Notes under the pieces: model-generated | Told to the model about the DNA's origin: nothing | Database searches by the model: none | The model's input: only the letters and a program-made list of their open reading frames with translations | Translations under genes and position numbers: made by a program | Assembly: GCF_001477625.1 (NCBI RefSeq) | Contig: NZ_CP013692.1 | Coordinates: forward strand, 1,426,001-1,490,000 | From: Paucibacter sp. KCTC 42545 | Lineage (GTDB): Bacteria; Pseudomonadota; Gammaproteobacteria; Burkholderiales; Burkholderiaceae_C | DNA length: 64,000 bases | Direction: 5' to 3' | Shown here: piece by piece, positions 1-64,000 of the stretch | Layout of the letters: the number at the start of each line of letters is the position of its first letter | Position numbering within the stretch: the first letter of the stretch is position 1

Positions 1-1251
1 GTGGCAGACGAAGAGGCGCAGGCGCTGGCGCTCGCCCAGGGCCAGGATGCCCAGGGAGGTCTCGAACAACTCGTCGTCCGAGATCTGGAAGAGGTCGTCG
101 CGCGGATAGGTCTCCAGAATGTGCTGCAAGGCCTTGGCCAAGTGGCCGCCCGGCGGCAGGCCGGCGCGCTCGGTGATGGCCTGGGTGCGGCCGCGCAGCA
201 GCGGGGTCTCGGAGACGCGGGCGCTGTAAGCGGTGGAGGTGAACAGGCCGATAAAGCGGTGTTCGCCGATCACCTGGCCGGCCGCGTCGTAACGCTTGAT
301 GCCAACGTAATCGGTGTATCCCGGCCGGTGCACGGTGGAGCGGGTATTGGCCTTGGTGATCAAGAGCATGGGCTGGGCCGCGCGTGCCATGGCGCGGGCA
401 TTGACCGGCAGGGCCGCAAAGCTGCTGGAGAGCTTTTCTTGCGCGGTTTCGCGCAGCAGGCCCAGGCCGCTGCCGGCTTGCAGCTTGAGGGCGTCTTGGC
501 CCTCGTGGCTGATCAGGTCGTGGCAGCGGTAGCCCAGCAGGGTCATGTGGTCGTCGGCCAGCCATTCCAGGAAGGCGCGGCTTTCCTGCACCTGCTCGGG
601 CGGCACGGTGGGCAGGCTTTGGTCCAGCTCGGCGGTCACCGCGCGCAGCTTGGCCACCATGGCCTGCCAGTCGCCCACGGCAACGCGCACATCGGCCAGC
701 ACGCGCTCGATGCCCGCCACCAGGTCGGCGCGCGTTTGGGCGTCGACCATGCGGTCCACTTCGATATGCATCCAGGACTCGCGCTTGAGTGCGGCATTGC
801 TGCCGGACTCGCTGCGCGGGTGGATGGCCAGCAGCTGGCCCTTGTCATTGCGCTCCACCGCAAAAATGGGGTGGACGATCAGGTGCAGGGTCAGGCCGTG
901 GCGGTTGATTTCCATGGTCGTGGTGTCGACCAGGAAGGGCATGTCATCGTTGACGATGTCGATCACCGTGTGCCGCGAGGCCCAGCCGTTTTCGGCCACC
1001 GAGGGGCTCATCGCACGCACCAGGGTCTGGCCCGCTTGGCGCTGCGCGCCAAATTGCAGATGCGAGAGCAGGGCCCCCAGCAGGTCTTCCGGGCTGCGGC
1101 TGAGCAGATCGTCCGGGTCGAGGCGGGCGAAATACTCGCGGCCAAAGCTTTCCAGCATGCCTTTGTACTGGGCCGCGTGGGGGTGTTTGGCGGCCAGCGC
1201 CAGAACGGCGTCGATTTGTTCGCGTTGAAGCAGTTCTTGTGGATCAGTCAT
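1..1251 (-). CDS. NAD-specific glutamate dehydrogenase, large (GDH2) type; N-terminal part only
   Basis: This is the first 417 residues of a protein that runs off the left edge. The reading frame is open from the ATG at 1251 to base 1. Translation starts MTDPQELLQREQID and contains NDDMPFLVDTTTMEINRHG and LLGYRCHDLI, which I recognise as the regulatory N-terminal region of the ~1600-residue NAD-dependent glutamate dehydrogenases (Bac_GDH family). These oxidatively deaminate glutamate to 2-oxoglutarate in the cytoplasm. The catalytic dehydrogenase domain would lie outside the window, so activity cannot be judged. The gene is transcribed away from the DUF1800 gene, with 243 bp between them. The long plus-strand frame over the same bases is a GC-rich shadow. 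Confidence 0.9.
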   Translation of the reverse strand, partial: MTDPQELLQREQIDAVLALAAKHPHAAQYKGMLESFGREYFARLDPDDLLSRSPEDLLGALLSHLQFGAQRQAGQTLVRAMSPSVAENGWASRHTVIDIVNDDMPFLVDTTTMEINRHGLTLHLIVHPIFAVERNDKGQLLAIHPRSESGSNAALKRESWMHIEVDRMVDAQTRADLVAGIERVLADVRVAVGDWQAMVAKLRAVTAELDQSLPTVPPEQVQESRAFLEWLADDHMTLLGYRCHDLISHEGQDALKLQAGSGLGLLRETAQEKLSSSFAALPVNARAMARAAQPMLLITKANTRSTVHRPGYTDYVGIKRYDAAGQVIGEHRFIGLFTSTAYSARVSETPLLRGRTQAITERAGLPPGGHLAKALQHILETYPRDDLFQISDDELFETSLGILALGERQRLRLFVCH

Positions 1252-1425
1252 CGCTCATGTCTCCTTGTAGGCATGAGTGTGCCTCAAGCGCATGGCGGTG
1301 TGGCTGCGGTTTTTACGTGCAGCTTTAGCGCCGTTTGAAAAGCTTTGCGCTTCGGAAACATTGGCTGAAGCTTGGCCGGGCAAGATGCGCAGCATGACGT
1401 GACCCCGGCCGGTGGCCGGGCGAAT

Positions 1426-1478
1426 GGGGGCATCAACTGGGGGCATCAACTGGGTGCCATCAACTGGGGGCCATCATA
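1426..1478. repeat. Short direct repeat, four ~13-14 bp units
   Basis: Four successive units built on GGGGGCATCAACT follow one another: 1426-1438, 1439-1451, 1452-1465 (with one extra base) and 1466-1478 (diverged end). They end 16 bp before the ATG of the DUF1800 gene and so lie in its leader. Slippage at such a tract could change leader length, but nothing in the sequence shows an effect. Confidence 0.75.
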
Positions 1479-1494
1479 TGAAAGGACAGGCAGG

Positions 1495-3126
1495 ATGTTG
1501 AACCGACGGCAAGGCCTGCAAGCGCTGGCAGGAATGAGTCTGCTGCCAAGTCTGGCTTTGCGGGCCGAGGGCAGCATGGGTACCAAGTCCACAAGCCCGG
1601 CGGTGCCGCCCGCCGGTCAGGCACATGCGGGCCAGCAGGGCGCGTTGCACGCCTTGAATCGCCTGGGTTTCGGCCCAACAGCCGTGGACGTCGCGGCCAT
1701 CGCCAGCCAGGGCCCGCAGGCCTGGCTGCAAGACTTCCTCACCCAACAACTGGGTGGCTCGCCGCTCAACTTGCCGCCCGCACTGCAGGGCCAATTGGCC
1801 GCCATGCCGACCTTGCAGCTCAGCCAGGGCGAGTTGCTGAGCCGCTTTCGCCAAGCCGCCAAGGCAGGCCGCGAGGCCAAGCGCCAGGCGGCCGCGCCAG
1901 GCACGGGTGAGCCAGCTAACAAGGCCGAGCCGGCCGAGGCCCAGAACGCCCGGCGCGAGTTCGTTCGCCCCGTGGTGCTGGAGGCCAGCAGTCAGCGGAT
2001 CTGGCGGGCCCTGCAAAGCCCGGCCCAGCTGGAGGAAGTGCTGGTGGACTTTTGGTTCAACCACTTCAATGTCTTTGTTGGCAAGGGGCCGGTGAGTGTC
2101 TTGGTGGGCAGCTACGAGCGCGAGGCCATTCGCCCGCATGTGCTGGGCAACTTCCGCCAGATGTTGGGGGCGGTGGCCAAGCATCCGGCCATGTTGATCT
2201 ATCTGGACAATGTGCTGAGCGTGGCCCCCGGCTATCGCCCGCCAGCGCGTGCCCTGCAATCTGCCCCCGGAGCCCCCCCTGCTGCCGCCCGCCCCACCGG
2301 TCTGAACGAAAACTACGCCCGTGAATTGATGGAGCTGCACACGCTGGGCGTGGACGGTGGCTACAGCCAGCGAGATGTCACCGAGCTGGCGCGCATCTTC
2401 ACAGGCTGGACGGTGAACTACCGCCGAGCGGTGATTGAAGGCGGAGGCGCCAATGGCGCCGACTTGTTTGAGTTCGACCCGCGCCGCCATGACGGCGGCA
2501 GCAAGCAATGGTTGGGCCGCAGCGTGCCGCCCGCTGGCCGAGCGGAAGGCGAGATGGCTCTGGACGTTTTGGCGGCCCACCCGGCCACCGCACGCCATAT
2601 CGCTTTCAAGCTGGCCCAGGCCTTTGTGGCCGATGCGCCGCCGCCCGCCCTGGTGCAGCGCCTGCAGGCCCGCTTTCTGGAGAGCCGGGGTGATTTGCGC
2701 GCCCTGATGCGCAGCTTGGTGGAAGCCGAGGAGTTCTGGCAATCCGCCAACATTGGCGCCAAGTTCAAGACGCCTTACCAATACCTGCTGTCCAGCTTGC
2801 GTGCCTTGGGTGTCAATGCGCCCGAAGTCGGGCCCTTGCTGGGCTGGTTGGCCCAGGCAGGCATGCCGCTGTACGGCGCGCAGACGCCGGACGGCTACAA
2901 GGCGGTGGCGGCCGCCTGGATGAATGCCGATGCCCTGGCCCAACGGGTGCAACTGGCCGGCAACCTGGCGAAGCGCTTGTCCCGATCTGGCGATGCGGCG
3001 GGCCTGGCCGCGCATGGCGGCTTGTTCGCGCAGCTCAGCGCGGACACGCGCACGGCCATCGCCAAAGAGCCTTTGGCGATGCAAGTGGCCCTGGCCTTGG
3101 GCAGCCCCGACTTCATGCGTTGCTGA
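1495..3126 (+). CDS. DUF1800 family exported protein
   Basis: A 543-residue protein of the DUF1800 family, whose biochemical role is unknown. The N-terminus MLNRRQGLQALAGMSLLPSL has a twin-arginine-like n-region and a hydrophobic stretch, so export is likely. The diagnostic helix NENYARELMELHTLGV followed by GGYSQRDVTELARIFTGW is present near residues 265-300. I chose the ATG at 1495 rather than an upstream ATG at 1372, because the upstream part translates the repeat tract and an AAAGGACAGG ribosome site lies just before 1495. A DUF1501 gene follows after 49 bp. DUF1800 and DUF1501 proteins are found as neighbours in many bacteria, which suggests they work together. Confidence 0.88.
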   Translation: MLNRRQGLQALAGMSLLPSLALRAEGSMGTKSTSPAVPPAGQAHAGQQGALHALNRLGFGPTAVDVAAIASQGPQAWLQDFLTQQLGGSPLNLPPALQGQLAAMPTLQLSQGELLSRFRQAAKAGREAKRQAAAPGTGEPANKAEPAEAQNARREFVRPVVLEASSQRIWRALQSPAQLEEVLVDFWFNHFNVFVGKGPVSVLVGSYEREAIRPHVLGNFRQMLGAVAKHPAMLIYLDNVLSVAPGYRPPARALQSAPGAPPAAARPTGLNENYARELMELHTLGVDGGYSQRDVTELARIFTGWTVNYRRAVIEGGGANGADLFEFDPRRHDGGSKQWLGRSVPPAGRAEGEMALDVLAAHPATARHIAFKLAQAFVADAPPPALVQRLQARFLESRGDLRALMRSLVEAEEFWQSANIGAKFKTPYQYLLSSLRALGVNAPEVGPLLGWLAQAGMPLYGAQTPDGYKAVAAAWMNADALAQRVQLAGNLAKRLSRSGDAAGLAAHGGLFAQLSADTRTAIAKEPLAMQVALALGSPDFMRC

Positions 3127-3175
3127 GTATTTCTTTGCAGGCAGCGAACAGGCATAGACGAACGAGGAGAGTGAC

Positions 3176-4456
3176 TTGAACGATCAGACGCCAACCCCCA
3201 GCCCACGGCGGCGCTTTTTGCAAGCCAGCGCCCTGGCCGCCGGCTGGACCCTGGCCGGCTTGCCCCAGGCCTGGGCCGGCGCTGCGGCCGGAAGCCCACT
3301 GAGCCAGCGCAAGTTGGTGGTGATCATGCTGCGCGGCGCGGTGGATGGCCTGAGCGTCGTAGCGCCGGTAGGAGACCGCAACTACGCCCCGGCGCGACCT
3401 GACCTGGCCCTGGTGCCGCCCGGCAGCGCAGAGGGTGCCGCGCTCAAGCTCGACAGCCTGTTCGCGCTGCACCCGGCCTTGCTGAGCTTGAAGCCGGCTT
3501 GGGATCAAGGCAGCCTGGCCTTCGTGCATGCCAGCGGCTCGCCCGACCCCACACGCTCGCACTTCGATGCGCAGGACTATCTGGAGTCCGGCACGCCTGG
3601 GCTCAAAAGCACGCCCAGCGGCTGGATGAATCGCCTGCTCGGCCAACTGCCCGGGCCGGCCAGCCCGACGCGTGGCGTGGCCATGGGCGCGACGCCGCCG
3701 CGCATTTTTGCCGGCCCCGCCGCTGTGGCCAGCCTGGGGCTTGGCCCCAAGGCCTTGGCCGGTAAAGCCATTGACCAAGCCGATCTGCAGCAAGGCCTGG
3801 AGCGCCTGTACGCCGGAGACGCCAAGCTGGGCGCCAGCTTTCAGGCCGCGCTGGCGGGCCGCGGGCAAATGCAGCGCAGCATGGCCGGGGAGCGGGAGCC
3901 GGCCATGAATGCCAGCGGCGATGCGGGTGCGCCCTCGGCGCGCTCCTTCGCGGCCGATGCGCGCCGGCTCGGGCAGCTGATCCGCAACGACGGCCAAACC
4001 CAGCTCGCCTTCACCGCGGTGGGCGGCTGGGACACCCATATCAATCAAGGTGCTGCGCAAGGCCAGCTGGCCAATCGCCTGAAGGCCTTGGGCGAAGGGC
4101 TGCAGGCGCTGAGCCAGGGCCTGGGCCCGGCTTTGCAGGACACGGTGATTGTGGTGATGAGCGAGTTCGGCCGCACCGTGCATCAAAACGGCACCTTGGG
4201 CAGCGACCATGGCCGTGGCAATGCGATCTGGCTGCTGGGTGGCCCGGTGGCCGGCGGGCGCATGTTGGGTGAATGGCCGGGGCTGGAAAGCTCGGCCCTG
4301 GTGGATGGGCGCGACTTGGCCGTGGCGGTAGACTTCCGCCAGGTCTTGCGGCCGATTCTGCAAAGCCATCTGGGCTTGAGCGAAGCCGCGCTGGCCGAGG
4401 TTTTCCCGGCGGCGCCGGGGCGCTGGCGTGGCGAGGCCCAGGTCTTGCGCAGCTGA
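3176..4456 (+). CDS. DUF1501 family protein with Tat signal
   Basis: A 426-residue DUF1501 protein, partner of the preceding DUF1800 gene. The start is TTG at 3176: AGGAGAG lies 5 bp upstream, and the N-terminus MNDQTPTPSPRRRFLQASAL is a clear twin-arginine signal (PRRRFLQ) before a hydrophobic segment ending at AWAGA. Family hallmarks seen include LRGAVDGLSVVAP, FDAQDYLESG, GGWDTHIN and the sulfatase-like C-terminal SEFGRTV followed by SDHGRGN. The fold is related to alkaline phosphatase/sulfatase proteins, but no enzyme activity is established for the family. Export as a folded protein to the periplasm is inferred from the signal. Confidence 0.9.
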   Translation: MNDQTPTPSPRRRFLQASALAAGWTLAGLPQAWAGAAAGSPLSQRKLVVIMLRGAVDGLSVVAPVGDRNYAPARPDLALVPPGSAEGAALKLDSLFALHPALLSLKPAWDQGSLAFVHASGSPDPTRSHFDAQDYLESGTPGLKSTPSGWMNRLLGQLPGPASPTRGVAMGATPPRIFAGPAAVASLGLGPKALAGKAIDQADLQQGLERLYAGDAKLGASFQAALAGRGQMQRSMAGEREPAMNASGDAGAPSARSFAADARRLGQLIRNDGQTQLAFTAVGGWDTHINQGAAQGQLANRLKALGEGLQALSQGLGPALQDTVIVVMSEFGRTVHQNGTLGSDHGRGNAIWLLGGPVAGGRMLGEWPGLESSALVDGRDLAVAVDFRQVLRPILQSHLGLSEAALAEVFPAAPGRWRGEAQVLRS

Positions 4457-4527
4457 GCGGCAGGCCCGGGCGCGCTTCATCACTTACAGTTGCGTCCATT
4501 CAATGACAAGACGCAGGAGTCGCCAAA

Positions 4528-5229
4528 ATGGGCGCACAGTGGAAAGCAAAACATAAAGACTTGGCCGCCAATGCACGTGGCCGCCTGTTCGGCAAGCTCA
4601 GCAAGGAGCTGATGGTCGCGGCCCGTAACGGTGCCGACCCCGATATGAACCCGCGCCTGCGCATGGTGGTGGAAGCGGCCCGCAAGGTCTCGATGCCGCG
4701 TGAAACGCTGGAGCGGGCGATCAAAAAAGGTGCTGGTCTGCTGGGCGAGGCGGTGCACTTTGACCATGTCACTTACGAAGGCTATGCCCCGCACCGCGTG
4801 CCGGTGATCGTGGAATGCCTGACCGACAACATCAACCGTACCGTGTCCGAGATCCGCGTGCTGTTCCGCAAAGGGCAGCTGGGATCATCCGGTTCGGTGG
4901 CCTGGGAGTTCGATCATGTGGGCATGATTGAAGCCGAACCCAGCCGCGCCGGCGTGGACGCAGAAGAGGCCGCCATCGAAGCCGGCGCGCAAGATGTGCA
5001 GCCGGCCGAGGAGGGCGCCTTCCTGTTCCTGAGCGAGCCGACCGATCTGGATCTGGTCAGCCGCGCCTTGCCCAACTTCGGCTTCACCGTGCACTCCGCC
5101 AAGCTGGGCTATCGGCCCAAGAATCCGCTCAGCCTGGGTGCCGCGGAAATGGAAGAAGTTGAAGCCTTTTTGGCCGCCATCGACGCGCACGACGATGTGC
5201 AGAACGTCTACGTCGGCCTGGGTGATTGA
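4528..5229 (+). CDS. YebC/PmpR/TACO1 family protein
   Basis: A 233-residue cytoplasmic protein of the YebC family, close to the usual ~240 residues. The conserved core [31 protein letters not shown] and [20 protein letters not shown] is intact. The family was long annotated as transcription regulators; more recent work ties members to helping ribosomes through proline-rich stretches. The N-terminus [17 protein letters not shown] departs from the common MAGHSKWANI form, so this may be a second paralogue rather than the main YebC; a second copy would lie outside the window. AGGAG lies 12 bp before the ATG. It stands alone, and its end converges with the lipoprotein gene. Confidence 0.9.
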
Positions 5230-5242
5230 TTGAGGCTGCGTG

Positions 5243-5264
5243 CCTGAGGCCTTAGTGCCTCAGG
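5243..5264. terminator. Inverted repeat between convergent genes
   Basis: CCTGAGGC (5243-5250) and GCCTCAGG (5257-5264) form a perfect 8-bp stem with a 6-base loop, between the stop of the YebC gene and the end of the convergent lipoprotein gene. There is no T-run on either side, so this is at best a weak or factor-aided terminator. Confidence 0.4.
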
Positions 5265-5277
5265 TGCCTCGTTGGCC

Positions 5278-5700
5278 TCAGTTGCAGTTGGGCACTTCCG
5301 GCGCTTGGCTGGTCTTCATGCACTGCTTGTAGCCGCTGGGCAGATCGCTGAACTCACGCGTCTGGCCTTCGCTGAGCTTGAACTGCTCGACGATTTGATG
5401 TGTGCAGGTGGTGGCCGGCTTGCCGCTATTGCTCTCGCTGGTTTTGCACTGGCTGGTGTAGAGCGCGTAATGGCACTCGCCGCTGCCGCTCTGGCGGCAT
5501 TCGAACTTGGTCTTGCCGCCGACGTGGCGCATCTTCATATTGCCATCATGGTCGGGGGCAACGATCACCGCGCAGCCGCTCAGCAGGGCCAGGCTGGCGC
5601 CCGCAACGATGGCGAGGTGTCGGCCGAGGGCTTGGCGCAGCGTCGACGACGTCGCTGAGGTATTCGATTTTTTGGCTGTGGCGCGGTGCAGAAGTGTCAT
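5278..5700 (-). CDS. Small cysteine-containing putative lipoprotein
   Basis: I do not recognise this 140-residue protein. A hydrophobic stretch ends in the lipobox LLSGC (Cys at about residue 43), preceded by a rather long basic n-region, so it is probably a lipoprotein. The translation may really begin later than the ATG at 5700. The mature part has six further cysteines (in segments such as KFECRQSGSGECHY and KQCMK), suggesting disulfides in an oxidising compartment. It is convergent with the YebC gene and stands apart from the acyltransferase gene upstream. Function is unknown. Confidence 0.65.
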   Translation of the reverse strand: MTLLHRATAKKSNTSATSSTLRQALGRHLAIVAGASLALLSGCAVIVAPDHDGNMKMRHVGGKTKFECRQSGSGECHYALYTSQCKTSESNSGKPATTCTHQIVEQFKLSEGQTREFSDLPSGYKQCMKTSQAPEVPNCN

Positions 5701-5844
5701 GGTGATGTCGCTCGGATAAGTGTGGGGTCAGGTCTTGCGACCCGAGAGGCTGCCAGTGTCCGAGTGATGAACAAATCTGCCAGCGCCTGAGCGACCAACT
5801 GCACCTTCGGACGGATAGAACGTTGCCGGTGCGGATGGGCCAAT

Positions 5845-7086
5845 TCAGGCCAAGCGGCTTTGACTCATTGGGGCGCTGCTGCCCGTCACATCAAGGTGCG
5901 GGCCGGCAAAGCTGCTGGGCACCAGCCGGTCACGCCATTGCATAAAGGGCAGCTCAACACAGCGATACAAAAGCCAGCCCAGGCCCACCGACACGGCCGC
6001 AACCGCCAGCAGCATCAGGCCCGATTGCCGCTCCAGCCCCAAGGGCTGCAAATGCTTGGGCAAGGCAAACATCACCGCCTTGTGGGTGAGGTAGATCGAA
6101 TAGGACCACAGCGCCAAGGACGCCGCCCCCGGCACCCGCAGGCGCGCCAGGCTGGAGACGGGGCTGAGGGCAGCGGCCAACAGAATCGCGAAGGCGCAGG
6201 CGTTGAGTGAATAGCCAAACGTGCTCATGGCCCAGCCGTAGCCATAGCCCTCGATGTAATAGCCCGTCAAGAGCCCATACGTCATCGCGCCGCAGGCCAG
6301 CAGGCCGCCCGCCAGCACCCATTGGCCGCGTGCCTGCACCCGCGCCCAGGCGCCGGGGTGGTAGTTCTTCAGCAGGGCCACGGCCACGCCGGGCAGCAGC
6401 GCGTCGGCTCGCGCGATCGTGGCGTAGTAGAGATTGGGGTAGTAGCCTTGCACGGCACCACCCGCCTCCAGGCCATAACGGCCCCACAAGATGTGGCGCG
6501 CCAGCATGCCCAGGCCAATCAAGCCCGCAATCGCCAGCCAAGCCAAGGCCAAGCGGCCTTTGCCCCAGCGCCGTGCCAGCAAAACGGCGGCGGGCAGCAG
6601 CAGATAGAACTGCTCTTCCACGCACAGCGACCAAGCATGCGAGAAGGCGGTGCCGGGCTGCAATTGCCAGTTCTGGGTGAAGCTGAGGAAGCGCCACAAG
6701 TCCGGCGGCGTCTTGCCGCCCATGAAGGCGGGGAAGGCAAAGTAGGCCGCCAGCACGAGATAGAAGACTGGCAAGGTGCGCAGAAAGCGGCGCGCGTAGA
6801 AATTCTTCAGCGACAGCGTTTGCCCGCGCACCAGACCCGCAAAGATCTGGTTGGCGATCAAGTAGCCGCTCAGGACGAAAAAGAGGTCCACCCCGACCCA
6901 GCCGACCTCACTGGCCCAGCCGAAAGTCGGCCGGCCGGTGACGAAGTTCATGTAATGGGCGGCGAAGACCAGAAAAATGGCCAGGGCACGCAAGGTGTCC
7001 AGGCCTTGCAGGCGGGTGCCCGTATGGGCTACATGGGCTACATGGGCAGCGTGGGTTGCCGGGAGGGCGTTGGCGTGGGGTGGCAT
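5845..7086 (-). CDS. Membrane acyltransferase, acyltransferase_3 (OafA/YrhL-like)
   Basis: A 413-residue integral membrane protein of the acyltransferase-3 family, which transfers acetyl or other acyl groups to sugars, exopolysaccharides or lipids. The N-terminal RLQGLDTLRALAIFLVFAAHY carries the family Arg and catalytic His, followed by GVDLFFVLSGYLI and SLCVEEQFYLLLPA. About ten hydrophobic segments follow. The first 25 residues are unusual: a short repeat reads HAAHVAHVAHT and is encoded by tandem 9-bp units. The gene lies 77 bp downstream of the ABC ATPase gene on the same strand and could be read with the glucan operon, but a link to its function is only a guess. Confidence 0.85.
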   Translation of the reverse strand: MPPHANALPATHAAHVAHVAHTGTRLQGLDTLRALAIFLVFAAHYMNFVTGRPTFGWASEVGWVGVDLFFVLSGYLIANQIFAGLVRGQTLSLKNFYARRFLRTLPVFYLVLAAYFAFPAFMGGKTPPDLWRFLSFTQNWQLQPGTAFSHAWSLCVEEQFYLLLPAAVLLARRWGKGRLALAWLAIAGLIGLGMLARHILWGRYGLEAGGAVQGYYPNLYYATIARADALLPGVAVALLKNYHPGAWARVQARGQWVLAGGLLACGAMTYGLLTGYYIEGYGYGWAMSTFGYSLNACAFAILLAAALSPVSSLARLRVPGAASLALWSYSIYLTHKAVMFALPKHLQPLGLERQSGLMLLAVAAVSVGLGWLLYRCVELPFMQWRDRLVPSSFAGPHLDVTGSSAPMSQSRLA

Positions 7087-7163
7087 CGGGCGCTAGTGGG
7101 GCATGAAGTGGGCTTGAGGGCCGCGCATCATGCCACCGCTCTCATTGCCAGCCAGCCCTGCGC

Positions 7164-8213
<1,050 letters not shown>

Positions 8214-8263
8214 TTGCTGCCCCTATCGAGATGCGGGTCGCTGCGGAAAATATGGGGGCACAT

Positions 8264-9172
8264 TCAGTTTTCCTTGTAGACGCGCACCCAGTCCACGCTC
8301 ATCTGAGCGGGGAAGGCGGTGCTGGCATCGGGCGAGCCTGGCCAGTCGCCACCGACGGCCAGGTTCAGAATCAAGTAGAAGGGTCGCTCAAACACCCAGC
8401 TGCTGCCGGCCGGTAAGCTCGCGGGTGTGAGGCGGTGGTATTGCTGGCCGTCAATCAACCAGATGATTTCATTGGGCCGCTTGATGATGCTGAAGACATG
8501 GAAGTCCTCGGCCACCGCTTGCTTGAATTCAAAAGGCTTGCCTATGCCTTGGGCGCCCGAGTAGCCGGGGCCGTGGGCCGTGCCGTAGGCGGCATTGGGC
8601 GTCTTGCCTACGAACTCCATGATGTCGATTTCGCCCACTTCCGGCCAGGGCAGCTTGTCTGCCCCCAGGCTCCAAAAGGCCGGCCACAGACCTTGGCCGC
8701 TGGGCACTTTGATGCGGGCCTCGATCTTGCCGTTGGTGAAGCTGAACTTGCCCTGGCTTTGGATGCGAGCGGAGGTGTAAGCGCAAGGCTTGCTGTTCCA
8801 GCAGAGCCCGGCGTCGGCACTGGGCTCGGCCTTCAAAACCAGGAAGCCTTTGCCATCGATAAAGCTGTTTCGGTTTGAGGCGCTGTAGTACTGCAACTCG
8901 TGGTTGCCCCAGCCATTGTTCTCCTGGTTGCCCAGGTCATGGTTCCAGAAGGCCGGGTTGGGGCTGCTGCCGGCCGGGCCGTCGAATTCGTCCGACCAGA
9001 GCAGGGCCCAAGTGGATGCTGCAGGCGCTGCGGGAGCTGCGGCTGGAGAAGCGCCTTGCGGCGTTGCCCCCACGCTGCCGCCACCACAGCCGACCAAGGC
9101 GGCCAGCACAGCAGACATCAGCGGGCGCAGCAGTCTCGGCGCGGTCATGGATAGCCGGGACGCTTGCATCAT
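8264..9172 (-). CDS. Glycoside hydrolase family 16 endo-beta-glucanase (laminarinase-like), lipoprotein
   Basis: A 302-residue exported enzyme. The signal sequence ends in the lipobox LVGC (Cys29), so the enzyme should be membrane-anchored, possibly on the cell surface, after a Ser/Ala/Pro linker (residues 30-55). The GH16 catalytic motif EIDIME is complete: Glu181 nucleophile, Asp183, Glu186 acid/base. LWSDEFDG and WPAFWSLG are also typical of laminarinase-type members. I place the start at the ATG at 9172, whose ATGA overlaps the stop of the GH1 gene; a second ATG follows directly at 9169. Substrate is likely a beta-1,3(-1,4)-glucan. It is co-transcribed with GH1 and the ABC importer. Confidence 0.92.
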   Translation of the reverse strand: MMQASRLSMTAPRLLRPLMSAVLAALVGCGGGSVGATPQGASPAAAPAAPAASTWALLWSDEFDGPAGSSPNPAFWNHDLGNQENNGWGNHELQYYSASNRNSFIDGKGFLVLKAEPSADAGLCWNSKPCAYTSARIQSQGKFSFTNGKIEARIKVPSGQGLWPAFWSLGADKLPWPEVGEIDIMEFVGKTPNAAYGTAHGPGYSGAQGIGKPFEFKQAVAEDFHVFSIIKRPNEIIWLIDGQQYHRLTPASLPAGSSWVFERPFYLILNLAVGGDWPGSPDASTAFPAQMSVDWVRVYKEN

Positions 9173-10530
9173 GCCTGGCCGCTCACTGGCTTCAGCCCGC
9201 GCCATTGGCTCAGAAAGTCGCGGTACCAAAGCGCGCTGGCCTTGGGTGTGCGCTGCTGGGTGTCGTAGTCGACATGCACGATGCCAAAGCGTTTGGCATA
9301 GCCATAGCCCCATTCGAAGTTGTCCATCAGGCTCCAGACCATATAGCCATCGACGCGCACACCGCGCTCACGCGCCATGGCCAGGGCGGCAATATGTTCT
9401 TGCAAATAGCGCTTGCGATCCAGGTCTTGCACATGGCCGTCGGCGATGGCTGCATCTGGAAAGGCGCCACCATTCTCGGTGATGAAGACCGGCGGCAGAT
9501 GCGGGTAGTCGGCCTTCATCAGGCAGAGGATGTCGGTCAGGCCTTCGGGGTAGATTTCCCACTCCATTTCTGACACCGGCAGACCGTGGGCGCGTGCGCT
9601 CCAGAGTTCACCCGAGGCGCGTGCCACATGGCGCGTGTAGTAGTTGATGCCCATATGGTCCATGGGCGTTTGGATGGCGGCCATATCACCGGCTTCGATC
9701 TTGGGTGCTTCGGCGCCCAGTTCCTCGATGATCTCTTGCGGGTAGAGGCCGCGCAGCAAGGGGTCGCTGTACCAGCGGCGGCTCAGGGCGTCGGCGCGGC
9801 GGGCGGCGGCGATGTCCTCGGGCATAGGTGAGGCCGGCACGCTGGGACCCATATTCAGCACGATGCCCAGATTGGCCGTGGCGCCATCGGCGCGCATGGC
9901 CTGCAGCGCCAGACCGTGGCTGAGCATCAGGTGATGCGATACCTGCGCCGCAATCGCGCGGTTTTTGATGCCGGGCGCGTGAATGCCAACGTCATGCCCC
10001 AGGGTGGCGGCGCACCAAGGTTCGTTGTGGGTGGAGATCATGTGCAGGCGGTCACCCAGCTGCTTTTGCACATGGCGCGCGTAGTCGACGAAGCGGTGCA
10101 CCGTCTCGCGGTTGGCCCAGCCGCCTTGGTCTTGCAGCGCTTGCGGCAGATCCCAGTGGTAGAGCGTGGCGACGGGCTTGATGCCGCGCTGGAGCAAGCC
10201 GTCAACCAGGCGCTGGTAAAAATCCATGCCTTCACTGCTGAAGGCGCCCTGGCCCAGGGCTTGCACCCGCGGCCACGCGATGGAGAAGCGGTAGCAGTTG
10301 ACGCCCAGGGAGGCGATCAGATCGAGGTCGCTTTCCAGGCGATGCACATGGTCGCAGGCGATGTCGCCATTGCTGGCATCGGCGATGGCGCCGGGCTGGC
10401 GGCAGAAACGATCCCAGATGGACTCGCCCCGGCCGTGCTCATGGACGGCCCCTTCGATCTGGAAGCTGCTGGTGGCGACGCCAAACAGGAAGTCGGCGGG
10501 AAATTGCTGGTGCATGTGAGTGGCTTGCAT
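9169..10530 (-). CDS. Glycoside hydrolase family 1 beta-glucosidase
   Basis: A 453-residue cytoplasmic GH1 enzyme without a signal peptide. The acid/base motif THNEPW (Glu170) and nucleophile motif ITENGG (Glu352) are intact, and the N-terminal FLFGVATSSFQIEGA and FSIAWPRV are classical. It should split gluco-oligosaccharides or cellobiose/laminaribiose brought in by the ABC importer to glucose. The chosen ATG at 10530 overlaps the stop of the permease gene (TAATG), indicating translational coupling; upstream in-frame ATGs lie inside the permease coding region. The 3' end overlaps the GH16 start by ATGA. Confidence 0.95.
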   Translation of the reverse strand: MQATHMHQQFPADFLFGVATSSFQIEGAVHEHGRGESIWDRFCRQPGAIADASNGDIACDHVHRLESDLDLIASLGVNCYRFSIAWPRVQALGQGAFSSEGMDFYQRLVDGLLQRGIKPVATLYHWDLPQALQDQGGWANRETVHRFVDYARHVQKQLGDRLHMISTHNEPWCAATLGHDVGIHAPGIKNRAIAAQVSHHLMLSHGLALQAMRADGATANLGIVLNMGPSVPASPMPEDIAAARRADALSRRWYSDPLLRGLYPQEIIEELGAEAPKIEAGDMAAIQTPMDHMGINYYTRHVARASGELWSARAHGLPVSEMEWEIYPEGLTDILCLMKADYPHLPPVFITENGGAFPDAAIADGHVQDLDRKRYLQEHIAALAMARERGVRVDGYMVWSLMDNFEWGYGYAKRFGIVHVDYDTQQRTPKASALWYRDFLSQWRGLKPVSGQA

Positions 10531-11351
10531 TACTTGACAGCGCCGGCGGTCAATCCGGCGATCAGTTGGCGGGAGGAAATGACGAAGAGGACGATCAGGG
10601 GCAGGGTCGCAATGGCCGAACCGGCCATGATGGCGCCCCACTCGGTGTTGACGGTGCTTTGCAGGCCGCGCAGGGCCAGCGGCAGGGTGTAGTTGTCGGC
10701 ATTGCGCAGTACCACCAGGGGCGCCATGAAGTTGTTCCAGGACGCGATGAAGGTGATCAAGCCCAGGGTGCCCAAGGCCGGGCGCATCAGCGGCAGAGCG
10801 ATATGCCAGTAGATGCCGAGTTCGCTGCAGCCATCGATGCGCGCGGCTTTGAGCAACTCGGCCGGCACCGATGCGGCAGCGAATTGGCGCATCAGATAGA
10901 TGCCGAAGGCGCTGGCGGCACCGGGGATGTAGAGCGCGCGGTGGGTGTCGATCCAGCCTAAAGCGTCCATCACCATGAAGTTAGGAATCATGGTCATGAA
11001 GGGCGGCACCAGCATCGTGCCCATCACCAGCAGAAAGAGCGGCTGCTTGAAGCGGAACTCCAGCATCGCAAAGGCATAGCCGGCCATGGAGCAAAACAGC
11101 AGCGTCAGCGCGGTGGACATCAAGGCCACATACAAGCTCCAGCCGAGGTTGCGCCAAAAGGGCAGGCGACTGGTCAGCGTGGCCATATTGCGTTCCAGCT
11201 CACCGCCGAACCACAGCGGTGGCGGCACATTGAAGATGGCCGCGTTCGATTGCGTGGCGAACACGAACATGAAGTAGAAGGGCGCCAGCATCAGCAGGGC
11301 ACCGCAGACGACCACGGCATAGGCGGCCAGGCGGGATGGCGTGGCCTTCAT
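10530..11351 (-). CDS. Carbohydrate ABC transporter permease 2 (MalG-like)
   Basis: A 273-residue inner-membrane permease with about six hydrophobic segments. The EAA loop reads KAARIDGCSELGIYWHIALP near residue 165-185, the site that contacts the ATPase. Its ATG lies at 11351, four bases inside the end of permease 1 (ATGA overlap), with AAGGAGAG upstream. It pairs with permease 1 to form the channel of the sugar importer. Confidence 0.93.
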   Translation of the reverse strand: MKATPSRLAAYAVVVCGALLMLAPFYFMFVFATQSNAAIFNVPPPLWFGGELERNMATLTSRLPFWRNLGWSLYVALMSTALTLLFCSMAGYAFAMLEFRFKQPLFLLVMGTMLVPPFMTMIPNFMVMDALGWIDTHRALYIPGAASAFGIYLMRQFAAASVPAELLKAARIDGCSELGIYWHIALPLMRPALGTLGLITFIASWNNFMAPLVVLRNADNYTLPLALRGLQSTVNTEWGAIMAGSAIATLPLIVLFVISSRQLIAGLTAGAVK

Positions 11352-12271
11352 GCCTGTCTCTCCTTGAAGGCTTTATTGGTCAGCCAGGTGATCAGCACCA
11401 GCAGCGCGAATAGCAGCCAGGAGATGGCATTGGCGGCGCCGAAGTCGCTGAAGTCAAAAGCCAGGCGATAGACATACATGGCCACCGTCATCGCCGCTTG
11501 GCCGGGGCCGCCGCGGCCGCTGGTGAGGATGAAGGGCTCCTCGAACAGCTGCATGCCGCCGATGATGCTCAGCGTGACGCCGAACAAAATCATGGGCCGC
11601 AGCGCCGGCAAGGTGATGTAGCGGAACTGCGCCCAGGCGCCGGCGCCATCCAGCCTTGCGGCTTGGTACAGGTCGCGCGGAATGGTTTGCAGCGCGGCCA
11701 AATAAAGCACCAGGTTAAAGCCCAGATAGCGCCAGAACACCACCATGGCCACCGCAGGCTTGAGGGTCTGCGGCTGCCACAGCCAGTTGATCGGCTCCAT
11801 GCCGAAGACGCTGTGCAGCACCACATTGATCAGGCCGTAGTCGGTGGACAGCAGCGAGGTGAACATCATGGCGATGGCCACCGTCGAGGTGATGTAGGGC
11901 AAGAAGTAGGCGGCCGATACCGCATGGCCATGGCGTCCGAAAGCCTGGTTCACAAACACCGCCAGGGGCAGGGCCACCAAGTGCTGGGGCACGCCCGAAA
12001 CCACCGCCAGCCACAAGGTGTTTTGCAAAGACTTCCAAAACCAAGCGTCGCCGAGCACAAAGGTGAAGTTCTCGCTGCCGACAAAACGCATGGCCTCCAG
12101 GCCGGCGGTCGGCTCCCAACTCTGGAAGGCCATCCACAGTGAGAACAGCAGCGGGAACAGGCCGAACACCGCGAACAGCAGCAAGAAGGGACTGAGCAAG
12201 AGATAGGGCGCCCAGCGGTCGGGCAGCCAGTGGCGGCGAGGGCGATGCTGATGGCGTGATGGGAGCTTCAT
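11348..12271 (-). CDS. Carbohydrate ABC transporter permease 1 (MalF-like)
   Basis: A 307-residue inner-membrane permease with six predicted segments, starting with YLLLSPFLLLFAVFGLFPLL. Its EAA motif QAARLDGAGAWAQFRYITLP is intact. I start it at the ATG at 12271, which overlaps the stop of the binding-protein gene as ATGA; longer frames upstream only read through that gene. The Arg/His-rich N-terminus (PSRHQHRPRRH) is cytoplasmic. It forms a heterodimer with the next permease. Confidence 0.92.
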   Translation of the reverse strand: MKLPSRHQHRPRRHWLPDRWAPYLLLSPFLLLFAVFGLFPLLFSLWMAFQSWEPTAGLEAMRFVGSENFTFVLGDAWFWKSLQNTLWLAVVSGVPQHLVALPLAVFVNQAFGRHGHAVSAAYFLPYITSTVAIAMMFTSLLSTDYGLINVVLHSVFGMEPINWLWQPQTLKPAVAMVVFWRYLGFNLVLYLAALQTIPRDLYQAARLDGAGAWAQFRYITLPALRPMILFGVTLSIIGGMQLFEEPFILTSGRGGPGQAAMTVAMYVYRLAFDFSDFGAANAISWLLFALLVLITWLTNKAFKERQA

Positions 12272-13548
12272 CGTGTGGCGCGGTGCATCAGCAAGGCCTG
12301 TGCGTCGGCCAGGGCTTGGGGAATGGCTTTGCCGTAGATCAGCACGTTGTCCAGCTCGCCATTGACCACCTCTTCGGCAAATTTGTTTTGGCGGTGCAGC
12401 GGCCGAGCCGGAATGCGCCTTGCCGCCTCGCGCCACAGCTGGCGTGCCCGCTGGCCGCCGAGGAATTCCACTGGCTCGTCGAAAAACGGGTCTTCATGGG
12501 CCGAGAGCAGGGCCGGGAAAGCGTCCTGGCTTTTGAATGCGCGCAGTTGCAGGTCGCGGTTCAGCGTCAGGTGCTGGATCAAGTCCCAGGCCAGCGCCTT
12601 CTTGGCCGGATCGGAGCGGCGCGGAATGGCGTAATAGGTACCGCCCCAGCCTGCAAAGCTCTGGCCCGGCAGCTGCGCCACCCGCCACAAGCCCTTGGTC
12701 GCGGGCGCCACGCTATTGGCCAATTGCCCGGCCATCCAGGCACCGGTGAGTTCGGTGGCCAGACGGCCGCGACGCAGATGTTCGCTCCAGTCATTGCGCC
12801 AGGTGTCGACGATGGCGTCCAGCCCCAGTTGGCGCGATTGCTGCGCCAGTTGGAATGCACGTTGGAAGTGCGCCGAAGTGATGCTGGGGCGGCCCTGGGC
12901 GTCGAAGTAAATGCTTTGGCCGGCGGGCGTGCTGGCGAAGAGCACGATGTCTTTCAGGTAGCGGGCATGGGCGAACAAGTAGGCGCCTGTGCGGGCCTTG
13001 AGTTGCACGCCGGCTTGTACATAGCTCTCCCAGCTCTCGCACAAGTCCTTGATGTGCAGGCCGGCGCGTTGCAGCAGGTCGACTCGGTAGAACAGCGAGC
13101 CGGGGCCGATATCGGTCGGCAAGGCCACCACAGCACCGCTGCGATTGCGAGCCTGCTCAAAGGCGAAAGGCACAAAGCGATCACGCACCGACTCGGCCAG
13201 ATAAGGGGCGACCGAGAGGTCTTGCAAGCCCGCGCCCAGCGAGAAGCGGCCCATATACATGGTCTCCAGCGCCATCACATCCGGCAGGTGCTGGCCGCCG
13301 CTGGAGGAGGACAAGGCGGTGGTCATGGCGGTGTGGTGGTCGTCGTACTGGCGACTGATCACCTCGACCTCAATGCCGCCATGCGCGTCGCGCCAGGCGG
13401 GCAGGGCGCTCTTGATGATCTGGTCCACCATCGGAAAGGCGGCGATCACCAAGCGCTGCGGCGCTGCGCTTGAGGCGGCACGGCCGAGGCTGGTGACTGG
13501 CGCCAGCGCGGCGGCAGCCAGCAATCGGCGTCTGCAAGGGTGTGGCAT
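12268..13548 (-). CDS. Extracellular sugar-binding protein of an ABC importer
   Basis: A 426-residue family-1 solute-binding protein and the first gene of the minus-strand glucan operon. The N-terminus MPHPCRRRLLAAAALAPVTSL has a basic stretch and a hydrophobic core, a Sec or Tat-like signal, so the mature protein is periplasmic. I prefer the ATG at 13548; a frame open back to 13701 adds a stretch with no signal-like character that spans the operator. A LacI-type operator (13581-13594) lies 33 bp upstream. Ligand is inferred from the downstream GH1 and GH16 genes to be a gluco-oligosaccharide. The protein ends in an ATGA overlap with permease 1. Confidence 0.9.
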   Translation of the reverse strand: MPHPCRRRLLAAAALAPVTSLGRAASSAAPQRLVIAAFPMVDQIIKSALPAWRDAHGGIEVEVISRQYDDHHTAMTTALSSSSGGQHLPDVMALETMYMGRFSLGAGLQDLSVAPYLAESVRDRFVPFAFEQARNRSGAVVALPTDIGPGSLFYRVDLLQRAGLHIKDLCESWESYVQAGVQLKARTGAYLFAHARYLKDIVLFASTPAGQSIYFDAQGRPSITSAHFQRAFQLAQQSRQLGLDAIVDTWRNDWSEHLRRGRLATELTGAWMAGQLANSVAPATKGLWRVAQLPGQSFAGWGGTYYAIPRRSDPAKKALAWDLIQHLTLNRDLQLRAFKSQDAFPALLSAHEDPFFDEPVEFLGGQRARQLWREAARRIPARPLHRQNKFAEEVVNGELDNVLIYGKAIPQALADAQALLMHRATR

Positions 13549-13580
13549 GGATGTCTCGGAATTTATCGTTTTAGTACGCT

Positions 13581-13594
13581 TGAAAGCGTTTTCA
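13581..13594. promoter_or_regulatory. LacI-family operator in front of the ABC/GH operon
   Basis: TGAAAGCGTTTTCA is a near-perfect 14-bp palindrome of the LacI/GalR class, with central CG and arms TGAAA/TTTCA. It lies 33 bp before the binding-protein gene and 125 bp before the LacI gene. Two sister sites precede the TonB receptor gene. Confidence 0.82.
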
Positions 13595-13639
13595 TAATTC
13601 TGAGTGCAAGCAGCCTTCAAGCCCAGCAGCGTAAACCCT

Positions 13640-13656
13640 AGCACCGTGCGGGTGCT
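13640..13656. promoter_or_regulatory. Inverted repeat in the divergent regulatory region
   Basis: AGCACC (13640-13645) and GGTGCT (13651-13656) form a 6-bp inverted repeat with a 5-base spacer between the LacI gene and the ABC operon. It could be a second protein site or a hairpin in the leader; it does not match the LacI operator consensus. Confidence 0.3.
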
Positions 13657-13718
13657 CGGGGCGAACTGAGAGGCATCGCTCGTCTTACACTGAGTAACCA
13701 TCGACTCAAGGAGGCTCT

Positions 13719-14763
13719 GTGCCCAGCAAATCGCCCGTCAAGAAAGCGCCTTCAAACCGCACGGAGGGTGTCGTCACCTTGGAGCAGGTGGCCTTGCGAG
13801 CGGGCGTGTCGCCCAGTACGGTCTCACGCATTCTGAATGGCACGGCCATCGTCAGCGAAGCGAAGAAAGCGGCGGTGGATGAAGCCATCCGTGAACTGGG
13901 TTTCCGGCCCAACCCGGTGGCGCGCGGCTTGGCGGGCGGCCGAACCATGAGCGTGGGCGTGGTCACCCAACGCATTGCCAGCCCCTTTTACGGCGAGGCG
14001 CTCAGCGGCATCGAAGTGGCGCTGGAGGCTGCCGGCTATGTGCCGCTTTTTGTTAGCGGCAATTGGAACGAGGTGGATGAGCGTAAGGCGATTGAGTCGC
14101 TGCTCTCGCGCCGGGTCGACGGGGTGATTGTGCTGGCGGGGCGGCTCAGCAATCAGGAGTTGAAGGCGTTGTTGGCCAATCTGCCATCGGTGGTGGGGGC
14201 GGCAGCCCAGCCCCAGCGGCTTGTTCAGTTTCAGTTTTGATAACCGAGCGGGTGCGAAGTTAGCGACTGAGCATCTGATTGATCTGGGCCATCGTCGGAT
14301 TGCCCTGCTGCAGGGCGATTTGATCCATGAAGACGCGATTGAACGGCAAAGCGGCTATCTGGATGCGCTGGCTGCGGCCGGCATTCCGGTGGACCCCCGG
14401 CTGATCGTGCAAAGCGATTACACCGAGGCGGGTGGCATGTTGGCGGTGAGCCGCTTGCTGGAGCGGGAGGTGGGTTTCAGCGCCATCTTCAGCTCCAACG
14501 ACCAGATGGCTTATGGCGCGATGTTGGGCTTGTCGCGCCGCAATTTGCGGGTGCCGGATGATGTGTCGGTGGTGGGCTTTGATGACCTGACCATGTCGCG
14601 CTACACCATGCCGCCTTTGACCACGGTGCGGCAGTCGGTTTACGAGACGGGCACCCAGGCCGCGGCAGCCATGTTGGCCTTGCTGCAGGGCGCAATGCCG
14701 GCGGTCAATCTGGCGGCGCCGGAGTTGGTGATGCGCGAGTCCGCCCGCCGGCTTGCGCGCTAA
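13719..14763 (+). pseudogene. LacI-family transcriptional regulator, interrupted by a +1 frameshift
   Basis: The first frame starts at GTG 13719 (AAGGAGG at 13708-13714) and has the LacI helix-turn-helix TLEQVALRAGVSPSTVSRIL, then the sugar-binding domain as far as NLPSVV (about residue 159). It then runs out of frame and stops at 14240. The rest of the domain continues in another frame as GRQPSPSGLFSFSFDNRAGA through to the stop at 14763. Removing one G from the G5 run at 14195-14199 restores one continuous protein of about 347 residues. It is the obvious regulator of the two divergent glucan operons, whose operators it would bind. Either the gene is newly broken, giving constitutive expression, or the run was miscalled. 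Both halves otherwise look well preserved. Confidence 0.88.
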
Positions 14764-14840
14764 TTCAAAGTAGGGGGAAAGGGCTGGGTGACGCGGCTTT
14801 TGCGTTGCTCAAACCCGCCAACCTAGGGTGCGCCCCAATT

Positions 14841-14854
14841 TGAAAGCGCTTGCA
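14841..14854. promoter_or_regulatory. LacI-family operator 1 upstream of the TonB receptor gene
   Basis: TGAAAGCGCTTGCA, with the palindrome extending to TTTGAAAGCGCTTGCAAA, lies 84 bp before the receptor ATG. Its centre is 36 bp from the next site, a spacing that would let two dimers bind. Confidence 0.8.
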
Positions 14855-14876
14855 AATAGGGGATTCTTTCGGTCAA

Positions 14877-14890
14877 TGAAAGCGCTTTCA
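14877..14890. promoter_or_regulatory. LacI-family operator 2 upstream of the TonB receptor gene
   Basis: TGAAAGCGCTTTCA is a perfect 14-bp palindrome 47 bp before the receptor ATG. It is the best match to the consensus shared by the three sites of this locus. Confidence 0.85.
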
Positions 14891-14937
14891 GCGTTGTTCA
14901 TGTCATAAGAGTTCAAAAACATATCGGAGACAAGCCC

Positions 14938-17900
14938 ATGAGACACACTCGACCCGTCTGCCGTCTGTCCCTATTGGCCAGTGCGGCCGGCCTTTTGGTG
15001 GCCGGCATGAACGCACAGGCTCAGCAGAGCACAAATGCGGCGCCGGTACCCCCTTCCGCAGCTGCGTCTGCGCCCAAATCGCCAGACGCGCAGCAACTCG
15101 ATACGGTTGTTGTGACCGGCATTCGGCAAAGCTTGGAGACCTCGCTCAGCTTGAAACGCAATGCGCGCGGGGTGGTGGACGGTATCGTGGCCGAGGAAAT
15201 CGGCAAGTTCCCCGACGCCAACTTGGCCGAGTCCATGCAGCGCATTGCCGGCGTGTCCATTGACCGCAGCAATGGCGAAGGCTCCAAGGTGACGGTGCGT
15301 GGCGTGGGCCCCGACTTCAATCTCGTGCTGCTCAACGGCCGCCAGATGCCGGCCTCCAGCCTGGGCGCTACCTTTGCTTCGAACTCTCGCTCTTTTGACT
15401 TCGCCAATCTGGCCTCCGAAGGCATTGCTGCCCTGGAGGTCTACAAGACCAGCCGAGCCGATGCACCGACCGGCGGCATTGGCGCCACCATCAATATCAA
15501 GACCGCGCGTCCGCTGGACAACCCCAAACTGGTCGCCAGCATTGGCGCCAAGTTGGTTAGCGATGAATCGAACAAGCGTTTGCCTGACTCGATGAAGGGC
15601 ACGCAGATCACGCCCGAAGTCTCGGGCATCTACAGCAATGTGTTTGCCGACGGCACCTTTGGTATCGCCTTGGTGGGCAGCTACCAAAAGCGTAATGGCG
15701 GCTACAACCAGGCGGCGGTGGATGCCGGCTGGCGCACCTTCAAGGGCGATGAGCAGAACTGGGGCACCATCCCGCTGCCGGGCCAGGCGGGTGCAGACAA
15801 GATCACCAATCGCCCCAAGCCCACCGATCTGTATGTGGTGCCACAAGAGCTGCGTTACAGCTTGAACGCTTTTGAGCGCACCCGCACCAATGGTCAGCTG
15901 GTCTTGCAGTTCCGCCCCATTAAGGATCTGACGGCCACCCTGGATCACACCTACTCGGAAAACAAGATCCACTCCAAGCGCGCCGAGTTGTCGGCCTGGT
16001 TCAATTTCGGCCCATCGTCCTCCAGCTGGACCAATGGCCCGATCGCCACGCCGACGAATTACACCGAGACCTATCCGGTCACAGGCCCCGCCGACGTGGC
16101 CATGGCCGGCAGCATCTACGGCACCAAGAACACCAACCAATCGACGGGCTTGAACGTGGCTTGGAAGGCCTCGAACACCCTGTCCTTTGACCTTGACGTC
16201 CATCACTCCACCGCCACATCGGCCGCGGATAGCCCTTACGGTAGCAACTCGACCCTGGGCGTGTCGATGCAGAACCGGGCTTTTGCCACGGCCGACTTCT
16301 CGCAGAAGTTCCCGATCCTGAGCATTGGCCTGCACGGTGATCCAGCGACCGCGCCCAGCCTGATGCAGGTGACCGGCTCGTCTTTCCGCAACAGCTATAT
16401 GCGCAACGAGATCGACCAGGCGCAGCTCAAGGGCAAGTACGTCTTGTCTGAGAGTTCGGGTCTGGACTTCGGCGTGGGCCTCACCAAGGTGAAGAACCGC
16501 ACGGCTTACGCCAATGTGCAGCAAGACGATTGGGGTGGCCACAACAAGCCCTCCGACTATGACGACGGGCTGTGGAAGCCGGCCAAGCTGCAGGACTACT
16601 TTGCCCATTCCTTTGGTGCCGCCAACGGCGCCGGCTTGTTCAATAACTTCTATTTGTGGGACTTTGAGGCGGTGCGCGCGGCAGCGATCAAGGCCGACAA
16701 GAGCGACAAGTGGTTTGTACCCTCGTCGGACTTCACCGACGACCGCCGCACGCAAGAGAAATCCACTAACGCCTTCGTCCAGTATTACAAGGACTGGGAG
16801 TGGGGCGTGCCGATGAATGTGGCCATGGGTGTGCGCTATGAGCGCACCACGGTGGATTCACAGGCCTTGGTGCCCATCGTCACGGGCATCAACTGGGTGA
16901 GCGCGAATGAGTTTGCGCTGGTCAAGGGCAAATCAGACTTCACCTCGCTCTCAGGCAGCTATAACTACTACCTGCCCAGCATCGACTACGAGGCAGAGCT
17001 GAGCGACAAGCTCAAGCTGCGGGCCAGCTATGGCGAGACCATTGGCCGCCCGGGTTGGGGGGCGATTCAGGGTGGCGTGACCTTGTCGGACTTCCGTGTC
17101 AATGGCGGCTCGGGCAGCCAAGGCAATCCGGCCTTGAAGCCGCTGCTGTCGAAGAACTTTGACCTCTCGGCCGAGTTCTACTACGCCAAGGCCAGCTATG
17201 CGTCGCTGGGTCTGTTCAAAAAGAACATCAGCAATTTCATTGGTTCAAGCTCGCTGCAGTCCAAGCCGGCTGGTTTGACTACGCCGATCAACGGCCCGCT
17301 CTACACCGAAGCGGTGGCGAAGAACTGCGCGACCAAGGATGCGGTTTGCATTCGCAACTACATCTTGAACACCTATAACGGCACGCGTGGTGTGGTGCGC
17401 ACCGGCTTCGATGGCACCGGCAATCCCGTTGGCACCATTGCGGGTCAAGCGGGTGATCCGGAAGCCGTGTTCACCATCAGTGCGCCCAGCAATCAGCGCA
17501 GTGATCACATCAAGGGCGTGGAGTTCAATGTCCAGCACGCCTTCGGCAGCAGCGGCTTTGGTGTGGCCGCCAACTACACCTTGGTGAAGTCGGGCCTGAA
17601 GTACGACAACAGCAATCTGACCGAGCAGAACGCGCTCTTAGGTCTGGGCAACTCGGCCAACTTGGTGGGCTTCTTTGAGAATGCCAACTTCAGCGTTCGC
17701 GCCGCTTACAACTGGCGCGATGAGTTCCTGAGCAGCACCACGGCGGATGTGTTCGGCTCCGCAGGCCCGGCTTACACCGACGCCTACGGTCAGTGGGACC
17801 TCAGCCTGGGTTATAAGTTCAACAAGAACCTGAGTTTGAACTTCGAGGCGCTCAATCTGAACGACGGTCTCCAGCGCGTCCACGGTCGCGCCAAGGAAGA

Positions 17901-17961
17901 GACGCTGTACTCGACCCAAACGGGCCGTCGCTACAGCTTGAACGCGCGCTACACCTTCTGA
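14938..17961 (+). CDS. TonB-dependent receptor for (oligo)saccharide uptake
   Basis: A 1007-residue outer-membrane receptor. A signal peptide ends near MNAQAQQ; a TonB-box-like segment DTVVVTGIRQSLE leads into the plug domain (to about residue 190, with NLAESMQRIAGVSIDR and VRGVGPDFNLVLLNGR). The rest is the beta-barrel, closing with SLNARYTF and a terminal Phe as expected for outer-membrane insertion. The form with IRQSLETSLSLKR is the large class that in Caulobacter, Xanthomonas and Alteromonas relatives imports polysaccharide fragments. Two LacI operators precede it and it heads an operon with SapC, cupin-like and halogenase-like genes. Substrate is inferred to be a beta-glucan fragment. 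Confidence 0.93.
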   Translation: MRHTRPVCRLSLLASAAGLLVAGMNAQAQQSTNAAPVPPSAAASAPKSPDAQQLDTVVVTGIRQSLETSLSLKRNARGVVDGIVAEEIGKFPDANLAESMQRIAGVSIDRSNGEGSKVTVRGVGPDFNLVLLNGRQMPASSLGATFASNSRSFDFANLASEGIAALEVYKTSRADAPTGGIGATINIKTARPLDNPKLVASIGAKLVSDESNKRLPDSMKGTQITPEVSGIYSNVFADGTFGIALVGSYQKRNGGYNQAAVDAGWRTFKGDEQNWGTIPLPGQAGADKITNRPKPTDLYVVPQELRYSLNAFERTRTNGQLVLQFRPIKDLTATLDHTYSENKIHSKRAELSAWFNFGPSSSSWTNGPIATPTNYTETYPVTGPADVAMAGSIYGTKNTNQSTGLNVAWKASNTLSFDLDVHHSTATSAADSPYGSNSTLGVSMQNRAFATADFSQKFPILSIGLHGDPATAPSLMQVTGSSFRNSYMRNEIDQAQLKGKYVLSESSGLDFGVGLTKVKNRTAYANVQQDDWGGHNKPSDYDDGLWKPAKLQDYFAHSFGAANGAGLFNNFYLWDFEAVRAAAIKADKSDKWFVPSSDFTDDRRTQEKSTNAFVQYYKDWEWGVPMNVAMGVRYERTTVDSQALVPIVTGINWVSANEFALVKGKSDFTSLSGSYNYYLPSIDYEAELSDKLKLRASYGETIGRPGWGAIQGGVTLSDFRVNGGSGSQGNPALKPLLSKNFDLSAEFYYAKASYASLGLFKKNISNFIGSSSLQSKPAGLTTPINGPLYTEAVAKNCATKDAVCIRNYILNTYNGTRGVVRTGFDGTGNPVGTIAGQAGDPEAVFTISAPSNQRSDHIKGVEFNVQHAFGSSGFGVAANYTLVKSGLKYDNSNLTEQNALLGLGNSANLVGFFENANFSVRAAYNWRDEFLSSTTADVFGSAGPAYTDAYGQWDLSLGYKFNKNLSLNFEALNLNDGLQRVHGRAKEETLYSTQTGRRYSLNARYTF

Positions 17962-17977
17962 CCGACGAGACGACCCG

Positions 17978-18679
17978 ATGCGTGCTGCTCTGCTTGATAA
18001 CGTGACCCACCGGGATCTGCGCCTGCAGACCCGGCTGGATGCCGCTTGGGGTGATGCTGTGAGTGCCGTGCCCACGGTGCCCGCAGAGTTCAAGCAGATG
18101 CAGGCGCATTTCCCTATCGTGTTCCAGCAAAGCGGCGACGCCAGCCGCTTTCAGCCGGTGGCCTTGCTCGGTTTGCTGGAATCGCGCAGCAGCTTTTTGG
18201 GGCCGCGCGGCTGGGAGGCCGGCCATTTACCTTGGGCCCTGGAGCGCCAGCCCTTGCTGGTGGGTCGTGATGGCGAGGGCTGGGTCGTCCATATTGATTT
18301 GGACAGCCCGCGCCTGAGCTTGAGCGAAGGCGCGCCACTTTTTCTAGCCAATGGCGGGCAGTCGCCGCTGTTGGAGCGCCGGGTCTCGGTGCTGCAGGCC
18401 TTGCACGAAGGCATGCAGACCTTGCCCGACTTCATTGATGCACTCTTGCAGTACCAACTGCTGGAGCCCATGAGCTTGGACATCGAGCAAGCTGACGGCT
18501 CGGTGCGCCGTGTGGCCGGCTATTACGTCATCGACGAAGAGCGCCTCGCGGCCTTGCCGGGCACGGCGGTGGCTGCGCTGCACGAGGCGGGGCACTGGTT
18601 TGCCATTGCCATGGCTGTTGCCTCGTTGGCAAGGATTCCAGCCTTGCTTGAGCGCGAACAGCGGCTGGCTCTGGCTTGA
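17978..18679 (+). CDS. SapC family protein
   Basis: A 233-residue protein of the SapC family (named after a Campylobacter surface-array gene, but with no firm function in these bacteria). Recognisable parts are FKQMQAHFPIVFQ, RSSFLGPRGWEAGHLPWAL, the LFLANGGQSP segment and the C-terminal GYYVIDEERLAAL. No signal peptide is present, so it is probably cytoplasmic. It starts 16 bp after the receptor stop and is followed at 10 bp by the cupin-like gene. Genes of this family recur beside TonB receptors, cupin-like proteins and tryptophan-halogenase-like proteins, so a role in handling the imported glycan or its regulation is possible. Confidence 0.87.
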   Translation: MRAALLDNVTHRDLRLQTRLDAAWGDAVSAVPTVPAEFKQMQAHFPIVFQQSGDASRFQPVALLGLLESRSSFLGPRGWEAGHLPWALERQPLLVGRDGEGWVVHIDLDSPRLSLSEGAPLFLANGGQSPLLERRVSVLQALHEGMQTLPDFIDALLQYQLLEPMSLDIEQADGSVRRVAGYYVIDEERLAALPGTAVAALHEAGHWFAIAMAVASLARIPALLEREQRLALA

Positions 18680-18689
18680 GATTGCACTC

Positions 18690-19706
18690 ATGCAAGCCCT
18701 CAGGGAATTCAAGGTCGATCAAGCCGACCAGGTGCCGCCGCAGCTGCTCGCCATGGACGAGCCCTGTGTGCTGCGCGGCTTGGTCTCGCATTGGCCTCTG
18801 GTGCAAGCCTGCGAGCAGGCGGGCGGAGATGCTTCGGTAGCGGCAGCCGCTTGCCTGAAGTCGTACTGGCGCGATGCCACCGTTGGCGTGTTCCGCATGG
18901 CGCCGTCGACCCAGGGGCGCATTGCCTATAACGAAGATTTCAGCGGCTTCAATTTCAGCCGCGAGTTCCTGCGCTTTGATCAGTTGCTGGACCAGTTGCT
19001 GGCCTGCCGCGAGCAAAGCCCTTCGCCCTATCTGTACATGGGCTCGACCACGGTGGACACCTGCCTGCCTGGTTTTCGCTCTAGCCACGCGCTGCAGCTG
19101 GACTCGCCAGAAGAGGCCTTGGTGAGCTTGTGGATGGGCAACCAGATCACGGTGCCGGCGCATCAGGACTGGCCCTCTAACATCGCCTGCTGTGTGGCCG
19201 GTCGGCGGCGTTTCACCTTGTTCCCGCCCGACGCGGTGGGCGATTTGTACGTGGGTCCGCTGGACCTGACGCCGGCCGGTCAGCCCATCAGCCTGGCCGA
19301 TGCATCCAAGCCTGATTTGCAGCGCTTCCCACGTTTTGCCCAAGCCCTGGCGCGGGCCCAGGTGGCGGAGTTGGCGCCCGGCGATGCGATCTACATACCC
19401 AGCCTGTGGTGGCATCAGGTCGAGGGTTTGGATGGGCTCAATGCCCTGGTCAATTATTGGTGGCGTCGCAGCCCCGCGTGGGCAGATTCGCCCAACACGG
19501 CGCTGTGGTTGGCCTTGGCCACACTGCGTGATTTACCGCCGGCCGAGCGGCAGGCTTGGCGCGCGCTCTTTGATCACTATGTGTTTAAGGCCGATGCCAG
19601 CACCGCCGCGCATATCCCTGCCCAAGCGCGCGGCCTGCTCGCGCCCTTTGACGAAACCGCCATGCGCCGCATGCGTGCATGGCTGATGAAAAAACTCAAT
19701 CGATAA
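18690..19706 (+). CDS. Cupin-like (JmjC/cupin_8) domain protein
   Basis: A 338-residue protein with the JmjC-like cupin fold of Fe(II)/2-oxoglutarate oxygenases. Evidence: the N-terminal DEPCVLRGLVSHWPLVQ, then NQITVPAHQDWPSNIACCV, GRRRFTLFPPD and PGDAIYIPSLWWHQVEGLDG. The metal-site candidates are His and Asp of the HQD motif (HxD would be canonical) and the distal His in WWHQVE. I start at the ATG at 18690, which lies 8 bp after the SapC stop; longer frames overlap SapC. Substrate unknown. It sits between SapC and the halogenase-like gene, a recurrent order in TonB-receptor loci. Confidence 0.87.
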   Translation: MQALREFKVDQADQVPPQLLAMDEPCVLRGLVSHWPLVQACEQAGGDASVAAAACLKSYWRDATVGVFRMAPSTQGRIAYNEDFSGFNFSREFLRFDQLLDQLLACREQSPSPYLYMGSTTVDTCLPGFRSSHALQLDSPEEALVSLWMGNQITVPAHQDWPSNIACCVAGRRRFTLFPPDAVGDLYVGPLDLTPAGQPISLADASKPDLQRFPRFAQALARAQVAELAPGDAIYIPSLWWHQVEGLDGLNALVNYWWRRSPAWADSPNTALWLALATLRDLPPAERQAWRALFDHYVFKADASTAAHIPAQARGLLAPFDETAMRRMRAWLMKKLNR

Positions 19707-19714
19707 GGCTGCAA

Positions 19715-21247
19715 ATGAACGTTCAAGCTTTTCCGACCGAGAGTGCCCGCAGCAGCGCGTCAGCGGTGCGCCGCGTCGTCATCGCCGGTGGCGGCACCGC
19801 CGGCTGGATGGTGGCTGCCCTGATGGGCAAGCTGATGGGCAAGCAGCTCGAGATCCGCCTGGTGGAGTCCGATGAGATTGGCACCGTCGGCGTCGGCGAG
19901 GCCACCATTCCCGCCTTGCATATGTTCCACGAACTGCTGGGCATCAAAGAGGCTGAATTCATGGCCGCCACCCAGGCCACCTTCAAGCTGGGCATCAAGT
20001 TCGAAGGCTGGAAGGCGCCCGGCGAGGACTACATCCACTCCTTCGGCTTGACCGGCCAAGATCATTGGAGTGCTGGCTTCCAGCACTTCTGGCTGAAAGG
20101 CCGGCAGCGCGGCTTGGCACAGCGCTACGGCGACTATTGCCTGGAGTTGCGCGCCGCCGAAGAGAACCGCTTTGCCCATCTGCCGCAAAACGGCATGAAC
20201 TACGCCTACCACCTCGATGCCACGCGTTATGCGCGTTACCTGCGCGGCATTGCCGAGGCGCATGGGGTGCAGCGCATCGAGGGCAAGATCACCGAGGTGC
20301 TGCGCGTCACGCCCGACGGCGACTTGAGCGCGCTGCGCCTGGGCGATGGCGCCCTGGTGGCAGGCGACTTGTTCATCGACTGCACCGGCTTTCGTGCGCT
20401 CTTGCTGGGCGAGACCCTGGGTGTGCCGTATGAGGATTGGACCCACTGGCTGCCCTGCGACCGTGCCGTAGCGGTGCAGACCGCTTCGGTGCGCGAGGCC
20501 CCGCCTTACACCCGCTCTATCGCGCACCCGTTTGGCTGGCAATGGCGCATTCCGCTGCAGCACCGGGTGGGCAATGGCCTGGTCTACAGCAGCCGCGAGC
20601 TGTCCGATGCTGACGCGCCTGAGGTCTTGACCCGCCATGTTGAAGGCGAGCTTTTGATGAAGCCGCGCCTGCTGCGCTTCATACCGGGCCAGCGCCGCGA
20701 GGTGTGGAATCGCAATTGCATCGCGGTGGGCCTGTCCAGCGGTTTCATCGAACCGCTGGAGTCCACCAGCATCCACCTGATCCAGCGCGCGGCGATCCGC
20801 TTGATGCGCTTGTTCCCTGCCGGTGGTGTGCGTGAGGTGGACCGGGTCGAGTTCAACCGCCAGACGCAGGATGACCTTGAGCACATCCGCGACTTCATCA
20901 TCCTGCACTATCACGTGACCGAGCGGGACGACTCTGATTTGTGGCGCCATGTGCGCACGATGGCCGTGCCCGAGACACTGCGCCACCGGATCGAGTTGTT
21001 CACCGAAACGGCGCGGGTGTTCCGTCCGCTGGACGAGTTGTTCGCCGAAAACTCCTGGATCCAGGTGATGCTGGGGCAGGGCATCAGCCCGCGCCATCAC
21101 CATCCGGTGGCTGACTTGATGGGCGACGCGGAGTTGCAGCAGTTCCTGGAGCACATCCGCCGCCAGGTCTCGCAGCGCCTGGCCACCTTGCCGCCCCATG
21201 CCGCCTATGTGGAGCGCTTGTGTGCGCCTTACCGTGCCGCGGCCTGA
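19715..21247 (+). CDS. Tryptophan-halogenase-family flavoprotein
   Basis: A 510-residue flavin-dependent halogenase-like protein. The FAD-binding VVIAGGGTAGW is at residues 21-31, GVGEATIP follows, the catalytic-lysine region reads KLGIKFEGW, and the halogenase signature WxWxIP is present as GWQWRIP near residue 270. All motifs needed for chemistry are kept. Start at the ATG at 19715, 8 bp after the cupin gene; it is the last gene of the operon, followed by a terminator. No biosynthetic cluster surrounds it; instead it belongs to a glycan-uptake operon, where the natural substrate of such proteins is unknown. Confidence 0.92.
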   Translation: MNVQAFPTESARSSASAVRRVVIAGGGTAGWMVAALMGKLMGKQLEIRLVESDEIGTVGVGEATIPALHMFHELLGIKEAEFMAATQATFKLGIKFEGWKAPGEDYIHSFGLTGQDHWSAGFQHFWLKGRQRGLAQRYGDYCLELRAAEENRFAHLPQNGMNYAYHLDATRYARYLRGIAEAHGVQRIEGKITEVLRVTPDGDLSALRLGDGALVAGDLFIDCTGFRALLLGETLGVPYEDWTHWLPCDRAVAVQTASVREAPPYTRSIAHPFGWQWRIPLQHRVGNGLVYSSRELSDADAPEVLTRHVEGELLMKPRLLRFIPGQRREVWNRNCIAVGLSSGFIEPLESTSIHLIQRAAIRLMRLFPAGGVREVDRVEFNRQTQDDLEHIRDFIILHYHVTERDDSDLWRHVRTMAVPETLRHRIELFTETARVFRPLDELFAENSWIQVMLGQGISPRHHHPVADLMGDAELQQFLEHIRRQVSQRLATLPPHAAYVERLCAPYRAAA

Positions 21248-21255
21248 ACGACGCG

Positions 21256-21297
21256 CAAGGCGGAGTTTTCTCCGCCTTGATGGCTTTCCTCTTTTTT
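21256..21297 (+). terminator. Rho-independent terminator after the receptor-halogenase operon
   Basis: CAAGGCGGAG (21256-21265) and CTCCGCCTTG (21270-21279) form a perfect 10-bp stem with a TTTT loop, followed by a T-rich tract ending in TTTTTT (21292-21297). It separates the operon from glk. Confidence 0.88.
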
Positions 21298-21313
21298 GCA
21301 AACTGAAGCTGTG

Positions 21314-22279
21314 ATGACCGAAACCTACCCCCGCTTGTTGGGTGATATCGGCGGGACCAATGCCCGCTTTGCATGGGTCGAGGCACCCGAAGTGCCGGTG
21401 GCCCACTGTGTGAACTACCGTTGTGCCGACTACCCAACCATTGCCGACGCGATTTCAAGTTATGTGGCGGAGCATGCCCCGGCTCGGCCGCAGGCCGCCG
21501 CACTGGGCATTGCCAATCCAATCGACGGTGATCAGGTGCGTATGACCAATGGCAATTGGTCCTTCTCGATCCAGGCGCTCAAGCGCGATCTGGGCGTGGA
21601 GCACCTGTCGGTGGTGAATGACTTCACCGCCTTGGCCCTGGCCCTGCCAAGCCTGGACTCCAGCCAGTTGCATGCCCTGGACGGCGGCAGCTCGGTCGCC
21701 GGCGAGCCGCTGGCGGTGCTGGGCGCCGGCACCGGCCTGGGTGTGGCCGGCCTGCTGGCCCTGCCCAATGGCACGTGGTGTCCCTTGTCGGGGGAGGGCG
21801 GGCACACCACGCTGGCGGGCCAAGATGCTTTTGAGGATGCGGTGGTCGCTCGCCTGCGCTTGCGCTTTGGCCATGTGTCGGCGGAGCGGGCGCTCTCCGG
21901 GCCGGGCTTGGTCAATCTCTACCGGGCCTGCGCTGAAATCGCCGGCCAAGACTTGGCCGATCTGACCCCGCCCGAGGTCTTGCTGCGTGCCGAGCAAGGC
22001 GATGTCCTGGCCAAGCAAGCGATTGAGCTCTTCTGCAACTTCCTGGGTAGCGTGGCCGGCAATTTGGCCCTGACCCTGGGAGCGCGGGGCGGCGTTTACA
22101 TCGGCGGCGGCGTGGCGCCTCGTTTACTCAAGGAGTTACGCCAGTCGAACTTCCGTGCCCGCTTTGAAGGCAAGGGCCGCTTCGCTGACTACTTGGCCGC
22201 CATTCCTTGCTTTGTCATTGATGCGGCGGTTTCGCCGGCCCTGGATGGCGCCTCGCGGGCGCTGGATCTTGGTTTGTAA
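21314..22279 (+). CDS. glk: Glucokinase
   Basis: A 321-residue enzyme of the bacterial Glk family that phosphorylates glucose to glucose-6-phosphate with ATP in the cytoplasm. LLGDIGGTNARFAWVE is the N-terminal phosphate-binding motif, VVNDFTALALALPSL carries the catalytic Asp, and LGAGTGLGVAGL and LSGEGGHTTLA follow. The ATG at 21314 is chosen; a GTG lies 3 bp before. It would use glucose freed inside the cell by the GH1 enzyme, in parallel with the phosphotransferase genes that follow. Confidence 0.93.
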   Translation: MTETYPRLLGDIGGTNARFAWVEAPEVPVAHCVNYRCADYPTIADAISSYVAEHAPARPQAAALGIANPIDGDQVRMTNGNWSFSIQALKRDLGVEHLSVVNDFTALALALPSLDSSQLHALDGGSSVAGEPLAVLGAGTGLGVAGLLALPNGTWCPLSGEGGHTTLAGQDAFEDAVVARLRLRFGHVSAERALSGPGLVNLYRACAEIAGQDLADLTPPEVLLRAEQGDVLAKQAIELFCNFLGSVAGNLALTLGARGGVYIGGGVAPRLLKELRQSNFRARFEGKGRFADYLAAIPCFVIDAAVSPALDGASRALDLGL

Positions 22280-22436
22280 CGAGGGGCCGGTGCTCAGCCG
22301 CCATGACAACTTCAGAGTAGGGATGTTGGCCGTGGCGCGTGGCGGTCAGCATCCGAGCAGCTCGCCTGTTTCGGTCAACAGGCCCTGAGCAACCTTGCCT
22401 CTAGGGGCAGAGCGCCTCCCAACTTTTTCTCAAGCC

Positions 22437-25037
22437 ATGCAAGCAAGCAGTACGAAAAAAAACCAAACTACGCAACTCAGGCAACTCACGCTTTTGGCGC
22501 CGCTCTCGGGCCTCTTGCTGCCGCTCGAGCAGGTGCCCGACCCCGTGTTTGCGCAAAAGATGGTGGGCGACGGCATTTCGCTGGACCCCACTTCGAATGA
22601 ATTGCTCGCACCGGTGGCAGGCCGGATCACTCAGCTGCACGACGCCCATCACGCGCTCACCATCGCCAGCGACGCCGGACCCGAGATCTTGCTGCACATC
22701 GGCGTGGATACCGTCTTGCTCAAGGGCGCGGGATTCAGCCCCTTGGTCAAGCAAGGGGAGCGCGTGGCGGCGGGCCAGGCGCTGATTCGCTTCGATGCCG
22801 ATGCGGTGGCCCTGGGCGCACGCAGCTTGCTGACGCAAATCGTGGTGGCCAATGGGGAGTCTGTGACTCGCATTGCGCCGGCGCGTGGCCGCGTCGTGGC
22901 CGGCCAAGACACTTTGATGGTGCTGGATTTGGCCGAGACAGCGGCCACCAGTCGCCAAGGCAGCGACAGCAGTTCAACTAGCACACAGCGCTCAGCCCCC
23001 GTGCGCTTGCCCAACCCGGCAGGCTTGCACGCCCGGCCCGCTGCGGTGCTGGCCGCTGCCGCGAAGAAGTATTTGTCTGATGTGCGGCTGGTGCTGGGCG
23101 CCAAAGAGGCCAATGCCAAGTCTTTGGTGGCCGTCATGGCGCTGTCGACCAAGCAGGGCGATGAGGTGCTGATTCAGGCTTCGGGGCCCGACGCGGCCGA
23201 GGCGACTTCGGCGCTGGCAGAGTTGCTGGCGCAAGGCTGTGGCGAGAACCTTGCTGAGGCGGCTTCGCCTGCGCCAGCTCGCGCCGAACCTGCAGCTTCC
23301 GCTAACCCGGTGGCGGCGCGGACTGTCGCCGCTGCGGCCGGAGAACTCGTGGGCGTGTCGGCTTCTCCCGGCTTGGCCGTGGGCCAGATCGTGCAGTTCC
23401 GCGTGGGCGCGATTGATGTCAAAAAAACGGGTGGCACGCCCAAGCATGAACGGGCCCGTCTGGACGCCGCCTTGCATGAAGCCCATGCCCAGCTGGAGAC
23501 CCTCAAGGCTGCACTGTCTGATGCCAGCAAGGCGCAAATCCTCAGCGCTCACCAAGAGCTGCTCGCCGACCCCGATTTGTTCGAAGCCGCGATTGCCGGT
23601 ATCAGCGCCGGAGACAGCGCGGGCTACGCCTGGCGCAGCGCCTACACCGGCGCTGCCGCCCAGCTGGAGGCGCTGGACAATGCGCTGCTGCGCGAGCGTG
23701 CCCATGACATCCGCGACGTTGGGCGGCGCGTGCTGGCCTTGCTGGCTGGGGTGGCGCAGACGGCCATCCAAGTCCCTGACAACTCGATTCTGATTGCCGA
23801 GGAGTTGAGCCCGTCCGACACCGCCGCCCTGGATCGCAGCAAGGTGCTGGGCTTTTGCACCACCACTGGCGGCGCCACCAGCCATGTGGCGATTCTGGCC
23901 CGCTCACTGGGCATTCCGGCCATCTGCGGCATTGATGCCGCAGCGCTGAATCTGGCCGAGGGCAGCCAGGTGGTACTTGACGGCTCCAGCGGCGTTCTGC
24001 AAACCGCACCCGATGCCGCAGCGCTTGATTCGGCCCGGCTGCGCATGGCGCAACAAGCGCAGCGCCGCAGCGAAGAAGCGGCGCAGGCGCATCTGCCCGC
24101 CACCACCTTGGATGGGCAGCGCATCGAGGTCGTGGCCAATGTGCGCAATGCGGCCGACACGCTTGAGGGCTTAACGCATGGCGCCGAAGGCGTGGGCTTG
24201 CTGCGTTCAGAATTCCTTTTTGATGAACGCGACACGGCGCCCAGCGAGGAAGAGCAGGCCCAGGCCTACAGCGCCGTGGCCCAAGCCCTCGGGCCTGAGC
24301 GGGTGCTGGTGATTCGCACGCTCGATGTCGGCGGTGACAAACCCTTGCCCTATCTGCCCCTGCCCAAGGAGGACAACCCCTTCCTGGGCCTGCGCGGCGT
24401 GCGGGTGAGCTTGGCGCGGCCAGCTATGTTCCGCACCCAGTTGCGTGCCATCTTGCGCGCCGCGCCGCTGGCGCAGCTGCACATCATGTTCCCCATGATC
24501 GCCACCTTGGACGAGTGGCGGGAAGCCCGCGGCATCTTGGCCGAAGAGCAAGCGGCGTTGGGCGTCGGCGATGTGAAAGTCGGCTTGATGATTGAGGTGC
24601 CATCGGCTGCGCTGCTGGCCGAGCAATTCGCCCGCGAGGCGGACTTTTTCTCCATCGGCAGCAATGACCTGACCCAGTACACGCTGGCGATGGACCGCGG
24701 CCACCCGCAGCTGGCCAAACAGGCCGATGCCTTGCACCCGGCCGTGCTGAAGATGATCGCCATGAGCTGCGAGGGCGCGAGCCAGCATGGCAAATGGGTT
24801 GGCGTGTGTGGCGGCCTGGCGTCTGAGCCGCTGGCCGTGCCGGTGCTGATCGGCCTGGGGGTGACAGAGCTGTCAGTCTCGGTGCCCGCCATTCCCGCCA
24901 TCAAGGCGCAAGTCAAACGCCTGAGCCTGGCCGCGTGCCAGCAGCTGGCGCGCGAGGTCTTGCTGCTGGGTAGCGCCCGTGAGGTGCGTGCCCGCCTAGC
25001 AGCCTTCGCAGCCATTGCCGAAACAACAACAACTTAA
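22437..25037 (+). CDS. Fused PTS phosphotransferase: EIIA(Glc)-HPr-Enzyme I
   Basis: An 866-residue cytoplasmic protein joining three PTS phosphocarriers. Residues ~18-165 are EIIA of the glucose class (active His87 in ILLHIGVDT, helper His72). Residues ~188-270 are HPr (His198 in GLHARP). Residues ~303-866 are Enzyme I (His483 in GGATSHVAI, PEP site GSNDLTQYTLAMDR). All three phosphorylated histidines are present, so phosphate can pass from PEP through one chain to the EIICB permease encoded 18 bp downstream. Ser/Thr- and Ala/Pro-rich linkers join the parts. I use the ATG at 22437; a TTG at 22395 would add 14 residues. Confidence 0.94.
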   Translation: MQASSTKKNQTTQLRQLTLLAPLSGLLLPLEQVPDPVFAQKMVGDGISLDPTSNELLAPVAGRITQLHDAHHALTIASDAGPEILLHIGVDTVLLKGAGFSPLVKQGERVAAGQALIRFDADAVALGARSLLTQIVVANGESVTRIAPARGRVVAGQDTLMVLDLAETAATSRQGSDSSSTSTQRSAPVRLPNPAGLHARPAAVLAAAAKKYLSDVRLVLGAKEANAKSLVAVMALSTKQGDEVLIQASGPDAAEATSALAELLAQGCGENLAEAASPAPARAEPAASANPVAARTVAAAAGELVGVSASPGLAVGQIVQFRVGAIDVKKTGGTPKHERARLDAALHEAHAQLETLKAALSDASKAQILSAHQELLADPDLFEAAIAGISAGDSAGYAWRSAYTGAAAQLEALDNALLRERAHDIRDVGRRVLALLAGVAQTAIQVPDNSILIAEELSPSDTAALDRSKVLGFCTTTGGATSHVAILARSLGIPAICGIDAAALNLAEGSQVVLDGSSGVLQTAPDAAALDSARLRMAQQAQRRSEEAAQAHLPATTLDGQRIEVVANVRNAADTLEGLTHGAEGVGLLRSEFLFDERDTAPSEEEQAQAYSAVAQALGPERVLVIRTLDVGGDKPLPYLPLPKEDNPFLGLRGVRVSLARPAMFRTQLRAILRAAPLAQLHIMFPMIATLDEWREARGILAEEQAALGVGDVKVGLMIEVPSAALLAEQFAREADFFSIGSNDLTQYTLAMDRGHPQLAKQADALHPAVLKMIAMSCEGASQHGKWVGVCGGLASEPLAVPVLIGLGVTELSVSVPAIPAIKAQVKRLSLAACQQLAREVLLLGSAREVRARLAAFAAIAETTTT

Positions 25038-25055
25038 AAACAAGAGACCACAGTC

Positions 25056-26891
25056 ATGTTCCAAAACGCTTTCTCGGCGCTGCAAAAAATCGGCAAGGCC
25101 TTGATGATGCCGGTCGCGGTGCTGCCGGTGGCCGGCTTGCTGCTCGGCCTGGGCGCCACCGACTTTCACACCAGCAATGCCGTGTTCCTGGCGATTCTGT
25201 CGCTGATGAAGAATGCGGGCGATGTGATCTTCGGCAATTTGCCGCTGATCTTTGCCATCGGTGTGGCCCTGGGCTTTACCCAGAACGATGGGGTGGCCGC
25301 GATTGCGGCCACCATCGGCTTTCTGGTGATGACGGTGACGCTGGGCGTGATGGCCGGCATTCTTGGCATCAAGCCCGACATGATCATGGGCCAGCCCTCG
25401 ATTCAAACCGGAGTGTTTGGCGGCATCCTGGCGGGCGGTATGGCCGCCATGATGTTCAACCGCTACTACCGAATTTCGCTTCCGGCCTACCTGGGCTTCT
25501 TTGCCGGCAAGCGCTTTGTGCCCATCGTCACTGCGCTCGGCGCATTGGTGCTGGGCGTTGTGCTGGCCTTCATCTGGCCGCCGATTGGTGGCGCCATCAA
25601 GGCCTTCTCGCATTGGGCCGCCGTCAGCGACCCCACCACCGCCGCCACGGTCTACGGCTTCTTTGAGCGCTTGCTGATTCCCTTCGGCTTGCACCACATC
25701 TGGAACGTACCTTTCTTCTTTGAGATGGGTTCCTTCACCGACGCCTCCGGCAAGGTGGTCAGCGGGGACATCAACCGCTTCTTCGCCGGCGACCCGACGG
25801 CGGGCATCTTGGCCGGCGCGTTTTTGTTCAAGATGTTCGGCCTGCCGGCTGCCGCGATTGCGATCTGGCACACCGCCCGGCCTGAGAAGAAGCTGGCCGT
25901 GGGCGGCATGATGGTGTCGGCGGCACTAACGTCCTTTTTGACCGGCATCACCGAGCCCATCGAGTTTGCATTTTTGTTCGTCGCCCCGGTGCTGTATTTC
26001 CTGCACGCTTGTTTGGCCGCCTCGGCGCAGTTTCTGGCCAATAGCTTGCACATGCATATGGGCTTCACTTTCTCGCAAGGTGGCATCGACTTCTTGATGT
26101 TCAACCTGATCGGGGATAAGGCCCAACACGCTTGGTATGTGTTCGTGCTCGGCCCGATTTATGCGGCCATCTATTACGGCGTGTTCCGCTTCGTGATCGT
26201 CAAGTTCAACCTCAAAACACCGGGCCGTGAAGTCGAGGCGGATGGCAGCACGCCGAGCAACGCTGCGGAAGTGGTGACGAGTAACGGTCAATTTGGCCGT
26301 GCACTGGATCTGGTGCTGGCCTTTGGCGGCCGTAGCAATATCGTCAATCTGGATGCCTGCATCACACGTCTTCGGGTGACGGTGAAGACGCCCGGCAAAG
26401 TGGATCAAGCGCGGCTCAAGGCGCTGGGCGCCGCCGGGGTGGTCGTGGTGGGTAGCGGTGTTCAGGCCATTTTTGGCCCCGCAGCTGAGAACCTCAAAGG
26501 TGAGATGCAGGACTATCTGGCAGTGGCTGGCGCGGAAGCCGATGGCGGCGAGGCCTTAGCCAGCCCAGCTTCGACTGGACCAGCGGGTGCAGCGGGTTCA
26601 ACAGGCGCAGCGAGTCATGCGGTGGATGCCGGCAGCGCTGAGCAGCCCATTTCTCCCTGGGTGGCCGAAGCTGCCGGGCCGCTCTTGGCCGCGCTGGGCG
26701 GCAAAGCCAATCTACGCAGCTTGCAGGCCGTGGCCTTTACCCGCCTGCGGGTGCAATTGCTCGACGCTGCTCAGTTTGATGAAGCTGCGGCGAGTAAGGC
26801 GGGGGCCAATGCGGTGATGCGGGTCAGTGCGGACACCCTGCATCTGATCGTTGGCAGCGATGCGGCTCAGTTCGCCAAGGCCATGCAGTAG
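25056..26891 (+). CDS. ptsG: Glucose PTS permease EIICB, with extra degenerate EIIB domain
   Basis: A 611-residue inner-membrane permease that imports and phosphorylates glucose. The EIIC part (residues ~1-385) closely follows the enterobacterial glucose permease rather than the N-acetylglucosamine one: [31 protein letters not shown] [25 protein letters not shown] and [19 protein letters not shown] follows with the phosphorylated Cys435 in DACITRLRV. After an Ala/Gly/Ser linker (~490-530) a second EIIB-like domain (~535-611) reads AVAFTRLRV, with Ala560 where the Cys should be, so it cannot be phosphorylated there. It lies 18 bp after the EIIA-HPr-EI gene and gets its phosphate from it. Confidence 0.92.
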
Positions 26892-26908
26892 CAGTCCCGG
26901 CAAGAGGA

Positions 26909-26980
26909 GGGCAGGCATTCACGCCGTCCGGCTGGCTCTCAGTAGCCATCGGCGCTGCCCCTGACTTTTCTTCTCTTTTT
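26909..26980 (+). terminator. Possible terminator after the PTS genes
   Basis: GGGCAG (26909-26914) pairs with CTGCCC (26955-26960) around shorter inner inverted repeats, and a T-rich tract (26964-26980, including TTTTT) follows. The loop is large, so this is a weak call. Confidence 0.35.
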
Positions 26981-27040
26981 GTTCATTCGCTGCCGCCCGC
27001 TGATGGCGGCCCTGGAACCCTTGATGGCAAGGCAAGCCCT

Positions 27041-29605
27041 ATGACGCAATTCTTGAAACGCAATTTGTCCCATCTGCCGGTCTATGCCGCGGGTGTTTGG
27101 ATGCTGGCGGCCTGCCAAAGTGCCGCACCGGTCGTGAGTTCGCCGGCAGCGGTGGCGGCAACAAGCGCTACGACGATGAGCGGCAACCCCGCGCTTTGGC
27201 CCAAACCCATCAGCCGCGTCGCCAAAGACCCGGCCATGGAAAAGAGGATTGACGCGCTCATTGCCAAGATGAGCCTGGAACAAAAAGTCGGGCAAACCAT
27301 ACAGCCCGAGATCCGCCACATCAGCCTGACCGATGTCAGCAAATATCACATCGGCTCGGTGCTGAATGGCGGTGGTAGCTTCCCCGGCAATGACAAGTTT
27401 GCCAAGGCGCAGGATTGGGTGGCCTTGGCAGATGGCTTTTACAAGGCCTCGATGCAGCCGAGCGAGAACGGTGTGGCCATTCCCATCATGTGGGGCACGG
27501 ACGCGGTGCACGGTCATAACAATGTGATCGGTGCGACCTTGTATCCCCACAATATCGCGCTGGGTGCGGCGAACAACCCAGACTTGATCAAACAGATCGG
27601 TGCAGCCACGGCTCGCGAAATTGGCGTCACCGGGATTGGCTGGAGCTTCGCACCGACGGTGGCCGTGGCGCGCGACGCCCGCTGGGGCCGCACCTACGAG
27701 TCCTACGCCGAAAGCCCGGAGATCGTCAAAGCCTATGCCGGAAAAATGGTGGAGGGCCTTCAAGGCGAGCCCGGAGCCCAGGGCTTTCTCTCCGATCAGC
27801 ATGTGATTGCCACCGCCAAGCACTACATCGGCGACGGTGGCACGCAAGGCGGTATTGATCGTGGCCAAACCGATGCCAGCGAAGCCGAGTTGGTCAGGCT
27901 GCACGCCCAAGGCTATGTCAGCGCGATTGAGTCGGGCGTGCAAACGGTGATGGCGTCCTTTAGCAGCTGGCGTGGTGATCGCATGCACGGCCACAAATAC
28001 CTGCTGACCGACATTCTCAAAGACCATATGGGCTTCGATGGCCTGGTGGTGGGCGACTGGAGCGGCCATGAGTTTGTGCCGGGCTGCACCCGAAACAATT
28101 GCGCCCAGGCTATCAATGCCGGCATCGACATTTTCATGGTGCCGGAAGACTGGAAGCTGCTCTATGAAAACACCCTGGCTCAGGCCAGAAGCGGCGAAAT
28201 TCCACTGGCACGCCTGGACGACGCGGTGCGCCGGATCCTGCGCGTCAAAATGCGTGCCGGTCTGTTTGATCGTGGTGCCCCATCGAGCTATGCGCTCGCT
28301 GGTAAAAATGAGGTCTTGGGCGCTGCCGCGCATCGCGAAATTGCGCGTCAGGCGGTGCGCGAGTCGCTGGTCTTGCTGAAAAACAAGCACCAGTTATTAC
28401 CCATCAAGGCCGGCAGCAAGATCTTGCTGGCTGGAGATGGGGCGGATGACATCGGCAAGCAAGCGGGCGGCTGGAGCATCTCCTGGCAGGGCACGGGCAA
28501 TGTCAATAGCGACTTCCCCGGTGCCACTTCGATTTACCAGGGCATGGCCGCCGCGGCCAAAGCGAATGGCAGCCGGGTGACTGTGAGCGTCAATGGCGAC
28601 TATCAAGACCGCCCAGATGTCGCCGTGGTGGTGTTTGGCGAGAACCCCTATGCCGAGATGCAGGGCGACATCAGCAAGCTGGATTTCGCCTCCGACAAGG
28701 AATTGCAACTCTTGAAGAAGTTCAAGGCGCAGGGCATCCCGGTCGTCTCGCTCTTCATCACCGGGCGGCCGCTGTGGGTGAATCCGGAATTGAATGCATC
28801 GGATGCTTTTGCGGTGATCTGGCAGCCGGGCACCGAAGGTGCGGGCGTGGCCGATGTGATCATGCGTGATGCAAAGAACGCTGTCCGCTTCGACTTCAAA
28901 GGCAAGCTGTCTTTTGCCTGGCCGGCTCGGCCCGACCAAGCGCCAAGCTTGGCCTATGGAAAGAATGAAGGCGAGGGTGGTGGGCCGCTTTTCCCGCGTG
29001 GCTATGGGCTGACGTATGCGGACAAGAATTCAATGGGTGATGATTTGTCTGAGGCTTGGCAACTTGCAAAGCAGTCTGCACAAACGGCCACCATCTTCAA
29101 GAACCGCACGCTGGAGCCTTGGCAATTGATGCTGGCGGACGATCTGAATCACAGCAAAACCGTCACTTCCAATGTGGCCAGCCTGGGGGCCATCAGCTAC
29201 CGTGCGGTAGATCGCCTGGTGCAGGAGGATGCCATTCAGTTGCAATGGAATGGCAAGGCTGCGGCCAGCGCAGGCTTCTTCGCCAAGGAGCGTGTTGATT
29301 ACTCGGCCCTTGCGGCCAAGGCTTTGGTGTTTGATGTTCGGGTCAAGCATGCACCCACGGCCGAGGTGAAGCTGGCCATGAATTGCGGCACCGACTGCTT
29401 GGCTGAGCGTTCCATCACGCAGGCCTTGCGTAATGCCAAGCCGGATCAGTGGGAAACCTTGTCGATCAGCATGGCGTGTTTTGCTACGGCCAAGCTGGAT
29501 ATGCTGCTATCGCCGTTTGCGTTGAGCACGAGTGGGGAGTTGGACTTGGTCTTGCACCATGTCCGCATTGAGGCGGTGCCGGCGCCGAGTGTGCGGTGCC
29601 CGTAG
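27041..29605 (+). CDS. Exported glycoside hydrolase family 3 beta-glucosidase / exo-beta-glucanase
   Basis: An 854-residue lipoprotein: the signal ends in LAACQS (Cys at residue 25). The GH3 N-domain includes KVGQTIQPEIRHI and the substrate-binding segments WGTDAVHGHNN, VARDARWGRTYES and ATAKHYIGDGGT. The nucleophile is Asp339 in VVGDWSG, and the C-domain begins VLLKNKHQLLPI. A further C-terminal region (~from 690) without catalytic motifs resembles the extra beta-domain of marine exo-1,3/1,4-beta-glucanases. The enzyme should release glucose from oligosaccharides outside the inner membrane, feeding the PTS permease encoded upstream. Confidence 0.93.
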   Translation: MTQFLKRNLSHLPVYAAGVWMLAACQSAAPVVSSPAAVAATSATTMSGNPALWPKPISRVAKDPAMEKRIDALIAKMSLEQKVGQTIQPEIRHISLTDVSKYHIGSVLNGGGSFPGNDKFAKAQDWVALADGFYKASMQPSENGVAIPIMWGTDAVHGHNNVIGATLYPHNIALGAANNPDLIKQIGAATAREIGVTGIGWSFAPTVAVARDARWGRTYESYAESPEIVKAYAGKMVEGLQGEPGAQGFLSDQHVIATAKHYIGDGGTQGGIDRGQTDASEAELVRLHAQGYVSAIESGVQTVMASFSSWRGDRMHGHKYLLTDILKDHMGFDGLVVGDWSGHEFVPGCTRNNCAQAINAGIDIFMVPEDWKLLYENTLAQARSGEIPLARLDDAVRRILRVKMRAGLFDRGAPSSYALAGKNEVLGAAAHREIARQAVRESLVLLKNKHQLLPIKAGSKILLAGDGADDIGKQAGGWSISWQGTGNVNSDFPGATSIYQGMAAAAKANGSRVTVSVNGDYQDRPDVAVVVFGENPYAEMQGDISKLDFASDKELQLLKKFKAQGIPVVSLFITGRPLWVNPELNASDAFAVIWQPGTEGAGVADVIMRDAKNAVRFDFKGKLSFAWPARPDQAPSLAYGKNEGEGGGPLFPRGYGLTYADKNSMGDDLSEAWQLAKQSAQTATIFKNRTLEPWQLMLADDLNHSKTVTSNVASLGAISYRAVDRLVQEDAIQLQWNGKAAASAGFFAKERVDYSALAAKALVFDVRVKHAPTAEVKLAMNCGTDCLAERSITQALRNAKPDQWETLSISMACFATAKLDMLLSPFALSTSGELDLVLHHVRIEAVPAPSVRCP

Positions 29606-29608
29606 AGG

Positions 29609-29816
29609 GTTTGAGTTAGCGCGAACTGGGACCAGTTCGCGTTACTCAAACTTGTGCTCCAAATTTGAACTGACGCAGCTTCGCTACGTCAGGCCTGGCC
29701 GAGTAGGCCAAGCTAGCGCTTCGCGCGATTCAAATTTGTAGCGCAAGTTCGAATTGCCACCGCTTCGCCGTGGCAGCCTTGGTCTTCTTGACCAAGGCAA
29801 TTGCTGCGCAATTATT
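29609..29816. repeat. Hairpin array with two ~85-bp tandem units, between convergent GH3 and ilvD genes
   Basis: The 206-bp gap is almost wholly base-paired. A long inverted repeat (arms 29609-29629 and 29632-29651) starts 4 bp after the GH3 stop. Unit A (29646-29729, 84 bp) and unit B (29730-29815, 86 bp) align throughout, beginning TCAAACTTG and TCAAATTTG; a third start TCGAACTTG (29816) falls in the ilvD end. Each unit holds three stem-loops: A 29670-29692, 29694-29714 and 29715-29726; B 29754-29776, 29777-29797 and 29799-29813. Several loops carry CTTCG. Stems of A and B differ in sequence but stay paired. No T-run follows, so it is not a standard terminator. Confidence 0.8.
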
Positions 29817-31500
29817 CGAACTTGTCCAACACCGCGCCTGAACTGGCGCTGGAGGCGTTCTTCGCGAACTTGGCCAGCACGCCACGGGTGTAGCGCGGCG
29901 CGGGCTTGACCCAGGCGGCCTTGCGGGTGGCCAACTCGGCCGCATCGACATGCAACTCCAGCAGCAGCTGATGGGCGTCGATGGTGATGCGGTCGCCTTC
30001 CTTCACCAGCGCGATCACGCCGCCTTCATAGGCCTCGGGCGCCACATGACCGACCACCATGCCCCAGGTGCCGCCGGAGAAGCGGCCGTCGGTAATCAGG
30101 CCCACGCTTTCGCCCAGGCCTTGGCCGATCAGGGCGCCGGTGGGGGCCAACATTTCGGGCATGCCTGGGCCGCCCTTGGGGCCCAAGTAACGCAGCACCA
30201 TGACGTCACCGGCGACGATCTTGCCGGCCATGATGGCGGCCAGGGCCGATTGCTCGTCTTCGAACACCCGCGCCGGGCCGCTCATCACCGGGTTCTTCAG
30301 GCCGGTGATCTTGGCCACACAGCCCTCGGGGGAAAGATTGCCCTTCAGGATGGCCAGATGGCCTTCGGCGTAGATGGGGTTCGTCACCGGGCGGATCACG
30401 GTTTGATCGGCTCGCAGCTCGGGCACATCGGCCAGGTTCTCTGCCACGGTCTTGCCGGTGATGGTCATGGCGTCGCCATGCAGCAGGCCGTGCTTGAGCA
30501 ACTCCTTCATCACTGCGGGGATGCCGCCGGCGTGGTGCAGATCAATCGCCAGGAACTGACCGCTGGGCTTCAGGTCGCACAGCACCGGCGTGCGGCGACG
30601 CACACGCTCGAAGTCGTCGATGGTCCAGTCCACCTCGGCCGCATGGGCAATGGCCAGGAAGTGCAGCACCGCATTGGTGGAGCCGCCGGTGGCCATGATG
30701 ACGGCCACGGCGTTCTCGATCGCCTGCTTGGTGACGATGTCGCGCGGCTTCAGGTCGGCCTTGACGGCTTCGACCAGCACGGCAGCTGCCTTCTTGACGC
30801 TTTGCACCACCTCGTCTTCGACATTGGCCATGGTCGAGGAGTAGGGCAGGCTCATGCCCAGGGCCTCAAAGGAGGAGCTCATGGTGTTGGCGGTGTACAT
30901 GCCGCCGCAGGAGCCGCTGCCGGGAATGGCCTTGCGCTCGATGGCGCAGAAGTCTTCTTCGCTCATCTTGCCGGCGCTGAATTGGCCCACGGCTTCAAAG
31001 ACGCTGACGATGTTCAGATCCTGGCCCTTGTGCTTGCCTGGCAGGATGGTGCCGCCGTAGACATACAGCGAGGGCACATTGGCGCGCAGCATGCCCATCA
31101 TGCCGCCGGGCATGTTTTTGTCGCAGCCGCCGATGACGATGACGCCGTCCATCCACTGACCGCCGACGCAGGTCTCCACGCAATCGGAAATCACCTCACG
31201 CGAGACCAGGCTGTACTTCATGCCCTCGGTGCCCATGGCCATGCCGTCGCTGATGGTGGGCGTGCCGAAGATCTGCGGGTTGGCGCCGGCCTCTTTCAGG
31301 CCGATCACGGCCGCATCGGCCAGCTTTTGCAGACCGGAGTTGCAAGGCGTGATGGTGGAGTGGCCGTTGGCCACGCCGATCATCGGCTTGCCGAAGTCAC
31401 TTTCCTGATAGCCCATGCCGTAGTACATGGAGCGGTTCGGGGCGCGGGCAACGCCCTCGGTGATGTTCTTGGATCGGCGATTGGCGGGGGTGCTGCTCAT
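29812..31500 (-). CDS. ilvD: Dihydroxy-acid dehydratase
   Basis: A 562-residue enzyme of the IlvD/Edd family that converts 2,3-dihydroxy-isovalerate (or -methylvalerate) to the 2-keto acid, the third step of valine/isoleucine synthesis. Iron-sulfur cluster cysteines are seen in [19 protein letters not shown] and [28 protein letters not shown] is the C-terminal signature. GGAG lies 9 bp before the ATG at 31500. It is transcribed divergently from a LysR-type gene, and its stop overlaps the last hairpin of the repeat array. Confidence 0.96.
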
Positions 31501-31636
31501 GGCTGATGTCTCCTGCGATAGCGGGGTAGGCTGGCTTTTTGATGGGTCAATCGGCCAAGCGATGCGCGAGTATGAATTGCCGACATTGCTTTATCAAATA
31601 TATTATTCGCACTGAATCAATCTAACCTTCATATCA

Positions 31637-32539
31637 ATGACCGACTTGCGCAGCCTGCGTCAATTTGTGGCCGTGGCCGAAGACCTGCACTTCGGCCGAG
31701 CCGCCCAGCGCCTGCACATGACCCAGCCGCCGCTGACCCAGGCGATCCAGAAGTTAGAGCAGTCGCTGGGCGTGCCGCTGCTGGCGCGCACCAGCCGCAC
31801 CGTGGCCTTGACGCCGGCCGGTGCGGCCTTGCTGCCGCAGGCGCGGGCCTTGCTGGCGCAGGCCGAGGGCTTAGGGCCCTTGGTTCGCGCCGCGGCCAGC
31901 GGCAGCCGCGGCGAGCTCAAGCTGGGCTTTGTGTCGACCGTGGGTTATGGCGACTTCCCACGCTGGCTGCGCGGCTTTCGCGAGCGTTACCCAGACATTT
32001 CCTTGAGTCTGCGTGAGGCCACCCTGGATGTGCAGTTGCCCGACTTCGCAAACGGCGAGCTGGACGCGGGCTTCATCATTCACGCGCCCGGCGCATGCCC
32101 GCCGGGCTTTGAGCGCCTGAGCATCGCCAGCGAAGCCATGGTCTTGGCCGTCAGCACCGCTCAGCCCGAGGCCGCGGCACCCAGCTTGACGGCCGAGCAG
32201 GTACTGGCCTTGCCGTTGGTGATCTTTCCGCGCGCCATTGCACCCACCTTGTTTGATGCGGTGCTGGGCTTCTATCAAGCCCAAGGGCGGCAGCCGCGCA
32301 TCGTGCAAGAGGCCATCCAGATGCAAACCATCGTCAATCTGGTGTCGGCCGGCATTGGCGCGGCCTGGGTGCCGGCCAGCGTGCAGGCTTTTGGCCGCGC
32401 CGGGGTGGCTTACAAAGCGGTGCAGGCCTTGGCACCCACTTGTGAGACCAGCCTGATCTGGCGGCGCGACTGCGCACCGACGGTGCAGCGCTTTGTCGAG
32501 CATATTGCGGGGCAAATTGCGCCCTCGACCGGCGTCTGA
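31637..32539 (+). CDS. LysR-family transcriptional regulator
   Basis: A 300-residue LysR regulator. The N-terminal winged helix TDLRSLRQFVAVAEDLHFGRAAQRLHMTQPPLTQAIQ is classical and is followed by the co-inducer domain (~residues 90-295). It is divergent from ilvD across a 136-bp AT-richer gap (TATCAAATATATTATTC near 31590-31606), where a LysR site would be expected. Control of ilvD is a reasonable guess from position only; the effector is unknown. Confidence 0.92.
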   Translation: MTDLRSLRQFVAVAEDLHFGRAAQRLHMTQPPLTQAIQKLEQSLGVPLLARTSRTVALTPAGAALLPQARALLAQAEGLGPLVRAAASGSRGELKLGFVSTVGYGDFPRWLRGFRERYPDISLSLREATLDVQLPDFANGELDAGFIIHAPGACPPGFERLSIASEAMVLAVSTAQPEAAAPSLTAEQVLALPLVIFPRAIAPTLFDAVLGFYQAQGRQPRIVQEAIQMQTIVNLVSAGIGAAWVPASVQAFGRAGVAYKAVQALAPTCETSLIWRRDCAPTVQRFVEHIAGQIAPSTGV

Positions 32540-32638
32540 TGCGGGCCGCCGATAATTAGGCCGTTCTCATTGCGGCCGCATGGCATCAAACCTTTGCACA
32601 CAACCCATAAGTCTCAGCGCAGCCCCCGCTCATCCAAA

Positions 32639-33631
32639 GTGTCGCTGCGCATGCTGGGGGCAGGTCTTGCCCTGTTGCTGAACAGCCAGTTCGCACATGC
32701 TGTCGTGTTCAAAGAGCCGCAGTGGCAGCAACTGCTGGAGGCCGAAAAGTTCGAAGCGCTTGAGCAGGCGGCGCAGCAGCGGCTGGCTCAAACGCCGGAT
32801 GACAGCCAGGCCCTGGCCGCCAAGGCCATTGCCGCCACCGCGGGCTATGACGCTCGCCAGTTGGACGCCGCCGCCAAGACCGCTCAGCAATGTGTGGAGC
32901 GCGCGCCGCGCGAGGCGGTTTGCCATCTGGCCCTGGCGCGGGTGCTGGGGCAGCAGGTGCTGATCGAGAGCAAGTTCAAGGCCCTGAGCCTCTTGCCCAA
33001 GGTGCGGGCCAGCCTGAGCACAGCCTTGGAGCTGGACCCCGAGCTGTTTGAAGCGCGCAGCAAGCTCGCTCAGATCTATTTGCTGATCCCGGAGTTTCTG
33101 GGGGGCAGCGTGGCCAAGGCGCGTGAGCTGGAAACCGCTATCCGCAGCAAACAGCCGGAGCAGGCGCGGCTGTTGCGCTCGCTCATCCAAGCGCGCCAAG
33201 ACAAATGGGACGAGGCGGAACGCGAGTTGATGGCCGTGCGCGTCGGCAACGATGCGGCCTTGGCCGAAGATGTGCGCAATGCCTACGGCGAGCTGGGTCG
33301 GCATTGGATCAAGGACAAGCAGTTTGATCGCGTCAAGCGCATGTATGGCCAGCTGCAAAAAGACCAGCCCAAGCAGGCCGCCGCTTACTACTATCTGGCC
33401 CGCTTGGCCCAGGAGCTGGAGCAGCCCGCCGAGGCCATTCCGCTCTTTGAGCAAGCCAGCGGCTTGGCTGGCGCGGAAGGCTTGCCCATCGACCACCGTC
33501 TGGCCGACGCCTTGGTCGCGGTGGGGCAGATTGAGCCGGCCAAGCAGGCTTACCGCCGCTATCTGGCCAGCAAACGCGCCGAGCCCGGCCATTTGAAGGA
33601 CGCCCGCAAGAGTTTGGGCGCCCTGGGCTAA
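32639..33631 (+). CDS. Exported TPR-repeat protein
   Basis: About 330 residues, with a signal-like N-terminus (LRMLGAGLALLLNSQFAHA) and then helical repeats. TPR-like pairs are visible at LEQAAQQRLAQTPDDSQALAAKA, VCHLALARVLG and PAEAIPLFEQASGL. Such proteins act as periplasmic scaffolds; no partner can be named. The start is uncertain: GTG at 32639 gives a compact signal peptide, while TTG (32570, 32594) and ATG (32651) are alternatives, and none has a clear ribosome site. Confidence 0.75.
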   Translation: MSLRMLGAGLALLLNSQFAHAVVFKEPQWQQLLEAEKFEALEQAAQQRLAQTPDDSQALAAKAIAATAGYDARQLDAAAKTAQQCVERAPREAVCHLALARVLGQQVLIESKFKALSLLPKVRASLSTALELDPELFEARSKLAQIYLLIPEFLGGSVAKARELETAIRSKQPEQARLLRSLIQARQDKWDEAERELMAVRVGNDAALAEDVRNAYGELGRHWIKDKQFDRVKRMYGQLQKDQPKQAAAYYYLARLAQELEQPAEAIPLFEQASGLAGAEGLPIDHRLADALVAVGQIEPAKQAYRRYLASKRAEPGHLKDARKSLGALG

Positions 33632-33731
33632 GGCTATTTCACTGGCCTGAACATGTTTGAGCTTCCCGCCTCAGCGCTGGGCCAAGAAGCCGCCACACTA
33701 TGATGCGCGGCTGATTTCAGAAGGATTTCCC

Positions 33732-34562
33732 ATGTGGGTTCACCCCCAATTCGACCCCATCGCTCTCAAGCTCGGCCCACTCGCCATTCATTGGTATGGG
33801 CTGACGTATCTGGCCGCCTTTGGCATGTTCATCTGGCTGGCCAGCAAGCGCGTGTCGCAGCCGGAATGGGCCTCGCAAGGCTGGACCCGCCAGGACGTGG
33901 ACGATTTGCTCTTCTTCGGCGTGCTGGGCGTGGTGCTGGGTGGGCGCCTGGGTTATGTCCTGTTCTACAAGCCTGACTACTACATCCACAACCTTGGCGA
34001 GGTGTTCGCGGTGTGGAAGGGCGGTATGGCCTTCCACGGCGGTTTGCTGGGCGTGATCGCGGCAATGGCGCTGTTTGCCAAGCTGCGCGGCCGCAGCTTC
34101 TTCCAGGTCACCGACCTGATTGCGCCTTGCGTGCCTACCGGGCTGGGAGCGGGACGCATCGGTAACTTCATCAACGGTGAGTTGTGGGGCAGGCCGGCCG
34201 ACCCGAACCTGCCTTGGGCCATGGTCTATCCGCAATCGGGTTCGCCCCTGCCTTTGCACCCGTCGCCGCTTTATCAATTCATTGGCGAAGGCGTGTTGCT
34301 CTTCCTGCTCGTGTGGTTCTACGCCAAGAAGCCGCGGCTGACGGGCCAAGTCTCCGGCGTGTTCCTGATGGGCTATGGCGTGCAGCGCTTCGTCACCGAA
34401 TACTTCCGCCAGCCAGACGACTTCCTGGGCCTGCGGGCCCTCAATCTGAGCCAGGGTCAATGGCTGTCTTTGCCCATGATTGTGGTGGGCCTGCTGATCT
34501 GGCTGTGGGCCAGCAAGCAGCGCCAGCCGCATTCGCAGCAAGCGGTGGCTAGCAAGACCTGA
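33732..34562 (+). CDS. lgt: Prolipoprotein diacylglyceryl transferase
   Basis: A 276-residue inner-membrane enzyme that transfers diacylglycerol to the lipobox cysteine of prolipoproteins, the first step of lipoprotein maturation. [18 protein letters not shown] and the signature [15 protein letters not shown] are intact, with about seven membrane segments. AGAAGGA lies 7 bp before the ATG at 33732. It serves the several lipoproteins seen in this window. dnaQ follows after 27 bp. Confidence 0.96.
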
Positions 34563-34589
34563 CCCTCCGCCCAGTTACTTTCAAAAACT

Positions 34590-35312
34590 ATGCGTCAAAT
34601 CTTCTTCGACACCGAAACCACCGGCCTGCTGGCCGAGGGCGGTGACCGCGTCATTGAAATCGGCTGCGTTGAGATGATCAACCGTCAGCTGACCGGTAAC
34701 AACCTGCACATCTACATCAACCCGCAACGCGCCAGCCATGAGGACGCCTTGCGTGTTCACGGCCTGACCGAGGCGTTTTTGTCCGACAAGCCACTGTTCG
34801 CGCAGATCGCACCCGAACTGCTGACGTTCTTGGCCGACGCGGAACTGGTGATTCACAACGCGCCCTTCGACATTGGCTTTATCAATGCGGAGTTGAAGCG
34901 TCTCAAGCTGGGCCCCATCACCGATGTGGTGGGCAGCGTGCGCGACACCTTGCTGATGGCGCGCGAGATGTTCCCCGGCAAGGCCAATTCGCTGGACGCC
35001 CTGTGCCGCCGCCTGGAAGTGGACAACTCCAACCGCAAGCTGCACGGCGCTTTGCTGGACGCGGAATTGCTGGCCGAGGTCTACATCCGCCTGACCCGCG
35101 GGCAAGACTCGCTGGTGATGGACGATGCGGGCGAGGGCAGTGGCGAAGACGGCGAATACCGTGTGGCTGCCGTGGACCTCAGCAGCTTCTCTTTGCCGGT
35201 GTTGTCGGCCAGCGATGAGGAGTTGCAAGCGCACGAGAAAGTGCTGCTGGAGCTGGACAAAGCCAGCGGCGGAAAACGGGTCTGGAAGAGTGCAGACGTA
35301 ATTTCTGCATGA
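34590..35312 (+). CDS. dnaQ: DNA polymerase III epsilon subunit (proofreading exonuclease)
   Basis: A 240-residue 3'-5' exonuclease of the DEDDh class. Exo I is FFDTETTG (Asp7, Glu9), Exo II HNAPFDIGF and Exo III HGALLDAELLAEVY (His and Asp). The C-terminal ~50 residues after the nuclease are the usual region that binds the alpha subunit. It corrects misincorporated bases during replication. It is close behind lgt and ahead of the tRNA-Val pair. Confidence 0.95.
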   Translation: MRQIFFDTETTGLLAEGGDRVIEIGCVEMINRQLTGNNLHIYINPQRASHEDALRVHGLTEAFLSDKPLFAQIAPELLTFLADAELVIHNAPFDIGFINAELKRLKLGPITDVVGSVRDTLLMAREMFPGKANSLDALCRRLEVDNSNRKLHGALLDAELLAEVYIRLTRGQDSLVMDDAGEGSGEDGEYRVAAVDLSSFSLPVLSASDEELQAHEKVLLELDKASGGKRVWKSADVISA

Positions 35313-35407
35313 AATTCTCGCCAGGCTCAAAAAAGCATGGCATAATCGTGGGCTTCCCGGTTAGCAAATAACTCAAACGAGAAATTTGCTGCAGCGACGC
35401 AAATACC

Positions 35408-35482
35408 GGGCGGTTAGCTCAGTGGTAGAGCACTGCCTTCACACGGCAGGGGTCGCAGGTTCGAACCCTGCACCGCCCACCA
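35408..35482 (+). tRNA. tRNA-Val (anticodon CAC), copy 1
   Basis: A 75-base tRNA with encoded CCA. The acceptor stem GGGCGG pairs with CCGCCC, the anticodon loop TTCACAC gives CAC (reads GUG), and the T-arm GCAGG-TTCGAAC-CCTGC is perfect. A CATAAT box at 35341-35346 could be the -10 element. The 8 bases before it, CAAATACC, are repeated before copy 2. Confidence 0.97.
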
Positions 35483-35552
35483 GAATTGATGATTGGTCGA
35501 CAACCGTATCGACTTCACTGTTCTAAAAGTTTTTGTCGCAGGCCCAAATACC

Positions 35553-35627
35553 GGGCGGTTAGCTCAGCGGTAGAGCACTGCCTTCACACGGCAGGGGTCG
35601 CAGGTTCGAACCCTGCACCGCCCACCA
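35553..35627 (+). tRNA. tRNA-Val (anticodon CAC), copy 2
   Basis: It is identical to copy 1 except for one base in the D-loop (AGCGG for AGTGG), with encoded CCA. It lies 70 bp downstream on the same strand and shares the CAAATACC leader, so the pair looks like a tandem duplication read as one transcript. Confidence 0.97.
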
Positions 35628-35633
35628 GAATCA

Positions 35634-35667
35634 CCCCGTCAAGTCGTATGGCTTGGCGGGGTTTTTT
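35634..35667 (+). terminator. Rho-independent terminator of the tRNA-Val pair
   Basis: CCCCGTCAAG (35634-35643) pairs with CTTGGCGGGG (35652-35661) with one mismatch and an 8-base loop, followed by TTTTTT. Confidence 0.9.
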
Positions 35668-35841
35668 CTTTGTGCCCTGCAAATCAATTTGGCGCTCGGT
35701 TGGCGCTCAATTGGCGTTCACTCGGGGATGCAGTTCGCTTGTAGCGGCTGCGCAAAACTTAGGGCATTTGTTGAGGCCGCAAGGCCCATGATTGGCGACA
35801 CTGAAGCATCGTCGTTTGATGCGCTAGAAAGGCCTTTGCCC

Positions 35842-36711
35842 ATGTCGTCCCGCTCGCCCGCCTGGTTGGATGCCCAGTACAACAACCGGGCACGCGTGAG
35901 CGATAGCGCCGTGCTGCTGGAGCGCTGGGCTAGCACTTCGCGCTTTGTGCGCGAGCAGATGGCTTGCAGCCTTGATCTAGCCTACGGGGCGGCGCCCAGC
36001 GAGCGCCTGGATGTGTTTCCGAGCGATGTCTCGCAAGCCCCGGTGCTGGTGATCTTGCATGGCGGCTGGTGGCGCGCTTTGGACAAGTCGGATATGTCGT
36101 TTCTGGCCAGCGCCTTCACCGAGGAAGGTGCGATGGTGGTCATCCCCAACTACGCGCTATGCCCTGAGGTCAGCATGGACCGCATCCCCTTGCAGCTGAC
36201 TCAGGCCCTGGCCTGGGTCTGGCGCCATGCGGCGGACTATGGCGGCGACCCCAATCGCATCGTGCTGATCGGCCATTCGGCCGGAGGGCATTTGGCGGCC
36301 ATGCTCAGTTGTTGCGACTGGAAGGCGGTGGCCTGTGATCTGCCGCGGCATTTGATCAAGGGAGCGATGTCGGTATCGGGCGTGCATGATCTTGAGCCGA
36401 TTCGCAAGACGCCGTTTCTGCAGGCCGATTTGCGCCTCGACGCCGCGGCCGTGCGGCGCTTGAGCCCGGTGCATTTCCCGGCGCCCGAGGCGCCGTTCTA
36501 CGCCGTGGTGGGTGCCGATGAAAGTGCTGAATTCAAGCGCCAGAATCGCTTGATCCGCCAGGCCTGGGGTGCGCGCGCGGTGCCGGTGTGCGAGGAGATT
36601 GCAGGCTGCAACCACTTCGACATCCTGCATGACTTGGCGGACCCGGCCGGCCGAAGCCATTTGCTGGCCCGGCGCCTCTTGGATCTGCGTTGGTACAGCC
36701 CTTTGCTCTGA
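35842..36711 (+). CDS. Alpha/beta hydrolase, arylformamidase-like
   Basis: A 289-residue esterase-fold protein. LVILHGGWWRA is the oxyanion-hole motif (HGGW) of the esterase/kynurenine-formamidase group, GHSAGGHLAAM holds the nucleophile serine, and a late GCNHFDIL supplies the catalytic histidine. WLDAQYNNRARV near the start is common to these proteins. I take the ATG at 35842; an ATG at 35788 would add 18 residues. No kynurenine-pathway gene is next to it, so the substrate is open. Confidence 0.85.
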   Translation: MSSRSPAWLDAQYNNRARVSDSAVLLERWASTSRFVREQMACSLDLAYGAAPSERLDVFPSDVSQAPVLVILHGGWWRALDKSDMSFLASAFTEEGAMVVIPNYALCPEVSMDRIPLQLTQALAWVWRHAADYGGDPNRIVLIGHSAGGHLAAMLSCCDWKAVACDLPRHLIKGAMSVSGVHDLEPIRKTPFLQADLRLDAAAVRRLSPVHFPAPEAPFYAVVGADESAEFKRQNRLIRQAWGARAVPVCEEIAGCNHFDILHDLADPAGRSHLLARRLLDLRWYSPLL

Positions 36712-36745
36712 GCGGCAGGCGGCCGCGAGAGTCTCAGCCTTAGCT

Positions 36746-37375
36746 TCAGACGGCGGTGTAGCGGCCCGGCCGGTGGTTCACGACCAAGGCGGCGTTGATG
36801 GCGGCCATGCCCAGCAAGGACAGGGCCACACGGCTGGGCGACACAAAGGCCAGTGAACTGAGCAAGATCAGCCCGTCCAGCGCGGCCTGCACATAGCCGG
36901 CTGGCCAGCCCTTTTTCTCTTGCAGATAGAGCACCAACACATTGAGCCCGCCCAGCGAAGCGCGGTGGCGAAACAGAATCAGCATGCCCGCGCCAATCAG
37001 CAAGCCCCCGGCGATGGCGGCGAAGATGGGATTGAGGAGGCTGAACTGCAGCCAGCGCGGCAAGATCTCACTCAGCACCGACATCAGCCCCACGGCCAGC
37101 ACCGTTTTGACGGTGAAGGCCGGGCCCATGCGGTGATAGGCCAGCCAGTAGAAGGGCAGATTGATGGTGAAGAAGAGGGCGCCAAAAGGCAGACCCGAGG
37201 CGTAGTGAATCAGAAAGGCGATGCCCACCGTGCCGCCGGTCAACATGCCGACTTGCTTGAACAAGGCTACGCCCAGGGCGACGAACAAGGTGCCGGTGAT
37301 CAGGGCCTGCACGTCCTCGAAATTGCTGTGCTTGAAACTGCGGCTGGCCGCGCGCAGTTTGTCGATGGGCTTCAT
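36746..37375 (-). CDS. YitT family membrane protein
   Basis: A 209-residue inner-membrane protein with about five or six hydrophobic segments. ALFKQVGMLTGGTVGIAFL and NLPFYWLAY are characteristic of the YitT family (DUF161), whose transported substrate is not established. It is the last gene of a minus-strand trio with DUF2788 (7 bp gap) and DUF2189. Confidence 0.87.
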   Translation of the reverse strand: MKPIDKLRAASRSFKHSNFEDVQALITGTLFVALGVALFKQVGMLTGGTVGIAFLIHYASGLPFGALFFTINLPFYWLAYHRMGPAFTVKTVLAVGLMSVLSEILPRWLQFSLLNPIFAAIAGGLLIGAGMLILFRHRASLGGLNVLVLYLQEKKGWPAGYVQAALDGLILLSSLAFVSPSRVALSLLGMAAINAALVVNHRPGRYTAV

Positions 37376-37382
37376 GCCTTGT

Positions 37383-37592
37383 TCATCCGTTCATCCACCA
37401 TTTGATGATGCCTTTGGCAATGAAGCCGATCATGCCGAAGCCCAGGGCCAGCAAGAGCACAAAGGTGCCGAAGCGCCCGGCCTTGGACTCGCGAGCCAGC
37501 TGCAGGATGATGAAAATCATATAGACCATGAAGGCGGTGACGCCCCAGGTCAGCCCGAACTGGGCGATTTGTTGCTCGGTGTATCCAAACAT
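37383..37592 (-). CDS. DUF2788 small membrane protein
   Basis: A 69-residue protein with two transmembrane segments (GLTWGVTAFMVYMIFIIL and FVLLLALGFGMIGFIAKG). It matches my memory of the DUF2788 family, whose function is unknown. Longer upstream starts would overlap the DUF2189 gene. It is squeezed between the DUF2189 gene (5 bp) and the YitT gene (7 bp), so one transcript is likely. Confidence 0.78.
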   Translation of the reverse strand: MFGYTEQQIAQFGLTWGVTAFMVYMIFIILQLARESKAGRFGTFVLLLALGFGMIGFIAKGIIKWWMNG

Positions 37593-37597
37593 GGCGA

Positions 37598-38389
37598 CTA
37601 CTGCGCTTTCTTCACCAGGTCGCGGTAGGCATGCCAGCTGGCATGGCCCAACCAGGGTAGGACCACGATCAAACCCAGCATGGCCGAAGCCATGCCCAAC
37701 AGGGTCAGCAGCATGATCAGGGCGGCCCACAAGGCCACGGGGGCCGGATATTCCATCACCACCCGCCAGCTGGTGAACACCGCGCCCAGGATGCTGACTT
37801 CACCGACCTTGCTGTCCAGCATCAGCGGCACCGCGATCATGGTGGAGGCAAACATGGGCGCGGCGAGCAAGGCACCCAGGCCCAGCCAGGCCTCAAACAG
37901 ATGCGAGTCTTCATTCAGCACCACATGGCGCAAAAATTGATCGGGTGTGTTGATCGGGGCTTCGGCAAAACCGGTGATCAGGGCGGCCGAAGTGGTGACC
38001 CAGCCAATGCCGGCAAACGCCAGCAGCACGCCGAAGACAACCAAGCGGCCATCGCGCGGGCGCCAGGCTTCGATGACATGGGCCAGGCTGGGCTCGCGGC
38101 CCATCTCAAGATCACGACTGATCACATACAGGCCGGTAGCCAGAATGGGTGCCACCAGCAAAAAGCCGCTGAAGGCGCCGGCCAGCAACCAGAAACGATC
38201 GCGGGCCAGCCACAGAATCAGACCGCCCACCAGGGCCATCGCCAGGCCGTGCAGGAGCGAGGCGCCCGGGCAGCGCAGCAGATCTTGCCAGCCCCGCGCC
38301 AGCCAGCCCAGCGGCCGCAACAGGGGAATGGGCTTGACGCCAAACTGGCGTGATTGCTGCAGGGCTTTTTCGGTTTCGAGCATGGGCAT
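37598..38389 (-). CDS. DUF2189 integral membrane protein
   Basis: A 263-residue protein with six to seven hydrophobic segments, including SLLHGLAMALVGGLILWLA and FSGFLLVAPILATGLYVI, and the segment YVISRDLEMGREPSL typical of DUF2189 proteins. Family function unknown. It is first in the three-gene membrane-protein unit. The 146 bp between it and mnmH show no other gene. Confidence 0.85.
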   Translation of the reverse strand: MPMLETEKALQQSRQFGVKPIPLLRPLGWLARGWQDLLRCPGASLLHGLAMALVGGLILWLARDRFWLLAGAFSGFLLVAPILATGLYVISRDLEMGREPSLAHVIEAWRPRDGRLVVFGVLLAFAGIGWVTTSAALITGFAEAPINTPDQFLRHVVLNEDSHLFEAWLGLGALLAAPMFASTMIAVPLMLDSKVGEVSILGAVFTSWRVVMEYPAPVALWAALIMLLTLLGMASAMLGLIVVLPWLGHASWHAYRDLVKKAQ

Positions 38390-38535
38390 GATGTGTCAGC
38401 GTGGATGATGCCGCGCAGCGCGCCAAAGCGGCTTGAGCAACATCAAGTCAGGTCCGGATCGGAAAAACTCTTCGCTGCATTATTGACCGCTGCTCGCCTC
38501 GGCGCCCTTGGGGTTTTGGCGGGATGCTGCGCGCC

Positions 38536-39597
38536 TCAACCTTGCAGCAATTGCGCGGCCGCTGCGTTCAGGCTGGCGCTCTCGCCATCGGCCAGATGCA
38601 AGCGTTGGGCTTGCGCCAGCTGGGGATAGTGGCCGCTGAGTGAGCGTTCGTAGCCGGGGTCGTAATGCTCGCGCATCAGCTCGGCGAAGACGCTGGCGAA
38701 GTCGCCGTCGCGAGCCAGGGCTTGCCAGCGCTCCACTTTCTGGCGGCCGCGCAGGGTCACTAGGCAGTCCATCAGTGCACAGAAGGCCTCGGGCTGCTGG
38801 ATGAAATGGGCATAGTCCTGCAGCAGCAACTGCACTCTGGCCTCGTCGGGCATGTCGACCCAGAAAATCGTGGCGCTGGCACGCATGGCAGCGTGCAGGG
38901 GTTCGGGCAGGCGCAGCTGTCCGATCTTGCGGCTTTCGCTTTCCACGAAGATGGGCCGGCTCAGGTCCATGGACTTAAGGGCTTGCCACAACAGGGAGTC
39001 AAAGCGCTTCTGGCTGGGCTGGGGCTGGCCCGGCAGCGCGCCCAGCACCGAGCCACGGTGCAGGGCCAGGCCTTCCAGGTCCAACACCTGGCCGCCCTGG
39101 GCGCGCAGCGCCTGCAGCAAACGGGTTTTGCCCGTGCCGGTTCGGCCGCACAAAACGCGCAGCTGCAGGCCCAGCGGCATGGTTTCCAGGCCGGATCGCA
39201 CTTCCGCACGGTAGGCCTTGTAGCCGCCCACCAATTGCAGGGACTTGAAGCCGATCTGGCCCAAGAACCAATGCATGGCGCCGGAGCGCTGGCCGCCGCG
39301 CCAGCAGTAGACCAGCGGGCGCCAATTGCGTTGCAAGTCCGCGCCGTGGGTGTCCAGATGCTTGGCGATATTGCGTGCCACCAAGGCGGCGCCGAGCTTG
39401 CGCGCTTCGAAAGGCGAGGCCTTGTAGAGCGTGCCGACGATGCGGCGCTCCTCATCACCCAGCACCGGCCAGTTGAGGGCGCCGGGCCAGTGATCCTCGG
39501 CAAACTCGGAAGGGCTGCGCACGTCGATGACGGCGTCGAATGCCTGTGGGGCGGCCAGGGCCTGCGCCGCGTCGATGACTTGTGGGCGTGGGCTCAT
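38536..39597 (-). CDS. mnmH: tRNA 2-selenouridine (geranyl-2-thiouridine) synthase
   Basis: A 353-residue enzyme that swaps sulfur for selenium at the wobble 2-thiouridine of Lys, Glu and Gln tRNAs. The N-terminal rhodanese domain carries Cys98 in LVYCWRGGQRS, and a P-loop GRTGTGKT follows at residues 151-158, the expected domain pair. It needs selenophosphate from SelD, whose gene is not in this window. It lies 21 bp after glnD on the same strand. Confidence 0.93.
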   Translation of the reverse strand: MSPRPQVIDAAQALAAPQAFDAVIDVRSPSEFAEDHWPGALNWPVLGDEERRIVGTLYKASPFEARKLGAALVARNIAKHLDTHGADLQRNWRPLVYCWRGGQRSGAMHWFLGQIGFKSLQLVGGYKAYRAEVRSGLETMPLGLQLRVLCGRTGTGKTRLLQALRAQGGQVLDLEGLALHRGSVLGALPGQPQPSQKRFDSLLWQALKSMDLSRPIFVESESRKIGQLRLPEPLHAAMRASATIFWVDMPDEARVQLLLQDYAHFIQQPEAFCALMDCLVTLRGRQKVERWQALARDGDFASVFAELMREHYDPGYERSLSGHYPQLAQAQRLHLADGESASLNAAAAQLLQG

Positions 39598-39618
39598 GAT
39601 TTCAATTTGGTCTTTGGC

Positions 39619-42243
39619 TTACTTGGGCAAGGCGATGGCGTCGAGCAATTCGCTCTCGATCTGCAACTGCGCGCGGTTGAGTTGCAGGGAGGGACCGTCG
39701 ACCAGGAACGTGTCTTCGACCCGTTCGCCCAGCGTGGAAATCTTGGCCAGCTGCAAATTGATGCCATGGCGCGCCAGCACGCGGGCAATGGCATAGAGCA
39801 AGCCGGCGCGATCGGTGGTGCTGATGGACAGCAACCAGCGCTGCCCGCGCTCATCCGGCCGCAGCGCAATGCGCGGCGTGTAGGGGAAGCTCTTGACCCG
39901 GCGCGACAGGCGGCCCCGACGCGGCTCCGGCAAAGGCCCGGCCGCATTGAGGGTCTGGCTCAGCTTGGTTTCCACCAGCGAGACCAGATCGCGGTGATGC
40001 AGGTCAAGGTCCGGGCTGGCGACCTGGAAAGTGTCCAGCGCATAGCCATTGCGCGTGGTGTGCACCTTGGCGTCGAGGATATTGAAGCCGGCGCCGTCGA
40101 AGTAACCACATAGCCGGGCGAACAGATCGGGCCGGTCGGGCGAGTAGACCAACACCTGCAAGCCTTCGCCCACCGGTGAGGGTCGGGCGCTGACGATGGC
40201 CTGGCCCGCGCCCACATGGCGCCAGAGCGAGCGCGCATGCCAGGCCAGTTCGCTGGCTTCGTGGCGGGCAAAGTAGCTCAGCTCCAGCGTCTCCCACAGC
40301 GGGGCCTCGGTGCCGGGCAACATGCTGTGCAGGGCCAGGGCATTGCGGGCCTCATGTTTGCGGGCCTCGATTTCGGCATCGGCATTCGGCCGGGCGCCGC
40401 CCAGGGCGCGCAGGGTGACGCGGTAGAGGTCTTCCAGCAGCTTGCCCTTCCAGGCATTCCAGACCTTGGGGCTGGTGCCGCGGATATCGGCCACGGTGAG
40501 TAAATACAGGCCGGTGAGGTGGCGCTCATCTCGCATCTTGGCGGCGAAAGCGGCAATCACCTCGGGGTCGGACAGGTCTTCTTTTTGGGCCACACGGGAA
40601 AGCGTTAGGTGGTGTTGCACCATGAAGCAGACCAGCGCCGTATCGTCCTTGTTCAGGCCGTGGTCGCGGCAGAAGCGTTTGACCTCGACGGCGCCCAAGT
40701 CCGAATGATCGCCGCCACGGCCCTTGGCTACGTCGTGGAAAAGGGCGGCGATGTAGAGCAGCTCCGGCTTGTCCCACTGCGCGGCCAGGGCCGAGCAAAA
40801 GCTGTACTCATGCGCATGCTCGGGGATGAAGAAGCGCCGCACATTGCGCAGCACCATCAAGATGTGCTGATCCACCGTGTAGACGTGGAACAGGTCATGC
40901 TGCATCTGGCCGACGATGCGGCGGAACACCCACAAGTAGCGGCCCAGCACCGAGGTCTGGTTCATCAGCCGGAAGGCATGCGTTTGGCCCTCGGGCTGGC
41001 GCAGGATCTCCATGAAGGTGGCGCGGTTCACCGGGTCGCGGCGGAACTTGGCATCCATCAGCTCGCGGGCGTTGTAGAGCGCGCGCAGGGTGCGCGCCGA
41101 CAAGCCCTTGATGCCAGGGGTTTGCTGATACAGCAAGAAGGTGCGCAAGATGGCGTGGGGCTGCTGCTGGTAGAGCTCGTCGCTGGCCACTTCCAGCATG
41201 CCGGCGCGGTCCAGGAATTCGGGCGTGATATTGCGCATCAGGCCTTGTTGCGAGCCATTGACCTGCTCTTCCAGATTCAGCAGAAGAATCTGGTTGAGTT
41301 GGCTGACGGCCTTGGCGGCCCAGTAGTAGCGCCGCATCAGCACCTCGGAGGCGCGCTGCGCCTTGCTGGCGGTGTAGCCAAAGCTCTCGGCCACGGCGGT
41401 CTGCAAATCGAACACCAGGCGGTCTTCGCGGCGGCCGGCAATCAGGTGCAGGCGGGCGCGGATCAGCTTGAGCAGGCCTTCGTTGCGCTGCAGCTGATGG
41501 CTTTCAAACTTGGTGATCAGGCCTTTGGCCGCCAGCTCCCGCCAAGTCTGCCCCAAGCCCGCGGCGCGGGCGATCCAGATCAGCACTTGCAAGTCGCGCA
41601 AGCCGCCGGGGCTTTCCTTGCAGTTGGGCTCCAGCGAGTAGGGCGTTTCCTCGTACTTGGTATGGCGCTGGCGCATTTCCAGCGTCTTGGCGCGCAGGAA
41701 GGCGCTGGCGTCCATGCTGGCCATCAGCTGCGCTTCCATCTGCTTGTGCAGGGCGCGGGCGCCGCAGAGCAAGCGTGACTCCAGCAAGGCGGTCTGCACC
41801 GTCACATCGGCGCCGGCTTCGATCAGGCATTCGTCCAGTGTGCGAACCGAGGAGCCAATCTCCAGGCCGGTGTCCCAGCATGCGGTGATGAAGGCTTCGA
41901 TGCCGGACTTGATGGCGCCGCTGGTATGGGCCTCCACCCCATCGGGCAGCAGCACCAGCACATCCACGTCGGAATAGGGGAAGAGCTCGTCCCGCCCGTA
42001 GCCGCCCACCGCCACCAGCGCCGCGCCGGCCGGCATTTGCGCCGCGGCCCAGAGTAGCTGCAGATGCGCATCAACATGGCGCGCCAAGCGGCGCAGCAGC
42101 GTGGCCGATGCGGTCAGCGTGGGGCGGGCCTGGGCGAATTCGTCCAGCAAGGCCTTTTTGCCGGCCTTGAAACGTTGACGCAGGTCGCTCATATCGGCGC
42201 TGCTGAGTGGCGCAGCGAGCGCAGGCGCGGGCAGCTTGCCCAT
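39619..42243 (-). CDS. glnD: Bifunctional [protein-PII] uridylyltransferase / uridylyl-removing enzyme
   Basis: An 874-residue nitrogen sensor that adds UMP to PII when glutamine is low and removes it when glutamine is high. Domains in order: nucleotidyltransferase ([20 protein letters not shown], ~residues 78-97), HD hydrolase ([17 protein letters not shown], ~505-520), and two C-terminal ACT glutamine-binding domains (~690-770 and ~805-874). The start at 42243 lies 4 bp after the map stop; an internal ATG 17 codons later is also possible. The gdh gene at the left edge belongs to the same nitrogen theme. Confidence 0.96.
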
Positions 42244-42247
42244 GGCC

Positions 42248-43063
42248 TCAGGTGCTGGTGGCGGTGATGAAGGCCGGCGGCGGCGGGCTACCGGCCGACA
42301 GGGTGAACACCTCGTAGCCGGTGTCGGTCACGATCAGCGTGTGTTCCCACTGGGCAGACAAGGAGCGATCCTTGGTCTTGATGGTCCAGCCGTCGTTGTG
42401 TTCTTTGATCTCGCGCCGGCCGAGGTTGATCATGGGCTCGATGGTGAACACCATGCCGGGCTCGAGTTGCACCAGGGTGCCGGGGCGGCCGTAGTGCAGC
42501 ACTTGCGGTTCTTCGTGGAAGACCTGGCCGATGCCGTGGCCGCAGAACTCGCGCACCACGCTGAAGCCGGCGTTTTCGGCAAAGGTCTGGATGGCGTGGC
42601 CGATGTCGCCCAAGTAAGCGCCCGGCTTGACCTTGGCAATGCCCTTCCACATGGCTTCATAGGTGAAGGCGCACAGGCGCTTGGCGGCGATGGAGCCCTT
42701 GTCACCCACGACAAACATGCGGCTGGTGTCGCCGTGCCAGCCGTCCTTGATCACGGTGACGTCGATGTTGACGATGTCGCCATTCTTCAGCGCCCGATCA
42801 TTCGGGATGCCGTGGCAGATCACATCGTTGACCGAGGTGCAGATGGACTTGGGGTAGGGGATATAGCCCGCGGGCGTGTAGTTCAGCGGCGCGGGAATGG
42901 CTTGCTGCACATTGACGATGTAGTCATGCGCCAGCTTGTCGAGTTGTTCGGTGGTGATGCCGGGTTGGACATGCGGTGTCAGCATGTCCAGCACTTCGGA
43001 AGCCAGGCGCCCGGCGATGCGCAGGGCGGTGATGTCGGAGCCGGTTTTGAGGGTGATCGTCAT
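42248..43063 (-). CDS. map: Methionine aminopeptidase, type I
   Basis: A 271-residue enzyme that removes the N-terminal methionine from new proteins. [39 protein letters not shown] (metal Asp residues), [12 protein letters not shown] and GMVFTIEPM (metal His and Glu) are the expected motifs, with a final Glu in SAQWEHT. It directly precedes glnD (4 bp), a common arrangement in this order. Confidence 0.97.
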
Positions 43064-43167
43064 CCGGCGATTTTAGCCTTGGGTGTCAGGCTGATGCCGG
43101 GGCGGGCTTGAGTCACCCTCGCGTGGCGCGGACAAAGCCCCACGCCCGGCAGTTGCAGTCAGTCCTT

Positions 43168-43190
43168 GCAGCCTGAAGGGCTCAGGCTGC
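43168..43190. other. Perfect 9-bp stem-loop between map and uppP
   Basis: GCAGCCTGA (43168-43176) and TCAGGCTGC (43182-43190) flank a 5-base loop. It is 17 bp beyond the uppP stop. There is no T-run on the exit side of the minus strand, so it may stabilise the uppP transcript end rather than terminate by itself. Confidence 0.5.
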
Positions 43191-43207
43191 GATGACCTGG
43201 GGCGAAA

Positions 43208-44032
43208 TCAATCCGCCCAAACCACCAGCCCGCTCCAGGCCGTGGCCAGCACGATCACGCCGAAGACGATGCGGTAATAGGCAAAGGGCACAAAGCTGTG
43301 GCTGGAGATATAGCGCAGCAACCAGCGCACGCAGACCCAGGCGCTCAGGAAGGAGAACAGCAGGCCGACGCTGAACATGGGCAGATCGGCCGTGCTCAGC
43401 AGGGCACGTTCCTTGTACAGGCTGTAGGCACCGGCGCCAATCAGGGTCGGGATGGCCAGGAAGAAGGAGAAATCAGTGGCCGCCTTGCGCGACAGGCCGA
43501 TCAGCATGCCGCCGATGATGGTGGCGCCTGAGCGGCTGGTGCCGGGCACCATGGCCAGGCATTGCAGCATGCCCACTTTCAGGGCATCCAGCGGGCTCAT
43601 ATCGTCCACGTTCTCGACCCGCACCACTGCGCTTTGGCGGCGCTCGGCCCACAAGATGATGAAGCCGCCGATGATGAAGGTGCTCGCCACCACGGTGGGA
43701 GTAAACAGATGCGCCTTGATGGCCTTGCCGAACAGCAGGCCCAGCACCACGGCCGGGAAGAAACCGATGGCCACGTTTTTGGTGAAGCGGCGGGCGCGTG
43801 CGTCGGAGCCCAGGCCGGCGACGGTGTCGCGCAGACGCTGCCAGTACACCAGGATGACGGCAAAGATGGCGCCGGTTTGGATGGCGATGTCGAAGACCTT
43901 GCTCTTGGCGTCGTCAAAACCCAGCAGGGAGCCGGTCAAAATCAAATGGCCGGTGGAAGAAATCGGCAAGAACTCGGTCAGGCCTTCAACGATCCCCATG
44001 ATCGCGGCCTTGATCAACAACACAGTATCCAA
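43208..44032 (-). CDS. uppP: Undecaprenyl-diphosphatase
   Basis: A 274-residue inner-membrane enzyme that recycles the lipid carrier of cell-wall synthesis by removing a phosphate from undecaprenyl diphosphate; overproduction gives bacitracin resistance. [17 protein letters not shown] and [13 protein letters not shown] are the two catalytic signatures, with about eight membrane segments. I choose the TTG at 44032 ([17 protein letters not shown]), which matches the usual N-terminus; a frame reaching back to 44176 adds a basic stretch unlike the family. Confidence 0.93.
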
Positions 44033-44179
44033 CGCAAACTCCAGTTTCGAGGTGGGCGCGATGATAGCGTGCGCCTGTGTCAGCTCCCTTCCGCGTGGGC
44101 GCCGCTTGAATCGATCGTTTGGCTCCCGGCTGTGGCCCGCTAAGAGAAGAAGAGGCTGTGGTTTGAGGGCGCGCAAGGA

Positions 44180-44223
44180 TTGACCCCGGCCGGGCCGGGC
44201 GAATACATTACTGACCGATCAGT
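44180..44223 (+). promoter_or_regulatory. Promoter with operator-like palindrome in front of the TetR/RND operon
   Basis: TTGACC (44180-44185) and TACATT (44204-44209) form a sigma-70-like promoter with an 18-bp spacer. The palindrome ACTGACCGATCAGT (44210-44223) covers the predicted start of transcription. TetR-family sites often have such TGACTGA/TCAGTCA half-sites, so autorepression is likely. Confidence 0.65.
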
Positions 44224-44314
44224 CAATAACTCTGTGGCGTCTGGCTTGCCGGATTGTTTGTCCTGTTCGCTCGCTCGCTCACGGATTGATTCCTTCACCG
44301 CCGCACACCCGCTT

Positions 44315-45034
44315 TTGAACGCCGCCTCGTCTTCAGCATCGCCAACTGCCACGCCGCCGCGCCAGCGGCGTAAACAAGCGCGCCCGCAGGAATTGCTGGA
44401 CGCGGCGCTGGCCTTGTTCGTCGAGCGCGGTTTTGCTGCCACGCGCAGCGAGGCGGTGGCGGCCCGAGCAGGGGTGTCCAAGGGCACGCTCTACCGCTAC
44501 TACCCCAGCAAAGAAGAGCTGTTCAAGGCGGTGGTTCGCAACAGCCTCGCGATTCATATTGCCGACAGCGCCAGCCAAGTGGCCCTGCACACTGGCAGCA
44601 GCGCCGATTTGCTGCGCCGTGTCATGGGAGATTGGCTCTGCCAGGTCGGGCAGGGCGCTTTGGGCGGCATCTGCAAAATCATGCTGGCCGAGGCGGGCAA
44701 CTTCCCCGAGTTGGCGCAGTTCTATATGGACGAGGTGATTTTGCCTACCCACCAGGTGCTGGGTGCCTTGCTGCGGCGCGGCATTGACCAAGGTGAGTTC
44801 CGCGCCGTGCCGGTGGATGAAACGGTCAATGTCTTGATCGGCCCCATGCTGCACATGATTTTGTTCAAACAGGCTTTTGGTCCGCATCAGTTGCAGGGCC
44901 CGAGCATCGACCCGCCGGCCGTGTTGGCCGTGCATCTGGATCTGCTCTTGCGCGGCCTGTGCCATCCGCAAGCGGCAGCCTCAAGTTCACTAACCCCACC
45001 GATCCCTCCGCTCACGAAAGAATGTTCTCGATGA
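44315..45034 (+). CDS. TetR/AcrR-family transcriptional regulator
   Basis: About 239 residues. The DNA-binding domain [48 protein letters not shown] is textbook TetR, followed by a ligand domain with a TetR_C-like end. It should repress the efflux genes it overlaps (its TGA shares ATGA with the next ATG). The start is uncertain: TTG at 44315 is my choice, GTG at 44234 would add 27 residues. The predicted promoter (44180-44209) rules out starts before about 44216. The ligand is probably a substrate of the pump. Confidence 0.88.
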
Positions 45035-46230
45035 AGACTTGGTTGAAGATTGCGCTGCCCTTGACGGTTCTGGTGGGCGCGGGTGTGGTGGGTGTCAATG
45101 TCATGAAATCCCGGCAGGCCGCTGCGGCGGCCTCGCAGGCTGCCGCCAAGCCCGCCCTCGGGCTGGAGTTGGCCGCCATCGATGTGCTGACGCTCAAGCG
45201 CCAGCGCTTCGTCAGCAGCTTGGATATCTCGGGCAATGTGCGCGCGCTGGAAAGCGCGGTGATCAAGGCCAAGGTCGCGGCCGAACTGGCCCAGCTGAGC
45301 GTGCGCGAGGGCGACACGGTGCGTGCCGGCCAATCCCTGGGCCAAATTGAGGCCACCGAACTGAACTGGCGCCTGCGCCAGGCCGAGCAGACGGCTGCCG
45401 CCAGCCGCTCGCAGCTCGATATTGCCAAGCGCACGCTGGAGAACAACCGGGCCCTGGTGGCCCAAGGCTTTATCTCGCCCACGGCCATGGAGCAAGCCGT
45501 GTCCAGTGAGGCGGGAGCCCAAGCGAACTTGATGGCCGCCATGGCGGCGGTGGAGCTGGCGCGCAAAGCCCAGGCCGATGCGCGTTTGATCGCCCCCATT
45601 TCTGGCCAGGTCTCGCAGCGCTTTGCGCAACCGGGTGAGCGCCTGGCCATTGATGCCAAGGTGCTGGAGATCGTCAATTTGAGTCAGCTCGAAATGGAAG
45701 CCACCTTGGCGCCCGAGTTCGCGGCTGCGGTGCGGGTGGGCGCCAAGGCGCGGCTGCAGGTGGAAGGCCTGGCGCAGGATGTGCAAGCGGTGGTGAGCCG
45801 CATCAGCCCGATGGCGCAGGCCGGTTCCCGCGCGGTTTTGGTTTATCTGAGCATCCCTGGTCAGCCGGGTTTGCGCCACGGCATGTTCGCGCGCGGCAAG
45901 CTTTTGCTGGACGAGCATGAGGCCTTGGTGCTGCCGCAATCGGCCTTGCGTCTGGAAAAAGCGCGGCCTTATGTGCTGAAGATTGACGGCGGCAAGGTTC
46001 AGGCGGTGACGGTGGATGTGGGCCCGGCGGGCGAGGTCGGCGGCAAGGCCGCGGTGGAAGTGCGTACGAGCGCGGGCCTGGGCTTGGTCGAAGGCAGCCA
46101 GGTGCTGGCCGGTACGGCTGGCCTGGTGGCCGATGGCACGCCGGTGACCTTGGCGACGGTGAATGCGGTTGTGAATGCGACGGCGCCAGCCGCTTCATCC
46201 GCCAAGCCAGCCTCCGGCGCACAGCGCTGA
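45031..46230 (+). CDS. RND efflux periplasmic adaptor (membrane fusion protein)
   Basis: A 399-residue HlyD/AcrA-type adaptor linking an inner-membrane pump to an outer-membrane channel. An N-terminal anchor/signal ([19 protein letters not shown]) is followed by the lipoyl-like halves ([21 protein letters not shown] and [19 protein letters not shown]) around an alpha-helical hairpin (~residues 115-180) and beta-barrel domains. Its ATG overlaps the regulator stop by ATGA, so the two are translationally coupled. Confidence 0.93.
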
Positions 46231-46246
46231 GCCGGGAGCACCGAGC

Positions 46247-49200
46247 ATGTGGTTCACCCGCGTTTCAATTCAAAACCCCGTCATGGCCGTCATGGTCATG
46301 CTGGCCTTTGTGGTGCTGGGCTTGTTCAGCTATCAGCGCCTGTCCGTTGACCAGTTCCCCAATATCGACTTCCCCACCGTGGTGGTGCAGATGGACTATC
46401 CCGGCGCCTCGCCGGAGATTGTGGAGAGCGAAGTCACCAAGAAAGTGGAGGAGGCGGTCAACACGGTGGCGGGCATCAGTGCACTGACCTCGCGCTCTTA
46501 CGAGGGCAGCTCGGTGGTCATCATCGAGTTCAATCTGGATGTGGATGGCCGCAAGGCCGCCGAAGACGTGCGTGAGAAGGTGGCGCTGATCCGGCCTTTG
46601 CTGCGTGACGAAGTCAAAGAGCCGCGCGTCTCGCGCTTTGACCCGCAAAGCACGCCCATCTTCAATGTGGCGGTGTTGAGTGATGGTGATCAGCACAGCA
46701 CGCAAGAGCTGAGCACCTGGGCGCAGCAGGTCTTGCTCAAGCGCTTGGAGAATGTGCGCGGCGTCGGCTCGGTGAGCTTGGTGGGCGGCCTGCAGCGCCA
46801 GATCCAGGTACGTTTGCGGCCGCAGGCCATGGAGGCCATGGGCATCACCGTGGACCAAGTGCTGGCGGCGGTGAAGAGCGAGAACCAGGAACTGCCCATG
46901 GGCAATCTGCGTTCGCTCGAGAAAGAACAGGTGGTGCAGATCAATGCCCGCCTGAAGCGGCCCGAGGAGTTCAAGGACATCGTGGTGGCGCGCAAGAGCG
47001 GCGCCTCGGTCAAGCTCTGGCAAGTGGCCGATGTGGTGGACGGCCCGCAGGAAGTGGAAAGCCTGGCGCTTTACAACGGCCAGCGCACCGTCTTGCTGAG
47101 CGTGCAAAAGAGCCAGGGCGAGAACACCATCGAGGTGGTGGATGGCTTGTACGCCGCCCTGAAGAACGCGCAGACCAGCATGCCCCCAGGCATTCGCACG
47201 GAGGTCAATCGCGACAACTCGCGCGCCATTCGCGTCTCGGTGGCCAATGTGCAGCGCACCTTGTTCGAGGGCGCGGCGCTGACGGTCTTGATCGTCTTCT
47301 TGTTCCTCAACTCCTGGCGCTCCACCATCATCACGGGCCTGACCTTGCCGATTGCGCTGATCGGCACCTTCTTGTTCATGTACATCTTCGGCTTCACCAT
47401 CAACAACATCACCATGATGGCCTTGAGCCTGTGCGTGGGCTTGTTGATTGACGATGCCATCGTGGTGCGCGAGAACATCGTGCGCCATGTGCAGATGGGC
47501 GCCTCACCCAAGCAGGCCGCGCTGGACGGCACGCAAGAGATTGGCCTGGCGGTGCTGGCCACCACCTTGTCCATCGTGGCGGTGTTCTTGCCCATCGGTT
47601 TCATGGGCGGCATCGTCGGCAAGTTCTTTCACGAGTTCGGCATCACCATCGTTGCGGCGGTGCTGATCTCGATGTTCGTCAGCTTCACCCTGGACCCGAT
47701 GCTCTCCAGCGTCTGGCACGACCCGCAAGCGCATGGCGTGCACAAAGGCCCGCCGGTGACCTTGTACGACAGGACCCTGGGCCGCATCACTGGCGCCTTT
47801 GATCGCTTCACCGAATGGCTGTCGGCGGTTTACCAAACGGTCTTGGTCTGGTCCCTGCGCCACAAGGGCAAGACCTTGGCCATTGCCTTGGCCACCTTGC
47901 TGAGCAGCTGTGCCTTGTTGTCCGCCGTAGGCAAGGAGTTCGTGCCCAAGGCGGATATGTCCGAGACGCAGATCAACTTCTACACCCCCGTCGGCTCCGC
48001 CCTGGAAGTGACCGAGGCCCGCGCCAAGCAGATCGACCAGGCCCTGCGCCAGATGCCTGAGGTGCTCTACACCGTCACCACCATCAATAGCGGCTTTGCG
48101 GCCGGCAAGATCTACGGCGCCACCTATGTGCGCCTGCAGGATCGCAAGGACCGCAAGCTGAGCGTCAATGAGCTGGTCACGCCCATGCGCGAGAAGCTGG
48201 CGCGCATTCCCGGCATCACGGTCACCAATATCGGGCAGACCGATTTGGGTGGCGGCAAGAGCTTGCAGTTCTCCATTCAAGGGCCGGACCTGGGGGAGTT
48301 GGAGCGCATCTCCAAGCAGGTACAAGCCCGCTTGCTCAAGATCCCCGGCCTGGTGGATCTGGATACGACACTCAAACCGAACAAGCCCACCGTGTCGGTG
48401 GAGGTCAAGCGCGACGCGGCGGCCGATGTGGGGCTCAATGTCAACAGCCTGGCGAATAGCTTGCGCACCATGGTGGCCGGCACCACGGTGGGCAATTGGC
48501 GGGCGCCCGATGGCGAGAACTACGACGTGATCGTGCGGCTCGGCCCCGACAGTCGCGACGCCATTGCCGATCTGCAGCGCATGCCCATCAATGTGGCGGC
48601 CGCCTCCGACGGCACGCCGCGCGTGGTGCGCCTGAGTCAGGTGGCTGATGTGCGCCCCTCTACGGGTCCGAACCAGATCAACCGGCGCGATATGAACCGC
48701 GAGATCACCATCGACGCCAACGCCCTGGGCCGCAGCTCCGGTGAGATTTCGGCTGAGATCAAGCGCGTGCTGGACGACACCGCCTTCCCGCCTGGCTACC
48801 GCTACAGCTTTGGCGGCTCGACCAAGAATATGAACGAGTCCTTCGCCTACGCCGTGGGCGCGCTAGGCCTGGCCATCATCTTCATCTACATGATTCTGGC
48901 CAGCCAGTTCAAGAGCTTTTTGCAGCCGCTGGCCTTGATGAGTTCGCTGCCGCTGACCTTGATCGGCGTGGTGCTGGCGCTGCTGGCTTTCCGCTCGACG
49001 CTGAATATGTTCAGCATCATCGGCATCGTCATGTTGATGGGCTTGGTGACCAAGAACGCGATTTTGCTGATCGACTTCGCGATTCGATCGCGCCAGGGTG
49101 AGCATGCTTACGGGGTGGACGCCGAGCCCATGGGCCGCGAGGAGGCTTTGCTGCACGCCGCCAAGGTGCGGCTGCGGCCGATTTTGATGACCACGCTGGC

Positions 49201-49390
49201 CATGGTGTTCGGCATGGTGCCGCTGGCATTCGCGCTGAGCGAGGGCTCGGAGCAGCGCGCGCCGATGGGGCAGGCCGTGATCGGCGGGGTGATCACCTCG
49301 TCGCTGCTGACCCTGGTGGTGGTGCCGGTGATCTATTGCTATCTGGATGATTTGGCGAATTGGTTCAAGGCTAAGTTTGCGGGCCACTAA
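46247..49390 (+). CDS. RND efflux inner-membrane transporter (AcrB/MdtB-type)
   Basis: A 1047-residue proton-driven pump of the hydrophobe/amphiphile RND group. MWFTRVSIQNPVMAVMVML starts the first membrane helix. YPGASPEIVE, GIVMLMGLVTKNAILLIDF and RLRPILMTTLAMVFGMVPLA are family signatures, with two large periplasmic loops and twelve membrane segments. LCVGLLIDDAIVVRENI carries the paired Asp residues of the proton relay. It follows the adaptor by 16 bp. A TolC-type channel gene lies at 50473-51837, but in a different transcription unit. Confidence 0.95.
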   Translation: MWFTRVSIQNPVMAVMVMLAFVVLGLFSYQRLSVDQFPNIDFPTVVVQMDYPGASPEIVESEVTKKVEEAVNTVAGISALTSRSYEGSSVVIIEFNLDVDGRKAAEDVREKVALIRPLLRDEVKEPRVSRFDPQSTPIFNVAVLSDGDQHSTQELSTWAQQVLLKRLENVRGVGSVSLVGGLQRQIQVRLRPQAMEAMGITVDQVLAAVKSENQELPMGNLRSLEKEQVVQINARLKRPEEFKDIVVARKSGASVKLWQVADVVDGPQEVESLALYNGQRTVLLSVQKSQGENTIEVVDGLYAALKNAQTSMPPGIRTEVNRDNSRAIRVSVANVQRTLFEGAALTVLIVFLFLNSWRSTIITGLTLPIALIGTFLFMYIFGFTINNITMMALSLCVGLLIDDAIVVRENIVRHVQMGASPKQAALDGTQEIGLAVLATTLSIVAVFLPIGFMGGIVGKFFHEFGITIVAAVLISMFVSFTLDPMLSSVWHDPQAHGVHKGPPVTLYDRTLGRITGAFDRFTEWLSAVYQTVLVWSLRHKGKTLAIALATLLSSCALLSAVGKEFVPKADMSETQINFYTPVGSALEVTEARAKQIDQALRQMPEVLYTVTTINSGFAAGKIYGATYVRLQDRKDRKLSVNELVTPMREKLARIPGITVTNIGQTDLGGGKSLQFSIQGPDLGELERISKQVQARLLKIPGLVDLDTTLKPNKPTVSVEVKRDAAADVGLNVNSLANSLRTMVAGTTVGNWRAPDGENYDVIVRLGPDSRDAIADLQRMPINVAAASDGTPRVVRLSQVADVRPSTGPNQINRRDMNREITIDANALGRSSGEISAEIKRVLDDTAFPPGYRYSFGGSTKNMNESFAYAVGALGLAIIFIYMILASQFKSFLQPLALMSSLPLTLIGVVLALLAFRSTLNMFSIIGIVMLMGLVTKNAILLIDFAIRSRQGEHAYGVDAEPMGREEALLHAAKVRLRPILMTTLAMVFGMVPLAFALSEGSEQRAPMGQAVIGGVITSSLLTLVVVPVIYCYLDDLANWFKAKFAGH

Positions 49391-49439
49391 AATTGCCGCA
49401 GACCGACCGGACGATGATGTCCTTTGACGAGGAAATAAG

Positions 49440-50093
49440 ATGAATATCGAACAAGCCCGCTTCAATATGATCGAACAGCAGATCCGCCCCTGGGATGTGC
49501 TGGACGCGGGCGTGCTGGCGCTTTTGGCCGTGGTTAAGCGCGAAGATTTCGTGCCTGCCGTCTACAAGACCATGGCCTTCATGGATACGGAAATCCCTCT
49601 GCCCGGTGGCCAGCAAATGCTGCCCCCGCGGGTTGAAGCCCGCTTGCTGCAGGCCCTGAATGTGGCGCGCCACGAGAAGGTGCTGGAAATCGGCACCGGC
49701 AGCGGCTTCATGGCCGCCTTGCTGGGCCACCGCGCCCAGCGCGTCTTCAGCCTGGAAAGCAATCCTGAGCTGGTGGCGCTGGCCAAAGAGAATCTGCGCC
49801 GCTCGGGCGTGCGCAATGTGGTGGTGCAGGCGCAAGACGGCCTTGCTGGCTTGCCTGGCGAAGCACCGTTCGACGCGATTTTGCTGTCGGGCTCGGTGGC
49901 TGAGGTGCCGGCCCAATTGTTGAATCAGCTCAAGGTTGGCGGCCGCCTGCTGGCCATCGTGGGCGACGCGCCGGTGATGCGCGCCACCCTGGTGACCCGC
50001 CAAGCCGACAAGCAGTTCAACAGCGTAGTCTTGTTCGACACTGCCGCGCCGCGCTTGCACGGTTTTGCCGAGCACAGCAGCTTCAGCTTCTGA
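49440..50093 (+). CDS. Protein-L-isoaspartate O-methyltransferase-family protein
   Basis: A 217-residue SAM-dependent methyltransferase of the Pcm fold. EQQIRPWDVLD and FVPAVYKTMAFMDTEIPL form the N-terminal part, and VLEIGTGSGFMAALL is the SAM-binding motif. It resembles the Pcm-like protein that accompanies rhodanese and tolC genes in many betaproteobacteria; whether it repairs isoaspartate or modifies something else is not settled. Rhodanese follows after 5 bp. Confidence 0.9.
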   Translation: MNIEQARFNMIEQQIRPWDVLDAGVLALLAVVKREDFVPAVYKTMAFMDTEIPLPGGQQMLPPRVEARLLQALNVARHEKVLEIGTGSGFMAALLGHRAQRVFSLESNPELVALAKENLRRSGVRNVVVQAQDGLAGLPGEAPFDAILLSGSVAEVPAQLLNQLKVGGRLLAIVGDAPVMRATLVTRQADKQFNSVVLFDTAAPRLHGFAEHSSFSF

Positions 50094-50098
50094 GCTCG

Positions 50099-50434
50099 AT
50101 GCAACAAATCGGCCCGCGCGAGGTGCTGGCAATGTGCCAAGCCGGCCCCGAGCTCAAACCGTTGCTGCTGGATGTGCGCGAGCCCTGGGAGGCCGCGCTG
50201 GCCAGCATCCGCCTTGATGGCATCAGTGCGAACCTGATGCCCATGGGGCAGGTGACGACGCGATTTGGCGAGCTGGACCCGGCGCAGCCCATCGTCTGTT
50301 ATTGCCATCACGGGATGCGAAGTCTGCAAGTCGTCGCATTTTTGCAGCGCCAGGGCTTTGATTCCGTCTATAACCTCGCCGGCGGCATCGATGCATGGTC
50401 CCAAGACGTGGACCCGGCTGTGCCAAGATATTGA
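50099..50434 (+). CDS. Rhodanese-like domain protein
   Basis: A 111-residue single rhodanese domain. The active cysteine is Cys69 in VCYCHHGMRS, with the rhodanese LLLDVREPWE near residue 22 and the closing YNLAGGIDAW. It could carry persulfide sulfur in the cytoplasm. It lies between the Pcm-like and TolC-type genes (5 and 38 bp gaps), probably in one operon. Confidence 0.92.
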   Translation: MQQIGPREVLAMCQAGPELKPLLLDVREPWEAALASIRLDGISANLMPMGQVTTRFGELDPAQPIVCYCHHGMRSLQVVAFLQRQGFDSVYNLAGGIDAWSQDVDPAVPRY

Positions 50435-50472
50435 TTACTTCAAGTTCAAACTCCAAGTTCATAAGGACGCCC

Positions 50473-51837
50473 ATGTCTGACCGTCGTGCAATCCAATCGC
50501 GTTTCACCCCCTTGAACCGCCTGGGCCTGGCGCTGCTGCTGGCCTTTGGCTCGGCCGCTGGTGCTCAAGCGCAAAGCCTGCAGGAGTTGTACGACGCGGC
50601 GCGCGGCTTTGATGCCAGCTATCTGTCGGCTCGCGCTCAGGCCGATTCGGCCCAGTACAAGGCAGCTCAGGCCGAGGCGCTGGCTCGGCCCACCTTGGGC
50701 GTTGGCGTCGGCCCATCTGTGCAGCGCACCGAGCCCATCAACGGCGTCAACTACAACTCGCTGGTTGTGCAAGGCAGCTTGCAGGGCAAGTACGCGCTGT
50801 ACAACCCCGCCAATGCCCGCACCATCGAGCAAGCCAAGCGTGGCCTCAGCGTGGCCGCAGCCGACTTGGAAGCTGCCGAGCAGGATTTGATCGTGCGCAT
50901 GGCGCAGGCTTATTTCGATGTGCTGGCCGCCAAAGATGCCCTGGGCACCGCCAAGGCCTCCAAGGCAGCGATCGCCGAACAGCTGGCCTCGGCCAAGCGC
51001 AACTTCGAAGTCGGCACCGCCACCATCACCGACACCCGTGAAACCCAGGCTCGCTACGACTTGGCAACGGCCACTGAACTGGCCGCAGACAACGATCTGC
51101 GCGTCAAGGGTGTGACCCTGGACCAGCTGGTGGGCCGTGTTGGTGTGGTGCCCAAGCCCCTGGCCGTGCCGGTGGCCCTGCCGGCCGTGATGCCGGTGAA
51201 TGTGGAGCCCTGGGTGAGCCAGGCCGATGAGTTGCACCCCGCCATTCGCAAGGCCAAGCTGGGCCTTGAAGTGGCCACGCTGGAAACCGCCAAGGCGCGC
51301 GCTGTAGATGGCGTGACGGTGGACATGAGCGGTGCCATCAATGTGCAGAACAGCAATAACAGTCTGAAGGACGCCACTGCTGCACGCGCCTTTGGCGAAG
51401 GCACGACGCGTTCGGCCAATGTGGGCTTGTCCATCAACTACCCGCTCTATTCGGGTGGCGCCAATCAGAACCGCATCAAGGAAACGCTGGCGCTGGAAGA
51501 GAAGTCACGCAATGACCTCGATTTCGCCCGCCGCAGCGTGTCCGAAGGCACTAAGCGCGCCTTCTTTGGCGTGCAGTCTCTGAGCGCCCAGGTCAAGGCG
51601 TACGAGGCGGCCGAGTCGTCCTCCAAGCTGGCCCTGGAAGCCACGCAACTGGGCTACAAGGTGGGCGTGCGCGTCAACCTGGATGTGTTGAATGCGCAGT
51701 TCCAGCTCTTCACCACCCAGCGTGATCTGGCCAAGGCGCGCTACGACGTCATCGTCAACGGCCTCAAGCTGCGTCAAGCCTCCGGGCAGCTGAGCGCTGC
51801 CGATATCAGCTCGGTGAACCAGCTGCTGGCCAAGTAA
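50473..51837 (+). CDS. tolC: TolC-family outer-membrane channel protein
   Basis: A 454-residue outer-membrane efflux/secretion channel. A signal peptide ends near AAGAQAQS. The two OEP repeats are visible: SLQELYDAARGFDASYLSA with NPANARTIEQAKRGL, and LHPAIRKAKLGLEVA with GVRVNLDVLNAQFQLFTTQRDL. It is the likely exit duct for RND pumps such as the one encoded just upstream and for type I secretion. The ATG at 50473 is used. A terminator follows. Confidence 0.93.
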   Translation: MSDRRAIQSRFTPLNRLGLALLLAFGSAAGAQAQSLQELYDAARGFDASYLSARAQADSAQYKAAQAEALARPTLGVGVGPSVQRTEPINGVNYNSLVVQGSLQGKYALYNPANARTIEQAKRGLSVAAADLEAAEQDLIVRMAQAYFDVLAAKDALGTAKASKAAIAEQLASAKRNFEVGTATITDTRETQARYDLATATELAADNDLRVKGVTLDQLVGRVGVVPKPLAVPVALPAVMPVNVEPWVSQADELHPAIRKAKLGLEVATLETAKARAVDGVTVDMSGAINVQNSNNSLKDATAARAFGEGTTRSANVGLSINYPLYSGGANQNRIKETLALEEKSRNDLDFARRSVSEGTKRAFFGVQSLSAQVKAYEAAESSSKLALEATQLGYKVGVRVNLDVLNAQFQLFTTQRDLAKARYDVIVNGLKLRQASGQLSAADISSVNQLLAK

Positions 51838-51858
51838 GCTCGTCTTTTTTGACGCCCC

Positions 51859-51888
51859 AAACCCGCTGCGGCGGGTTTGCTTGTTTTT
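51859..51888 (+). terminator. Rho-independent terminator after tolC
   Basis: AAACCCGC (51859-51866) pairs with GCGGGTTT (51871-51878) around TGCG, followed by GCTTGTTTTT. Confidence 0.88.
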
Positions 51889-51908
51889 GCTAAAGCGAAA
51901 ATGTCTGC

Positions 51909-52691
51909 ATGCTCTATTTGATCTCTCCCGCCAAGGCGCTCGATTATGAGACGCCGACCCCCGCGTCGGTTCAGGCCCTCAGCACCCAGCCGCAGTTTGT
52001 TCCGCAGTCCGAGGCCTTGATTCAAATCCTCAAGGCCAAGTCGGCCGCCGAGGTGGCGGCCTTGATGCATTTGTCCGAGGACCTGGCCACGCTCAATGTG
52101 GACCGTTATCAAAGCTGGGTGCCGCACTTTGATCATGCCAATAGCAAGCCGGCCGCCTTTGCCTTTGATGGCGATGTGTACGGCGGCCTCTCGGCCAAGA
52201 CCATGAGCTTGGATGATCTGGCTTGGGCGCAGCAGCACCTGGCCATTCTCTCGGGGCTCTACGGGGTCTTGCGCCCGCTTGATCTGGTGCAGCCCTATCG
52301 CCTGGAAATGGGCGCGCGTCTGGCCAATCCGGCCGGTGCCAGCCTGTACAGCTTCTGGGGCGATGGCCTGGCCGAGCATCTGAATGCCCGGGCTGCGGCC
52401 GATGTGTCACCTGTCATCGTGAACCTGGCCTCGCAGGAATATTTCAAGGCCGCTGACCGCCGCTGCCTGCGCCCGCGCGTGATTGAATGTCAGTTCGAAG
52501 ACTGGAAGAACGGCCAGTACAAAATCATCAGCTTTTTCGCCAAACGGGCGCGGGGCCTGATGGCGCGTTACGCCATTACTCAGCGGATTGATACGCCGGC
52601 CGGCTTGCAGGGCTTTGATGCCGAGGGCTATGCCTTTGAGCCCGAGTTGTCGACGCCCGAGCGTTTGTTATTCCGTCGCCGCGTGGATTGA
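51909..52691 (+). CDS. yaaA: Peroxide stress protein YaaA
   Basis: A 260-residue protein of the YaaA (DUF328/UPF0246) family, which in E. coli lowers free iron during hydrogen peroxide stress. MLYLISPAKALDYETP, YGVLRPLDLVQPYRLEMG and ISFFAKRARGLMARY are the family marks. It is a cytoplasmic protein of normal length. It starts 20 bp after the tolC terminator and is followed by an oxygenase gene at 11 bp. Confidence 0.95.
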   Translation: MLYLISPAKALDYETPTPASVQALSTQPQFVPQSEALIQILKAKSAAEVAALMHLSEDLATLNVDRYQSWVPHFDHANSKPAAFAFDGDVYGGLSAKTMSLDDLAWAQQHLAILSGLYGVLRPLDLVQPYRLEMGARLANPAGASLYSFWGDGLAEHLNARAAADVSPVIVNLASQEYFKAADRRCLRPRVIECQFEDWKNGQYKIISFFAKRARGLMARYAITQRIDTPAGLQGFDAEGYAFEPELSTPERLLFRRRVD

Positions 52692-52702
52692 AAGGACAGG
52701 GG

Positions 52703-53572
52703 ATGTCGCAGCAATTGGTGACTGTGGAAGTGCGCCGCTGGATCGCAGTGCAGCTCAAAGAAGGCCATGGCCAGGACAAGGTGCTGGCGGCGATGCGTGC
52801 CAGCGGTTGGGATGCAGCGGTGGCCAATCAAGCCCTGCGCGAGGTCCTGGAGGCGCAGCAGCAATTGCCCGCCCTGAAGGCATTCACCGCGACCCAGCGC
52901 AACCTGCCACCCTCGGGTCGCCTGCCTGAGCCCGAGCTGAACAAAGGCGCCAACAGCTTGTGGGTGGAGGGGCATGAGGTCAAGGTTTTGCTGACCCTGG
53001 CGCAACCGCGGGTGGTGGTGTTTGGTGGCATCTTGTCCGATGCCGAATGCGATGCCTTGATCGCACAGGCCGAGCCCCGCCTGACGCGCTCAGAGACGGT
53101 GGCCGACGCCGCCAGTGGCAGCGAGGTCAACAGCGCCCGCACCAGCGACGGCATGTTCTTCCGGCGCGGTGAGGACGGCTTGATTGCGCGCGTCGAAGCC
53201 CGCATCGCCGCCTTGCTGAACTGGCCGGTGGAAAACGGCGAAGGCCTGCAAGTGCTGCACTACCGGCCCGGCGCCGAGTATCAGCCGCATTACGATTACT
53301 TCGACCCCGAGCATCCCGCCACGCCGGCGATTCTGGCCCGCGGCGGGCAGCGTGTTGGCACCCTGGTGATCTACCTCAACACGCCGCTGGCGGGGGGCGC
53401 CACGGTGTTTCCGGACATCCAGCTGGCCGTCTCGCCCGTCAAGGGCAATGCGGTGTTCTTCAGCTACGACCGGCCCGACGCCAGTACGCAAACTCTGCAC
53501 GGCGGCGCGCCGGTGCTGGAAGGTGAGAAGTGGGTGGCAACCAAGTGGATGCGTGAAGGCGAGTTCATCTGA
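52703..53572 (+). CDS. 2OG-Fe(II) oxygenase, prolyl 4-hydroxylase-like
   Basis: A 289-residue protein. The C-terminal two thirds form the oxygenase: the iron site is His and Asp in YQPHYDYFDP plus the His in TLHGGAPV, and the 2-oxoglutarate Lys/Arg lies in EGEKWVATKW. The N-terminal ~60 residues form a helical module (WIAVQLKEGHGQDKVLAAMRASGW) that recalls UBA-like or CUE-like helices and may bind a partner. Target unknown. AGGACAGGGG sits right before the ATG at 52703. It follows yaaA closely, so a link to iron or oxidative stress is possible. Confidence 0.9.
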   Translation: MSQQLVTVEVRRWIAVQLKEGHGQDKVLAAMRASGWDAAVANQALREVLEAQQQLPALKAFTATQRNLPPSGRLPEPELNKGANSLWVEGHEVKVLLTLAQPRVVVFGGILSDAECDALIAQAEPRLTRSETVADAASGSEVNSARTSDGMFFRRGEDGLIARVEARIAALLNWPVENGEGLQVLHYRPGAEYQPHYDYFDPEHPATPAILARGGQRVGTLVIYLNTPLAGGATVFPDIQLAVSPVKGNAVFFSYDRPDASTQTLHGGAPVLEGEKWVATKWMREGEFI

Positions 53573-53659
53573 TCGGGTCATGTTGACGCGCCACTAAAAT
53601 CGCGCGCAGTGATGCCGTCACCTCCTCGATTTGGCATCTGAACCTATTGGAGTCCCTGG

Positions 53660-54073
53660 ATGAAAAAATTGATGCTCTTGGCCCTGGTCAGCTTGGTGAG
53701 CAGTGTGGCCCTGGCGCAGCAAATTCCGCAGCAGTCTCAAGCCATTGCCGTGGACCAGCCGATGCCGCCCGCGGTGGCCGGTCGTGTCAGTCCTGAGCCT
53801 GCCGCGCAGGTACCTGCACCGGCACCTACAGCCAAGGCCAAGGCCAAAGCAAGCAGCAAGAAGGCCCGCGCCGACAAGAACGCCAAGTCTGGCCAGAAGG
53901 CGGCTAAGGGCAAGGCTGCCAGCGGCAAGAGTGCGGCCAAGGCCAAGTCTGGCAACAAGACCGCCAAAAAAGCGAGCAACAAGAGCCAGGCCAAGGCGGG
54001 GACCAAGTCCAGCGCCAAGGCAGGTGTTAAGTCCGGCGTCAAGGCCGCAGCCAAGACCAAGCGGACACACTGA
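53660..54073 (+). CDS. Exported Lys/Ala-rich, histone H1-like tail protein
   Basis: A 137-residue protein that I cannot place in a named family. Residues 1-20 (MKKLMLLALVSLVSSVALAQ) form a clear Sec signal peptide. After a Pro-rich spacer (~20-52) the rest is almost only Lys, Ala, Ser and Gly, in repeats of the type AKSGxKAAK, as in bacterial histone H1-like proteins. The low-complexity repeats make the C-terminus very basic. Exported Lys/Ala-rich proteins of this kind may bind lipopolysaccharide, peptidoglycan or extracellular DNA; this is inference. Confidence 0.75.
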   Translation: MKKLMLLALVSLVSSVALAQQIPQQSQAIAVDQPMPPAVAGRVSPEPAAQVPAPAPTAKAKAKASSKKARADKNAKSGQKAAKGKAASGKSAAKAKSGNKTAKKASNKSQAKAGTKSSAKAGVKSGVKAAAKTKRTH

Positions 54074-54075
54074 GT

Positions 54076-54549
54076 TCAGCCACCACCCCCGGCGCGCAGC
54101 GGCAGCTGGCTCTGCTTGAGCTGGCGCAGCACAAAGCTCGATTTGCTGTGGCGTATGCCGGGGATTTGGTAGAGCCGCTCGCGCAGTAAGCGTTCGTAGT
54201 CGCGTGTGTCTGCCACCGCGATGCGCACGTAGTAGTCGTAGTCGCCCGAGACCAAAAAAGCTTCCAGCACTTCTGGAATTTGCTCCAGCGCGCGACCAAA
54301 GTCGGCCAAAGCTTGGTCCGAATGATTGTCCAGCGTGACCTGCACGATCACCGTGTCCGCCAGGCCAACCTTGGCCGCGTTCACGCGCACGGCATAGCCT
54401 TCAATCACCCCGTCTTCTTCCATGCGCTTGATGCGGCTCCAGCAGGGCGAACTGGTCAGGCCGACTTGGGCGCTGAGTTCTTGCAGGCTGATGCGGGCAT
54501 CCTGCTGCAGCGCGCGCAGAATGGCAAAGTCGAATTTATCCAGTTTCAT
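54076..54549 (-). CDS. Lrp/AsnC-family transcriptional regulator
   Basis: A 157-residue regulator. The helix-turn-helix DFAILRALQQDARISLQELSAQVGL, SSPCWSRIKRMEEDGVIEGY is followed by the RAM/ACT-like effector domain (DYDYYVRIAVADTRDYERLL). It is divergent from an acetolactate synthase gene, which it probably controls in response to an amino acid. Its stop lies 3 bp from the convergent Lys/Ala-rich gene. Confidence 0.94.
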   Translation of the reverse strand: MKLDKFDFAILRALQQDARISLQELSAQVGLTSSPCWSRIKRMEEDGVIEGYAVRVNAAKVGLADTVIVQVTLDNHSDQALADFGRALEQIPEVLEAFLVSGDYDYYVRIAVADTRDYERLLRERLYQIPGIRHSKSSFVLRQLKQSQLPLRAGGGG

Positions 54550-54583
54550 TCTGTGAAATGTCGAATTGGCAGGAGGATTTGCT

Positions 54584-54610
54584 GAAATTCGTTTTTATCA
54601 CAAGAATTTC
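54584..54610. promoter_or_regulatory. Inverted repeat between the Lrp gene and the acetolactate synthase gene
   Basis: GAAATTC (54584-54590) and GAATTTC (54604-54610) form a perfect 7-bp inverted repeat with a 13-bp AT-rich spacer, in the 99-bp divergent region. It is a good candidate for the Lrp-type site that controls both genes. Confidence 0.5.
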
Positions 54611-54648
54611 GAAAGCCTTTGCCGCCCGGCTTTGGGCACAGTGGAGGC

Positions 54649-56400
54649 ATGAATCTCGCCTCTGAAACCCGCGCCGCCAATGGCGCCCAAGCCCTCATCG
54701 CCAGCCTGCTGAGCCTGGGGGTGGATACCGTGTTCGGCTACCCCGGTGGCGCTGTGCTGCCCCTTTATGACGCCTTGCATGGCGAGCCGCGCCTGCGCCA
54801 CGTGCTGGTGCGCCATGAGCAGGCCGCTGTCCATGCGGCAGAGGGTTATGCGCGCAGCACCGGCCGGGTCGGCGTGGTGTTTGTGACCTCCGGCCCCGGC
54901 ATGAGCAACACCACCACCGGCTTGCTGGACGCCTTGTGTGATTCGGTGCCGGTCTTGTGCGTCAGCGGGCAGGTCGCCACCACCGCCATCGGCACCGACG
55001 CCTTTCAGGAATGCGATGCCTTGGGCATCTCCAAGCCGGTGACCAAGTGGAATGTGCAGATCCGTGCGGCGGATGCGGTCGCCACCACCGTGGCACAAGC
55101 CTTCGCCTGTGCGGCCGGTAGGCGCCCTGGGCCGGTGCTGGTGGACTTTCCCAAAGACATCCAGCTAGCACCGCTGTCGCAGCCTTTTTGCGCGCCGCTG
55201 CCAAGGGCTGTGTCAGGCGATACGGCCTTAGCGCCAGCGCCCGAGCAAGTGGCTGCCGCCATTGCGCTGCTGCGTGCTGCGCGCCGCCCGGTGTTTTACG
55301 GCGGCGGGGGCTTGATCAACTCCGGAGACACCGCCTGCGCGGCCCTGGCACGCTTGCTGCGCCGCAGCGGGGCGCCTTGCACCTTGACGCTGATGGGCTT
55401 GGGCGCCTTCCCGGCCAGTGAGCCACAGTTCATCGGCATGCTGGGCATGCATGGCACGCTGGAGGCCAATCTGGCCATGCACCATGCCGACCTGATCATT
55501 TGCGTTGGCGCCCGATTTGATGATCGCGTGACCGGCCGCCTGGATCGCTTTTGTCCTGGCGCCAAGGTGATCCATCTGGACGTGGCGGCCACGCAGATCA
55601 ACAAGGTGCGCCGGGCCGATGTGGCTTTGCTGGGTGATTGCGGCCTTAGTCTCGTGGCTCTGGAGGATGCCTGGGGTGAGGCGGAGGCAGCCGACCTGAG
55701 TTCATGGTGGGCGCAAATCGAGCACTGGCGCGCGGCCCGCTCGTTGCATTTTGATGAGTCCACTTGCGAGGGTCAGGTCTTGCCTCAGGCCTTGATGAGT
55801 CGCTTGCAGGCCGCTTTGAACGGCCGCGATGCCATCGTGTCCACCGATGTGGGCCAGCATCAGATGTGGGCGGCGCAATATCTTCAGTTCGAGCGGCCGC
55901 GGCGCTGGCTGACCTCAGGCGGCGCCGGCACCATGGGCTACGGCCTGCCCGCGGCCATCGGCGCGCAGGTGGCACATCCGGGCAAGCCGGTGGTGTGCGT
56001 CAGCGGTGACGCCTCGGTGCTGATGAATATTCAGGAGCTTTCCACCGCCGTGCAGCACCGCCTGCCGGTCAAGCTGGTGCTGTGCAATAACGGCCGCATG
56101 GGCATGGTGCGGCAATGGCAAGAGCTGATCCACGAGGGCCGCTACAGCCACAGCTACACCGAGGCCTTGCCTGACTTTGTCGCACTGGCCCAGGCTTTTG
56201 GCTGGCAGGCGCTGCGGGTGACGCGGCGCGAGGAGCTGGACGTGGCCTTGCTGCGCTGTCTGGACTCTGATGGCCCCTTCTTCCTGGACGTGCAAGTGGC
56301 AGCCGAGGAAAACTGTTTTCCGATGATTCCGGCCGGCGCCGGGCACGATCAGGTCTGGCTGGCCAAAGACCGGGCCTATTCGGCGCAGGCTTGGGTGTGA
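54649..56400 (+). CDS. ilvB: Acetolactate synthase large subunit (IlvB/IlvG-like)
   Basis: A 583-residue TPP enzyme that joins two pyruvates (or pyruvate and 2-ketobutyrate) at the head of branched-chain amino acid synthesis. [14 protein letters not shown], the catalytic Glu in [15 protein letters not shown], and the TPP/Mg site [17 protein letters not shown] with [14 protein letters not shown] are present. No regulatory small-subunit gene (ilvN/ilvH) follows, unlike the usual ilvBN operon, so this is probably a second, orphan copy. The divergent Lrp gene suggests amino-acid control. The 3' end overlaps the convergent GNAT gene by 25 bp. Confidence 0.9.
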
Positions 56401-57176
56401 GCTTTTCGCAGCGGCCAGGTCATGCAGACGGGCGTGAAGCCTTGCGCCAGCAAAATCGGGTGGCTCATCGGTGCGGCGTCTACTGCCAGCCACTCGTAGC
56501 CGCGCTGGGCGGCGTCTCTGATGCGGACATCCAGCAGGGCAGAGAAGACGCCGCGCCCGCGCCAGGCAGGTAAGACGGCGCCGCCATGTAATTCGGCAAA
56601 GCGTGAGCCGGCGGGATAGTCGGTCCAGCCGCTGGCGATGGACTGGCCGTCGGCATAGGCGCAAAACAGGCTGATGGCTTCGGGCTGTTCTAGGCTAGTG
56701 GCCAATTTGGCCCGCAGCCATTCGAAGTCTCGGCCCCAGATTTGCGCTTGCACCTGCAAGATGTCATCCAGTTGTTCTGGCCTGCTGAGGCGCCGAATCT
56801 CCACCCCTGCTGGCAGCGCCCGCGCCGGTCGGCTGGCGCCGCGCAGGCTGTAAGTCATGAACACCTCGGGGTCATCGGCCAGAAAGCCTTGCGACTCCAG
56901 CATCTGCTTGAGATCAGTGGGCTGATCAAGCGCGTAGACCTTCCATTCAAAGTCTTGCTTGCGGGCCCGGAAAAACTCAATCTGCGCTTGGATCTGCGCT
57001 AACTCGTCGCCCGGGCTTAAGCGCGCGAAGCACAGCAGGGCTTCATGGTCCGCGGCCGCGCCCAAGGGGATGTGGCGGCGGAGATGGGGCAGGGCTTCAA
57101 GCGCGTAGCCCGGCAGGGGCAGGTCCTGCTGGTCGTGCACATAGGCCTCAAACAATCGTTGCGAATCAAGGCTCAT
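56376..57176 (-). CDS. GNAT-family N-acetyltransferase
   Basis: A 266-residue protein. The acetyl-CoA-binding part is C-terminal (~residues 125-260): [27 protein letters not shown] corresponds to motif A, with [11 protein letters not shown] after it. The N-terminal half has a degenerate GNAT-like fold. Substrate unknown. GCAGGG lies 6 bp before the ATG at 57176, which I prefer over the ATG at 57182. A terminator separates it from efp upstream. Confidence 0.85.
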
Positions 57177-57194
57177 GCGCATCCCTGCTTGACA

Positions 57195-57225
57195 TAAAAA
57201 AAGCGCACCCGAGGTGCGCTTTTTT
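57195..57225 (-). terminator. Rho-independent terminator of efp
   Basis: AGCGCACC (57202-57209) pairs with GGTGCGCT (57213-57220) around CGA, flanked by A7 on the left and T6 on the right. On the minus strand it follows the efp stop by 27 bp and ends in a T-run. Confidence 0.92.
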
Positions 57226-57252
57226 GAACTCGTCTAAAGCTGCGTGCAGCAA

Positions 57253-57807
57253 TTAGACGCGCTTGCGGTACTCGTGCGTGCGGGTGTCGATTTCGATCTT
57301 GTCGCCCTGGGCCACGAAGATTGGCACGGGGATTTCGAAACCGGTGGAGATCTTGGCAGGCTTCAGAACCTTGCCCGATGTGTCGCCCTTGACGGCCGGC
57401 TCGGTCCAGGTCACTTCACGCACCAGCGAGGTGGGCAGTTCGACCGAGATGGCCTTGCCGTCGTAGAACACCACTTCCACGGGCATGGAGTCTTCCAGGT
57501 AGGACAGGGCGTCGCCCATGTTCTCGGCTTCCACTTCGAACTGGTTGTACTCGGTGTCCATGAACACATACATCGGGTCAGCGAAGTAGGTGTAGGTGCA
57601 GTCTTTCTTTTCCAGGATGACCTGGTCCATCTTGTCGTCGGCCTTGAACACGACTTCGGTGCCCGAGCTGTTCAGCAAGCTCTTGAGCTTCATGCGCACG
57701 GTGGCGGCGTTACGGCCACCACGGCTGTATTCGGTCTTCAGCACGACCATCGGGTCCTTGCCGTGCATGATCACGTTGCCGGCGCGGATTTCTTGTGCAA
57801 TCTTCAT
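57253..57807 (-). CDS. efp: Elongation factor P
   Basis: A 184-residue translation factor that frees ribosomes stalled at proline runs. Residue 32 is Arg in [10 protein letters not shown], the site that is rhamnosylated in the EarP class (other bacteria have Lys at the equivalent place). KMKLKNL-like [11 protein letters not shown] and the C-terminal [17 protein letters not shown] are typical. It lies 213 bp downstream of earP on the same strand and ends in a strong terminator. Confidence 0.97.
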
Positions 57808-58020
57808 GGGTGTTCGTTCCGATATTGGGATGGACAGGTGTTACGGGGCTTGGCTTGGCGCGAAAGTGGCTTGTCGTCTGATTCAGCCTGGTTCACTCTC
57901 GCAGCGGGCTTTTGCATGCTATGCGCGCCCCTACTGGCCAATAATGCAATTGATTCATTGCCCGCGTCGGCAAGAAATATTCAGAAAACGATTTCCCGTG
58001 GCGCGGCAAAGCCTTGGATT

Positions 58021-59091
58021 TTAGCTTGTTTTATGGGCGAGGCCGAGCAACTGGCTGGTGAGATCGTTTTGCTGCGTCAAAAGATCACGCCAATCTTGGG
58101 CGTGGCGCAATGCCAAAGTCCCTGGCCAAGGCAGGCCTTGCCAGGCTTGCAGGCCGTTCCAGCTGCGCCAGAGTTGGCGGTAGTCGGCAGCCATCGTGCT
58201 GTCGGCCCCAGCCAGCCAGCGGTCCATAAAAGCCTCCAGCTTGGGCGCGTGGGCGCCGTCCGTCTGCGGGTAAATCTGCCACACAAAGGGCTTGCCGGCC
58301 CATTGGGCGCGCACAAAAGAGTCCTCGCCGCGCACGAAGTTGAAGTCGCAGGCCCAGAGCAAATGGTCAAAGTCGCTTTGGCTCAAGTAGGGCAGGGCTT
58401 GCCACTGCAGACCTGCAGGCAAGGCCTGGGCGCGGCGCAGTGCCAGCATTTCTTCTTGCACCTGGCCGGCGCAGACCAGCAGCAGGCAATCTTGCTGCGC
58501 CAAGCCGTCCAGCAACTCGGGCAGGGCGGCATTGGGGTAGGCGAACAGGCTGACGATTTGCGTTTCCGGTTTGGGGCGTTGGATGCCTTGCGCCGCCAGC
58601 CAAGCCTGGGCATCAAAGCGCGCCTGCGCTTGCAGCAGGCCGGGCTCGCGCAAGAGGCCGCCGGTTCGTTCGGTGAAGCCGGGGTAGAAGAATGACTTGG
58701 CTAAGCCGCGCCCGGGGCCGCTGAATTGCGGCGAAGCCAGCCCGTGGCTGCGTTCTACATAGGCCTCAGCGCTGAGGTATTCGAGATTGAGCCACAGGGG
58801 CGGGCGCGCTTGCGCGGCCATGCGGGCGATAAAGGCTCCGGGCAATTCGCAGCCGAAGGTTTCGATCACCACATCGCTATCACTGAGGTCGGCCGCCGGG
58901 TCACCCCAGGGCAAGACATCAATCCCCGCCGGGCGCGGCTGCGGCGCCATCCACTGCAGCGGCGCGGCATCGTCCAGCCACAAGCGCACCCCTTGGCCGC
59001 GTGCGGCCAGATCGCGGGCCAGGCGCCAGCTGACTCCTATGTCGCCGTAGTTGTCGATCACCCGGCAAAACAAATCCCATTGCATTCCCAT
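58021..59091 (-). CDS. earP: EF-P arginine-32 rhamnosyltransferase EarP
   Basis: A 356-residue GT-B glycosyltransferase (formerly DUF2331) that moves rhamnose from TDP-rhamnose to Arg32 of [24 protein letters not shown] is the hallmark N-terminus with the catalytic Asp, and [25 protein letters not shown] carries the nucleotide-sugar residues. I use the ATG at 59091 (MGMQWDL); an ATG two codons later is equally possible. It is divergent from uvrC across 33 bp and upstream of its substrate gene efp. Confidence 0.96.
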
Positions 59092-59124
59092 GGGGGGATT
59101 ATCCGGGGCGGCACAATCCGGCTG

Positions 59125-61245
59125 ATGCAAGTGCCAGAGATGCCAGACCCCGAGATGCAAGAACCCGTGTCGAAAGACCAGCCGCTGGGGCAAGCCGACC
59201 CACTCAGTTCGACTGCAGGCCCCACTGCCAGCGATGACGCAGCCCAACTCGGCGCTCAAAAGCAAGCCGAGTGGAGCGCCGAGCGCCAACTCATCGAGGC
59301 CGCCGAGACCCAGCGCGTGCAAGAGATGGAGCAGGCCGCCCGCGAGCGCCGCGAGAAAATTCTTGCCCAGGTGGCGGCTTTACCCGGCTTGCCCGGCGTC
59401 TACCGCTACTTCGATGCGCAAGACCAGGTGCTTTATGTCGGCAAGGCCAAGCACCTAAAAAAACGCGTCTCCAGCTATTTCCAGAAAGACCACGGCGGCA
59501 CCCGCATCGGCATGATGGTGGCGCGCATCGCCCGCCTGGATACGACGGTGGTGCGCACCGAGGCCGAGGCCTTGCTGCTGGAAAACAATTTGATCAAGAC
59601 GCTGAACCCCAAGTTCAACATCTTGTTCAAGGACGATAAGAGCTACCCCTATCTCAAGCTCAGTGGCCATGCCTTCCCGCGCCTGAGCTACTACCGCGGC
59701 GCGGTGGATAGGCGGCATCGCTACTTCGGGCCGTTCCCCAGCGCCTGGGCGGTGAAGGAATCGATCCAGCTGATCCAAAAAGTTTTCAAGCTGCGCAGCT
59801 GCGAAGACACGGTCTTCAATAACCGCAGCCGGCCTTGCTTGCTTTATCAGATCCGCCGCTGCTCCGGCCCTTGCGTGCCCGAGGGCCAAGGCCCGGACTA
59901 CGCCCGCAACGTCAGCCACGCTGAACGCTTCTTGCTGGGCGACACCCAAGAGGTGATGGACGGCTTGCAGGTGCAGATGATGGCGCATGCCGATCGCCTG
60001 GAGTTTGAGCAAGCGGCCGAGCTGCGCAACCAAATCCAGGCCCTGGCCAAGGTGCTGCAGCAGCAGTCCATGGACGAAAACAGTGCCACCGGGCGCGACC
60101 GCGATGTGGACATCCTTGCGGCCAAGGTGCAAGGCGGGCGGGCGTGCGTCAACTTGGCCATGGTGCGCGGTGGCCGGCATCTGGGGGACCGGGCCTTCTT
60201 CCCCAAGCATGTCGAAGAAGCTACGGCGCTGCGCCTGGCCGATGAGGACGAGGACGGTGGCGCCGGTCAAGCCGTTGACTACTCGCCCGAGCGCTTGGTG
60301 CTGGAGGCCTTTATGGCCCAACACTATCTGGAGGCGGCGGTGCCTTCACTGATCGTTGTCAGCGAGCCGGTGGATGAGGCTCTGGCACAGGCGCTGACCG
60401 AGCAAGCCGGTTTCAAGGTCACCACGCAGGCGCAGCCGCGTGCGCAGCGCCGCATCTGGCAAGAGATGTGCGTCAAGGGGGCGGAGTTGGCGCTGGCGCG
60501 TCTCTTGTCTGAAGAGGGCTCGCAGCAGGCTCGCACTCGCGCTTTGGTCGATGCCCTGGATATGTCGGTGCAGGAGCTGGATGCCTTTCGCATCGAGTGT
60601 TTCGACATCAGTCACACCGCGGGCGAGGCCACCATGGCTTCTTGCGTGGTGTTTGAGTCGCACCAAATGCAGAGCAGCCAGTACCGCCGCTACAACATCG
60701 AAGGCATCACTGGTGGCGATGACTACGCCGCCATGCGTCAGGTCTTGACTCGGCGTTACGGCAAGCTGGCCGAAGCCGCGCAGCTCGGTACCGGGCGCTT
60801 GCCGGATCTGGTCTTGGTGGATGGTGGCCGTGGGCAGGTCTCGATGGCGCGCGAGGTGTTTGAGGAGCTGGGCCTGGACCTGAGCTTGATCGTTGGCGTC
60901 GAAAAGGGTGAGGGCCGCAAGGTCGGCCTGGAAGAGCTGGTCTTCGCCGATGGCCGCAGCAAAATCGGTTTGGGGCGCGATTCGGCGGCCCTGATGTTGG
61001 TGGCGCAGATTCGCGACGAGGCGCACCGCTTCGCCATCACCGGCATGCGGGCCAAGCGCGCGGCGGTGCGCACGGGCAGCTCGAGGTTGGAAGACATTGA
61101 CGGTATTGGCCCCAAAAAGCGCGCCCAACTGCTACAGCGATTCGGCGGTGTGCGAGGGGTGGCTCAAGCCAGCGTGGAGGAGATTGCGACGGTGAAGGGG
61201 ATTTCACGCGAGCTTGCTGAGGAAATCTACCGCGTGCTGCACTAA
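59125..61245 (+). CDS. uvrC: UvrABC system protein C (excinuclease subunit)
   Basis: A 706-residue nuclease of nucleotide excision repair, about 90 residues longer than usual. The GIY-YIG domain starts at about residue 85 ([28 protein letters not shown] is its core), followed by the UVR segment ([14 protein letters not shown]), the UvrC RNase-H-like domain ([27 protein letters not shown]) and the C-terminal double HhH ([18 protein letters not shown]). The N-terminal ~80 residues are acidic and Gln/Glu-rich and probably coiled; later ATGs at 59140 and 59155 would shorten this only slightly. The 3' end is duplicated in the repeats that follow. Confidence 0.95.
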
Positions 61246-61547
61246 GGTGCAGAACACGCGAGCTTCCAGAAGAGATCTACCGAGTGCTGCACTGAGGCCG
61301 GACCGAGCAAGCAGCGCTTGCGACGCCCGCCGAAGGACTTGGCGCGCAACAAGCGACAAGGCTGAGGTGCAGAACACGCGAGCGTGCCGAAGAGATCTAC
61401 CGCGTGCTTCACTGAGGCCGGACCGAGCAAGCAGCGCTTGCGACGCCTGCCGAAGGACTTGGCTCGCAACAAGCGACAAGGCTGAAGTGCAGAGCACGCG
61501 ACCTTGCTGAGGAAATCTACCGTGTGCTGCAGCGAGGCCGGGCCTGA
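61206..61547 (+). repeat. 120-bp tandem repeats built on the uvrC 3' end
   Basis: The last 40 bases of uvrC (61206-61245, ending [16 protein letters not shown]) recur at 61256, 61376 and 61496. Copies 2 and 3 belong to two full 120-bp units (61256-61375 and 61376-61495, nine mismatches by my count); the last copy is partial and breaks off at about 61547. The peptide AEEIYRVLH or PEEIYRVLH with a following stop is regenerated at copies 2 and 3, and a variant ending RVLQRGRA at copy 4. Each full unit also holds a hairpin GCAAGC-AGC-GCTTGC. No gene is supported within the repeats. Confidence 0.92.
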
Positions 61548-61570
61548 ATATATTGCCAGAGAAAAAAACT

Positions 61571-62134
61571 ATGTCTAGCACTGAAAAATACGACTTCAAG
61601 AATCTGGCCCTCGGGCTTGGCTTGGCGGCCTTGCTGGGCGGCTGCTCTGTCAACACGGGCTCGGTCAGCCCAACGGGCCCATCCAGTCCGGCTACGCCGA
61701 GCGGGGCCAGTAGCGGAGACGGGCAGGGTGGGCGCACACCGACACCCGGCTCGCCCAGCGCACCCGGGCCCAGCGCCAAACCCAGCGTCAGCTTGCCACC
61801 ACCCAAGGCGGTGCGTAAGCCTGATGATTTGCGCCTGCAAGCCGCGCAGCGTTTGGTGGCGGCCAATCCGGAGCGCAGCTATATGGGCTTGGTGCCGGAT
61901 ATCTTGCTGGCCATTCCGGTGCTGGAAGTCGAGCTGAACCAAGACGGCAGCGTCAAGCGCGTCAATGTGTTGCGCAAGCCGGGCCAAGCGCCGGAGACGG
62001 TGCAATTGGCCATTGAGGCTATTCACCGTGCGGCACCCTTTGGCAATGTGGCCGCCATGCCCAAGCCCTGGAAGTTCACCGAGACCTTTTTGTTCAATGA
62101 CGAGCGCCGCTTCAAGCCGCGTACGCTGGACTGA
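61571..62134 (+). CDS. Putative lipoprotein with TonB C-terminal-like domain
   Basis: A 187-residue lipoprotein: LALGLGLAALLGGCS is the signal with the lipobox Cys at about residue 25. A Ser/Pro/Gly-rich linker (~27-75) leads to a compact domain with LEVELNQDGSVKRVNVLRKPG and AIEAIHRAAPFG, which resembles TonB C-terminal domains. The protein is probably periplasmic at the outer or inner membrane. Function unknown. Start at the ATG at 61571, preceded by GAGAAA. Confidence 0.78.
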   Translation: MSSTEKYDFKNLALGLGLAALLGGCSVNTGSVSPTGPSSPATPSGASSGDGQGGRTPTPGSPSAPGPSAKPSVSLPPPKAVRKPDDLRLQAAQRLVAANPERSYMGLVPDILLAIPVLEVELNQDGSVKRVNVLRKPGQAPETVQLAIEAIHRAAPFGNVAAMPKPWKFTETFLFNDERRFKPRTLD

Positions 62135-62207
62135 GTCGGGCTGCTTGAATCAATAAAGCGACAGTGGGCCTAGGCGAAGCCGGAATCGTGCCCTTTTGTT
62201 GTGCACA

Positions 62208-62783
62208 ATGCCCAGCATGTTCTTCACACTGCCTACGCTCTTCACCTGGGCTCGCATCGTCGCCATTCCGCTGATTGTGGGCGTGTTCTATTTGGACATC
62301 TCCAAAGACAGCCAGAATCTCTTGGCCACAGCCCTCTTTGTGCTGGTGGCGCTGACGGACTGGCTCGACGGCTATCTGGCGCGCAAGCTGAATCAAACCT
62401 CCGCCTTCGGGGCTTTTTTGGATCCGGTGGCTGACAAGATTCTGGTTTGCGCTGCGCTGCTGATCTTGCTGGAGTTGGGGCGAGTCAATGCCTTGGTGGC
62501 CTTGGTCATCATCGGCCGCGAGATCACCATCTCGGCCTTGCGCGAGTGGATGGCGCAAATTGGCGCTTCGAGCAGTGTGGCCGTTCATATGGTCGGCAAG
62601 CTCAAGACCACGGTGCAGATGGTGGCGATTCCCTTCCTGCTGTTTGATGGCCCCTTGTTCGGCCTGATCTCGACCAAACTGTGGGGCACCTGGCTGATTT
62701 ATTTGGCGGTGATTCTGACCATTTGGTCCATGGTTTACTACCTCCAAAAAGCCTTGCCCGAAATTCGCGCGAAGGCACGATGA
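62208..62783 (+). CDS. pgsA: CDP-diacylglycerol--glycerol-3-phosphate 3-phosphatidyltransferase
   Basis: A 191-residue inner-membrane enzyme making phosphatidylglycerol phosphate. The CDP-alcohol phosphatidyltransferase signature DWLDGYLARKLNQTSAFGAFLDPVADK is intact (DG-x2-AR-x8-G-x3-D-x3-D). Four to five membrane helices. Start at 62208; an ATG at 62217 is also possible. Phosphatidylglycerol is also the donor for Lgt. Confidence 0.95.
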   Translation: MPSMFFTLPTLFTWARIVAIPLIVGVFYLDISKDSQNLLATALFVLVALTDWLDGYLARKLNQTSAFGAFLDPVADKILVCAALLILLELGRVNALVALVIIGREITISALREWMAQIGASSSVAVHMVGKLKTTVQMVAIPFLLFDGPLFGLISTKLWGTWLIYLAVILTIWSMVYYLQKALPEIRAKAR

Positions 62784-63100
62784 ACTGATTTGGCTTGCGT
62801 TGAAACGGGTTCAAGCGAGTTTCCGCTCTGAATTCGGCCTCGTTCCTTGTGGTGCGAAAAGCAAGCCTGCTGAGATGGTGTCCGGGCACAAATGCCAGCA
62901 CTTTGTATCAGGACTTTTCCCGGCAATCCAAGCCCTTCGGAATCCCATAGAATCCGCTTCCCTGCGCCACTGTCGGCTTGTTCCGATAAGCGCTCCGGCC
63001 GGGTTTTTTCGCGTGGCCGTGGTGCAAATGCAGCCCCATCCAGCCCCATGAATCGTGGCATCAAGCGCATGCCTTGATTTCAAATTTGAGAGGACTCTTC
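62784..63100. other. 317-bp intergenic region without a supported gene
   Basis: Between pgsA and the HU gene I see no open frame with coding character. A small inverted repeat (TTGAA-ACGGG-TTCAA) lies near 62800-62814. A GC-rich CCGGCCGGG followed by TTTTTT stands near 62996-63010 but lacks a proper upstream stem. The region probably holds the pgsA transcript end and the HU promoter. Confidence 0.5.
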
Positions 63101-63373
63101 GTGAATAAGTCTGAACTGATCGATCACATTGCCACGCAAGCGGATATTTCCAAGGCTGCGGCGGCGCGGGCTTTGGAAGCAGTGATAGTCGGTGTCAAGA
63201 CCACGTTGAAGAAGAACGGCACGGTGTCGCTGGTGGGTTTCGGTACGTTCAGCGTCACCAAGCGCGCTGCGCGTGCGGGCCGCAACCCACGCACGGGGGA
63301 TGCCATCAAAATCAAGTCCGCCAAGGTGCCAAAATTCCGTCCTGGCAAGGCTTTGAAAGATGCGGTCAATTAA
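63101..63373 (+). CDS. hupB: DNA-binding protein HU (beta-type)
   Basis: A 90-residue nucleoid protein of standard length that bends and compacts DNA. The start is GTG at 63101 ([18 protein letters not shown]), with GAGAGGA upstream; a longer frame from 63074 is unlikely. [26 protein letters not shown] is the DNA-binding arm with the family Arg-Asn-Pro tip. It is followed by tRNA-Val and ppiD, the usual order in this group. Confidence 0.97.
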
Positions 63374-63378
63374 TCCCG

Positions 63379-63384
63379 TATAAT
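63379..63384 (+). promoter_or_regulatory. -10 box of tRNA-Val(TAC)
   Basis: A perfect TATAAT lies 12 bp before the tRNA and just after the HU stop. A TTGAAA at 63353-63358 could be the -35 box, but its 20-bp spacer is long. Confidence 0.6.
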
Positions 63385-63396
63385 TTCAGGCCTTCC

Positions 63397-63472
63397 GGGT
63401 GCTTAGCTCAGTTGGTAGAGCGTCGCCTTTACACGGCGCAGGTCGGCGGTTCGAGCCCGTCAGCACCCACCA
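63397..63472 (+). tRNA. tRNA-Val (anticodon TAC)
   Basis: A 76-base tRNA with encoded CCA. The acceptor GGGTGC pairs with GCACCC, the anticodon loop TTTACAC gives TAC (reads GUA and wobble), and the T-arm GGCGG-TTCGAGC-CCGTC has one G-T pair. It lies between hupB and ppiD. Confidence 0.97.
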
Positions 63473-63552
63473 AAAATTTCAATGGAAGTACGGTACCAAG
63501 TTCGATTGATTTCGATTTGGTGCATGGCATCAACCACAATGCCAGCTCATTC

Positions 63553-63576
63553 AAAGGCGGACCTCGGTTCGCCTTT
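63553..63576 (+). terminator. Stem-loop between tRNA-Val and ppiD
   Basis: AAAGGCG (63553-63559) pairs with CGCCTTT (63570-63576), with an inner ACC/GGT pair. The 3' arm ends in only three Ts, so it could end the tRNA transcript or stay in the ppiD leader. Confidence 0.5.
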
Positions 63577-63608
63577 GTCGCATTCGCATGCATGTCTGAG
63601 GTTTTTCG

Positions 63609-64000
63609 ATGTTTGAGTTCGTCCGTAAACACACGCGCCTGTTTCAGTTCATTCTGCTGATTCTGATCCTGCCTTCGTTTGCCTTGGTGGGCATGCAGGG
63701 CTACACGAGCTTTATGGACGGCGCCAATGCCAGCGTGGCGACGGTCGATGGCCACAAGATCACGCAAACCGAGTGGGATAACGCCAAGCGTCAGCAGGCT
63801 GAGCGCATGCGCGCGCAGATGCCCAATCTGGATCCCAAGCTGCTGGATTCGCCGGAAGCCCAGAAGGAAGCCCTGGAGGGCTTGGTGCGTGAGCGCGTGC
63901 TGCAGGCAGCGGCTAAGGATCAGCATTTCATCGTCAGCGATGAGCGCCTGCAGTCCTTGTTCCTGAATGACCCGCAGTTCGCCTTCCTGCGCAACCCGGA
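63609..64000 (+). CDS. ppiD: Periplasmic chaperone/isomerase PpiD, N-terminal part
   Basis: The first ~130 residues; the gene runs off the right edge. The N-terminal anchor MFEFVRKHTRLFQFILLILI, then ATVDGHKITQTEWDNAKRQQ and the SurA_N-like helices are typical of PpiD, an inner-membrane-anchored chaperone for outer-membrane protein folding that carries a parvulin domain further on. That domain is outside the window. Neighbours hupB and tRNA-Val support the call. Confidence 0.93.
   Translation, partial: MFEFVRKHTRLFQFILLILILPSFALVGMQGYTSFMDGANASVATVDGHKITQTEWDNAKRQQAERMRAQMPNLDPKLLDSPEAQKEALEGLVRERVLQAAAKDQHFIVSDERLQSLFLNDPQFAFLRNP

Follow-up and report, generated by a model that had tools for sequence, protein, structure and literature searches.

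A recurring set of halogenase, SapC and Cupin_8 genes beside a TonB-dependent receptor gene, as seen in Paucibacter: a possible receptor-modifying cassette

The window analysed here is a stretch of 64,000 nucleotides from Paucibacter sp. KCTC 42545 (contig NZ_CP013692.1, positions 1,426,001 to 1,490,000). At 14938-21247 it harbors four intact, closely packed open reading frames on the + strand, which encode a TIGR01782 receptor, a SapC protein, a Cupin_8 protein and a halogenase. The profile scores of the products (TIGR01782 625 bits, SapC 195, Cupin_8 223, Trp_halogenase 614) all exceed the curated cut-offs. The intergenic gaps, from receptor to halogenase, are only 16, 10 and 8 bases long, too short to accommodate a precursor peptide gene of the RiPP type between the window genes. 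The features of the locus are as follows.

13581..13594, no strand assigned: third operator-like site, 1 mismatch, by divergent ABC/glycosidase genes; counterparts in loci L011 and L014
13719..14763, + strand: lacI-family regulator, two overlapping frames (13719-14240, 14221-14763)
14841..14854, no strand assigned: operator of LacI type, identical to TGAAAGCGCTTNCA and conserved in L011 and L014
14877..14890, no strand assigned: second LacI-type operator, perfectly palindromic, ahead of the receptor gene; kept in L011 and L014
14938..17961, + strand: TonB-dependent receptor, TIGR01782, from profile score, AF2 model and fold
15760..15762, + strand: receptor codon for Trp275, a candidate target residue within the long loop 261-303
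17978..18679, + strand: SapC (PF07277), module subfamily, from profile score
18690..19706, + strand: Cupin_8 protein, putative Fe(II)/2OG oxygenase of JmjC type (His158, Asp160, His242)
19715..21247, + strand: flavin-dependent halogenase (FDH), the FDH2 of the module, Xcc4156/BrvH type
19985..19987, + strand: codon of the halogenase catalytic Lys
20759..20761, + strand: codon of the halogenase catalytic Glu
21311..22279, + strand: glucokinase, next gene downstream of the halogenase

The lacI gene upstream of the receptor is read in two frames in the window, whereas a single frame (3937-5043) is present in the close relative L011. Glucokinase is also the next gene in L011, L012, L013 and L014, and in the window it possibly belongs to the same regulon as the receptor operon. 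With LacI, GH16, GH17, GH3, GH1 and glucokinase genes nearby, the gene set has a glucan-type setting, which bears out the sugar-uptake context given in a preliminary description of this DNA. Read from the sequence, the arrangement comprises LacI-type operator sequences and then, in a tight cluster, genes for a glucan-type receptor, SapC, the putative JmjC-type oxygenase and an open-site halogenase.

The receptor scores above the TIGR01782 cut-off and possesses both plug and barrel; its AF2 model has a mean pLDDT of 81.7. Strand alternation in this model suggests that the loop carrying Trp275 (261-303) lies on the outer side. The halogenase is a variant A flavin-dependent halogenase (PF04820) with the GxGxxG FAD motif, the catalytic Lys and Glu and the WxWxIP motif, here WQWRIP, so that the four genes with the intact halogenase motifs named in the preliminary description were found as stated. 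Both catalytic residues are kept in 90/90 aligned FDH2 sequences, a set in which some genes are counted twice. The closest solved relatives are 6y1w (Xcc4156, 710 bits), 9luq (529) and 6frl (BrvH, 467), the next one reaching 287.5 bits. Judged by alignment alone, which is gap-free to 6y1w at both substrate-loop regions, the loops are short and the enzyme probably belongs to the open-site subgroup of Xcc4156 and BrvH. A free tryptophan halogenase of the RebH or PrnA type was rejected on the same alignment, as the longer loop over free tryptophan is missing and the loop length is that of Xcc4156. Xcc4156 and BrvH are characterised indole brominases with an open substrate site. The former is inactive on free tryptophan and acts on indole and its derivatives; the latter brominates free indole at low activity, and those who described it regard indole as a doubtful natural substrate. 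A peptide substrate has been proposed by the authors for both enzymes, the native substrates being left open there (BrvH 2018).

In the cupin, the HxD..H iron triad (His158, Asp160, His242) is intact, as in 83/83 distinct module cupins, and the nearest solved structures are JMJD5 and FIH, which are protein hydroxylases. These share HxD..H with the module cupins and differ from them in the residue anchoring 2OG: they use a Lys, and at the position that we take to be equivalent from the FIH/JMJD5 register all 83 distinct module cupins carry Arg. The exchange is conservative and 2OG may still be bound, so the protein is considered a putative JmjC-type Fe(II)/2OG oxygenase. The SapC of the module has a confident predicted structure with no match in the PDB. 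The SapC family at large resides mostly outside the module, with 6 of 40 loci linked when one locus per genome, that of the best-scoring copy, is counted.

The recurrence of the gene set in relatives exceeds chance. In 17 SapC-bearing genomes, 79 of 86 FDHs are located at most 8 kb from a TIGR01782 receptor gene, against 5.1 expected, and 31 halogenases stand immediately downstream of such a receptor on the same strand. Of the loci seeded from FDHs, 69 extend far enough upstream to be judged; 59 of these show the usual five-gene order receptor-FDH1-SapC-Cupin_8-FDH2, and the order is preserved across distant genomes. The preliminary description had stated that such sets recur near TonB receptors; they do so in genomes of Burkholderiales, of the Lysobacter/Luteimonas type and of Bowmanella, and neither the halogenase nor the module's SapC subfamily is always encoded elsewhere. 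The four-gene composition given there has to be amended: the four genes do recur next to receptors, but the usual operon has five, and the window holds a form without FDH1, the second, different halogenase that usually follows the receptor directly. Some loci include in addition DUF6445, a second HxD..H protein; L064 and L071 lack both SapC and FDH1 and keep cupin and FDH2. In a survey of 300 genomes of the window's order, with two receptor candidates scored per genome, a halogenase adjoins 6 of 7 module-clade receptor copies. Almost all module receptors fall into one part of the receptor tree, and halogenases as such adjoin many different TIGR01782 receptors; one genome (G186) contains 17 halogenase genes of at least 150 bits, nearly all near receptors.

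We tentatively propose that the enzymes of the cassette act on the receptor encoded beside them, modifying it oxidatively ahead of its export, a reading to which we assign somewhat less than an even chance. It draws on the gene order, on open-site halogenases for which peptide substrates have been proposed, on the kinship of the cupin with JMJD5 and FIH, and on the precedent of QhpG (see below). The newly made receptor would be modified in the cytoplasm, where SapC would help to hold or present the unfolded chain, the halogenase would use bromide, O2 and FADH2 (from a reductase encoded elsewhere) to halogenate or oxidise an aromatic side chain, and the cupin would hydroxylate another receptor residue. 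The product might be either a bromo- or a hydroxy-residue. The modified receptor would then be exported and folded, with the residue possibly in an outer loop, and the residue might tune glycan binding or protect the receptor. A broader version, which we regard as doubtful, holds that BrvH/Xcc4156-type halogenases are receptor-specific modifiers that brominate (and hydroxylate) sugar-importing TonB receptors, with SapC as a dedicated presenter and an outer-loop mark that alters ligand binding or the recognition by phages or toxins.

Several observations count for the receptor as target. A same-strand receptor lies upstream in 69/69 of the FDH-seeded loci, the receptor is the sole non-enzyme product of the window operon besides SapC, and the catalytic Lys and Glu are also present in 70/70 FDH1 sequences. 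Moreover, Trp275 occurs in 75/76 module receptors and is absent from the three SapC-less module-clade receptors of that set. On the other side, for 94 of 150 TIGR01782 receptors no halogenase is encoded at a distance of 8 kb or less, so receptors of this family do not in general need the enzyme; in L054 the receptor and FDH1 are on the opposite strand to FDH2; and Trp275 is missing in L080, which carries the full module, as well as in L260, L266 and L267, three out of another 13 receptors flanked by SapC or an FDH. Since L064 and L071 retain cupin and FDH2 without Trp275, this residue is unlikely to be the target of FDH2. After control for relatedness by independent pairs, no Trp column was tied to halogenase linkage (Trp275 2:0, Trp653 2:0, Trp265 6:4, Trp926 4:4, Trp354 2:5, any Trp in the Trp275 loop 5:5), and the Trp content of paired and unpaired receptors did not differ (p 0.38). 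Trp275 and Trp653 are candidate modification targets for which the relatedness-corrected test was not significant. Altogether, the receptor as target fits the evidence, and no residue passed this test.

A different substrate was considered as well. The enzymes could halogenate or hydroxylate an aromatic small molecule (indole, phenol, hydroxycinnamate), either taken up along with the glycan or produced while glycan is present. The indole activities of BrvH and Xcc4156 speak for such tailoring, and the many different receptors next to halogenases could share an imported chemical class. However, the low activity of BrvH and its authors' doubts about indole weaken this idea, it gives no reason for the JmjC-type protein and SapC beside the receptor, and the 25 most frequent of the 73 families detected in 93 flanking proteins include none for aromatic degradation. 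We consider it unlikely, and the suggestion in the preliminary description of an aromatic compound imported with the glycan is weakly disfavoured.

The target might also be another protein, namely SapC itself, a co-exported envelope protein or the TonB/ExbB machinery, which appears improbable. SapC is encoded at most 2.5 kb from a halogenase in 21 of 47 listed copies (27 genomes), all 21 on the same strand; it is missing together with FDH1 in L064 and L071, and no PDB match marks its model as an enzyme. Yet in 24 of the 27 genomes at least one SapC gene stands apart from all halogenase genes, and alignment A2 contains no invariant or near-invariant SapC Trp. Finally, enzymes of general defence or oxidant chemistry may be merely co-regulated with sugar receptors, for which shared LacI-type operators offer a plausible route; loose co-regulation, however, demands neither a gene order held across distant genomes nor module receptors confined almost entirely to one part of the tree, and we regard this as very unlikely. 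If the receptor is indeed modified, a halogenation or oxidation mark would be made on outer-membrane transporters along with sugar uptake, and the 17 halogenase genes of G186 would be explained.

The locus was called the window's best candidate for an undescribed system in the preliminary description. This no longer applies to its parts, which are of known kinds, the halogenase type having been characterised in Xcc4156 and BrvH; it stands for the receptor-halogenase coupling, of which no description was found in the open papers searched. In the open PMC literature, with subscription papers outside the scope, nothing was found on SapC together with a halogenase, and term searches showed 'TonB' and 'SapC' to be absent from the texts of the Xcc4156 and BrvH papers. 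The available part of one paper in which halogenases and TonB-dependent receptors both occur describes TonB receptors near a peptide synthetase, with halogenases only cited; that of PMC8269204 does not mention TonB, and a term search of PMC6644159 gave no matches.

Known systems share single traits with the module. In the carbohydrate utilisation (CUT) loci of Xanthomonas, a TonB receptor is reportedly encoded together with a regulator, sugar enzymes and a transporter, as here; by term search, 'halogenase', 'SapC' and 'cupin' are absent from the text of the CUT paper. MibH (5uao) is a peptide Trp halogenase of the same superfamily, with an open site and acting on Trp in a peptide; it is remote from the window halogenase (192.9 bits) and works on a lantibiotic, whereas the window operon has no precursor peptide gene. 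QhpG, a flavoprotein of the qhp operon, is reported to have a halogenase-like fold and to dihydroxylate a Trp in a protein that the same operon encodes, although its sequence match to the window halogenase is weak (21.9 bits, cut-off 240). For BrvH and the Xanthomonas brominases, the gene order offers a concrete and testable candidate substrate, the receptor of the same operon. Xcc4156 (6y1w) and BrvH (6frl) are the best and third-best solved relatives of the window halogenase, with nearly full-length matches and the same motifs, and a second FDH gene located just upstream of BrvH resembles the FDH1/FDH2 pairing of the usual module.

The module opens with a TIGR01782 TonB receptor gene, whose successors follow at gaps of 16, 10 and 8 bases in gene order, and a glucokinase gene comes next after the cluster:

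14938-21247, + strand: four-gene cluster of TIGR01782 TonB receptor, SapC, Cupin_8 and Trp_halogenase-family enzyme (reading frames, family profile matches)
14841 and 14877: two LacI-type operators before the receptor gene (sequence match)
13581: third LacI-type operator, near divergent ABC-transporter and glycosidase genes (sequence match)

Both operators preceding the receptor are also present in two relatives' loci (L011 and L014). With up to two mismatches allowed and palindromes scored on both strands, the window holds 10 operator matches against 2.3 expected, a count as high being seen in 1 of 100 shuffles. The lacI-family gene at 13719-14763 consists of two overlapping frames in the window and of a single frame of 369 aa in the close relative L011 (3937-5043); the split may be either a natural loss or a sequencing error. 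The genome of Paucibacter sp. KCTC 42545 comprises a single contig of 5.17 Mb. Among the best 80 of 281 relatives, the nearest named one is an uncultured Roseateles with a 97% identical halogenase protein.

The preliminary description of this gene set as recurring beside TonB receptors is right, and the association is stronger than stated there: 79 of 86 halogenases in 17 SapC-bearing genomes are receptor-linked. Linkage was defined as a distance of at most 8 kb between a halogenase of at least 150 bits and a TIGR01782 receptor above cut-off; rows below 150 bits were excluded, as was the sole halogenase-like gene of genome G143, where no receptor search was made. In seven genomes (the window's own and six picked for holding the module) 29 of 32 halogenases were linked versus 1.67 expected, 14 of them immediately downstream of the receptor. 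Ten further genomes, picked for SapC and halogenases and not for the module, gave 50 of 54 versus 3.4 expected, with 17 immediately downstream. Conversely, 56 of 150 receptors were halogenase-linked in the pooled set, which is all SapC-bearing, only partly scored for receptor candidates in the large genomes, and not a census. A separate sample of 300 genomes from the same order as the window, treated as Burkholderiales, with two receptor candidates scored per genome, yielded module-clade receptors (E 1e-100) in 6 genomes with 7 copies; by eye, 6 of these 7 adjoin a halogenase, and all 6 halogenases with at least 65% identity sit beside such receptors. In a 50-row receptor tree, module receptors occupy one part of 27 rows (22 classed as module, 3 as pair and 2 as none), and simple receptor-halogenase pairs are scattered over the tree.

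Relatives were collected by searching species genomes for six words taken from the window halogenase, and the best 80 of 281 were kept, a selection biased to close relatives. Operon order was scored in the 69 loci with sufficient upstream sequence; the other 11, cut by contig edges, include L035, of the window's form, and L054, with receptor and FDH1 (the halogenase right after the receptor) on the opposite strand. Within these best 80, the order receptor-FDH1-SapC-Cupin_8-FDH2, FDH2 being the last module gene, was found in 59 of 69 loci and the window's form without FDH1 in 6; the cupin was missing in 2, and FDH1 together with SapC in another 2. In the alignment the two halogenases form distinct subfamilies, FDH1 mostly with GVGEGTWP and WxWDIG, FDH2 with GVGEATIP and WxWRIP. 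The catalytic Lys and Glu are conserved in 70/70 FDH1 and 90/90 FDH2 sequences (overlapping loci, a few genes counted twice); among 35 other aligned halogenases, both are missing in rows L155 and L233, which are the same gene. After FDH2, four loci (L089, L128, L134, L242) encode a DUF6445 protein, whose HxD and later His residues make a second Fe(II) oxygenase plausible from its sequence. The window genome's second halogenase locus (L010, 10279-16821) holds halogenase and DUF6445 genes beside an HGSNAT/NagX-like gene with a convergent TIGR01782 receptor; as a guess, it serves N-acetylglucosamine use. Its third halogenase (L008, 7857-11742) lies right after what by eye appear to be two-component system genes, 6.4 kb from a receptor. 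In locus L206 a TIGR01782 receptor is followed by a Cupin_8 gene, with no halogenase within the 1.5 kb of sequence examined.

SapC (PF07277) was present in 104 of 299 genomes drawn, the phylum (Pseudomonadota) being taken from the draw, and in the module in 6 of 40 loci, with one listed copy per genome. In loci L121-L160, 34 of 40 hold SapC outside the module, with neighbours in mixed orientation. At L155, a halogenase-like gene lies some 3.5 kb from SapC, and its Lys and Glu are replaced in the alignment. Of the 47 copies listed for 27 genomes, 21 have a halogenase no more than 2.5 kb away, in every case on the same strand, and 24 of the genomes have a copy away from one. The window SapC has a high-confidence predicted structure (mean pLDDT 96), for which neither Foldseek nor VIA-align found a PDB counterpart.

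The receptor itself is a plausible candidate for the modification target. In its AF2 model (mean pLDDT 81.7), Trp275 lies in loop 261-303, which the alternating long and short turns would place outside the cell. Of the 76 module receptors (L038, L040 and L054 counted as module), 75 carry Trp here, the exception being L080; the column is Ser or Asn in L195, L064 and L071, the set's three module-clade receptors without SapC. Where FDH1-bearing receptors show 97% or higher conservation, L064 differs at only three columns, Trp275 being one; the other two changes are common to L042, which retains SapC and Trp275. Because L064 and L071 keep FDH2, Trp275 is disfavoured as the site of that enzyme. A further sample had Trp275 in 10 of 13 SapC- or FDH-flanked receptors (missing in L260, L266 and L267) and in 1 of 4 without a partner in view. 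Between 51 halogenase-linked and 65 unlinked receptors, the raw excess was 22 versus 1 for Trp653 and 16 versus 0 for Trp275 (12 of the 16 being module rows); independent phylogenetic pairs in this set were 2:0 for each residue, which is not significant. That halogenase and cupin tailor an aromatic compound rather than the receptor is considered somewhat less likely.

Concerning the glycan, a Pfam scan covered 93 of 119 flanking proteins listed from every second long locus. LacI (9), GH3 (4), GH16 (4), GH17 (3) and two ABC binding-protein families (2 each) were among the 25 commonest of 73 families, a set of neighbours that suggests a beta-1,3- or mixed beta-glucan. The EF-G family, with 4 proteins among the 93, looks like a chance neighbour.

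The module parts are of known kinds; for the coupling of receptor, SapC, Cupin_8 and halogenase, no description was found in the open-access papers searched. PDB 6qgm (VirX1), a halogenase of phage origin, belongs to the same family as the window halogenase, and TonB receptors of the module's kind can serve phages. Best solved relatives are the brominase Xcc4156 (6y1w, 710 bits), 9luq (529) and the brominase BrvH (467). According to PMC5945002 and PMC7336383, BrvH and Xcc4156 are inactive on free Trp; both have short loops and a solvent-open site, and use bromide preferentially or exclusively. Their native substrate is not established there, a larger substrate or peptide being suggested in both. 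Term searches of these two texts returned neither 'TonB' nor 'SapC'. A precedent is QhpG, a halogenase-like flavoprotein whose target Trp sits in a protein encoded alongside it in one operon (PMC7876137).
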